Assembly (NCBI GenBank): GCA_016795185.1
Contig: JAEUIF010000490.1
Location: forward strand, 1 to 36,132
Origin: Planctomycetia bacterium
GTDB lineage: Bacteria > Planctomycetota > Planctomycetia > Gemmatales > Gemmataceae
Direction: 5' to 3'
DNA length: 36,132 nt
In this document: positions 1 through 36,132 of the stretch, piece after piece
Position numbering within the stretch: the first letter of the stretch is position 1
Layout of the letters: each line of letters starts with the position of its first letter
Notes under the pieces: model-generated
The model's database searches: none
What the model was told of the DNA's origin: nothing
Seen by the model: only the letters and a program-made list of their open reading frames with translations
Position numbers and translations under genes: made by a program

Positions 1-427
1 CGACGCCGCGCGGCTGGCGCAGCGTGTAGTTCAGCGCCAGCTGGTCGGTGCGGTATGCCTCGGAATGGCAATGCACGATCGCCGTGGCGAAGAAGCGGAA
101 GTTGCTCGCCGCGCGCGGGATGTCCACCGTGCGCGCCAGCCGCAGCGGCTTGCCCGCATCCACGGCCTCGGCGTGGGCCAGTCGGTCCAGGTTTGCTTCG
201 ATCCGCGCGGCAATATCCAGCAGCAAGCGCGACCGCTCGGCCGCCGGGGTGCGCGACCACGGGGGAAACGCCGCGAGAGCCGCTTGCACGGCCGCCTCGA
301 CATCGCGGCCGTCGCTGTCGGGCAACTCGGCATGGACCTGGCCGGTAGCCGGTTCGATGTTAGGGAGATACCATCCGGCGAGTGGAGCGACGTGCTGACC
401 ACCGCTGAAGTTCGCGATGCGGACCAT
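1..427 (-). CDS. Aldehyde dehydrogenase, N-terminal part (runs off left edge)
   Basis: The minus strand is open from an ATG at 427 to the window edge (142 codons). The translation reads as the N-terminal region of the NAD(P)+-dependent aldehyde dehydrogenase superfamily. Recognisable stretches are NIEPATGQV near residue 23, the AAVQAALAAFPPWSRTPAAE segment, and DIPRAASNFRFFA near residue 110. The DIPR..NFRFFA stretch and overall spacing recall the 2-aminomuconate / 2-hydroxymuconate semialdehyde dehydrogenase branch (ALDH8A1, XylG-like), which would place it in aromatic or tryptophan catabolism. The catalytic Cys and Glu lie in the missing C-terminal part, so activity cannot be judged. It is divergent from the response regulator at 587. 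The superfamily is clear; the substrate is inferred. Confidence 0.85.
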   Translation of the reverse strand, partial: MVRIANFSGGQHVAPLAGWYLPNIEPATGQVHAELPDSDGRDVEAAVQAALAAFPPWSRTPAAERSRLLLDIAARIEANLDRLAHAEAVDAGKPLRLARTVDIPRAASNFRFFATAIVHCHSEAYRTDQLALNYTLRQPRGV

Positions 428-586
428 GCCGGCGATTATAGCACGCAGCAACTGCAATCGATGGCCCAAGTAATTGAACAGGACGGGCTTTGGCGCGTCG
501 AGTAGAATTCCATTTTCGATACCTTTGATGATTGTGCGGCCCGTTTGCTCGATTGGCTGTTGGTCGCTCTCCATTCGGAGTGGCCC

Positions 587-1993
587 TTGTCGACCATCCT
601 GATCATTGACGACGACATCGAATTGGGCCGGTTCTTGCAGCAGGGCTTGCAAGAGCAGGGCCATCGGGTGACGTATCTCGAACGAGCCGATGAAGCACCC
701 GCGTTGCTGGCCGGCGGCGGCTTCGAGGTCATCCTGGTAGACAACAAGATGCCGGGCATGAGCGGCATCGATTTCCTGGGCATCATCAAACAGCGCGGTC
801 TGAACCTACCCGTAATCTTGATGACCGGGCACGCAACCGTCGACACCGCCATTCGAGCGATGAACCTGGGAGCGTTCGACTACGTCATCAAGCCGTCGGA
901 TTACGATCAGCTGCAACTGGACTTGCAGCCCGTCCTCGACCTGGCGCTGACCTTGAGCCGGCCCGTACCCAAGGTGCGGCTCCACGGTGAGGAATTCAGC
1001 TACGATCCGGCGAAGCCGATCTTGCTGGGACAAAGCCAGCCGATGACCGAGGTTGGCAAGCGGATTGGGCAGTTCGCTCGTGGCAACGATCCGGTCCTGG
1101 TGCTGGGCGAAACGGGTACGGGCAAGGAACTGGTGGCCCGTGCCATCCACACCAACAGCCCACGCAAGGAACGGCCGTTCATGGCCCTGAACTGCACCGC
1201 GCTGAGCGAGCACCTCCTCGACGACGAGTTGTTCGGCCACGAACCGGGAGCGTTCACCGGCGCGGACAAGCTCCGCAAGGGGCGCTTCGAGTACGCGCAC
1301 GGCGGCACGCTGTTTCTGGACGAACTCGGCGATATGCCGCTGCCGTTGCAAGCCAAACTGTTGCGCGTCCTGGAAACCCAGGAAGTGTGCCGCATCGGCA
1401 GCAACGAGGTGATTCGCGTCGATGTGCGTATCGTCTCTGCGACCCATCGCGATCTGGAAGAGTTGGTGGCGCGGAACACATTCCGCCAGGACTTGATGTT
1501 CCGTTTGAACCGTTTGGTGATCCACTTGCCGCCCCTGCGCGAGCGCGCCGCCGACGTCGTACTTCTCGCGGAACGCTTCCTGGCCCGGTTCGCGCCCCGG
1601 GGCAGTTGCGTACCGACGCTGCACGACAGCGCGCGCGCCAAGCTGCTCGCGCACACCTGGCCGGGCAATGTACGAGAGCTGCAAACCGTCATCAGCCGGG
1701 CGCTTCAACTGTGCCGCGGCGCACAGATCATGCCGGCGGACCTCGACTTGCCCACCTGCCGCAGTGCTGCAACGACGGATGCCGACCCGCAGGCGCAGTT
1801 GCACGAACTCATCCGCTGGGCCTGGCAGTCCGGGCAACCCAGGCTCTCCCCGCTGCTGATGGAAATGCTCGAACGCGAATTGCTCCGCTTCGCACTGGCT
1901 GCCCTAGACGGCAATCAGACTCAGGTCGCCGAGCGACTGGGGCTCGCGCGCGGCACCGTCATCGACCGGCTGCGCAAGTACGGCCTGAAGTGA
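587..1993 (+). CDS. NtrC-family sigma-54-dependent response regulator
   Basis: A 469-residue cytoplasmic transcription activator with all three NtrC modules. The receiver (1-120) has acidic residues D8-D10, phospho-acceptor D52, T80 and K102. The AAA+ domain (about 145-385) has Walker A GETGTGKE at 174-181, an intact GAFTGA loop at 221-226 that contacts sigma-54, and Walker B LFLDE at 242-246. A Fis-type helix-turn-helix ends the protein (NQTQVAERLGLARGTVIDRL). The TTG start at 587 is chosen because GGAG lies six bases upstream and the receiver begins immediately; an earlier in-frame TTG at 545 would add 14 unlikely residues. No kinase gene is adjacent, so it is an orphan here. Its targets are unknown; the hydrogenase operon downstream is a possible but untested one. 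Confidence 0.93.
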   Translation: MSTILIIDDDIELGRFLQQGLQEQGHRVTYLERADEAPALLAGGGFEVILVDNKMPGMSGIDFLGIIKQRGLNLPVILMTGHATVDTAIRAMNLGAFDYVIKPSDYDQLQLDLQPVLDLALTLSRPVPKVRLHGEEFSYDPAKPILLGQSQPMTEVGKRIGQFARGNDPVLVLGETGTGKELVARAIHTNSPRKERPFMALNCTALSEHLLDDELFGHEPGAFTGADKLRKGRFEYAHGGTLFLDELGDMPLPLQAKLLRVLETQEVCRIGSNEVIRVDVRIVSATHRDLEELVARNTFRQDLMFRLNRLVIHLPPLRERAADVVLLAERFLARFAPRGSCVPTLHDSARAKLLAHTWPGNVRELQTVISRALQLCRGAQIMPADLDLPTCRSAATTDADPQAQLHELIRWAWQSGQPRLSPLLMEMLERELLRFALAALDGNQTQVAERLGLARGTVIDRLRKYGLK

Positions 1994-2921
1994 CGTGAAT
2001 GGTCGCGTGCCTTCTCGTTCAGCGCTCAGGCCCCGAGCGCTGGCGCTCATCTTCCGGGCGCTTTGGCGATCTCCCCGAACAGGTTCCTGGGAGCGCCGGC
2101 GCTGGCAGCGAGCAAACTCGCTACCAATCCACCGATCAATCAATGACTTGCGTGAATCCTGCATGGATGGCGCGCGACCGCGTGCTGTTGGCATCCCGGT
2201 TGCTATTGCTGAATACCGTCGATGAAATCGCCCGGCGGATTTGCTCCCGAAAAGCAATGTTGCTTTTCCGATCGCGCCGGGCGAGCATCTCCCTTCGAGG
2301 TTCAGTGTCATGTTGCACTTCGTCACTGCGTTCGCGACCCAATCCCAGAACTGCACTTCCTCGAGCGCCGTCCAGACCAGCGAACCAACGCGCCCGTGCT
2401 CGCATCACGAACCGGCCGCCTCGAAGTACCGCCCATTCCTGAGCGCACTGCTGGTCGCGCTGTCGAGTTGGTCCGCTTGAGTTGTTTCCAGAAAAGCCAG
2501 GATCAATCACGACGCCCGGTTGAGCCGCGCCGGCGCGGCACCGTCCGTTCCGTTCTTCCGCGCTCAACGATTACTCGACCGATGCAGAAGCCGCCGGAAC
2601 TCGGGCACCGCCCGCGCTCCAGACGGAGACGCTGCGCACCGCGCATGACACAGGATTAGGGGAACTCGCAGGGACGGCATCGTCAGTTTCGGAATGCAGT
2701 GTCCGGAGGCGCGCCCTGCCGAGCGATGCCGCAGGTGCCAGTAGTGCCGTGCGGCCTATTTCGGCGCGAGCGCCGCAGCGCGGCTCCACGGCGTGGCGTC
2801 ACCTCGCTGCCGCGGCGTCACCTTGCACCCTTTACCCCGGTGAACTTTCATGATCGACGTCACCCCGCACCAGTCCGCCGACGCGGACCGAATCGGCTGT
2901 AGGCTGGACCGAGAGATACCC
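1994..2921. other. 928-bp gap with no convincing gene
   Basis: Several open frames of 70-150 codons cross this stretch on both strands. None gives a recognisable domain or a good start with a ribosome site, and their compositions are Arg/Ser/Pro-rich as in shadow frames. It contains small perfect dyads: GAGCGC/GCGCTC around 2035-2048, AGCGAG/CTCGCT at 2107-2122, and a 9-bp palindrome at 2249-2268. It may be decayed sequence or a regulatory or non-coding RNA region. Confidence 0.5.
2249..2268. repeat. Perfect 9-bp inverted repeat
   Basis: GAAAAGCAA (2249-2257) is followed by a 2-base centre and TTGCTTTTC (2260-2268). The dyad could be a protein-binding operator or a short hairpin. It stands alone in the long gap, and no gene is positioned to show its function. 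Confidence 0.45.
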
Positions 2922-3371
2922 ATGACCAATGCATTGCATGGCGAACCCATTGAGATTCTGCTGGTGGAGGACAGTCCCGATGACATTGTCCTTACGACCG
3001 AGGCCCTGAAGGACGGCAAGATCCGGAACCGCATTAGCGTGGTCGAGGACGGCGAGGAAGCGATGGCGTTTCTGCGCCGGCAGGGCAAGAACGCCGCCGC
3101 GCCGCGGCCCGATCTCATCTTGCTCGACCTGAACCTGCCGCGCAAAAGCGGCCTGGAAGTGCTCGCCGAGGTCAAGCAGGACCCGAACCTGCGCCGCATC
3201 CCCGTGGTCATCATGACTAGCTCCAAGGACGAGCGCGACGTCCTCAAGGCCTACAACTGCCACGCCAACTGTTACGTCACCAAACCGGTGGACCTGGACC
3301 AGTTCATCGGCGTCGTTAAGTCCATTGAGAATTTCTGGCTGACGGTAGTCAAACTGCCGCCCGCCGCGTGA
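2922..3371 (+). CDS. Single-domain response regulator, Rcp1/CheY-like
   Basis: A 149-residue stand-alone receiver with no output domain. It carries the acidic pair E16/D17, the phospho-acceptor D69 in [11 protein letters not shown], a Thr-Ser switch in [11 protein letters not shown] and the conserved Lys in [10 protein letters not shown]. The extended [13 protein letters not shown] start and the [10 protein letters not shown] segment are typical of Rcp1-type receivers, the phosphate acceptors of cyanobacterial phytochrome kinases. The ATG at 2922 is preferred over an in-frame ATG at 2850 because GAGAGA lies just upstream and family members start about here. It is 22 bases ahead of the first PQQ-propeller gene and may share its transcript. 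A histidine kinase of the matching subtype lies at 12137. Confidence 0.92.
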
Positions 3372-3393
3372 CCGCTTGCCCAGGGAGATCATC

Positions 3394-4923
3394 ATGAAGC
3401 CTATCGCCTTCGCCCTGTTGTCCGCCTTGCTGTGGAGTGCTTTGCCGTGGGGCCGCGCCGAGGACTGGCCGATGTGGGGCCGGAACTCGACGCGCAACAT
3501 GGTGAGCCCCGAAAAGAACCCACCCACCGATTGGCAGGTCGAGGTGAAAAACAAACAAGGTGAGGTCGTCAAGGCGGGACGCAACATCAAGTGGGCCGTA
3601 CCAGTCGGCCGGCGCAGCCAGGGCAGCCCGGTGGTGGCCCACGGCATGGTCTGGGTCGGCACGAACGCCTCCAAGATGGAAGGCGAGCAACGCCAGGATT
3701 TCAGCGTCCTCAAGTGCTTCCGCGAGAGCGACGGCAAGCTGCTCTACGAATACTGGTCGCCCCGGCTGAGCGGCCGGGGGTTCCATCAGCACCACGACTG
3801 GCCCGGCTCCAGCATGGCCAGTTCACCCCTGATCGAGGGCGACCGCCTCTGGCTGCGCACCAACCGCGCCGACGTCGTCGGCTTCGACATTGGTCCGCTG
3901 CGCCGTGGGGTCGGCGATCCCAAAGTGGTCTGGAAGACCGACATGATCCAGGACTTCGGCGTCGTCCCCCACCATCCGGCGATGGCCATGGGCGTGACGC
4001 CCTCGCTAGGGCCTACCTACAAGAACCTGCTCCATGTCATCACCGGCAACGGCATCGACCAGGATTACGAAAAGGTCGCTGCTCCGAATGCTCCCAGCGT
4101 CATCTGCCTGGACAAGGATACCGGCAAGGCGGTCTGGAAGGATGCCTCGCCCGGCAAGAACATCATGCTGAGCCAGCTGTCCAGTCCACTGCTGGCCGAG
4201 GTCCACGGCAAGACCCAGGTGATCGTCGGCCTGGGCGACGGCTGGCTGCGTGCGTTCGAGCCGACCACGGGTAAGCTCATCTGGAAGTGCGACCTGAACC
4301 CCAAAAACACCAAGTGGGAAACCGCCGGCCGGGGGACGAAGAACTACTGCGTGGGCACGCCGGTCTTCCACGACAATCGGATTTACATCGGCACCGGCCA
4401 GGATGCCGAGCACTACGAAGGCTTGGCCTGGTTTTACTGCATCAATCCGACCAAGGAAGGCGACATCAGCCTGGAACTGGTGGACGAGCAGGGCCAGGTC
4501 TGCCTCAATCCCAATTCGGGCATCGTCTGGCGCTTCGGCGGGCCGACCACGCCGAAGGATCAGCAGAAGACCCAACGGGATTACTATTTCGGCCGAACCG
4601 TCGGCACCTGCGCCATCGCCGGCGATCTGGTCTACATCTCTGAAATTAGCGGCTATGTCCACTGCCTGGACGCCCGGTGCGGCAAGCGCTACTGGCTATA
4701 CGATTTCAAATCGGATGCTTACGGCTCGCCGCTGTGGGTGGATGGCACCGTGTACGTTCCCACCGGCGACGGCGACATGCTGCTCTTCGAGCACGGCAGA
4801 GCGAAAAAAGAACCCCGGCGGATCGAGATGAGCCATGCGCTGTACAGCACTCCGGTCTTTGCCAACGGCGTCCTCTACGTCCTGTCGGAATCCACACTGT
4901 ATGCCATTCAAGAAAAGAAATAG
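3394..4923 (+). CDS. Exported PQQ-like beta-propeller protein
   Basis: A 509-residue protein with a signal peptide (MKPIAF, a hydrophobic core, then GRA before EDWPMWGRN). The body is a run of PQQ/BamB-like blades with recurring patterns such as CLDKDTGKAVWKD, AFEPTTGKLIWKC and CLDARCGKRYWLYDF. Planctomycetes carry many such DWPMWGR / DWPQWRGP proteins; they are probably periplasmic, and most have no proven activity or bound PQQ. The ATG at 3394 is chosen over an upstream in-frame TTG at 3376 because a purine-rich GGGAGA precedes it and it begins the signal peptide. The next propeller gene starts 44 bases after its stop, so the two probably form an operon. Confidence 0.9.
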   Translation: MKPIAFALLSALLWSALPWGRAEDWPMWGRNSTRNMVSPEKNPPTDWQVEVKNKQGEVVKAGRNIKWAVPVGRRSQGSPVVAHGMVWVGTNASKMEGEQRQDFSVLKCFRESDGKLLYEYWSPRLSGRGFHQHHDWPGSSMASSPLIEGDRLWLRTNRADVVGFDIGPLRRGVGDPKVVWKTDMIQDFGVVPHHPAMAMGVTPSLGPTYKNLLHVITGNGIDQDYEKVAAPNAPSVICLDKDTGKAVWKDASPGKNIMLSQLSSPLLAEVHGKTQVIVGLGDGWLRAFEPTTGKLIWKCDLNPKNTKWETAGRGTKNYCVGTPVFHDNRIYIGTGQDAEHYEGLAWFYCINPTKEGDISLELVDEQGQVCLNPNSGIVWRFGGPTTPKDQQKTQRDYYFGRTVGTCAIAGDLVYISEISGYVHCLDARCGKRYWLYDFKSDAYGSPLWVDGTVYVPTGDGDMLLFEHGRAKKEPRRIEMSHALYSTPVFANGVLYVLSESTLYAIQEKK

Positions 4924-4967
4924 GAACGGCGCTGCACGTCACCCAAGGTTCAACGAGGAACTCGTCC

Positions 4968-6746
4968 ATGACCCCGTCGAAACTGCGCTGGTTGGGCATC
5001 GTTGTCTTGTTCCTGGGAATGCTGTCGGTGGCGGCCCACTCGCCCAGGGCCGCCGCCGGCGACTGGCCGCAGTGGCGCGGGCCGGACCGCAGCAACGTCT
5101 CGCCGGAAACCGGCCTGCTCAAGGAATGGCCCAAGGATGGCCCGCCCTTACTCTGGAAAGCCAGCGGGCTGGGCGAAAGCGTGGGCGGTATCGCGGTGGC
5201 CGGCGGGAAAATCTACTCGCTGGGCTACAAGGACAAGGAAGAGTTCCTCGTCGTTCGTGACGTGAAGGACGGCAAGGAACTCTGGCGCGCGAAGATCGGC
5301 CCGGCGGTACCCGAAGCGGGCATCATGCGCTGGCTCAGTCAGCGCACGCCCACCGTGGACGGTGACCGCGTCTATGCCTTCCGCGCTTACGGCGAAGTTG
5401 TTTGCCTGGAGACGGCGGCCGGCAAGGAACTGTGGCGCAAGGACTATCAGAAAGAATTCGCCGGCAAGCGCGGCAACTGGGGCTTCTGCGATTTCCCGAT
5501 GATCGACGGCGACAAGCTGATCTGCACGCCCGGCGGCGATGCGGCCACCCTGGTCGCTCTGAACAAGAAGACGGGCGAGTTAATCTGGAAGTGCCCCATC
5601 GCCGAGAATCGAACGACGACCAATTCCTCCATCGTGATTACCGAAGCCGGCGGCGTCCGCCAGTACGTCCAGCAGCTTTCGGGCGGCGTCGTGGGCGTGG
5701 CCGCGGCCGACGGCAAATTGCTCTGGCGCTACGACAAGGTCGGCAGCAGCAGCGGCAACGTTTACACCGCCCTGGTCAAGGGCGACCTAGTCTTCTCCAT
5801 GTGCGGCTGGGGCAGCAGCAGCGCGCTGCTCCAGATCGTCTCCGAGGACCAGGAGGTCAAAATCAAGGAACTGGCTGCCCTGCGGCTGTCCTTGCCGAGT
5901 TGGATCGGCAGCGCGGTGCTTGTCGGCGATCACATCTACGTTTGCGCCACCAGCGGCCCAGCTTGCATCGAACTCAAGACCGGCAAGGTTCTCTGGGACA
6001 GGGCCCGCCCCGGAATCTCGGGCCAGCTGACGATGACTTACGCCGATGGCCACATGGTCTTGCGCGCTCAAGATGGCAAGGTGGTGCTGGCGGAGGCCAA
6101 CCCCCAGGGATTCAGGGTCAAGGGCGAGTTCTCCCCCCCGCGCCTCGTCAAGGAGCCCGCCTGGACATTTCCGGTGATCGTCGGCGGCCGACTGTACCTG
6201 CGCGACCAGGACGAGTTGTTCTGCTACGACATCCAGGAAAAGAAAGAGGGCCGGCGCCGTGCCCCCGACGCGATCTTCGTGCCCACCCCGCAAGACGTGG
6301 TCGAGAAGATGCTGGATCTCGCCAAGGTAGCCAAGGACGACGTGGTCTACGACCTGGGCTGCGGCGACGGCCGCATCGTCGTCACGGCCGCCAAGAAATA
6401 CGGCTGCAAGGCGGTCGGCGTCGACCTCGATCCCGATTGCGTGCAGGAAGCGCGTGACAACGTCAAGAAGGCGGGCGTCGAAGCACTGGTACGCATCGAG
6501 CAGCAGGACATTTTTCGAGTCGATCTGAGCAAGGCCGACGTGGTGGCCCTCTACCTGCTGCCAGCACTGAATCTGAAGCTGGTGCCGCAACTGGAAAAGA
6601 TGAAGCCCGGCGCGCGCATAGTCTCCCACGCCTTCGACATGAAAGGCTATGTGCCAGACCGAGTAATTCGCGTCACTTCAAAGGAAGATGAACTGGAACG
6701 GCCCCTCTTTCTGTGGACCACTCCACTGAAAAAGGCCAAGGAGTGA
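4968..6746 (+). CDS. Exported PQQ-like beta-propeller fused to SAM-dependent methyltransferase
   Basis: A 592-residue protein with a signal peptide (MTPSKLRW, hydrophobic stretch, AAAGDWPQWRGPDRSNVSPE). Residues about 30-425 form a PQQ-like beta-propeller with blades such as CLETAAGKELWRKDY and ALNKKTGELIWKC. After a KKEGRRRAPD linker, the last 165 or so residues are a class I Rossmann methyltransferase. It has the SAM motif VVYDLGCGDGRIVV, the acidic GVDLDPDC after beta-2, and LYLLPALNLKLVPQLEKMKPG. The frame is open throughout, so the fusion is real in this sequence. A SAM enzyme on an exported chain is odd, because SAM is cytoplasmic. The long upstream frame extension is ignored: the ATG at 4968 follows CGAGGA and starts the signal peptide. 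Confidence 0.9.
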   Translation: MTPSKLRWLGIVVLFLGMLSVAAHSPRAAAGDWPQWRGPDRSNVSPETGLLKEWPKDGPPLLWKASGLGESVGGIAVAGGKIYSLGYKDKEEFLVVRDVKDGKELWRAKIGPAVPEAGIMRWLSQRTPTVDGDRVYAFRAYGEVVCLETAAGKELWRKDYQKEFAGKRGNWGFCDFPMIDGDKLICTPGGDAATLVALNKKTGELIWKCPIAENRTTTNSSIVITEAGGVRQYVQQLSGGVVGVAAADGKLLWRYDKVGSSSGNVYTALVKGDLVFSMCGWGSSSALLQIVSEDQEVKIKELAALRLSLPSWIGSAVLVGDHIYVCATSGPACIELKTGKVLWDRARPGISGQLTMTYADGHMVLRAQDGKVVLAEANPQGFRVKGEFSPPRLVKEPAWTFPVIVGGRLYLRDQDELFCYDIQEKKEGRRRAPDAIFVPTPQDVVEKMLDLAKVAKDDVVYDLGCGDGRIVVTAAKKYGCKAVGVDLDPDCVQEARDNVKKAGVEALVRIEQQDIFRVDLSKADVVALYLLPALNLKLVPQLEKMKPGARIVSHAFDMKGYVPDRVIRVTSKEDELERPLFLWTTPLKKAKE

Positions 6747-7032
6747 CGCCGATTTCCAGCGGTTAGTTGCAAAGCGGCTGTGGACACGGTATCGTCTGGT
6801 GGTTTGTCGCAATTTAGGGTCCGCCCCTCATGACCCAATGCCAAGTCGCTATCGTCGATGCCGTGTCGATTGCCTTTGCTGTCGTGCTACTGGCGAGGCA
6901 TCGCTTGCTTCACCTCCGCGGCAGTCTTTTCCCCGCATCCAGTCCGCGCGATGATTCGCGGTCGTTAAGAGTTGCCCGAAGCGGAATGCAGGACGAAGAC
7001 TCTCTGAAAACCGACCATCGGGGGGAATCATC
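6747..7032. promoter_or_regulatory. Probable promoter region of the hydrogenase operon
   Basis: A 286-bp gap between the propeller/methyltransferase gene and the hydrogenase small subunit. The following seven genes are almost fused, so this is the natural place for their promoter. I see no clean -24/-12 sigma-54 element; two near matches have the wrong GG-to-GC spacing. A strong GGGGGGA Shine-Dalgarno precedes the ATG at 7033. Confidence 0.4.
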
Positions 7033-8058
7033 ATGGACTTAGCCCCGGTTCCCCACGGCCGCCGCACCCAGCGGGCGCCGGCGCTGCCGGTCATCGACAT
7101 TCTCTGGCTGACCGCCGGCCTGAGTTGCGACGGCGATAGCATTGCCATGACGGCGGCCACGCAACCCAGCATCGAAGACCTCCTGCTCGGCATGATTCCC
7201 GGCCTGCCCGAGGTCCGCCTGCATCATCCAGTGCTGGCGTACAAAACTGGCAAGGATTTTCTGCAGGTATTCGAGCAAGCGGCCGAGGGCCGACTCGAAC
7301 CGTTCATCCTCGTGGTCGAAGGCTCGGTGCCGAACGAAAAGAACAAACTCGACGGCTGCTGGGCCGGTTTCGGCACGGACCGTACGACCGGTCAGCCCAT
7401 TCCGACGTGCGACTGGATCGACCGATTGGCGCCGCACGCCTGGGCAGTGGTGGCGGCGGGGACTTGCGCGGCCTACGGCGGCATTCATGCGATGGTCGGC
7501 AACCCGACGGGCTGCATGGGCTTGCCGGACTATCTCGGCTGGAAATGGCAATCGAAAGCGGGCATTCCCATTGTCTGTGTGCCGGGCTGTCCGGTGCAAC
7601 CCGACAACTTTATGGAGACGTTGCTCTACCTGCTGCGGCACGCGGCCGGCACTGCTCCCGCCATTCCGCTCGATGCGCAGCTGCGGCCGGCCTGGCTGTT
7701 CGCCCAAACCGTCCACGAAGGCTGCGACCGGGCAGGCTACTACGAGCAGGCCGATTTCGCATCCGAGTACGGCGCCCGGCAGTGCATCGTCAAGCTCGGC
7801 TGCTGGGGCCCTGTCGTGCAATGCAACGTCGGCAAGCGCGGCTGGATGACGGGCATCGGCGGCTGCGCGAACGTTGGCGGTGTGTGCATTGGCTGCACCA
7901 TGCCCGGCTTTCCCGACAAGTTCATGCCGTTCTTGAACGAACCGCCCGGTGCCAAGCTCTCGACGACGGCCGTGGTCACTTACGGCCGAACGGTTCGCGC
8001 GCTGCGTGGCTTTACCCGGGCGTCGCTCAACAAGGAACCCGATTGGCGCACCCAGTGA
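7033..8058 (+). CDS. hhyS: [NiFe]-hydrogenase small subunit, group 1h (actinobacterial type)
   Basis: A 341-residue electron-transfer subunit that carries three FeS clusters from the NiFe site outwards. The N-terminal motif is LSCDGDS (C32, D35) where ordinary uptake enzymes have CxxC; with C145 (GTCAAYGG) and C186 (GCPVQP) this matches the 3Cys-1Asp proximal cluster reported for actinobacterial-type hydrogenases. Distal ligands are H228, C231, C251 and C257. C264, C278, C285 and C288 lie in the medial-cluster region. There is no Tat signal, consistent with a cytoplasm-facing group 1h enzyme and unlike membrane-bound uptake hydrogenases. Sequence stretches such as QTVHEGCDRAGYYEQ and CIGCTMPGFPDKFMPF are characteristic of the group. 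It is first in the operon; the large-subunit gene follows after 9 bases. Confidence 0.95.
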   Translation: MDLAPVPHGRRTQRAPALPVIDILWLTAGLSCDGDSIAMTAATQPSIEDLLLGMIPGLPEVRLHHPVLAYKTGKDFLQVFEQAAEGRLEPFILVVEGSVPNEKNKLDGCWAGFGTDRTTGQPIPTCDWIDRLAPHAWAVVAAGTCAAYGGIHAMVGNPTGCMGLPDYLGWKWQSKAGIPIVCVPGCPVQPDNFMETLLYLLRHAAGTAPAIPLDAQLRPAWLFAQTVHEGCDRAGYYEQADFASEYGARQCIVKLGCWGPVVQCNVGKRGWMTGIGGCANVGGVCIGCTMPGFPDKFMPFLNEPPGAKLSTTAVVTYGRTVRALRGFTRASLNKEPDWRTQ

Positions 8059-8067
8059 AAGGCCGTC

Positions 8068-9852
8068 ATGTCCCGCAACGATGCCAACCTGGTCCACATG
8101 TCTTGGGACCCGATTACCCGCATCGTGGGCAGTCTCGGAATTCACACGACGATCGACTTCACCAATCGCCGGGTCGTGGATTGCCGTAGCACTTCGTCGA
8201 TTTTTCGCGGCTATAGCATGTTCCTGAAGGGAAAAGACCCGCGCGACGCCCATTTCATCACCAGCCGCATCTGCGGCATCTGCGGCGACAACCACGCCAC
8301 CTGCGCCGTCTACGCCCAGAACATGGCCTTCGGGGTCAAGCCGCCCGCGATTGCCGAGTGGATCATCAACCTCGGCGAAGCGGCCGAGTACATGTTCGAC
8401 CACAACCTCTATCAAGATAATCTGGTCGGCGTTGATTACTGCGAGCAGATGGTGAAGGAGACGAACCCGGCGGTGCTAGCCAGGGCGGAGCAGACCCTGT
8501 CGCCGCACGGCGATCTGCACGGCTATCGCACGATTGCCGACATCATGCGCGCGCTGAATCCCTTCACGGGGGTGTTCTACCGCGAGGCCTTGCAAATGAG
8601 CCGGCTGACGCGCGAGATGTTCTGTCTGATGGAAGGGCGGCACGTTCATCCGTCAACGCTCTATCCCGGCGGCGTCGGCACGGTACCCAGCGTGCAACTG
8701 TTCACGAACTATCAGGTCCGGCTGCTGAAGTACGTCGAGTTCGTCAAGAAGGCGGTGCCGCTGCACGATGACCTGTTCGACTTCTTTTACGAAGCCCTGT
8801 CCGGCTACGAAGAGGTTGGCCGGCGGCGCGTGCTGCTGGGCTGCTGGGGCAGCTTCAACAATCCGGCCGTTTGCGATTACACCTACCAGCACATGGCGGA
8901 GGCCGGCCGGGCGATGTACGTCACGCCGGGCGTGGTCGTGGACGGGCAACTGTTGACCACCGACCTGGTGGAGATCAACCTCGGGATTCGCATTTTGCTG
9001 GGCAGTTCGTTCTACGACGACTGGCAGCAGGCGGAGACGTTCGTCACGCACGATCCACTGGGCAACCCGGTCGATCAACGGCACCCGTGGAACCAGACGA
9101 CGACGCCTCGGCCGCAGAAACGCGATCTGGTGGACAAATACACCTGGGTGATGTCGCCGCGCTGGTTCGACCGGCGCAGCGGCGTTTCGCTGCCGCTCGA
9201 CACCGGCGGCGGGCCGCTGGCGCGCTTCTGGACCACGGCCCTGGCGGGGTTGGTGGACATCGACTACATCAAGGCGACCGGTTCCAGCGTCAAGATTTAC
9301 CTGCCGAAGACCACGAACCTGCCGGAGGTGGAGTTTGAATGGCAGGTGCCGCGCTGGAGCAACACTATCGAACGCAACCGCGCCCGGACCTGGTTCCAGG
9401 CGTATGCGGCCGCGGCCGCCCTGTATTTCGTGGAGCGCGCCTTGGAGGAAGTCCACGCCGGCCGGATCAAAACCATCACGGAATCGAAGGTGCCGGAAGA
9501 GGCGATCGGCTGCGGTTTTCACGAAGCGGTGCGCGGCGTGCTTTCACATCACGTCGTCATTCGCCAGGGCAAGATCGCCAACTATCATCCATATCCGCCG
9601 ACCAGCTGGAACGCTTCGCCGCGCGATGCGTTCGGCGTGCCCGGCCCCTACGAGGATGCCGTGCAGAACACGCCGCTCTTCGAGGAGAACGGGCCGGACA
9701 ACTTCAAGGGCATCGACATCATGCGCACGGTGCGCAGCTTCGATCCGTGCTTGCCGTGCGGCGTCCACTTGTACCTCGGCAACGGCAAAGAAGTTCAGCT
9801 GCGGCATTCGCCGACCTTCGGGGCGCAGCTCAATCGGGGAGGCCTGCCATGA
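8068..9852 (+). CDS. hhyL: [NiFe]-hydrogenase large subunit, group 1h
   Basis: A 594-residue catalytic subunit that binds the NiFe(CN)2CO centre and oxidises H2. Both metal-binding motifs are intact: the L1 motif RICGICGDNH at 67-76 (C69, C72) and the L2 motif DPCLPCGVH at 559-567 (C561, C564). The TSRICGICGDNHATC and RSFDPCLPCGVHLYLG contexts are those of group 1h, the high-affinity enzymes able to consume atmospheric H2. A 27-residue tail follows H567 and would be the peptide removed by the maturation protease encoded at 11542. The start ATG has AAAGG upstream. The stop overlaps the next start (ATGA), indicating translational coupling. Confidence 0.96.
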   Translation: MSRNDANLVHMSWDPITRIVGSLGIHTTIDFTNRRVVDCRSTSSIFRGYSMFLKGKDPRDAHFITSRICGICGDNHATCAVYAQNMAFGVKPPAIAEWIINLGEAAEYMFDHNLYQDNLVGVDYCEQMVKETNPAVLARAEQTLSPHGDLHGYRTIADIMRALNPFTGVFYREALQMSRLTREMFCLMEGRHVHPSTLYPGGVGTVPSVQLFTNYQVRLLKYVEFVKKAVPLHDDLFDFFYEALSGYEEVGRRRVLLGCWGSFNNPAVCDYTYQHMAEAGRAMYVTPGVVVDGQLLTTDLVEINLGIRILLGSSFYDDWQQAETFVTHDPLGNPVDQRHPWNQTTTPRPQKRDLVDKYTWVMSPRWFDRRSGVSLPLDTGGGPLARFWTTALAGLVDIDYIKATGSSVKIYLPKTTNLPEVEFEWQVPRWSNTIERNRARTWFQAYAAAAALYFVERALEEVHAGRIKTITESKVPEEAIGCGFHEAVRGVLSHHVVIRQGKIANYHPYPPTSWNASPRDAFGVPGPYEDAVQNTPLFEENGPDNFKGIDIMRTVRSFDPCLPCGVHLYLGNGKEVQLRHSPTFGAQLNRGGLP

Positions 9853-10400
9853 CCAGCCCCGCGTTTGACTTGCCGGATCGGATGCAACGGCTCGAACAGC
9901 AGATCGAAGACCTACAGCGCTCCGCCGGCGCTGAGCTTCAGGCCGACGTCCAGCAAATGGTGCGGACCATTCTCGACTTTCATGCCGCCAGCCTGACCCG
10001 ACTGCTCGCACTCGTCGCGGAAAGCGGTGTGGCGGGACGCGGCGTCCTGGAACGCTGCGCCCACGATGAACTGGTCGGCAATCTGCTGCTCCTGCACGGC
10101 CTGCATCCCTGGGATTTGACCGCGCGGGTCCGGTTCGCGCTGGCAGGCATCCGTCCGCAGTTGCAAGCTCAGGACATGCAAGTTCACTTGCTTTCGGCGA
10201 ACGAAGCAGCCGTCGTGCTGCGCCTGCTCGCTGATGACAGGCGTGGCGCTCTGGACCGCTCCCAGTTGCAAGCGGTGATCGTGGAAACCGTGGCCGCAGC
10301 CGTTCCCGAGGTCAGCCGTATCGAGTTCGAGGAGGATGCCGTCCGGCCGCTGATGTTTCCGTTGCCGTTGATCGACGCCAAGACGCGGGAGCGGTCATGA
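9849..10400 (+). CDS. Hydrogenase-linked NifU C-terminal-domain-like protein lacking CxxC
   Basis: A 183-residue protein. An N-terminal helical part with heptad-like MQRLEQQIEDLQ is followed by NLLLLHGLHPWDLTARVRFA, a segment I associate with NifU-like proteins of hydrogenase loci. The C-terminal part has the NifU fold pattern (GIRPQLQAQDMQVHLLSA ... AVVLRLL ... VAAAVPEVSRIEFEE). True NifU/NfuA domains carry CSGCPSS between these strands to hold an FeS cluster. Here the equivalent stretch is DDRRGALDRS with no cysteine, so it should not bind a cluster in the usual way. Both ends overlap neighbours by ATGA. A scaffold or assembly helper for the hydrogenase is a reasonable inference. Confidence 0.75.
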   Translation: MTSPAFDLPDRMQRLEQQIEDLQRSAGAELQADVQQMVRTILDFHAASLTRLLALVAESGVAGRGVLERCAHDELVGNLLLLHGLHPWDLTARVRFALAGIRPQLQAQDMQVHLLSANEAAVVLRLLADDRRGALDRSQLQAVIVETVAAAVPEVSRIEFEEDAVRPLMFPLPLIDAKTRERS

Positions 10401-11560
10401 AGCGCCCCGCCGTGGAACAACTTGCCGACGCCTTGCTGTACGAGGGATATTTGCTCTACCCCTATCGGCGCTCGGCGCTGAAGAATCAGTATCGCTGGAA
10501 CTTCGGCGTGCTGTTCCCGCCTGCCTATTGCCGGCAGCCCGCCGGTGCCGAGCGCTCCTGGCTGCAGACGGAGTGCTTGCTTCGCGACCAGGCCAGTTCA
10601 AAGGTCACGGTGACAGTCCGGTTTCTGAGTCTGAGTGAGAGGAAGCCGGCATCGGCGGACGGACTTGCCGATGATGGCTGGCAAGAAGAGACCGCGCGTG
10701 CGATCGTCCGGTCCGCAGAGCTAGGCGAGTTGCCGACGGGGGGCCATTGGTCGGAGGAAGTTGGTCAACCGCCGCTGCGGGTCGCGATCCGACTGGCTGC
10801 TAGTTCGCTCGACAGCGCCCACTGGCGGCTGACGGTCCGCATCGACAACGAAACGGTGCTGAACGCAGCCGCGACCATCAGCCGCAGCGATGCCCTGTTG
10901 CAGTCGTTGGTGGCCACCCACGTCATCATCACCGTGGAACCAGGGAGCTTCATCTCGCTGCTCGATCCACCCGCAGCGCTGCGAGAGGCGGCGGCGGGTT
11001 GCCGAAACCTGGGGGCCTGGCCGGCACTGGTTGGCGAGCCAGGGCAATGCGATACGGTACTGGCTGCGTCGATCATCTTGCCTGACTATCCCCGGATTGC
11101 CGAGGAAAGCCCCGGCAATCACTTCGATGGCTGCGAAATGGACGAGATGCTTTCGCTACGCATTCGCACTCTGACGGATGCCGAGAAAACAGCCATGCAA
11201 GCCGCCGGCGCGCCCGCCCGCCAGCTGCTCGATCAGGCGGAAAGCCTGGAATCGCCCCAACTCTCCCGACTGCACGGCGCGCTGCGGGAAGTCCTACGGG
11301 CCGGCGACCGCGTCCGACTGCACCCCCGAGGACGGGCGGATATTTTCGATCTGGCGCTGGCTGGTAAGACGGCCATGATCCAGGCCGTCGAGCAGGATTT
11401 CGAGGGACGCATTCATCTGGCCGTCATCGTGGACGACGACCCCGGTCGGGACCTGGGAGCGCAGGGCATGCCGGGCCATCGCTTCTTTTTCAGTCCCGAT
11501 GAAGTAACCCGGCTCGAAGCAGCTGGTCAGGAGGACTGGCCGTGCGGCCGCTCATCCTGA
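10397..11560 (+). CDS. Uncharacterised hydrogenase-operon protein
   Basis: A 387-residue soluble protein without signal peptide or membrane segment. I cannot assign an enzyme family. The N-terminus LADALLYEGYLLYPYRRSA..KNQYRWNFGVLFPP looks like a conserved block, and I recall similar sequences beside group 1h hydrogenases in Actinobacteria; this is memory, not a search. The middle has beta-rich patterns (WRLTVRIDNETVL), and the C-terminus LAVIVDDDPGRDLGAQGMPGHRFFFSPDEV resembles a conserved acidic/aromatic block. Cysteines are few and not in CxxC pairs. Its ATG overlaps the previous stop, and its end overlaps the protease gene by 19 bases. It probably serves hydrogenase assembly or electron transfer, but no activity can be claimed. 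Confidence 0.75.
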   Translation: MKRPAVEQLADALLYEGYLLYPYRRSALKNQYRWNFGVLFPPAYCRQPAGAERSWLQTECLLRDQASSKVTVTVRFLSLSERKPASADGLADDGWQEETARAIVRSAELGELPTGGHWSEEVGQPPLRVAIRLAASSLDSAHWRLTVRIDNETVLNAAATISRSDALLQSLVATHVIITVEPGSFISLLDPPAALREAAAGCRNLGAWPALVGEPGQCDTVLAASIILPDYPRIAEESPGNHFDGCEMDEMLSLRIRTLTDAEKTAMQAAGAPARQLLDQAESLESPQLSRLHGALREVLRAGDRVRLHPRGRADIFDLALAGKTAMIQAVEQDFEGRIHLAVIVDDDPGRDLGAQGMPGHRFFFSPDEVTRLEAAGQEDWPCGRSS

Positions 11561-12045
11561 TCGCCGGGATCGGCAATGTCTTTTTCGGGGACGATGGCTT
11601 CGGCGTTGCCGTGGCCCAGCGGTTGCAACAGACGACCTGGCCCGCCGCCGTTCGCGTCAAGGATTTTGGCATCCACGGCTTTGATTTGGCCGTCGAACTG
11701 CTGGACGGCTACGATGTCGCCATCTTCGTCGATGCCGTGCAGCGCGGCGGCTTGCCCGGCGCCTTGGTTGCCATCGAGTTGGAGGTAGTTGCCTGCGGCA
11801 TGGAATCGCCCAGTCCGCATGCGATGCGGCTTGAGGAAGTGTTTCGCGTCGTGCGGGCCTGGGGCGGCCGGCTGCCGCAGCTGTTCCTGGTGGGGTGCGA
11901 GCCGGAGACTCTGGAACCGTCGGAGGCTGCTGGGGCGGAAGCCGTGTTGAGTCCGCCCGTGGCCCGGGCCGTGGACGAGGTCGTGCGGCTCATCCGCGAT
12001 CTCGTCGAACAACTGCTTCATGAAAAGCCGTGTCAAGTGAGCTGA
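11542..12045 (+). CDS. Hydrogenase maturation endopeptidase, HyaD/HybD family
   Basis: A 167-residue protease that would remove the C-terminal tail of the large subunit once nickel is inserted. The family signature GIGNVFFGDDGFGVAVA is at the N-terminus; an acidic residue in the GDDG motif, the Asp in IFVDAV and the His in SPHAM match the nickel-sensing ligands known in HybD. The first ligand position is Asp rather than the usual Glu. The GTG start at 11542 is supported by a perfect AGGAGG at 11529-11534, although it lies inside the end of the previous gene. The substrate tail is visible in the large-subunit gene of the same operon, which makes the role secure. Confidence 0.92.
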   Translation: MRPLILIAGIGNVFFGDDGFGVAVAQRLQQTTWPAAVRVKDFGIHGFDLAVELLDGYDVAIFVDAVQRGGLPGALVAIELEVVACGMESPSPHAMRLEEVFRVVRAWGGRLPQLFLVGCEPETLEPSEAAGAEAVLSPPVARAVDEVVRLIRDLVEQLLHEKPCQVS

Positions 12046-12140
12046 TGCACGCGCCAGCCAATGTCCTGCAAGCGATCACTGCCGTCGCCGAGCTTACCCA
12101 GTACGCGGCTGGCAGGTTCTGGCCCGAGGTCCGACGATGA
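12045..12140 (+). CDS. 31-codon ORF coupled to both neighbours
   Basis: The ORF starts at the ATG in TGATG, so it shares one base with the stop of the maturation protease, and ends in the ATGA that starts the histidine kinase. It encodes 31 residues: MHAPANVLQAITAVAELTQY followed by an 11-residue tail rich in Arg and aromatic residues. The middle could form one short amphipathic helix. Placement without a gap on either side is what real operon members show, but it could also just be a translational relay that brings ribosomes to the kinase start. No family is recognised. Confidence 0.4.
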   Translation: MHAPANVLQAITAVAELTQYAAGRFWPEVRR

Positions 12141-13780
12141 GCGCGATGCGAGACGACGAGGCGCACCCCGAAGAACTCGAGGAAGAGGTGCGCCGCCTGC
12201 GGGAACGCATTGCGCAGCTGGAAGCCGCGGAACTGGCGCGGCGGCAGGTCGAGGAAAAATTCCGCGGGCTGCTCGAATCCGCGCCGGACGGACTGGCCAT
12301 CATTAACGCCCAGGGGGCGATCGTACTTGTCAATTCCCAGACCGAGCGCCTATTCGGTTACAGCCGCGAGGAACTGCTGGGGCAGCCCGTCGAACTCTTG
12401 GTACCCGAGCGACTGCGCGGCCGGCACCAGTTGCAGCGCCAGCGATTCTTCGCCGAGCCGACGGCCCGCCCGATGGGCTCGCAGCTCGAACTTCACGGAC
12501 AGCGCAAGGATGGCCGGGAATTCCCGGTGGAGATCAGCCTCACGCCGCTGCAAACCGAAACCGAGGGCATGCTCGTGACGGCCACCATTCGCGAAATCAG
12601 CGAACGCAAGCGGGCCGAATCCGAGCTGCGCCGCGCCGAGGCGCGCTACCGTACGCTGGTCGAGCAGATTCCGGCGGTCACTTTCATGGCGGCCCTGGAT
12701 GAAGGCAACAATGAACTTTATGTCAGCCCGCAGATCGAGGCCCTGCTCGGGTTTTCGCAGCGCGAATGGCTGGAGAACCCCATCCTATGGCACAGCCAGC
12801 TGCATCCGGAGGACCGCGAGCGCTGGAATGTCGAATTCGCGCCGACCTGCGGCACGGGCACCCCGTTCCGTTCGGTCTATCGGTTCCTGGCGCGGGATGG
12901 TCGCGTGGTCTGGGTGCATGGCGAGGCCAAGTTGGTGCGCGACGAAGCCGGGCGACCGTCGTTTTTGCAAGGCGTGGCCTTTGACATCACCGGCATGAAA
13001 GAAGCCGAAATGGACCTGATGGCGCTCAACCAAACCCTGGAACAGCGCGTGGCCGAGCGCACGCGGGAAGCCGAGGAGCGCGCTCAGCAGCTGGCCCAAT
13101 CCAACGCCGAGTTGGAACAGTTCGCCTACGTCGCCTCGCACGATTTGCAGGAACCCTTGCGCGCCGTGGCCAGCTTCGCCAGGCTGCTGGCCCGACGCTG
13201 TCACGATCAGTTGGACGACAACGGCCGGGACTACATTGAACGCATCGTCGGCGGCGCCGTGCGCATGCAGACCCTGATTACCGACCTGTTGACCTATTCG
13301 CGGGTGGGCCGGCAGGGGCAGGGCTTCGCCATGACCGACAGTGCCGGCGTGTTCGCGGACGTCTGCGGCAATCTCCGGGTGGCCGTCGAGGAAAGCGGCG
13401 CGCAGCTGACAGCCGACCCGTTGCCCATGGTCTGGGCGGACCGCACGGAGTTGGTCCAGTTGTTGCAAAACCTGATCGGCAATGCGCTCAAGTTTCGCAG
13501 CGACCAACCGCTGCGCATTCACATCGGCTGCCATCAAGACGGGGACCGCTGGCTCTTTTCGGTTCGCGACAACGGAATTGGCATCGATCCGAAATACGGC
13601 GAGAAGATTTTTCTGATCTTCCAGCGGCTGCACAGCCGGGCGAAATATCCCGGCACGGGCATTGGCCTGGCGATTTGCAAAAAGATCGTGGAGCGTCACG
13701 GCGGTCGCATTTGGGTGGAATCAACGCCAAACCACGGCAGCACTTTCCACTTCACCCTGTCCGACGAACCAGAGAATTGA
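12137..13780 (+). CDS. PAS-PAS sensor histidine kinase, phytochrome-type HisKA
   Basis: A 547-residue kinase with no membrane segment. An N-terminal coiled coil (about 10-38) leads to PAS domain 1 (about 40-160, LLESAPDGLAIINAQG) and PAS/PAC domain 2 (about 170-295, SLIGS-type fold with GVAFDITGMKEAE). A second coiled coil precedes the HisKA helix with phospho-acceptor H335 in VASHDLQEPLR. The HATPase has N box LLQNLIGNALKF, G1 DNGIGIDP, F box IFQRLH and G2 GTGIGLA. The SHDLQEPLR subtype is that of cyanobacterial phytochromes, which signal to Rcp1-like receivers. Fused by ATGA overlap to the hydrogenase operon, it may report redox or H2 status. No Cys or His cofactor motif in the PAS domains shows what it senses. 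Confidence 0.9.
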   Translation: MSAMRDDEAHPEELEEEVRRLRERIAQLEAAELARRQVEEKFRGLLESAPDGLAIINAQGAIVLVNSQTERLFGYSREELLGQPVELLVPERLRGRHQLQRQRFFAEPTARPMGSQLELHGQRKDGREFPVEISLTPLQTETEGMLVTATIREISERKRAESELRRAEARYRTLVEQIPAVTFMAALDEGNNELYVSPQIEALLGFSQREWLENPILWHSQLHPEDRERWNVEFAPTCGTGTPFRSVYRFLARDGRVVWVHGEAKLVRDEAGRPSFLQGVAFDITGMKEAEMDLMALNQTLEQRVAERTREAEERAQQLAQSNAELEQFAYVASHDLQEPLRAVASFARLLARRCHDQLDDNGRDYIERIVGGAVRMQTLITDLLTYSRVGRQGQGFAMTDSAGVFADVCGNLRVAVEESGAQLTADPLPMVWADRTELVQLLQNLIGNALKFRSDQPLRIHIGCHQDGDRWLFSVRDNGIGIDPKYGEKIFLIFQRLHSRAKYPGTGIGLAICKKIVERHGGRIWVESTPNHGSTFHFTLSDEPEN

Positions 13781-14022
13781 ACGACCGCCGACCGATCGAA
13801 CTGGACAACGGCGGCATCAGGATCTCATTGGGTTCGTAGCGAAAGAATAAGGGATCATCCGACTAAACAGTAGTTTCCCTGGATTCCGTGATATTCGCGC
13901 GGCCAAGCCCTGGGCCATATTTTCCACTCCAGCAGCACCGTGAGACGGCCGGCGCTGCGCTGCCTGGGCGGGTTTTTGCCAGCCAAGGGCGGTGCTAGCG
14001 CTCACATCGCGCGTCGCCCGGG
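13781..14022. other. Junction between hydrogenase operon and mobile region
   Basis: This stretch holds no gene that I can support. It should contain the 3' end of the transposon carrying the transposase at 14023, but I could not find a terminal repeat matching anything upstream of that gene, nor a second copy of the tRNA end that would mark an attachment site. Confidence 0.4.
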
Positions 14023-15165
14023 CTACGGAGGGCCGGTTTTCCCCGCACGTCGCAGATATGCCGCCAGACCTGCTTGCATTTCCTCCCGGTGCGCCCGCAG
14101 CAAGCGTTCCACATCCAGCACGCTCGGCCGGTCCTTGCGCCGATTCCACGGCGGCCGCAGCCACCAGTCGTCCGCGCCCGCCGCTTGCAAGCGGAATTGC
14201 AGCAGCCGCGGCAAGCTCATGGTCACGAACAACGCCTGGGTCGTCCGCACGATCGGCTGTTCGGTCCAGGCCCGGCATTCCTCCCCGCCCAGGCGTTGCT
14301 TCAGGTCGCGGAAGCCGTCCTCCTGGCGAAAGCGGGCGCAGAACAGTTCGACCAGTTGCAGCCCACTCAGCCGGGTGGCCGAACTAACCAGATAGAAGCG
14401 TTCGTCGTAGTCCTCGACCTCGGCCACCACGGCTTTGACCGATTCATCATGGCCCAAGACGTGCCATTGGCAGAGCACCTCCTTCCAGCGGACCTGGCGG
14501 CGCCGGCCAGAGATAAAGGCCTGGCCGGTCCGCCAGCTTCCCGGCCAGCGGCCGCCCTGCCGCGGCGGTGGTAGCCGTTGGCCCCAGCGCGGGGTCGGCC
14601 CGCGCTGCCCCCGTCGCCGCTCCGTCGGTGGCAAGTGGTGCAAGCGCGCATCATGCCGCAGCCGGGTGAGGAAGTCGATCCGCGGTTCATGGGCCGGTGG
14701 GCGCACCAGGGGCCGCACCACGTTGCCGACGGCATAGGCGCCGTCGAACACGCCCAACTGCGGTCCCGGCGCACAGTGGGCCTGCCGGCGCAGCAGTTCG
14801 ACCACCAGGTCATTCTTGGTGCGGAACGCTTGCCCCGCCGGCAACTGGGATTGGCGGAAGTACAGCCGGCCGAACTCGGGCAGAAACCAAGCGGGTTGGT
14901 CCGGGTTCGCCAAGATAGCGCCGGCCACCACCCAGGTGTGGGCACGCACCGTGCTGGCGCGATTGGGACAGCGCGCCGTGTATTCGTGCAAGGTGCAGGC
15001 GCCCCAGACCCGCTGGCTGGTGCGATGCACCTTGGTGTCATCGACGCCGGTGATGCGGTAGCCGTGCCAGCACCGGCCGGGGGCGTCTTCGATCAGCTGG
15101 GCGAGGGTGTACTCGACCCAAGGTTGCTCCCAGCAGCCATACTCGACGAAGGATTCCAACGCCTT
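14023..15165 (-). mobile_element. IS4-family transposase segment (ends not resolved)
   Basis: This part of the chimeric ORF carries the DDE catalytic residues and YREK-like signature of IS4-family insertion sequences. The upstream limit is estimated from where DUF927 similarity stops (about residue 240). I could not find matching terminal inverted repeats or a target duplication, so the element may be truncated at its 5' end or joined by a deletion. Confidence 0.55.
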
Positions 15166-15885
15166 CCAGCCCTGCACCGTGGGCTCGTACTCGTGACCGG
15201 CGTCCTTGAGCAGCTTGCGCAGGTTGGCCGGCAGCAAGCCCAAGAACTCCCACGGGTCCTTGAGCGCCCTGGTCAGGCCGATTTGACTGGGGAGGTGGTC
15301 GCCGTCCCACCGGGCGGCCCAGCCGCTGGCAGGCCGACCCTGTTTGTCCTGCCGGCGGCCGAAGAACTGGTCCTGGTTGGCACACGCCCATTCCGCGACG
15401 TGCCGCAGCGCCTGCTCGGTCCGGTCGGCTTCCGACGCCGCCGAGGTGAGAGTCGTCCACAGGGCCTTGACCGGCGATTGGCTCAAGCCCTTCAAGCCCA
15501 GGGCCTTGGCCGCCAGCAGGCCCACCACGGTCAACGCGGCGAGCGCGTCGGCCAGTCGCATGACGACCGAGTTGCCCTGGGCCTTCTGGATGTAGCAGGC
15601 GCAGGCGCGGACGCGCCGCTGCCACTCCTGCCAAGTCGGCCAGCAATCACGGTGCGACAGCACGTACTCGATCAAGCGTGGTCCGGCGTGGCCGTAATTC
15701 AGCAGGATGCCCGTGCGCAGCGCCTCGACCAGCTTGCCGGTCTCCTCGTCGGCCTTGCCGAACGGCACGCCCCACAACGTCAACACCCGCGCCCGCGTGC
15801 CGCCGTCCTGGCTGAAGCTGGTGGCCGGGGCCTCGCCGCTGGTCAACAGCGCCATCGACCAGGTCAAGCTACGCTCGGCAGCCAT
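14023..15885 (-). CDS. Chimeric ORF: DUF927 C-terminal part fused to IS4-like transposase
   Basis: One open frame of 620 codons joins two unrelated pieces. Residues about 6-240 are the C-terminal part of a DUF927 (phage/plasmid primase-helicase-like) protein: SMALLTSGEAPATSFSQDGG, LNYGHAGPRLIEYVL and AWACANQDQFFGR-like stretches. From about residue 245 it is a DDE transposase with D282 (GVDDTKVHR), D381 (GVFDGAYAV) and E522. F515-R518-E522-K529 fits the Y(2)R(3)E(6)K signature of the IS4 family with Phe for Tyr. The transposase lacks a normal N-terminal region. The ATG at 15885 lies inside the inverted repeat of the MITE-like element just upstream, so the start is accidental. A functional product is doubtful. 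Confidence 0.75.
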   Translation of the reverse strand: MAAERSLTWSMALLTSGEAPATSFSQDGGTRARVLTLWGVPFGKADEETGKLVEALRTGILLNYGHAGPRLIEYVLSHRDCWPTWQEWQRRVRACACYIQKAQGNSVVMRLADALAALTVVGLLAAKALGLKGLSQSPVKALWTTLTSAASEADRTEQALRHVAEWACANQDQFFGRRQDKQGRPASGWAARWDGDHLPSQIGLTRALKDPWEFLGLLPANLRKLLKDAGHEYEPTVQGWKALESFVEYGCWEQPWVEYTLAQLIEDAPGRCWHGYRITGVDDTKVHRTSQRVWGACTLHEYTARCPNRASTVRAHTWVVAGAILANPDQPAWFLPEFGRLYFRQSQLPAGQAFRTKNDLVVELLRRQAHCAPGPQLGVFDGAYAVGNVVRPLVRPPAHEPRIDFLTRLRHDARLHHLPPTERRRGQRGPTPRWGQRLPPPRQGGRWPGSWRTGQAFISGRRRQVRWKEVLCQWHVLGHDESVKAVVAEVEDYDERFYLVSSATRLSGLQLVELFCARFRQEDGFRDLKQRLGGEECRAWTEQPIVRTTQALFVTMSLPRLLQFRLQAAGADDWWLRPPWNRRKDRPSVLDVERLLRAHREEMQAGLAAYLRRAGKTGPP

Positions 15886-16054
15886 TTGAAGGTATTTTTA
15901 AGTCCTAACGTCACAATAGGTTGCGTTCGGAAATCGGCGCGCGGAACACATGCGCAGTCTCATTAAGGTTTTCATGGATGCGTTCCGCCCTTGATTGACA
16001 AGCGTTTTCTGAACGCATAAACGTTTGCCGATCTCAATGACCTTCAAATGACTG
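15879..16054. mobile_element. 176-bp MITE-like element with 11-bp target duplication
   Basis: The plus-strand left end is CAGCCATTTGAAGGTATTT and the right end, read inwards, is CAGTCATTTGAAGGTCATT: a terminal inverted repeat with one mismatch in the first 15 bases. It is flanked by the perfect direct repeat GCTACGCTCGG at 15868-15878 and 16055-16065. The interior is AT-richer than its surroundings and has no coding capacity. It interrupts a DUF927 gene; removing the element and one repeat restores the reading T-E-R-S-L-T-W across the junction. An 11-bp duplication suits IS4-family transposases. Confidence 0.85.
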
Positions 16055-17171
16055 GCTACGCTCGGTGCCCTTGGTGGTGCCGCGCCCGCGCCCCCGGCCG
16101 CTCGCGATGTCGTACAACACCTGGGGAATGTCGTCCTTGTTCTTGGCGACCTTGGTGTCGTCGAGGATGAGCGGCAAGTTGTGCAGCACGGCGGCACCGC
16201 GCTCGATCCACACGCGGCTGGAGTTCCAGGTCGTCAAGGCGGCGTCGGGCGCCTGCTCGTCGGGTTTGCCCCAGCAGCTGGCCAGCGCGCAAGGTGATGG
16301 TCTTGCCCTTGCTGCTCGGGCCGCACAGGTCCACGATGAAATTCTTGACGCCCAGGATCGACAGGAGCGGCGAGGCCAGCGACGCCAGCATGACCAGCTT
16401 GACCTTGGGGTACAGAAGCGCCGGCTCGATGGCTTTGGCCCACTCCTCGAACGTCCCCTCGGCATGGAAGCCGTCGACGATCTGCTCGTCGCCGCCGTCC
16501 GCGCCCTGGAAGAAGACTTGCTGCGCGTCGGGCTGCGACTCCTCGGCGGGGCCGATGTTCGCGAATGGGTCGTCCTCGGTGGCGGCGTGGCCGTGGGCAT
16601 CGATGCCGCCGAGGAACACGCGCAGCAAGGAGCGACCCCAGAGGAAGCCGGACTTCGCGTTGTCCACCCAGCCCAGCTGCCGCCGAACCTGGATCTGCGG
16701 CAGCAAGTGCAAGTTCACGGACTCGAACTGCGCCAGGTAGTCGATCATCGGGTCGGCGTTACCGGTCGTGACCGCCAGGCCGTGGTCGGCGCGGTCAATG
16801 ATGCGGTGCTTGGCGGCGATCTCCGAGCGGGCGACGCCGTGGGTCTTCCAGTTGCCGTTGCGCTTCCAGGCCAACTCGACGGCGACGGTGTCCTCGGCGT
16901 CGTTGACCATCAGCCGGGTGATGACCAGCGGCATCGAGCAAACCCGCAGGTCCTCCTGGCCTTTGCACACCTTGGCTAGGCCGCGGGGACCGAGCAGCCA
17001 GTTCGGCGGGGTGACCGCCTGCGTCGGGACGGGTGCGTCGGGAAGCGTGGTCTGCACCAGAGCCAGGTTGACCTGCCCCGTACCAGCAGAGGCAGTCCCC
17101 TGGTTGAAGTCCTTGGTGGCGATGGCGTCCTTGACGAAGATGTCCCAGTCTTTCCTTGGCAGTCCCGGGAG
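16055..17171 (-). pseudogene. DUF927 (primase/helicase-like) gene, N-terminal part, broken
   Basis: A remnant of a mobile-element replication protein of the DUF927 type, an ATPase domain found in plasmid and phage primase-helicases. The first frame, open from codon LPGLPRKDW at 17171 and with a possible GTG start at 17057, reaches Walker A GPSSKGKTITLR. The frame is then lost near 16285 (net -2 or +1). The second frame carries WGKPDEQAPDAALTTWNSSR, the Walker B-like LPLILDDTK and DIASGRGRGRGTTKGTERS. There the MITE-like element interrupts the gene, and the remaining C-terminal part follows as the start of the chimeric transposase ORF. Frameshift, insertion and loss of its own C-terminus make function very unlikely. 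Confidence 0.82.
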
Positions 17172-17429
17172 CTACAGCCCTTTGAGGCGAGCCTTCACCT
17201 GGTTGTAGCAGCCGTTAAGAACCAGACCGCTGGCGTTGCAGTTGACGAGCGTCTGGCAGAAGTTACGCAAATGGGCGTCGAGGGCGGTCGGTGCCATGCC
17301 GGCCTGGATGCCGCCCAGTGCATTGTCGATTACTTGCTCGATAGAGAGCGTCGAATCTGTGAAAGCTGGGTTGCTGTTGTCTGGCTTCTGGGGAACGGGC
17401 GCGTTGAAAAAATTGGCTGCATTAGCCAT
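17172..17429 (-). CDS. 85-residue hypothetical protein of the mobile region
   Basis: It begins at an ATG preceded by a purine-rich GAGGTACGA. The sequence (MANAANFFNAPVPQKPDNSN at the start, GLVLNGCYNQVKARLKGL at the end) is not recognised. The DUF927 remnant continues in the same frame directly after its TAG stop, with LPGLPRKDWDIFVKDA. It may therefore be the true N-terminal part of that gene cut off by a nonsense mutation, or a short separate gene upstream. A hairpin-forming leader lies at 17468-17499. Confidence 0.5.
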   Translation of the reverse strand: MANAANFFNAPVPQKPDNSNPAFTDSTLSIEQVIDNALGGIQAGMAPTALDAHLRNFCQTLVNCNASGLVLNGCYNQVKARLKGL

Positions 17430-17467
17430 AATGATCGTACCTCAGCTAGAAATGAGGAAGCGTACTC

Positions 17468-17499
17468 AGAAGGGCTGGCCGTCGCGGGCTGGCCCTTCT
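17468..17499. terminator. Hairpin in the leader of the 85-residue gene, possible terminator
   Basis: AGAAGGGC at 17468-17475 pairs perfectly with GCCCTTCT at 17492-17499 over a 16-base loop that itself contains partly complementary GGCC/GGCT blocks. On the plus strand a short T-containing tail follows. It could be a weak terminator, or a structured 5' leader for the minus-strand gene at 17429. Confidence 0.3.
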
Positions 17500-17701
17500 C
17501 TATTTCCAGGCCGCTCACCTATTGCGGCCCGATACTCGTGTATCTCTTGCACGGCCTGGTTTTCAGGTCGTCGATGATCGTCAGGTGATCGACAAGATGG
17601 TGTGATCTGCGGTAGGCGCGGTCAGGATTGCGGCATCTGGATGGTTTGTTGATCGGCCCGTGGGCCGTGATCTGCCTGGCAACCGTGACTGCCCCAGCGG
17701 C

Positions 17702-17917
17702 TTACTTCGTGGCACCGCCCACCAGGCCGCGCGCCGCGAACTCGACGAGGGCGGCGTAAGGGACGCGCCGCGCCCGCCCGATCTTGACGTAGGCCAGCTG
17801 CCCGCCGTCCATGAGGCGGTAGAGCAGAGCCTGCGAGATGCAGAGGAAGTCGCACGCCTCGCGGATGCGCGCCAGGCCCTCGCGGCACAGGTCGCCATTC
17901 TCCTTCTCTCTTTCCAT
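17702..17917 (-). CDS. Excisionase-type helix-turn-helix protein
   Basis: A 71-residue protein with one winged HTH of the MerR/AlpA-like HTH_17 class: REACDFLCISQALLYRLMDG is the DNA-reading helix pair and LAYVKIGRARRVPYAALVEF the wing and dimer part. Such proteins direct integrase towards excision or regulate mobile-element genes. The ATG at 17917 has GGAGA seven bases upstream and is chosen over an in-frame ATG at 17989. It is divergent from the zinc-ribbon gene at 18043. Confidence 0.82.
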   Translation of the reverse strand: MEREKENGDLCREGLARIREACDFLCISQALLYRLMDGGQLAYVKIGRARRVPYAALVEFAARGLVGGATK

Positions 17918-18042
17918 CGCTTTCTCCTTCGTGCTACGGTTTTTGAAAAATCCCGTGTTATATGGAATTATAGTAGCGGCGCTGTACAATGTGAAGGAAG
18001 AATCTCCCTGGGCCGCACCTGCCGAAGTACCCCGAGGCGCCG

Positions 18043-19026
18043 ATGGACAGCACCTGGTTTTGCTTCACCTGGGACGTTCCCGCCGACGGCTATCGCTGGC
18101 TCCCGGGACGACCGATCAACCAGGGGCCGCGCTCGAAGCCAAGTCCCTACCTCACCCGCCTCACTACTTACACCGACAGCTTCCTCAACCGCCGCTACGA
18201 CGCACACCAAGTGCCGCGCAGCCTCTTCCGCACGTTCACCGACGTGCCGACGACCGAGGAGGGCATCCTGGCGTTCGCCAACGAGTACGGCGGCCTCGGG
18301 GTCGCCGAGCCGTTCCAGCCGAAGGTGAGCGACGTGACCGTGGTCGGCGAGCCACTCCAGGGCGAGCCGTTCGCGCGGTGGCAGCAGGAAATCGTGACCA
18401 TGCGCCAGTTGACGGCGCTCTGGGATTTGTGTCAGAAGAAGGACCTGGAGGGCCTCGCCCGGCACATCCGCTGGACTGACGATCATGGCCCTCGCACCGT
18501 GCGGTACAGCCATTCTTGTGGCGAACCTGATGAGGGCGAAGTTGCCGGCACTTCATCCGATGAGGTGGTGCTCGCCAGTCCTAGTCATCACCCCGAGTGG
18601 TTGGTGCAATGGTCACCGGGCGACGTGATGCTGCCGGCGCTCTTCTACCTGGCCGACGAGATCAATCAGCATCTGCACTTCCGCGAAGGCATGCGGATGA
18701 TGTGGAACCCGACGCAGAAGCAGTTGGCGCTGAGGCTGCCAGTAGGCACGCTCCGCGACCTGCTCTGGGCACAGTTTGCGGAAGCCATCGTCAGCGAGCG
18801 CAGCTTCCGCAAATGCAGGACGTGTGGGACCTGGTTCGAGCTGATGCCGGGGCTCGCCCGGACGAACCGGCTGTTTTGCAGTGAGGGTTGCCGCAGCAAG
18901 CTGTACCGCACCCGGCAAGAAGAGGCCCGTCGCCTGCACGGCGAGGGCAAGAGCGTCAAGGAGATCGCCCAGCACCTGGAGTCCGATGTCAGGACCATCA
19001 AGGGCTGGGTCTCGTCGAAGCAGTAA
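18043..19026 (+). CDS. Uncharacterised protein with C-terminal zinc ribbon and HTH
   Basis: A 327-residue protein of unknown function. The first 240 residues show no family that I recognise; they are rich in Trp and Arg and begin DSTWFCFTWDVPADGYRWLPG. A treble-clef-like zinc site C258-x2-C261-x17-C279-x3-C283 (CRTCGTWFE ... FCSEGC) follows, with a layout like CGNR-type zinc fingers. The last 35 residues contain GKSVKEIAQHLESDVRTIKG, a helix-turn-helix. It looks like a DNA-binding regulator carried by the mobile region and may act together with the two excisionase-type genes on either side. Confidence 0.72.
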   Translation: MDSTWFCFTWDVPADGYRWLPGRPINQGPRSKPSPYLTRLTTYTDSFLNRRYDAHQVPRSLFRTFTDVPTTEEGILAFANEYGGLGVAEPFQPKVSDVTVVGEPLQGEPFARWQQEIVTMRQLTALWDLCQKKDLEGLARHIRWTDDHGPRTVRYSHSCGEPDEGEVAGTSSDEVVLASPSHHPEWLVQWSPGDVMLPALFYLADEINQHLHFREGMRMMWNPTQKQLALRLPVGTLRDLLWAQFAEAIVSERSFRKCRTCGTWFELMPGLARTNRLFCSEGCRSKLYRTRQEEARRLHGEGKSVKEIAQHLESDVRTIKGWVSSKQ

Positions 19027-19213
19027 TGACTGCTCGCCCATGCCGCATTGAACCAACCGGCCCTGGAGCGGCACCAGGGCACCGTGGCCTGGGCAGCCAC
19101 CTCGATAATCCGTTCGACCCCCGCCGCTGTCCACTTCGTTGGGGTTCCTCAAGCCGCTGGCGACTCGCCAGTGGCAGCCATCCCGGACACCACCGGGCCA
19201 GCGGGGAGCCTCC

Positions 19214-19525
19214 ATGTCTCCGACTCGTCACACGCTCGAACGCATCGCCACCGCGTTGGAGCAGTTCAGTTCGGACTTTCACACCCTGACCGCCGACGTG
19301 CACCGCCTTGCCGCCGCAGTCGCACCCGACCCGGATGACCTGGTCGGCAGCCAGTATGTCGCCCGGCGTCTCGGCGTGAGCACGGTCTGGGTCGCCGAGA
19401 TGGCGCGCAAAGGCATCATCCCCAAGAGCTGCATCGTCGCGGGCACCGGGACCGGCAAGGTGTGGAAGTTCGACCGCGCCAAGATCGACCGCTGGCTCGA
19501 CGCAGGTCGGCCCGGAGCCGCTTGA
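19214..19525 (+). CDS. Excisionase-like DNA-binding protein
   Basis: A 103-residue protein with an N-terminal amphipathic helix (ERIATALEQFSSDFHTLTAD) and a C-terminal HTH_17-type domain: LVGSQYVARRLGVSTVWVAE then VWKFDRAKIDRWLD. It ends 42 bases before the integrase gene, so it is the likely recombination directionality factor of that integrase. The ATG at 19214 has GGGGAG upstream and is chosen over an in-frame ATG at 19139. Confidence 0.82.
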   Translation: MSPTRHTLERIATALEQFSSDFHTLTADVHRLAAAVAPDPDDLVGSQYVARRLGVSTVWVAEMARKGIIPKSCIVAGTGTGKVWKFDRAKIDRWLDAGRPGAA

Positions 19526-19567
19526 CGCGCGGATAGAATCGGGCGGCTGCACCGGAGGAGAAGCACC

Positions 19568-20989
19568 ATGCCGCGCAAGCCCAAGATCGAGAAGCAGACC
19601 ATCCAGGTGATCGTCAACAACAAGCCGGTGGCGGTCACACTGTTTCCGCCGACGGCCACGCGGCGCATCTGGTACGCCTACTGGCCGGGCCTGAAGTTCA
19701 GCAAGAGCACCGGGCAGACCACGCTGGCCGATGCTATCGTCGCTGCCGAGAACATGGTCAAGAACGGCGGCCAGAAGGTAACGGTGGCGGACGCCCTGAT
19801 GTCGGACGAGGAGTTCGAGGCGATCCAGCGGCGGCACTTCAGCAAGAAGACCGATCCGGCGGCCCAGGCACGGGCGGCAAAGACCTTGGAAGACTGCCTG
19901 GATGCCATCACCGCCTTTCGAGACATTACGGGTCTCAAGCCGATCACCCTGGCCACACCGGACGATTGTGAGCGCTTCCAACAACAGGCCCAAACGCTGC
20001 CGAAGAACTGGCGACAGAAGCACCTCAATAGCAAGTCAAGCGTTGGTCTACTGAGCCCAAACACGGTGCTGAAATGGTCCCGCTCCTTGCAGGCCGCCTT
20101 CGAGCGGGTCAATCGATCAGGGGGTCGTAAGTGCGTGCGGGGAGTGGTGGACCAGCAGAAGTTGCTGGGCGGCAATCCCTGGAATCAGTTCACCTGGATT
20201 GGTGGCACGAACAAGCCAATCCGTCAATTTGATCACGTTGAACTTCTGTCGCTGCTCGATCATTTCCAGAACCATTGGCCAGAAATCAGCGTGGGACCAT
20301 TGGTTGCGAAGGTGTGCCTGTGGTCTTGGAGCCGGCGTGAAGAGGTTATGAGCTTACAGTGGTCAATGTTGCGGACGGTTGACGACGAGCGTCACTTTGA
20401 AATTGAAGGCAAACGCGGCGTCAAGAAGTGGTTCCGCGTTCCGGACGGCCTGTTCGGCGAGTTGGTGAAGACAAGAAGCGACAGCCCATTCGTGTTCGCT
20501 GCTTACACCGAGCAGATCAAGCGCTACTTCGAGAACAGCAAGACCCCGGGACCGGCAAAAAACGTCGAAGGTCAGTTCAAGCCCGAAAACCTGGGCAACT
20601 GGTTTTACAAGAAGCTCGTGAAGTGGTCGCAGACACTGCCCAAGGGGAAGGCCACGATACATGTGTTCCGGAAGACGAGCTTACAGTACGCTCGTGCTGG
20701 AGAGGACGTGAATCGCCAGGTCGCGGCGGATGCCAAACTGGGCGAGGCGGTGATGACCACACACTACGTTCGGGAATCAGACGTGCAAATGCGCAACGCC
20801 AGCAATCGGACCTTCCACCGCATTCTGGCCAGCCTGCCCTCGCCGGTAGCAGCCCGCTACGGTCACGTCGAACCCCAGCGCACCGACTTGGAGAAGCGAC
20901 TGGATGAAGCCAGGACCTCGAAGAACTGGGAACTGGTGACCCGGTTGTCGAACGAGTTGATCAGATGCGGAAGAGGTACAACGGGATAG
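19568..20989 (+). CDS. Tyrosine recombinase (integrase)
   Basis: A 473-residue integrase that would recombine the element with its chromosomal site. Catalytic residues visible are an Arg in WSRREEVMSLQW (R256/R257), Lys in the beta-hairpin GKRGVKKWFRVP, the H-x-x-R box H365-VF-R368 in IHVFRKTSLQY, and the nucleophile Y400 in TTHYVRES, 32 residues after R368 as is usual. The N-terminal part (FRDITGLKPITLATPDD, KNWRQKHLNSKSSVGLLSPN) fits a SAM-like core-binding domain. GGAGGAG precedes the ATG. The gene ends 193 bases from the 3' end of a tRNA-Arg gene, a typical integration target. All active-site residues are present. Confidence 0.93.
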   Translation: MPRKPKIEKQTIQVIVNNKPVAVTLFPPTATRRIWYAYWPGLKFSKSTGQTTLADAIVAAENMVKNGGQKVTVADALMSDEEFEAIQRRHFSKKTDPAAQARAAKTLEDCLDAITAFRDITGLKPITLATPDDCERFQQQAQTLPKNWRQKHLNSKSSVGLLSPNTVLKWSRSLQAAFERVNRSGGRKCVRGVVDQQKLLGGNPWNQFTWIGGTNKPIRQFDHVELLSLLDHFQNHWPEISVGPLVAKVCLWSWSRREEVMSLQWSMLRTVDDERHFEIEGKRGVKKWFRVPDGLFGELVKTRSDSPFVFAAYTEQIKRYFENSKTPGPAKNVEGQFKPENLGNWFYKKLVKWSQTLPKGKATIHVFRKTSLQYARAGEDVNRQVAADAKLGEAVMTTHYVRESDVQMRNASNRTFHRILASLPSPVAARYGHVEPQRTDLEKRLDEARTSKNWELVTRLSNELIRCGRGTTG

Positions 20990-21011
20990 CGACGATCCGC
21001 AAGAAGCCACG

Positions 21012-21055
21012 GCGGCCAGCTCTCTGTAGAGGCAGGAAGCTGGCCGCTTTGGTTT
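21012..21055 (+). terminator. Rho-independent terminator of the integrase gene
   Basis: GCGGCCAGCT (21012-21021) pairs perfectly with AGCTGGCCGC (21038-21047) over a 16-base loop and is followed by TTTGGTTT. It lies 23 bases after the integrase stop. Confidence 0.8.
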
Positions 21056-21181
21056 CGAGTCGCAGACTTCCGAAGTCACGGTCGTGGGGCGTTCTTGTGA
21101 AATCCTGTGAAACGCCCAGCGTGAACCAAAGGCGCGATTCGCCGATCTTCCGCAAAGCATTTGGAATATAATACTTAAAAC

Positions 21182-21255
21182 TACCCCCGGCAGGATTCGA
21201 ACCTGCGACCGGCGGATTAGAAATCCGCTGCTCTATCCAGCTGAGCTACGGGGGC
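21182..21255 (-). tRNA. tRNA-Arg (anticodon TCT)
   Basis: A 74-base cloverleaf. The acceptor GCCCCCG pairs with CGGGGGT (G-U at the first pair); D arm GCTC/GAGC; anticodon stem GCGGA/TCCGC with loop TTTCTAA giving anticodon TCT (reads AGA); variable loop CGGTC; T arm GCAGG/CCTGC with TTCGAAT. CCA is not encoded. The gene is complete, and its 3' end points at the integrase gene, so it is the probable attachment site. Confidence 0.95.
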
Positions 21256-21850
21256 AAATGCTCTATTTTATTGATTAAAATTCACTTTTCTGGTTCGCGC
21301 CATTCTCTGATTTACACCCGCTACCACACCCGATCTATTCCTGCTCAAGTGGGCGGCCTGTTGCGAGCAGGCCGCCCGTGGCCACTGACGATGCTTGCAG
21401 GAGTGTCAGCAGGCCCGCACGCAATTCTACACGCGGCGCGTCCGTCCGCAAACCCGACCAGCCGTATGCCGCCTTCCCATACTTCGCCCACGCGGCCGGC
21501 GTGTGGGCCAAGAAGATCAGGGGCAAGCTGCACTACTTCGGCGAGTGGGACGATCCCGACGGCGCGCTACCCGACCCAGTCTGCGACGGGCCGCTCTGGT
21601 GGTTCGCGCGGCTGGAGGCCGCGATCGAGCGAGGCGACTACGCCGCCAAGGCGCAGGCGTGCCTGGAGTGACTCGGCGTCACCGCGACCTATCGCGGCTG
21701 GCGGCCGTGTTGTACGCGAAGGGTGCCAGCCCCCGGCAGACGTTGCAGCGGCCGCGGCAACGCCGCTGGCATCAGGACGCACTGGCGGCGACGCGCGGTG
21801 GGGGCGCGGGCGGGACGAGATGCATCTGCACCAGGCCCGGCGCGCGACTA
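21256..21850. other. Stretch beyond the tRNA holding only gene remnants
   Basis: Apart from the broken integrase-like piece listed separately, I see no gene. The DNA just after the tRNA (21256-21340) is AT-richer than the rest. The end of the stretch (21700-21850) has open frames but no recognisable protein. Confidence 0.5.
21378..21710 (+). pseudogene. Remnant of a second integrase plus a downstream small gene
   Basis: Residues reading [20 protein letters not shown] match the N-terminal arm-binding region I know from planctomycete tyrosine recombinases, but the protein then leaves the family. It continues as [20 protein letters not shown], which resembles a separate small planctomycete protein. 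An in-frame TGA at 21669-21671 interrupts that piece; the same frame continues afterwards as LGVTATYRGWRP. Two gene ends therefore appear joined by deletion and then inactivated. Confidence 0.6.
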
Positions 21851-24800
21851 CTACGGCAGCGGCGCGGCCTCCAGTTGTTTGGCCTTTTCCCGGTCGGCGT
21901 CGGCCTGGGCCTTGTCGCCCTTCGCCTCATAGCTCTTGGCACGGTTGAGATAGGCGATGGCGTAGCGCTCGTTGAGCTTGATGGCCTGGTTGAAATCTTC
22001 GATCGCCTCGTCGTGCTTCTTGTCGGCGGCCTTGGCCACGCCGCGGTTGTTCCAGGCGATGGCGAACCTCGGGCTTAGCTTGATCGCCTCGTCGTAGTCC
22101 CGCATGGCGTCGTCAAACTTCTTCTGATCGAAGTACGCCAATCCCCGGCCGTTGTAGGCGGCCGCGTAGCGTTCGTTGAGCCGGATCGCCTCGGTGAAGT
22201 CCTTGATGGCCTCGGCCGGCTTCCGCTGCTCGCGCAGGATCGTGCCGCGCTGATAGTACGCCTGGGCGTCCTTGGGGTTCAGTTGCAGCGCGCGGTCGAA
22301 ATCGCGCGCGGCGGCCACGCTATCCTCGCCCTGGTTCCGGGTCCGGTACGCCAGGCCGCGATTGAACCAGACATCCGCCGTCTTGTCGTGCAGGTCGAGC
22401 GAACGGGTGTAATCGGCGATGGCCTGGTCGAAGTCCCGCTGTGCCGCGCGGACCAGGCCCCGGCTGTTGTAGGTCGGAGCGAAATCGGGATCGAGTTGGA
22501 TGGCGCGGTCGTAGTTCTTCAAAGTCTCCGTGAAGTCGGGCTTTGGCTTCCTTCGTTCCTGGCGGTAGAGGATGTCGCCGAGGTAGTCGCACGCGGTGGC
22601 TGTCGCCGGATCGACCTTCAGGGCCCGTTCGCAGTCGGCCCGCGCTTCGTCCAGCTTGTCGAGGTGATACGCCGCCACGGCGCGCTGCAAGTAGGCATCG
22701 ACGAGACCCGGATGCTGCTTGAGGATGGCGCTGAAGTCATCCCACGCCTGGCCGTTCTCGCCGTCCGCCAGCGCTTTGCGGCCGCGCTGCCAGCGCTCGG
22801 CGACGCTCCGATCCACGCTCACCAGGGGCAGCGCCCGCGATGCCGTGCCGACGAGCACCGGCTGCTGGCTGGCTTGCTGCTCCTTGCGGGCCGTCGCGAC
22901 GGTTTCCCGAGTGACGTACTTTTCCAGTTCGCCCAGCGTCACGGTCTGGTCCTGGTTCTCATCCGCCGCGCCCAACAGGCCGTCGCGGATGAAAGCGTAA
23001 AACAGGCCGTGCCGCTGGTCGTTGAAAGTGTAGCTGCGTTCGCCCGCCGCCGCGCTGAAGTACACCGCCGCGCCTTCCGGCGTCGCTTTTTCCTGCGCGC
23101 GCAGCGGCGCTAGTTCGGCGACGCCTTCGATCCGCGAACCATCGAGCCACAGCACCTTGGCCCCGGCGGCGGATTGCTCGAACTCGCGGTAAATCTCGGC
23201 CAGTGGCACCAGAGTCGCCCGATCCGCCAGGCGCGCGCCGGCGGGACAGAAGTACGCCTCGTCGCCGTTGCGGAACTGGACGACCTGGCCGGCCAGCGCC
23301 ACCAGCACCACATCGGCCTTGTTGCGGCCGCACAGCAGGGTTTGCAGGGATTTGCGGAGGTTGGCGGCCGACGGTTGCCAGCGGGTGTCGGCCGTGCCGC
23401 GCGCTTCGGTCAGCACGGCCACATCGTCGGCGCGGAACCCGCCCACGCCCAGCGCCGCCGCCAGGGAAGCCATGTCCGACTCGGCAAAGCGGAAGGCCGG
23501 CAGTTCCTTGCCGTAGCCGCGCACGCCGACCAGCAGCGCGTAGGACCGGCCCACGGGCGGTGGAGTCGTGCCCGTCGGCCGGGTCGTCTTGTCGGTGCTC
23601 GCGCCGGTGGGGCGCGGGTCGCTGCCGCTGCGTCGTTTCAGCGCGTAGCGAAACTCCGGCGGCGACTCGCTGGTCTTGACCTCGAGGTCTTCCTCGATGA
23701 CGTGGTGATTGTCGAGCACCAGCCGTAAGCGATGCTTCCCCGGCGACAGATCGAGCTGCGCGTTCGTGGTTTGCGGTTGCTGGCGGTCGTCGATGAAGAT
23801 GGTCGCTCCCGCGGGGTCGGAGACGATCTTCACCAGCTGCCCGCCGGCCGGCGGTTCCTCATCTTCCGACAGGAAGAAGATGATCGCCGGCAGCAGGATC
23901 AGAGCGCAGAGTGGATACAGGATCCACGGGTTCTTGAGCTTGAGATTGATCCAGTCTTTCGAGAACGGCTTCGGTTCGGGGACCGTCCGGCTCGCTCCCG
24001 CCGGCCGCGCCGGCGGTGGCGGTCGAAACGGTGCGGGCGCGGGCGTCGGCGGGGTGGGCTTGGGCGGCAGCGGGTTGCGAAAATCGGCCGGCAAGCTGAT
24101 GGTCGGCTGTGTCGAACCATCCTCCGCGTCGCCGACGGCGCCGCCGATCAGCGAACCGGCGGCAGTCGCCGAGGCGGACGGCGGCGGTTCGACCAGCACC
24201 AGCGGCCGGTCTTCCAGGTCTTGCAGCGCGGCCGCCGCGCTGGCGTAGCGCTGCCCCGCTTCCTTCGCCGTCAGCTGGTCGATGACCCGCGCCAGGTCGG
24301 GCGGCAGGCCGGGAACCAATTCACCGGCGGCGGGCAGCCGTTCGCCGCGCGAACCGTGCAGCCGCAGCCAGCCCAGTTCGGGATCGACCGCATCCTTGCC
24401 GACGCCCTTGAACAGCGAATCGAAGCGCGGCCCGACCAGCAGTTCCAGGGCCGAGAAGCCCAGGCAGTAGAGATCGACGCCCGGCCCGATGGCCCCGAAT
24501 TCGCCGTTGAGTAGTTCGGGCGCGAGGTACTTCTGGCTGCCGGACGGTTTGCGGACTTCCCCGCCGACCGGAATGCCGGCGGGGTCGCTGAGCTTGACGC
24601 GGCCCTTGTCGCTGATGAGCAGGTTGCTCGGCTTGACCGCGCCGTGCAGCCGGTTCTGTTCGTGCAGGAACTGCAAGCCTTCCAGGCACTGGCGCAGGAT
24701 GCTGCGCACCAGCGGTGCCGGCAGCGCTCCCTCGGCCGCGCGGGCGGCCAGGTTGCCGGCCATCAGTTCCATGATGATCCAGCCGCGCTCTTGATCCAGG

Positions 24801-25015
24801 GCGTAAATCTGCACGATGTTGTCGTGCTCAAGGTTCGCCAGGAACTGGGCTTCCTCCCAGAACTGCTGCATCTGGCGGGGGTCTTGCTGAAAGTGCTCGT
24901 GAATCTCCTTGACGGCCACGAAGCGCTTCAGCGCCAGGTCGCGCGCCCGATACACCGTGGCCAGATTGCCCCGGCCGATCTCGGACAGCAGCTCGAAATT
25001 GGGGTGACTTTTCAT
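21851..25015 (-). CDS. Membrane-anchored pseudokinase / pseudocaspase-like TPR protein
   Basis: A 1054-residue protein. Residues 1-270 have the Hanks-type kinase fold: GRGNLATV loop, K36 (VAVK), APE box KYLAPELL. The catalytic HRD loop is H124-G-A-V-K-P-S-N with Ala for Asp, and DFG is D144-P-A. A Pro-rich linker leads to one membrane helix (about 362-382), then a PEGA domain (394-447). A caspase-like domain follows (about 490-720, SYALLVGVRGYG). Its expected GHG reads G576-Q-V and its expected D-x-C reads D625-G-S627, so both catalytic residues are gone. At least eight TPR-like repeats (about 745-1050) complete it. ATG at 25015 is chosen over a TTG two codons upstream because GGAGG fits. Probably a signalling scaffold with the repeats outside. 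Confidence 0.88.
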   Translation of the reverse strand: MKSHPNFELLSEIGRGNLATVYRARDLALKRFVAVKEIHEHFQQDPRQMQQFWEEAQFLANLEHDNIVQIYALDQERGWIIMELMAGNLAARAAEGALPAPLVRSILRQCLEGLQFLHEQNRLHGAVKPSNLLISDKGRVKLSDPAGIPVGGEVRKPSGSQKYLAPELLNGEFGAIGPGVDLYCLGFSALELLVGPRFDSLFKGVGKDAVDPELGWLRLHGSRGERLPAAGELVPGLPPDLARVIDQLTAKEAGQRYASAAAALQDLEDRPLVLVEPPPSASATAAGSLIGGAVGDAEDGSTQPTISLPADFRNPLPPKPTPPTPAPAPFRPPPPARPAGASRTVPEPKPFSKDWINLKLKNPWILYPLCALILLPAIIFFLSEDEEPPAGGQLVKIVSDPAGATIFIDDRQQPQTTNAQLDLSPGKHRLRLVLDNHHVIEEDLEVKTSESPPEFRYALKRRSGSDPRPTGASTDKTTRPTGTTPPPVGRSYALLVGVRGYGKELPAFRFAESDMASLAAALGVGGFRADDVAVLTEARGTADTRWQPSAANLRKSLQTLLCGRNKADVVLVALAGQVVQFRNGDEAYFCPAGARLADRATLVPLAEIYREFEQSAAGAKVLWLDGSRIEGVAELAPLRAQEKATPEGAAVYFSAAAGERSYTFNDQRHGLFYAFIRDGLLGAADENQDQTVTLGELEKYVTRETVATARKEQQASQQPVLVGTASRALPLVSVDRSVAERWQRGRKALADGENGQAWDDFSAILKQHPGLVDAYLQRAVAAYHLDKLDEARADCERALKVDPATATACDYLGDILYRQERRKPKPDFTETLKNYDRAIQLDPDFAPTYNSRGLVRAAQRDFDQAIADYTRSLDLHDKTADVWFNRGLAYRTRNQGEDSVAAARDFDRALQLNPKDAQAYYQRGTILREQRKPAEAIKDFTEAIRLNERYAAAYNGRGLAYFDQKKFDDAMRDYDEAIKLSPRFAIAWNNRGVAKAADKKHDEAIEDFNQAIKLNERYAIAYLNRAKSYEAKGDKAQADADREKAKQLEAAPLP

Positions 25016-25214
25016 GCACAAACCTCCGGCTCGCTGTCAGTTTACCAGCGAAGGCAGCCGGTTGGAACGGGCGCGCGCGGAAAGGCGGAGCCGGGGTGTC
25101 GAGTCAGGTGCCGGAATTTCCAGATGGCCTGGGTTCGTTGCCGCCGCAACGCCGCGAACAAACCTTGCCTCGGTGCGTATCATGGAAGGGGAATGAGAGC
25201 ACTTCGAGGCAGCC

Positions 25215-25886
25215 ATGTTCAAACAACTCAAGCAACTGCTTGATTTTTCCGGGAAGAGCAAGCGAGCGGATCAGCCCGTCGCGGTGCTGGGCCGTCTGCA
25301 ACGCGCCTGCGCCCAACAAGCGGTGGATCGGGAACGCCGAATCCAGCTAAAGTCTGGTGCCACCGCGCCGGCGGATCGTCCGGTCAGGGCCGCGCACGAG
25401 ACGCAGCTGGATATCGAACGGACGCCGTGCGCTGCCGCCGAGGCCATCGCCCGTCGCACGGACAACGATACGCGAGTGGTCGTCCGTCAGCAACTGCCGG
25501 AACCCGTGCCGACACCCGCTGGGCCGTCGCTGCTACAGCGCGTGCGGACCTGGTTCCGGGGGCCGGAGGTCATTCGCGCCGAGCGCCGCCAGGCGCCCCG
25601 GCATCCCTTCGGCCGCCTGCACCCGCACATGCGCGCCCTGGTCGGGCCGTGCAAATGGCCGGCGCAGGTCACGGACGTTTCCGCCACCGGCATCGGCCTG
25701 ATTATCGGCATGCGTCACCGGCTGGGTGCCGACTTGCAGCTGACGATCCAGGACCGCAGCCGGGGCAGCGCCTATCCGATCAAATCGAAGGTGAAGCGCC
25801 TGGCCCTGCGGCCGGACGGCACCTGGTTCACCTGCTGTGCCTTCGACCGTCCGCTCGATGAAGCGGGGTTGAAGTCGATGTTGTAG
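25215..25886 (+). CDS. PilZ-domain protein (c-di-GMP binding)
   Basis: A 223-residue cytoplasmic protein. The first 115 residues are of low complexity and unrecognised, with a helical start (MFKQLKQLLDFSGKSKRADQ). The C-terminal 105 residues are a PilZ domain with both c-di-GMP motifs intact: RxxxR as R125-QAP-R129 and DxSxxG as D154-V-S-A-T-G159, followed by the beta-barrel segment GLIIGMRHRLGADLQLTI. It should respond to cyclic di-GMP. It is divergent from the pseudokinase gene with a 199-bp gap between, and GAGGCAG precedes the ATG. Confidence 0.85.
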   Translation: MFKQLKQLLDFSGKSKRADQPVAVLGRLQRACAQQAVDRERRIQLKSGATAPADRPVRAAHETQLDIERTPCAAAEAIARRTDNDTRVVVRQQLPEPVPTPAGPSLLQRVRTWFRGPEVIRAERRQAPRHPFGRLHPHMRALVGPCKWPAQVTDVSATGIGLIIGMRHRLGADLQLTIQDRSRGSAYPIKSKVKRLALRPDGTWFTCCAFDRPLDEAGLKSML

Positions 25887-25977
25887 TGACGACGTAGGCG
25901 AGCGGCGGGCGTGAGCCCACTGTTGCATCTACTAGGCCGGTATTCCTCACAAACCTGAAGCGCCAGCGGAGGATGGG

Positions 25978-25993
25978 GTTCCTCATGAGGAAC
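25978..25993. repeat. Perfect 16-bp palindrome
   Basis: GTTCCTCATGAGGAAC is its own reverse complement. It sits in a gap between convergent genes and may be part of a dispersed repeat or a binding site. Confidence 0.5.
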
Positions 25994-26141
25994 ATTGGTT
26001 GAGAGGCGAGAGGTCTGGCGACTTCTGTGGGTCGGCGTAGCCGGGAGCACTTGGCCAGGTCGCTGCCCGCTGCGTTGGTCCTTGCTCCGCGCGGGGCGCT
26101 AGTGCAATATCAAGGGACAGGTTGCTCAACAGTAGGTCTTT

Positions 26142-26227
26142 TTGGGTGCCATGCCCACGGCTTTGCGTGGGCATGGGAAGCCTGGGTGTTCTCCATGCCC
26201 ACGCAATGCCGTGGGCATGACACCCAA
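26142..26227. repeat. Nested double-hairpin repeat element
   Basis: Two hairpins lie side by side: CCATGCCCACG/CGTGGGCATGG (26149-26159 with 26166-26176) and CATGCCCACG/CGTGGGCATG (26194-26203 with 26210-26219). The outer edges are also complementary, TTGGGTG...CATGCCCACGG at the left against CCGTGGGCATG...CACCCAAG at the right, so the whole 86 bp is an imperfect inverted repeat. This is the architecture of REP/BIME-like elements. Confidence 0.8.
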
Positions 26228-26373
26228 GCCTCTGATCAAGCAAGATGTCTCTTGCAATTGCACTAGGCCGGCGGCGCTGCTGGTGCTGCGGTCCGCATCA
26301 CTTCGTAGCCCAATTCCCGCGCCGGGCGCTTCAAGTTCTTCACGACCCGCTCCCGGTAGGCCGCCGCGAATGC

Positions 26374-27543
26374 TCAGCGGCCGGGGTGCATCTGCCGATT
26401 GAAGATGCTCGGATCGAAGGGATCGCCGGGCGTCGCTGCCTCGGCTTCGGGCTTACTGCGCGGTTGGGCGAACTCGCTGACGGCAGGCGTTGCCACCGCG
26501 GGTTTGCTAACCGGCGCAGGTTCGCTGGCTTCCACCACCGGCGCTGCCTTCGGTGCTTCGGTCGTCGGCTCGACTTCCTTCTTCGCCGGCGGCTGCCATT
26601 TGGTGATCCAACTCGCGCCGGTCGTCGGGGCCTGAGCAGCGGACGAAGCCACGGGCGGCGCGCTGATCGCGGCCGTGGACGGTGCAATGGGAGCAGCCGT
26701 GGGCGGCGCGGCAGCCGTGCTGCGCGGCAGGCCCACTAGTGCCTGCTGCGTCCATTCTTCCAGCGTGCGAAACGCCGCGGCGGTGCGGCCCGGCAGCGGC
26801 GGCCGGTCGGCGTTGCCGTGCAGCGTCAGCGCATAGGTCAGCAGCGGGCTGTTGTGCGGCCGGTCGCGGTCCAGCTGGGCCAGCGTCGCCATCAGGTTCT
26901 GGTGCGTCAGCCGACGGTTGCCCAGGCCATTCTCATCGTAAACCCGCATCAACTTGAACGCGCCGCCCTTGCCGCACGCATGACAGCGGGCGCAGGCGTT
27001 CATCAAAATCGGCTGCACCTTGTTGACCCACAGGCCAAGCGATTCGGCGTTGTAGGGCAGGTTCGGCACGGTCGGTTCCGGTTCGGGCTCGGCGGCGGGC
27101 GTTTCCGGAGCGTTTTCATTCTCCAGGGAGCGCTGCACGCCCTTGAGCAAGCGCTGGCTTTCGGCGTGCTCGGGCCGCAACTGCACTGCCGCCGCTGCTT
27201 CATCCACCGCCTGTTGCTTCAGGCCATGCAGATGGCACCAGCGGGCGAGTCGCAGCCGTTCGTCGCCGTCGTTCAGATTGGCCTGGCCGCGCAGGTAGGT
27301 GAAGGCTTCTTCGAGCGAACCGCACAGGCAGCGCACCTGCTCGGCCGGCAGCCAGCTTTCGCCGATGGACCGCCGGATGCGGTACTGCTTGCCGACCAGC
27401 GCGATGTCGCCTTGCAGGATGCGGTCGTTCGCCAGGATCGCCACCTTGCCCTGACTGGCCGGCGGTGTTTCCTGCGCAAAGCCTGCGAGACCGGCGATAG
27501 CCAGCGCCAGAGCGCACGCGAGATGGCGGATGTTCGCTTTCAT
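26374..27543 (-). CDS. Secreted c-type-haem protein of planctomycete type
   Basis: A 389-residue protein with a signal peptide (MKANIRHLACALALAIAGLA, cleavage near AQE). Residues 30-90 contain a small domain (VAILANDRILQGDI ... LPAEQVRCLCGS), and 95-135 a TPR-like helical segment. The single haem site C184-AR-C187-H188 follows VQPILMNACARCH, a pattern known from planctomycete cytochrome-c-like proteins, then GAFKLMRVYD and HNSPLLTYALTLHG. The last 120 residues are Pro/Ala-rich and look unstructured. It would act in the periplasm; electron partners are not visible nearby. It is divergent from the SRP54-like gene. Confidence 0.8.
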   Translation of the reverse strand: MKANIRHLACALALAIAGLAGFAQETPPASQGKVAILANDRILQGDIALVGKQYRIRRSIGESWLPAEQVRCLCGSLEEAFTYLRGQANLNDGDERLRLARWCHLHGLKQQAVDEAAAAVQLRPEHAESQRLLKGVQRSLENENAPETPAAEPEPEPTVPNLPYNAESLGLWVNKVQPILMNACARCHACGKGGAFKLMRVYDENGLGNRRLTHQNLMATLAQLDRDRPHNSPLLTYALTLHGNADRPPLPGRTAAAFRTLEEWTQQALVGLPRSTAAAPPTAAPIAPSTAAISAPPVASSAAQAPTTGASWITKWQPPAKKEVEPTTEAPKAAPVVEASEPAPVSKPAVATPAVSEFAQPRSKPEAEAATPGDPFDPSIFNRQMHPGR

Positions 27544-27653
27544 GGGGCGGGGACTATAAGATCACTCGCTGCATCGGTCAAGAGCGATACCGGAGCGGCG
27601 AAGCGTCCGATGAGATGTGTTTCGGTTGTTTCATGAAACGCTGGTGAAGCGCA

Positions 27654-28043
27654 ATGGCCGACGATCTCACGCTCGATGATTTTCGCAAGCAACTTGACCG
27701 TGCCCTACAGAACGGCATGAACGGCCTGGTGCTGCGGTTTCTTGGCCTCGAAGCTGGACTTCCAGAATCGGCGAAGCGATGCCTACAGCGCATCGACCGG
27801 ATGATCGCCGTCATGACGCCGGAAGAAAGGCTCGATCCGGCGTGTATCGACGTCAATCGCCGTTTTTTGATTGCACTACACAGCGATACCGATCCGCACG
27901 AAGTGCAGCAGTTCTTGCGGCAGTTTGACCAGGTGCGTGAACTGATGCGGCAAAGCGCAAAGCTGAACATCTGGGATCGGATCCGGTTGATTACTGGCTA
28001 CCCGAAGCTCAGGCCGTTTCCGCCCGCTGATTTCAAAGAATAA
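27654..28043 (+). CDS. Free-standing SRP54 (Ffh) M-domain-like protein
   Basis: A 129-residue protein that aligns by eye along its whole length with the M domain of Ffh/SRP54, the part that binds signal sequences and SRP RNA. Conserved marks are the MTPEERLDPACID stretch (Ffh: SMTPxERxxPxxI), the paired Arg that follows, and HEVQQFLRQFDQVRELM (Ffh: QEVNxLLKQFxxM). There is no NG GTPase domain. The RNA-binding GSGT motif of Ffh is HSDT here and the Arg-rich helix is reduced, so RNA binding may be lost. The start has only a weak ribosome site. It may be a paralogue with a chaperone-like role; the function is inferred. Confidence 0.75.
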   Translation: MADDLTLDDFRKQLDRALQNGMNGLVLRFLGLEAGLPESAKRCLQRIDRMIAVMTPEERLDPACIDVNRRFLIALHSDTDPHEVQQFLRQFDQVRELMRQSAKLNIWDRIRLITGYPKLRPFPPADFKE

Positions 28044-28140
28044 AGTTGGCGCCCGTGCCGCGCCTTTACCCACGTCCGCGCGGGGTGATACACTAACAAC
28101 GATTGACCGCAGCGAACTTTGGAGCGACAACGTCGTAAAG

Positions 28141-28173
28141 AGCTGATAGCTGACAGCTAATGGCTGATAGCTA
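28141..28173. repeat. Short AGCTGATAGC-type repeats
   Basis: AGCTGATAGC, AGCTAATGGC and again CTGATAGCT occur in a row within 33 bases, 30 bp before the next start codon. The units contain the palindrome AGCT. It looks like a small dispersed repeat. Confidence 0.5.
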
Positions 28174-28202
28174 TTCATCATTCCCGAAAGGACCGCGCCG
28201 CC

Positions 28203-29510
28203 ATGCACGCGCTCCGCTGTCTGGTCGCCCTCCTGGCGCTCGGCCACCTGGCGTCCGCGGCCCGCGCGGGCCTGTACTTCTCCGGCGAGACCTTCGCCGA
28301 GTTGCCCTCGCAGTGGCGCGGCTTCCTGGTCGATCAGCGAGCGCTGCGGATGGTGGCAGCGCCCAACGCGCCCGCGAATCCGCTCCGCAAGGAGTACGTC
28401 GAAGCTGCCGGCCGACTGGAAAAGTTGAAGAAGGAACGGGCGCTGACCGCCGATGAGATCGCCGACCTGGGCGCGGTCTACCTCCGGCTGGGCGAGATCG
28501 GCAAGGCCATCGACCTGCTGCGACCCGCCCAGCGCGAGCACTCCCAGCACTTCCGCATTCACGCCAACCTCGGCACCGCCTGGCAACTTCAGGGCGATTT
28601 GGCGCAAGCGGTTCTCTGCCTGGAACAGAGTGCTCAGCTCGCACCGGGCAAGCATCAGAAGGCGGAGGAAGCGCACCTGCGGCTGGTGCGGCTGCGGCAC
28701 CGTCAGCCGAAGGATGCGACCGGGCTCGACGATCTGTTCGACGTCCGCTTCGTGGATGAGAAGGGCGCGTATCAACCAGGCAAGCTCGCCGCCGAACAGG
28801 TGAAGAAACTGCCGGCGGGTGCCGTTGCCGTGGTGCAGCAACTGGGCCTCTGGCTGCCCGCCGACGGCCGGCTGCTCTGGCTGCTGGCGGAACTGGCCAA
28901 CGCGCACGGTGACGTGAAGCTGGCCGCCGCCATCTTCGACGGCTGCGTGACCGAGTTCGGCATGAACGACATCGAGTTGCGCCGCCATCGCTCGCAGACG
29001 CGGACCGCGGCGGATGCCGTCGAGGTGAAGCCCGCCATCGAACCGAAGGAAGAACACAAGGGCCACGCTGGGCCATTCAAGCCGCGCTCGCGCCGTCCGC
29101 TGCTCGGCCGGCTGGACCTGGCCGACTTGCCGCCCATCAACGCCGACGGCGTCACGGCGCTGCCCTGGGCCGTGCTGGCGGAAACCCAGGTCGAGGGCGA
29201 TTTCAATCCGGCGTTCCCCAAGTACCTCAAGCAGCTGGCAGGCAAGCAGGTCAGCCTCGGCGGCTTCATGCAGCCGCTGCGCGAGGACAGCGACCTGGCC
29301 GCCTTCATGCTCATCGAGTATCCCGTCGGTTGCTGGTACTGCGAAGTGCCGGAGGTCACCGGCATCGTGCTGGTGGAACTGGCCGCCGGCAAGAATGCCA
29401 CCTTCACGCGCAACCTCATCAAGGTCACGGGCACCCTGACGCTGAACGCCACGGACCCGGAGCGTTTCCTGTTCACGCTGAGCAAGTCGCGCGTGACCGA
29501 GGCCGACTAA
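28203..29510 (+). CDS. Secreted TPR protein with DUF3299 domain
   Basis: A 435-residue exported protein with signal peptide MHALRCLVALLALGHLASAA. Residues about 65-170 hold TPR-type helix pairs (DLGAVYLRLGEIGKAIDLLR, HANLGTAWQLQGDLAQAVLC). A second helical part around 205-255 is followed by an acidic/basic linker (KPAIEPKEEHKGH). The C-terminal 110 residues match DUF3299: KYLKQLAGKQVSLGGFMQPL then FMLIEYPVGCWYCEVPEVTG. DUF3299 has no proven function. Repeat-element copy 1 starts 13 bp after its stop. Confidence 0.82.
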   Translation: MHALRCLVALLALGHLASAARAGLYFSGETFAELPSQWRGFLVDQRALRMVAAPNAPANPLRKEYVEAAGRLEKLKKERALTADEIADLGAVYLRLGEIGKAIDLLRPAQREHSQHFRIHANLGTAWQLQGDLAQAVLCLEQSAQLAPGKHQKAEEAHLRLVRLRHRQPKDATGLDDLFDVRFVDEKGAYQPGKLAAEQVKKLPAGAVAVVQQLGLWLPADGRLLWLLAELANAHGDVKLAAAIFDGCVTEFGMNDIELRRHRSQTRTAADAVEVKPAIEPKEEHKGHAGPFKPRSRRPLLGRLDLADLPPINADGVTALPWAVLAETQVEGDFNPAFPKYLKQLAGKQVSLGGFMQPLREDSDLAAFMLIEYPVGCWYCEVPEVTGIVLVELAAGKNATFTRNLIKVTGTLTLNATDPERFLFTLSKSRVTEAD

Positions 29511-29523
29511 ACCGCTTGCGGTT

Positions 29524-29638
29524 TAGAGCGTTTCGCAGATGGATGTAGCACCTGATTGTAAGGTCCGCACAGCGGACCCTACAGAATTCTCGTAGGGTCC
29601 GCTGTGCGAACCGCTACAGCCGGTCGCAAAATGCTCTA
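29524..29638. repeat. Nested palindrome family 1, copy 1
   Basis: An inner hairpin GGTCCGCACAGCGGACCCTAC / GTAGGGTCCGCTGTGCG with a short AT centre is enclosed by outer arms TAGAGCGTTTCGCAG...TGTAGC and GCTACAGCC...GCAAAATGCTCTA. The whole 115 bp is an imperfect inverted repeat. It fills most of the gap between the DUF3299 gene and the duplicated protein. Confidence 0.9.
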
Positions 29639-29660
29639 GCCAATAGGCAGGGAGCCTGGC

Positions 29661-30014
29661 ATGAACTTGAAGTTCGAGACGATTCGCGGCACCTGGGCGA
29701 CCTGGCACGAACTGTTCGATTCGGCGGCTGCCGCCGCGTCGGCAGCTGGCCCTGCCCGTCTGATCGGCCTGTCGCACTCGGAGGATGACAACGAAGGCGT
29801 CATCACCGTCTGGTACTGGGACGAGCCGGTGTTGCCGAAGCTAGCAGCCGGCCAGGTGCTCTTTCGCATCTTTCGCGGCGGCTGGTCCAGCTGGCAGACG
29901 CTGTTCGCCGAGGCCGGTGCGTTCGCCGCCGAAGTGGGGCCGCAGAAACTCATCGGGCTGTCGCATTCCGAGTTCAAGGACGACGGCCTGGTCACGGTGT
30001 GGTACTGGGAGTAG
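29661..30014 (+). CDS. 117-residue protein made of two tandem copies of one motif
   Basis: Residues about 4-57 and 63-117 repeat the same unit: F-(x)-x-IRGTWATWHELFD / FRGGWSSWQTLFA, then GP-(x)-RLIGLSHSE / GPQKLIGLSHSE, then VITVWYWDE / LVTVWYWE. Each unit is about 54 residues with conserved Trp, Gly-Pro and SHSE. No family name comes to mind, and there is no signal peptide. GCAGGGAG precedes the ATG. It is flanked on both sides by copies of the same palindromic repeat, which may mean the gene travels with it, although that is only a possibility. Confidence 0.78.
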   Translation: MNLKFETIRGTWATWHELFDSAAAAASAAGPARLIGLSHSEDDNEGVITVWYWDEPVLPKLAAGQVLFRIFRGGWSSWQTLFAEAGAFAAEVGPQKLIGLSHSEFKDDGLVTVWYWE

Positions 30015-30017
30015 TTC

Positions 30018-30152
30018 ATTGGTTTCCAGCAGTTCGCGGACGGCTGTAGCACCGGGCGCTACGGTCCGCACAGCGGACCCTACGGGAATTTTGTTGGGTC
30101 CGCTGTGCGGACCGCTCCAGCCGGTCGTAAACTGCTCGAGCCGTCAACCAAT
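30018..30152. repeat. Nested palindrome family 1, copy 2
   Basis: It has the same inner hairpin as copy 1 (GGTCCGCACAGCGGACCCTAC / GGGTCCGCTGTGCGGACC). The outer arms extend further here: ATTGGTT plus CAGTT-CG-CGGCTG on the left, complementary to CGGCTGG/CAGTTTACG and ATTGGTT on the right. It lies between the duplicated protein and the acyl-CoA dehydrogenase. Confidence 0.88.
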
Positions 30153-30156
30153 AGCG

Positions 30157-30176
30157 AGCGCTCGTCAACGAGCGCT
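30157..30176. repeat. 9-bp hairpin before the acyl-CoA dehydrogenase
   Basis: AGCGCTCGT (30157-30165) and ACGAGCGCT (30168-30176) are perfect arms around CA. The hairpin ends just before the GGAGGA ribosome site of the next gene and could affect its translation. Confidence 0.55.
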
Positions 30177-30190
30177 GGAGGATAGTCGCA

Positions 30191-31963
30191 ATGGCCATGA
30201 CCGCCGAGCAACTGGAGCAGCAGAAGAAAGAAGCCGAGGAACTGCTGGGCGCGGAGTCCGACAAGCTCGGCTTCGCCAAGGGCCTGTTCTTCGGGCAGTT
30301 CAACACGCCGCTCTTGTTTCCCTACCCCGAACTGAAGCCCGAGGAGAAGACGCCGGTCGAGGATGCCGTCGCCCAGGTGCGGCGCTTCTGCGAGCAATCG
30401 ATCGATGCCGCCGCCATCGACCGCAACGCGGACATTCCGCCGGAAGTCATCGCCGGCCTGGCGCAAATTGGCGTGCTGGGCGCGACCGCACCCGTGGAGT
30501 GCGGCGGTCGGGGCTTCTCGCAGCTGGCGAACACCAAGCTGATGGATGTGATCGGCGGCCACTGCTCCTCCACGGCAGTTTTCGTCAACGCGCATCACTC
30601 CATTGGCATCCGCGCCTTGCTGCTCTTCGGCAGCGAGGAACAGAAGCGCCGCTGGCTGCCCGACCTGGTCAACGGCACCAAGCTCGCCGCCTTCGCGCTG
30701 ACCGAACCCGAAGCCGGTTCCGACGCCGCGAACGTGCAGACCACCGCCACGCCGTCGCCCGACGGCCGTAGTTACGTGCTCAACGGCATGAAGCACTACA
30801 TCACCAACGGCGGCATTGCCGGCGTGCTGACGGTGATGGCCCGCACGCCCGACCCCAGCGGCCAGTCGAAGGTGACGGCCTTCCTGGTCACGCCGGACAT
30901 GCCCGGCTTCGAGGTGCTGGACGCACGGATGCCCAAGGTCGGCATTCGCGGCACCGCCACCGCCAAGCTGAAGTTCACCAACATGCCGGTGCCCGCCGAG
31001 AACGTGCTCGGCCAGGTGGGCAAGGGTCTGAAGGTCGCGCTCACCGTGCTGGACTTCGGTCGCACCACGTTCGGGGCGAGTTGCACCGGCGCGGCCAAGA
31101 CCTGCCTGCGCGCTGCCTGCGGTCATGCCAAGGCGCGCGTGCAGTTCAAGCAGCCGCTGGCGGACTTCGAGCTGGTCAAGAAGAAGCTGGCCTTCATGGC
31201 GGCCAACGCCTTCGCGATGGAAGCGACGACGGCCGAGTGCGCGTCGTTCATCGACCGCGGGTTCGAGGATTACATGCTCGAAACCGCCATGCTCAAGGTC
31301 TGGTCCACCGACGCCCTCTGGCAGATCGTCAACGACACGATTCAGATCTTCGGCGGCAAGGCGTATTTCAACGATCAGCCCTACGAACGCATGCTGCGCG
31401 ACGCGCGCATCAACCAGATCGGTGAGGGCGCCAACGACGTGCTGCGCGCCTTCATCGCCCTGGTCGGCATGCGCTCCGTGGGTGAGAAGCTCAAGGGTGT
31501 GCTGGAGGCGATCCAGAACCCCTGGCAGCAGCTGGGCAAGCTCTGGAGCTTCGGCAAGAGCCAGATCGAGCAGCGCCTGACGACACCGGACATCCCCGTG
31601 CATGCGGCCGGCACCCTCGGCCCGGATGCGGGCGAGTTGGCCAAGCGCGTCCGCGATTTTGGCCTGGGAGTGCAGGCGGTGCTACGGCAGCACCGTGAGA
31701 ACGTGCTGACCAAGCAATACGTGCAGGAACGCATCGCCGACGTGGCCTGCGACCTCTACGCCTCGGCCTGTACGCTCAGCCGGCTGGACCACTTGCTGAC
31801 CAGCGGTCAGAGTTACCCGGCGCAGGAGTCCGCGGATGTGACCGCCGGCCGCTACTTCCTGAAGCTGGCCAACCGCCGCATCCAGCAGAACCTGATTGCC
31901 CTGGCGGACAACGACGACGAACACACCACGGCCGCCGCCAACGCGGCGCTGGGGCGGTTCTAG
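30191..31963 (+). CDS. Acyl-CoA dehydrogenase, VLCAD-like
   Basis: A 590-residue FAD enzyme that would make the first double bond in fatty acyl-CoA beta-oxidation. The usual ACAD core (about 60-440) has the FAD/substrate motifs LTEPEAGSDAANVQ and KHYITNGGIAG. The catalytic base is E412 in QIGEGANDVLR, at the position used by VLCAD, medium-chain and short-chain enzymes. An additional C-terminal helical extension of about 150 residues, with a KLWSFGKSQIEQRL-like start, matches the very-long-chain/ACAD9 layout. No transit or signal peptide is seen. GGAGGATAG precedes the ATG at 30191. Confidence 0.92.
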   Translation: MAMTAEQLEQQKKEAEELLGAESDKLGFAKGLFFGQFNTPLLFPYPELKPEEKTPVEDAVAQVRRFCEQSIDAAAIDRNADIPPEVIAGLAQIGVLGATAPVECGGRGFSQLANTKLMDVIGGHCSSTAVFVNAHHSIGIRALLLFGSEEQKRRWLPDLVNGTKLAAFALTEPEAGSDAANVQTTATPSPDGRSYVLNGMKHYITNGGIAGVLTVMARTPDPSGQSKVTAFLVTPDMPGFEVLDARMPKVGIRGTATAKLKFTNMPVPAENVLGQVGKGLKVALTVLDFGRTTFGASCTGAAKTCLRAACGHAKARVQFKQPLADFELVKKKLAFMAANAFAMEATTAECASFIDRGFEDYMLETAMLKVWSTDALWQIVNDTIQIFGGKAYFNDQPYERMLRDARINQIGEGANDVLRAFIALVGMRSVGEKLKGVLEAIQNPWQQLGKLWSFGKSQIEQRLTTPDIPVHAAGTLGPDAGELAKRVRDFGLGVQAVLRQHRENVLTKQYVQERIADVACDLYASACTLSRLDHLLTSGQSYPAQESADVTAGRYFLKLANRRIQQNLIALADNDDEHTTAAANAALGRF

Positions 31964-32013
31964 TCAACGTTTGGCGGGCGAGACGGAGGCAGGTGCATTG
32001 TCAGCACAACGTT

Positions 32014-32128
32014 TAGAGCATTTTGCGGCCGACTGTAGCGGTCCGCACAGCGGACCCTACGGTAATTTCGTAGGGTCCGCTGTGCGGACCGCAGCGCCCG
32101 ATGCTACACTCGTTTGCGAACTGCTCTA
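32014..32128. repeat. Nested palindrome family 1, copy 3
   Basis: The best-preserved inner hairpin: GGTCCGCACAGCGGACCCTA and TAGGGTCCGCTGTGCGGACC around an AATTTC centre. Outer arms are TAGAGCATTTTGCGG and GCGAACTGCTCTA. The last three bases (32126-32128) are also the stop codon of the zincin gene on the minus strand. Confidence 0.92.
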
Positions 32129-33547
32129 GCCGCGAGCTGGAGGCGAGCGCTGCGGCTGGTGGACGGGCGTTTCTCGATACGGTTTATCAGCCTTGTAGAG
32201 TTGCAGCCGCTGCTTGCACGCTTCGCGCTCCTCCGGCGGCGCGCAGCGCAGCGATTCCTTGGCCCAGCGCCGCGCTTCCTCGAAGTCGCCGGCCTCGGCC
32301 TGGGCGGCTGCCAGCGTTCCCAGGCAATACCAGGGATCGTAACCGGATAGCTCGCAAGCGCGCGTCGCCAGTTCCACCGCGCGTGTTCCGTTGCGAATAT
32401 TCTCGTCCGGACAGGTCGCCAGCAGCCAGGCCAGGTTATTCCGCGGCGCGTATGCTCCCGCATCCAGTTGCAGGGCGTGTTCATAGTCCGCAATTGCGCG
32501 GGCATAGTCATGCCGGAGTGTGCCGATGTACCCGCGGCGGCTATAAGCGTCCGCCTGCCGGGGGTCCAGACGAATCGCCTCGGTGAGATCGGCATTCGCC
32601 TGCTCCTGGTCGCCCTGTTCCAAATGGTAGTGCGACCGACGCACGAATGCCGCAGGGTCGGGCGGGACCGGTGTCCAGTCGCCTTTGCCGAGAAAAATCG
32701 CGGCCAGGTCGGCGACGCTCTTGCCGAGATGCCGGCGGGCGGAGTGGTCGCCGGCATCCGCCGCGCTGGCGTCGCGAACGAACTCGATGAACTGGCCGCG
32801 ATGGTCCGACAGCAACAGCTGAAACAGAATCCGTGACAGCTGGTAGCTATACCCCTGTCCCTCGTCGGGTAAATGAAAACCACCACCCCACCAGAAACTC
32901 TGCAAGCCGTGCCGCCGCCAATATTGCTTGATTTCGACGGCCTGTTCGTCATCGAGCGAAAATCGATGCCGGCTATTGAAGGACTCTTCGACGGCTTGCG
33001 TCACGCCTTCCTCCAGCCAGGCCGGCAACTCCAGATGGCTCAAGCAGGCATGCGTGATCTCGTGAGCGATGGTCGGTTCCAGGCGATCCAGGGGCTGCGT
33101 GTAGAGAGCAATGTGAACGTAGTCGCGCTGGAAGCACATGCCGCCCGAACTGCCGAAGTTGCCTTCGGGATAAAACTGCGCGACGTAGGAGTAGTAGGTT
33201 TCCGGTCGGTCGAAGAGCAGGATGGCCAGCGGCCCATCCCAGTTTTCACCCGCCAGCGAGCCGAGCATGTCCATAACCGTCGCCAACGCCCGCTGACAAA
33301 GGCGCGCGACGGCCTCGCTCGCTTCGTTGCCCGTGGGTTGGAAGAGCAGCATCGATTCAGTCTCGACGATGCCGTAGGCCCCACCCAGAGCGCGATTCGT
33401 CGCGGCGAGCCACTGGCGCGCGGCTTCGCGCCAGGCATGCGGCCGGTCGACATCGCCGATCTTGGTTTCGATGAATGTCCGAATCACGTCCCAGTTCGGA
33501 CGGGGGAGGTGAAACGCTTCGGGAATCGCCGTCAAGTCGAGCAACAT
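32126..33547 (-). CDS. Zincin-type metalloprotease (peptidase MA-like) with TPR
   Basis: A 473-residue protein. The zinc motif H162-EITH166 is followed by the expected Glu ligand in WLEEG (179-181), the layout of gluzincins such as the peptidase MA-like / DUF1570 group. The N-terminal part has no signal peptide, although such enzymes are often exported. Residues about 310-450 form TPR units (DLTEAIRLDPRQADAYSRRG, IADYEHALQLDAGAYAPRNN, AVELATRACELSGYDPWYCL). The stop codon TAG falls in the outer arm of repeat copy 3, so the last few residues (QRSPPARG) may have been set by that insertion. Substrate unknown. Confidence 0.83.
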   Translation of the reverse strand: MLLDLTAIPEAFHLPRPNWDVIRTFIETKIGDVDRPHAWREAARQWLAATNRALGGAYGIVETESMLLFQPTGNEASEAVARLCQRALATVMDMLGSLAGENWDGPLAILLFDRPETYYSYVAQFYPEGNFGSSGGMCFQRDYVHIALYTQPLDRLEPTIAHEITHACLSHLELPAWLEEGVTQAVEESFNSRHRFSLDDEQAVEIKQYWRRHGLQSFWWGGGFHLPDEGQGYSYQLSRILFQLLLSDHRGQFIEFVRDASAADAGDHSARRHLGKSVADLAAIFLGKGDWTPVPPDPAAFVRRSHYHLEQGDQEQANADLTEAIRLDPRQADAYSRRGYIGTLRHDYARAIADYEHALQLDAGAYAPRNNLAWLLATCPDENIRNGTRAVELATRACELSGYDPWYCLGTLAAAQAEAGDFEEARRWAKESLRCAPPEEREACKQRLQLYKADKPYRETPVHQPQRSPPARG

Positions 33548-33574
33548 GAATGGGCGCCTCGCGGAAATTGAACC

Positions 33575-33871
33575 CTACAGCCCTGTTTGCCGCAGGTAGC
33601 CGAAGTTCACCACGTCGAGCGTCTCTTCGTCCTGGCTGTACAAGATGTGGAAGTAGCAATCGTGCTGCGTGAGTCGATGGTGTGGATCGACGACCGAAAG
33701 ATGGTACATCATGCCGTCGAAGGGCTGCCGGGCGCGGATCAGTGTGCGGGCCGGCTCATTGGCCAGGCGTTCGCTCAGGCGCAAATAGATCTCGACCAGC
33801 AGCCAGTCCGGCAAGTTCCAGCGGGCGATCTTGCGGCGCACCGAGTCACGAATTTTTACGACGAAGCTCAT
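33575..33871 (-). CDS. RelE/ParE-like toxin candidate
   Basis: A 98-residue protein (MSFVVKIRDSVRRKIARWNL at the start). The pattern of a basic helix, a Pro-rich hinge with DWLLVEIYLRLSERLANEPA, then beta strands ending YFHILYSQDEETLDVVNFGY fits the RelE/ParE fold, which cuts mRNA on ribosomes or blocks gyrase. The ATG at 33871 lies within the end of the upstream gene, overlapping by 26 bases. An upstream in-frame ATG at 34030 would read through that gene in another frame and is rejected. It is a weak match, and the partner gene supports it. Confidence 0.6.
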   Translation of the reverse strand: MSFVVKIRDSVRRKIARWNLPDWLLVEIYLRLSERLANEPARTLIRARQPFDGMMYHLSVVDPHHRLTQHDCYFHILYSQDEETLDVVNFGYLRQTGL

Positions 33872-34343
33872 CGAGGATCTCGTCGACGGTCTGGTAGTTG
33901 CCGCGCGCGATTTCCGCCTTCGCTTCCGCCACTTCTTCCTCGGTGGGCATCCACGGCCAGCGCTCGAAGATCTCCTGGACCTTCGGCCGGATGTCTTCCA
34001 GCACGCGCTCCAGTTCCGCCGCGCCTTCAATCGTGTGGCCCGCGGCCGTCTGCCGGCGGGCCATGTCGCGCACCGAATCCATGAAGCGCAGATTGCCCTC
34101 GAACTGCGCCTGCAACGCCTTGCCGATGTCGTGGTAGCCTTCGATGTTGCCGGAGGTGAAGCGGTCGAAGATCTCGCGGTAAATGCGCCGCATCTCGTCG
34201 GGCAGCCGGAGGCATTCGCGCACCAGTTCTTCCACGTCCCGCGCTGCCATCGCGCCGGCGTGCTCGGCCTTCCAGGCTTCGACGACCTCCTCGATGGCGC
34301 GGCTCTTGCCGCACTGCAAACGGAACAACAGGCTGTCGGTCAT
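33846..34343 (-). CDS. Possible antitoxin with long helical N-terminal part
   Basis: A 165-residue protein. The last 16 residues (NYQTVDEILDELRRKNS region) look like the tail of antitoxins that bind RelE-type toxins. The first 120 residues form long amphipathic helices (FEGNLRFMDSVRDMARRQTA) with no recognised DNA-binding domain, so it is larger than classic antitoxins of about 80 residues. The ATG at 34343 has GAGGGA upstream and is preferred over one at 34430. It overlaps the toxin candidate by 26 bases in the usual antitoxin-first order. Confidence 0.6.
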   Translation of the reverse strand: MTDSLLFRLQCGKSRAIEEVVEAWKAEHAGAMAARDVEELVRECLRLPDEMRRIYREIFDRFTSGNIEGYHDIGKALQAQFEGNLRFMDSVRDMARRQTAAGHTIEGAAELERVLEDIRPKVQEIFERWPWMPTEEEVAEAKAEIARGNYQTVDEILDELRRKNS

Positions 34344-34436
34344 GGCTTGTCCCTCGCGAGCATAGGATTGCTCCATGATACCGCAGGCCAATCCCCAGGC
34401 CAATTCCTCAAGAGGCCACGCGGCTTCCATCAGCCG

Positions 34437-35588
34437 TCATGGCTTTTCCGCGCCGGGCTTCTCCGGTGCAGCAGGCAGGAACTTCTCGCGCTCGGTGCGG
34501 TAGATGGCGACGTAGACCTGGCCGTCCTCGGTGATGTAGCCTCGGTACATGCCGACGCTCTGGGGCGACATGCCGAACACCGGTTGGCCGTCGCGGTCCA
34601 GGGCAATCAGACCGCCGACGCCTTCGGGTTCGTCGGGCAACTCGTCGATGGCCTGCCGCACGGCGTCGGCCACCGTACTCTTGCCGTACAGCATCCGGGC
34701 GACCACGTCATGGGCGACGGCGTGGCGGATGAAGACCTCGCCGGTGCCGGTGCAGGACACCCCGCAGGCCCGGTCGTCGGCATAGGTGCCCGCGCCGATC
34801 AGCGGCGAATCGCCAATGCGGCCGGGCAGCTTGTAGGTCAGGCCGCCGGTCGAGGTGCCCGCCGCCAGGTGCTGGTGCCGGTCCAGGGCCACCGCGCCGA
34901 CGGTACCCAGCCTACGGTCAGCGCCCGGGCGGGCCTGGTCCTTTTGGTGCGCCTCGCGGACCTGACGCAATCGGCGGTCCGTCCAGAAATACAGGTTGCT
35001 GACGCGCTCCAGGCGGTATTGCCGGATGCGGTTCGGGTCGCCGAAGAGGAAGGCTTCCGCGCCCTCGCCGGCGAGCAGCACGTGCCGGCTGTCCGGCATC
35101 TCCATGACCGCACGGGCGGCCGAAATCGGGTTCTTCACATGAGTCACGCCGGCGACCGCGCCGGCCCGTTTGCGGGGATCGCGCTTGCCCTCGCCCTTCC
35201 TGGTCACCTTGCCTTCCATGAGCGAAGCGTCCAGCTCGACCCGGCCGTCCGCGGTGAAGGCCGCGCCCCGGCCGGCATTGAATAGCTCGGAGTCTTCCAG
35301 CACGCGGATGGCCGCCTCGACGCCGTCCACGCTGGCACCGGTCTTCAGGGCCTGGTGCCCGGCCCGCAACGACTGCGCCAGCACCTGCTCGAAGTGTTCC
35401 CGCCGCAAGCCCTCCTGCTTCATGGCCGCTTCCGTCAATGGCCCTGCGCCGCCGTGGATGATGAGCACGGCTTTCTTTGCCGGGCCCTGCTCTGGAGCGG
35501 CCGGCGGCGCTTGAGAGTCGGCAACGTCTCGACGGTGCAGCGTCCACAGGACCGAGCACAGGACCAGGCACAAGCAACTGGCGCGCAT
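34437..35588 (-). CDS. Exported isoaspartyl peptidase / L-asparaginase (Ntn hydrolase)
   Basis: A 383-residue protein of the plant-type asparaginase (T2) family, which removes isoaspartyl residues from peptides and splits L-asparagine. It has the start motif VLIIHGGAGPLTEAAM, the NAGRGAAFTADGRVELDASL substrate region, and the nucleophile T229 in RRLGTVGAVALD, where autocleavage would separate alpha and beta chains. AGTSTGGLTYKLPGRIGDSP completes the active site. A hydrophobic start MRASCLCLVLCSVLWTLHRR suggests export, possibly as a lipoprotein or by a signal peptide. Palindrome family 2 copy A follows on its 5' side. Confidence 0.93.
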   Translation of the reverse strand: MRASCLCLVLCSVLWTLHRRDVADSQAPPAAPEQGPAKKAVLIIHGGAGPLTEAAMKQEGLRREHFEQVLAQSLRAGHQALKTGASVDGVEAAIRVLEDSELFNAGRGAAFTADGRVELDASLMEGKVTRKGEGKRDPRKRAGAVAGVTHVKNPISAARAVMEMPDSRHVLLAGEGAEAFLFGDPNRIRQYRLERVSNLYFWTDRRLRQVREAHQKDQARPGADRRLGTVGAVALDRHQHLAAGTSTGGLTYKLPGRIGDSPLIGAGTYADDRACGVSCTGTGEVFIRHAVAHDVVARMLYGKSTVADAVRQAIDELPDEPEGVGGLIALDRDGQPVFGMSPQSVGMYRGYITEDGQVYVAIYRTEREKFLPAAPEKPGAEKP

Positions 35589-35611
35589 GATGGACCGTCC
35601 TTTTCGGTTGA

Positions 35612-35702
35612 GAGCCTGGGCGAAAAGGGGACGGGACTCGTTGTGCGAAGCACCCTATGGGCCGTTCCGGCAACGAGTCCCGTCCCCTTTTCGCACCGGC
35701 TC
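35612..35702. repeat. Palindrome family 2, copy A
   Basis: The arms GAGCC-GGGCGAAAAGGGGACGGG and ACTCGTTG on the left are complementary to CAACGAGT, CCCGTCCCC and TTTTCGCACCGGCTC on the right: about 33 bases with few mismatches. The centre holds GAAGCACCCTATGGGCCGTTCC. It separates the isoaspartyl peptidase and the MoaD-like genes. Confidence 0.88.
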
Positions 35703-35757
35703 TGAGATGAAGGCCGCTGGTCGGCGGTCTGCTGGGAAATCGATGGACTGTGTTTCC

Positions 35758-36045
35758 TTACCCACCCGCGATCGGCGAGAGTAGCGTGATGGCGTCGCCG
35801 TCGTGCAAGGGCTGGCCCGCCGGCTGGCGCACCTGGCGGTCGCCCACGAAGAAGAGGATGGTCGGCTGCACGCTGCCGTCGGCGGCGAACAGCAACCGGC
35901 GCAGGCCGTCGCTGTGGCGGTCGGCCAACCCTTGGATCAGGTCGAGCAGCGAGCCGCCCGCGGCGACCTCGACTTCCTCGGCAGCGCGGCCGGCCGCTTG
36001 CTTGAGCTGGGCCAGGTAGTAGACGGTCACCTTCAGGGCAGGCAT
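35758..36045 (-). CDS. moaD: MoaD/ThiS-family sulfur carrier
   Basis: A 95-residue ubiquitin-like protein that ends in the GG needed for activation to a thiocarboxylate (LLSPIAGG). The start KVTVYYLAQLKQAAGRAAEE is the usual beta-hairpin and helix of MoaD, the small subunit of molybdopterin synthase; related carriers donate sulfur in thiamine or tungsten-cofactor routes. The ATG at 36045 is chosen because the earlier in-frame ATG at 36102 lies inside repeat copy B. No other molybdenum-cofactor gene is within the window, so MoaD versus a general sulfur carrier remains open. Confidence 0.82.
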   Translation of the reverse strand: MPALKVTVYYLAQLKQAAGRAAEEVEVAAGGSLLDLIQGLADRHSDGLRRLLFAADGSVQPTILFFVGDRQVRQPAGQPLHDGDAITLLSPIAGG

Positions 36046-36060
36046 CCGAAACGTGGAAAC

Positions 36061-36132
36061 GAGCCGGTGCGAAACGGGGTCGGGACTCGTGGTGCGAAGC
36101 ACCCGACGGGCCGTTCCGGCAACGAGTCCCGA
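36061..36132. repeat. Palindrome family 2, copy B (cut by window edge)
   Basis: GAGCCGGTGCGAAACGGGGT, then CGGGACTCGTGGTGCGAAGC and GGGCCGTTCCGGCAACGAGT repeat copy A with several substitutions. The right arm continues outside the window. Confidence 0.85.

Follow-up and report, generated by a model that had tools for sequence, protein, structure and literature searches.

A planctomycete transmembrane protein combining a pseudokinase with a caspase-like domain that lacks its dyad, and its kinase family, often beside Tad-type genes

Organization of the locus and of the encoded protein

The stretch of planctomycete DNA analyzed here (the window, 36,132 nucleotides of contig JAEUIF010000490.1) holds at positions 21851-25015 a complete coding sequence of 1054 amino acids, read on the minus strand from an ATG at 25015 to a stop at 21851. 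The sequence GGAGG lies at 25027-25023, 7 nt before the ATG on that strand, and G+C at codon position 3 of the frame is 0.86. An initial annotation of this DNA had placed kinase-like, membrane helix, PEGA, caspase-like and TPR regions in a single frame of 1054 residues; all are present and the extent of the frame was right, the strand needing correction to minus. From the N-terminus, and all on the minus strand, the protein comprises a kinase-like domain (residues 6-270; 24206-25000) in which the Pfam Pkinase match (PF00069, 1.2e-32) spans residues 7-196, a Pro/Ala-rich linker evident from the sequence (residues 276-358; 23942-24190), a single transmembrane helix recognized by eye (residues 363-382; 23870-23929), a PEGA domain (residues 395-456; 23648-23833; PF08308, 2.4e-05), a caspase-like domain (residues 488-724; 22844-23554), and a TPR array (residues about 757-1050; 21866-22747; Pfam TPR_1, 1.2e-48). 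The Pkinase, PEGA and TPR matches are all above the Pfam cut-offs, and the PknB/StkP-type model NF033483 matches below its cut-off (E 5e-39). Matches to the anti-phage defence kinases MAD6 and PD-T4-6 in PADLOC and NCBIfam cover chiefly the kinase domain, that of the MAD6 NCBIfam model being below cut-off, and no defence gene was noticed among the neighbours. Basic residues precede the transmembrane helix and acidic residues follow it, and the protein is predicted to be oriented N-in/C-out.

A PilZ-domain gene (PF07238, 2.1e-05) at 25215-25886 on the plus strand is divergent from the pseudokinase gene. On the downstream side lie a DDE transposase-like gene (14023-15885, minus), a DUF927 gene (16056-17057, minus), and a gene that by eye resembles a tyrosine recombinase, without a Pfam match (19568-20989, plus), which together suggest a mobile-element region.

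Structure profiles matched the kinase-like domain to StkP and MARK3, and alignment to the HRD loop of MARK3 places the catalytic loop at HGAVKPSN (residues 124-131; 24623-24646). The catalytic base Asp of HRD is replaced by Ala126 (codon gcg) and the Arg by Gly. By residue alignment the DFG region reads SDPAG (residues 143-147; 24575-24589), so that DFG has become DPA, with metal-binding Asp144 retained and Phe and Gly lost. The description of this domain as a kinase without catalytic residues thus holds for the HRD Asp and for DFG, but not for Lys36 of beta3 (VAVK), alpha-C Glu55, loop Asn131 and Asp144, all of which are intact; APE and the alpha-F Asp are also present. Set against the criteria for an active Ser/Thr kinase, the beta3 Lys is present, the HRD Asp absent and DFG incomplete, and loss of the HRD Asp places the domain within the published definition of a pseudokinase, in which at least one of Lys, HRD Asp and DFG Asp is missing (PMC12599244). 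Chance does not account for the HGA/DPA degeneracy, since the HRD Asp is kept in 39 of 40 other kinases of the same genome, a sample of those most similar to the window kinase whose rate is only a guide, and since the same residues occur in the independent assembly of a second genome, G081, described below. Identity of the kinase residues in G081 also rules out sequencing or assembly error behind the kinase losses. Another kinase of the window genome (L223; G000:C1219:2500-3722) reads HGQLHPSN and NLG, and is probably a second pseudokinase.

The caspase-like domain was recognized by NCBIfam NF047832 (3e-10, below cut-off) and by a family profile (2e-49) that has the window domain itself among its seed rows; Pfam C14 gave no match to the window protein at 1e-3, and the G081 relative passes PF00656 (4.7e-15). 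A profile of 15 caspase-like domains, that of the window included, matched MALT1 and metacaspase structures at 7e-16 to 1e-10, with AGHG and DMC of MALT1 aligned to SGHG and DAC of the relatives. With the dyad columns fixed in this manner from intact relatives plus MALT1, the catalytic His is found to be replaced by Gln577 (AGQV; 23285-23287) and the Cys by Ser627 (LDGSR; 23135-23137), as the initial annotation had it. C562, C590 and H669 are the only His or Cys residues in the domain, and none stands in a dyad column. Displacement of catalytic residues was considered and rejected: the alignments revealed no candidate Asp, His or Cys close to either the kinase or the caspase site, and the window protein reads DGS where other family members have DC[ST], with a Cys next to the catalytic column. 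With its dyad absent, the putative p20-like domain corresponds to a pseudo-orthocaspase. Single-sequence AlphaFold prediction of it reached a pLDDT of 34 and was unusable.

Relatives and the degenerate kinase branch

Searched with the kinase domain, 95 genomes of the bacterial family gave matches far above background in just two, the window genome and G081, which belongs to another genus; the match in G081 is 1.1e-114, and the next best, 8e-33, represents ordinary kinases. A homologue in a genome of the same genus (G001) is cut by a contig end and retains only the TPR part, 74% identical, and searches of genome contigs, viral contigs and plasmids returned no full-length relative. The G081 protein, P0002 (L090:2912-6991), has 1360 amino acids in the order FHA, degenerate kinase, kinase, transmembrane helix, caspase-like domain and TPR, with no PEGA detected. 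Its first kinase is degenerate (HRNVCPRA, LGS), and its second, with HGAIKPTN and SDPAG, is 62-63% identical to the window kinase, so the loop HGA[VI]KP[ST]N is kept across the two genera. The P0002 caspase-like domain retains the His (VGHT) and has Gly in place of the Cys (MDTGR), making this frame a triple pseudoenzyme with two degenerate kinases and a Cys-less caspase-like domain. No other full-length relative that carries all three of kinase, caspase and TPR was found in the degenerate clade. Losses confined to the window protein, with orthologues intact, are thus not what is seen for the kinase and for the caspase Cys, which are shared with G081; the His, by contrast, is missing from the window protein and retained in G081.

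At a threshold of E below 1e-37, homologues were found in 72 of 398 sampled genomes of the class, and a phylum-wide sample contained no family member outside the class. Catalytic Asp and DFG are intact in 55 members, and are not in 18, the window protein included. All 18 kinase-degenerate members formed one clade in a quick tree (SH-aLRT 98). In a more careful tree, reduced by dropping long branches and thinning the active rows, the 12 degenerate members kept formed one clade (99/97) in 200 of 200 bootstraps, standing beside the active clade and with the window protein inside. A recent loss in the kinase is rejected by these trees. The APE Glu and alpha-F Asp are invariant in 18/18 degenerate members, and two genomes (G267 and G384) each carry one active and one degenerate copy. 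Over the degenerate kinase domains of three other pairs, dN/dS was 0.03, 0.05 and 0.17; the low kinase values thus come from relatives, the window gene having been measured over its TPR part only (0.24). As judged from these alignments and trees, the kinase loss is ancient and maintained, and it defines a branch of related proteins.

Survival of Lys36, Glu55, Asn131 and Asp144 makes residual or unusual transferase chemistry possible. Other transfer reactions, such as AMPylation or glutamylation, are known for the pseudokinases SelO and SidJ. That the kinase domain still catalyses, phosphorylating weakly in the absence of the HRD base or carrying out such a transfer, would agree with these residues, with the loop kept in two genera, and with the precedent of SidJ (PMC6858067). 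But the Asp to Ala change and the loss of the DFG Phe and Gly are found in both genera, and the degenerate clade overall drifts at Lys, Asn and the DFG Asp, which would be unexpected under one conserved chemistry, leaving catalysis an improbable explanation. Little likelihood is also given to a relaxed remnant, that is, to enzymes decaying after loss of function and retained just for binding by TPR and PEGA. Here the caspase domains of the window and G081 are more diverged (40% identity) than the kinases, and of these two proteins only that of the window has lost the His; against it are the long frame without a stop, the low dN/dS of the three other degenerate-kinase pairs, and the 62-63% identity of the kinase between genera.

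About 48 active members are fusions of kinase, transmembrane helix and caspase-like domain, the kinase motifs of this fusion family being HGD[IV]KPxN and GDFGL. In an alignment of 50 fused caspase domains that includes those of the window protein and G081, 40 lack the Cys (15 with Ser, 12 with Thr, others besides) and 12 lack the His. Loss of the Cys on this scale indicates that caspase inactivation is common in the family and independent of kinase loss; some active members, such as L146, retain both His and Cys. In L140, L141, L143, L148, L156, L172 and others, DC[ST] replaces DxC, which puts a Cys one position ahead of the catalytic column. The extracytoplasmic part is variable across the degenerate clade, being caspase plus TPR in the window protein and G081, FGE-sulfatase in L136-L138 and L152, PEGA without a further Pfam domain in L134, and Ig/TPR in L176. 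In a free tree the caspase domain of the window groups with stand-alone caspase proteins, apart from the fused ones, and it may be a separate acquisition, though with p=0.15 in an AU test the alternative of vertical descent from the active fusion family is not rejected.

Two other arrangements were noted. A 917-amino acid frame (L091/L013, G036) is a separate fusion, in which an intact PknB-type kinase (HRDLKPSN, DFG) is followed by a transmembrane helix, a beta domain and finally a caspase-like domain with the His lost (CGRE) and the Cys kept (DACR). A frame of 1114 amino acids (L099, G012:C1109) has the reverse domain order, with an intact-looking caspase (AGHG, DCC) ahead of two kinases, the first degenerate (HGGIKPSN) and the second intact (HRDLKPGN).

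Gene neighbourhood and proposed function

Clustering of neighbouring genes, together with profiles, showed that the family, in both clades, recurrently adjoins genes for an FHA-TadA-like T2SSE ATPase (the TadA-like assignment resting on a profile match below cut-off), two T2SSF proteins of TadB/TadC type, and FHA proteins. A T2SSE ATPase lies within 5 kb at 20/55 active, 12/17 degenerate and 0/16 control loci, counts that are lower bounds because some contigs end within the 5 kb. The four genomes checked hold 2-5 such ATPases each, from which our own arithmetic gives a chance expectation of about 1%. The ATPases differ in part between the two clades. At eight degenerate loci (L134-L137, L201, L203-L205) a shorter TadA-like ATPase is near or adjoining the kinase gene, the full order ATPase-TadB-TadC-FHA-kinase is kept at L176, L188 and L197, and in G081 a C-terminal piece of TadC and an FHA gene are directly upstream of P0002. 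Close to one Tad-pseudokinase operon is a caspase-like frame reading YYSGHGG (L176:2-823, plus strand, G138).

The reading preferred here, given about an even chance, is that the protein would be a non-catalytic transmembrane binding receptor of a family tied to a Tad-type machine. The cytoplasmic pseudokinase, with several nucleotide-site residues kept, could provide a switchable docking surface. One transmembrane helix would connect it to the PEGA, caspase-like and TPR regions outside the cytoplasm, which, the caspase-like domain being dead as a protease, would hold a ligand, a peptide or partner proteins and not cleave them. Its partners would probably be the FHA proteins and the TadA/TadB/TadC machine. 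We infer for the window protein this binding function, this topology and these partners, together with a Tad relation that persists in its genome. A scaffold or sensor that works by binding, as had been proposed at the outset, fits the old loss and the purifying selection on the degenerate kinase fold of the relatives, and binding is probably how the protein works.

The linkage in relatives could instead be ancestral, with the receptor scaffold now in another pathway and no longer related to the Tad machine. No Tad or FHA gene accompanies the window gene within the 36-kb contig, only 2 of the 95 genomes have a clear kinase match (plus the truncated homologue in G001), and the partner domain after the transmembrane helix varies in the clade. 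On the other side, homologues of TadA, TadB-TadC and FHA persist on other contigs of the window genome, where their local arrangement is only partly visible because several of these contigs are short, and a receptor detached from the Tad machine is considered unlikely.

The initial annotation also raised a stress or death-like pathway, which gained no support, the only functional context found being the Tad-type cluster with FHA genes. In its specific form, a scaffold whose dead caspase-like domain would act on the cell's active caspase-like proteases as a decoy or an inhibitor, this explanation could draw on the caspase-like genes with an intact dyad that the window genome also encodes (e.g., L056, L057) and on a cyanobacterial pseudo-orthocaspase tied to oxidative stress (PMC7889975). 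It is very improbable, as the genes that recur in linkage are of Tad type, the family proteins and neighbours examined showed no noticeable death or NTPase-conflict domain, and the predicted topology sets the caspase domain outside the cytoplasm.

Beyond the receptor tied to the Tad machine, a wider scheme is offered tentatively and with some doubt. Throughout planctomycetes, a Tad-type machine might be regulated via FHA by a transmembrane kinase with a non-cleaving caspase-like sensor, and in the sister branch the kinase might be dead as well, retained for allosteric regulation or as a scaffold, giving the double pseudoenzyme of the window and the triple one of G081.

Comparison with known systems

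Pseudokinases (PMC12599244) and pseudo-orthocaspases (PMC6426788, PMC3501461) are both known kinds. The bacterial STK pseudokinases ActPs1-3, DLHK, GLW, CP1 and DYD (PMC12599244) share the fold without canonical residues and several are membrane-anchored; compared by printed motifs, they differ from the window kinase, in which Lys, Asn and the DFG Asp are kept and the HRD Asp is lost. The main text of that review makes no mention of planctomycetes or caspase. Receptor kinases of PknB/StkP type resemble the window protein in having a cytoplasmic kinase, a single transmembrane helix and an extracellular sensor domain, but no PASTA domains were found in the window protein and the catalytic base is absent. 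Pseudo-orthocaspases likewise have a caspase-like domain without the His-Cys dyad, with cases beside TPRs described (PMC6426788), and those reported are mainly alphaproteobacterial and cyanobacterial; among planctomycete caspase homologues the dyad is kept in only 64% (PMC3501461). The passages searched describe no caspase-like domain fused to a transmembrane pseudokinase. Nor were the degenerate planctomycete branch, the caspase-like fusion and the Tad linkage, or a published family of active kinase-transmembrane-caspase fusions, found in the open-access papers searched, subscription journals being outside the scope of the search.

This active fusion family resembles the window protein in its kinase (mostly 40-47% identical), single transmembrane helix and extracytoplasmic caspase-like domain, and the recurrent Tad/FHA neighbourhood is common to it and to the degenerate clade. 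It differs in having a complete set of catalytic kinase residues in almost every member, other domains instead of PEGA, and caspase domains on a branch separate from that of the window, though subject to the AU result given above. The family's caspase-fold domains are suggested to be mostly non-proteolytic, although bacterial homologues of caspases are usually taken for death proteases, and gene order ties them to a pilus or secretion-type machine in organisms whose kinomes are very large and mostly unstudied. In summary, the degenerate branch consists of bacterial pseudokinases that are old and maintained by selection, and its active sister in the same class allows loss of catalysis to be studied as a regulatory innovation.
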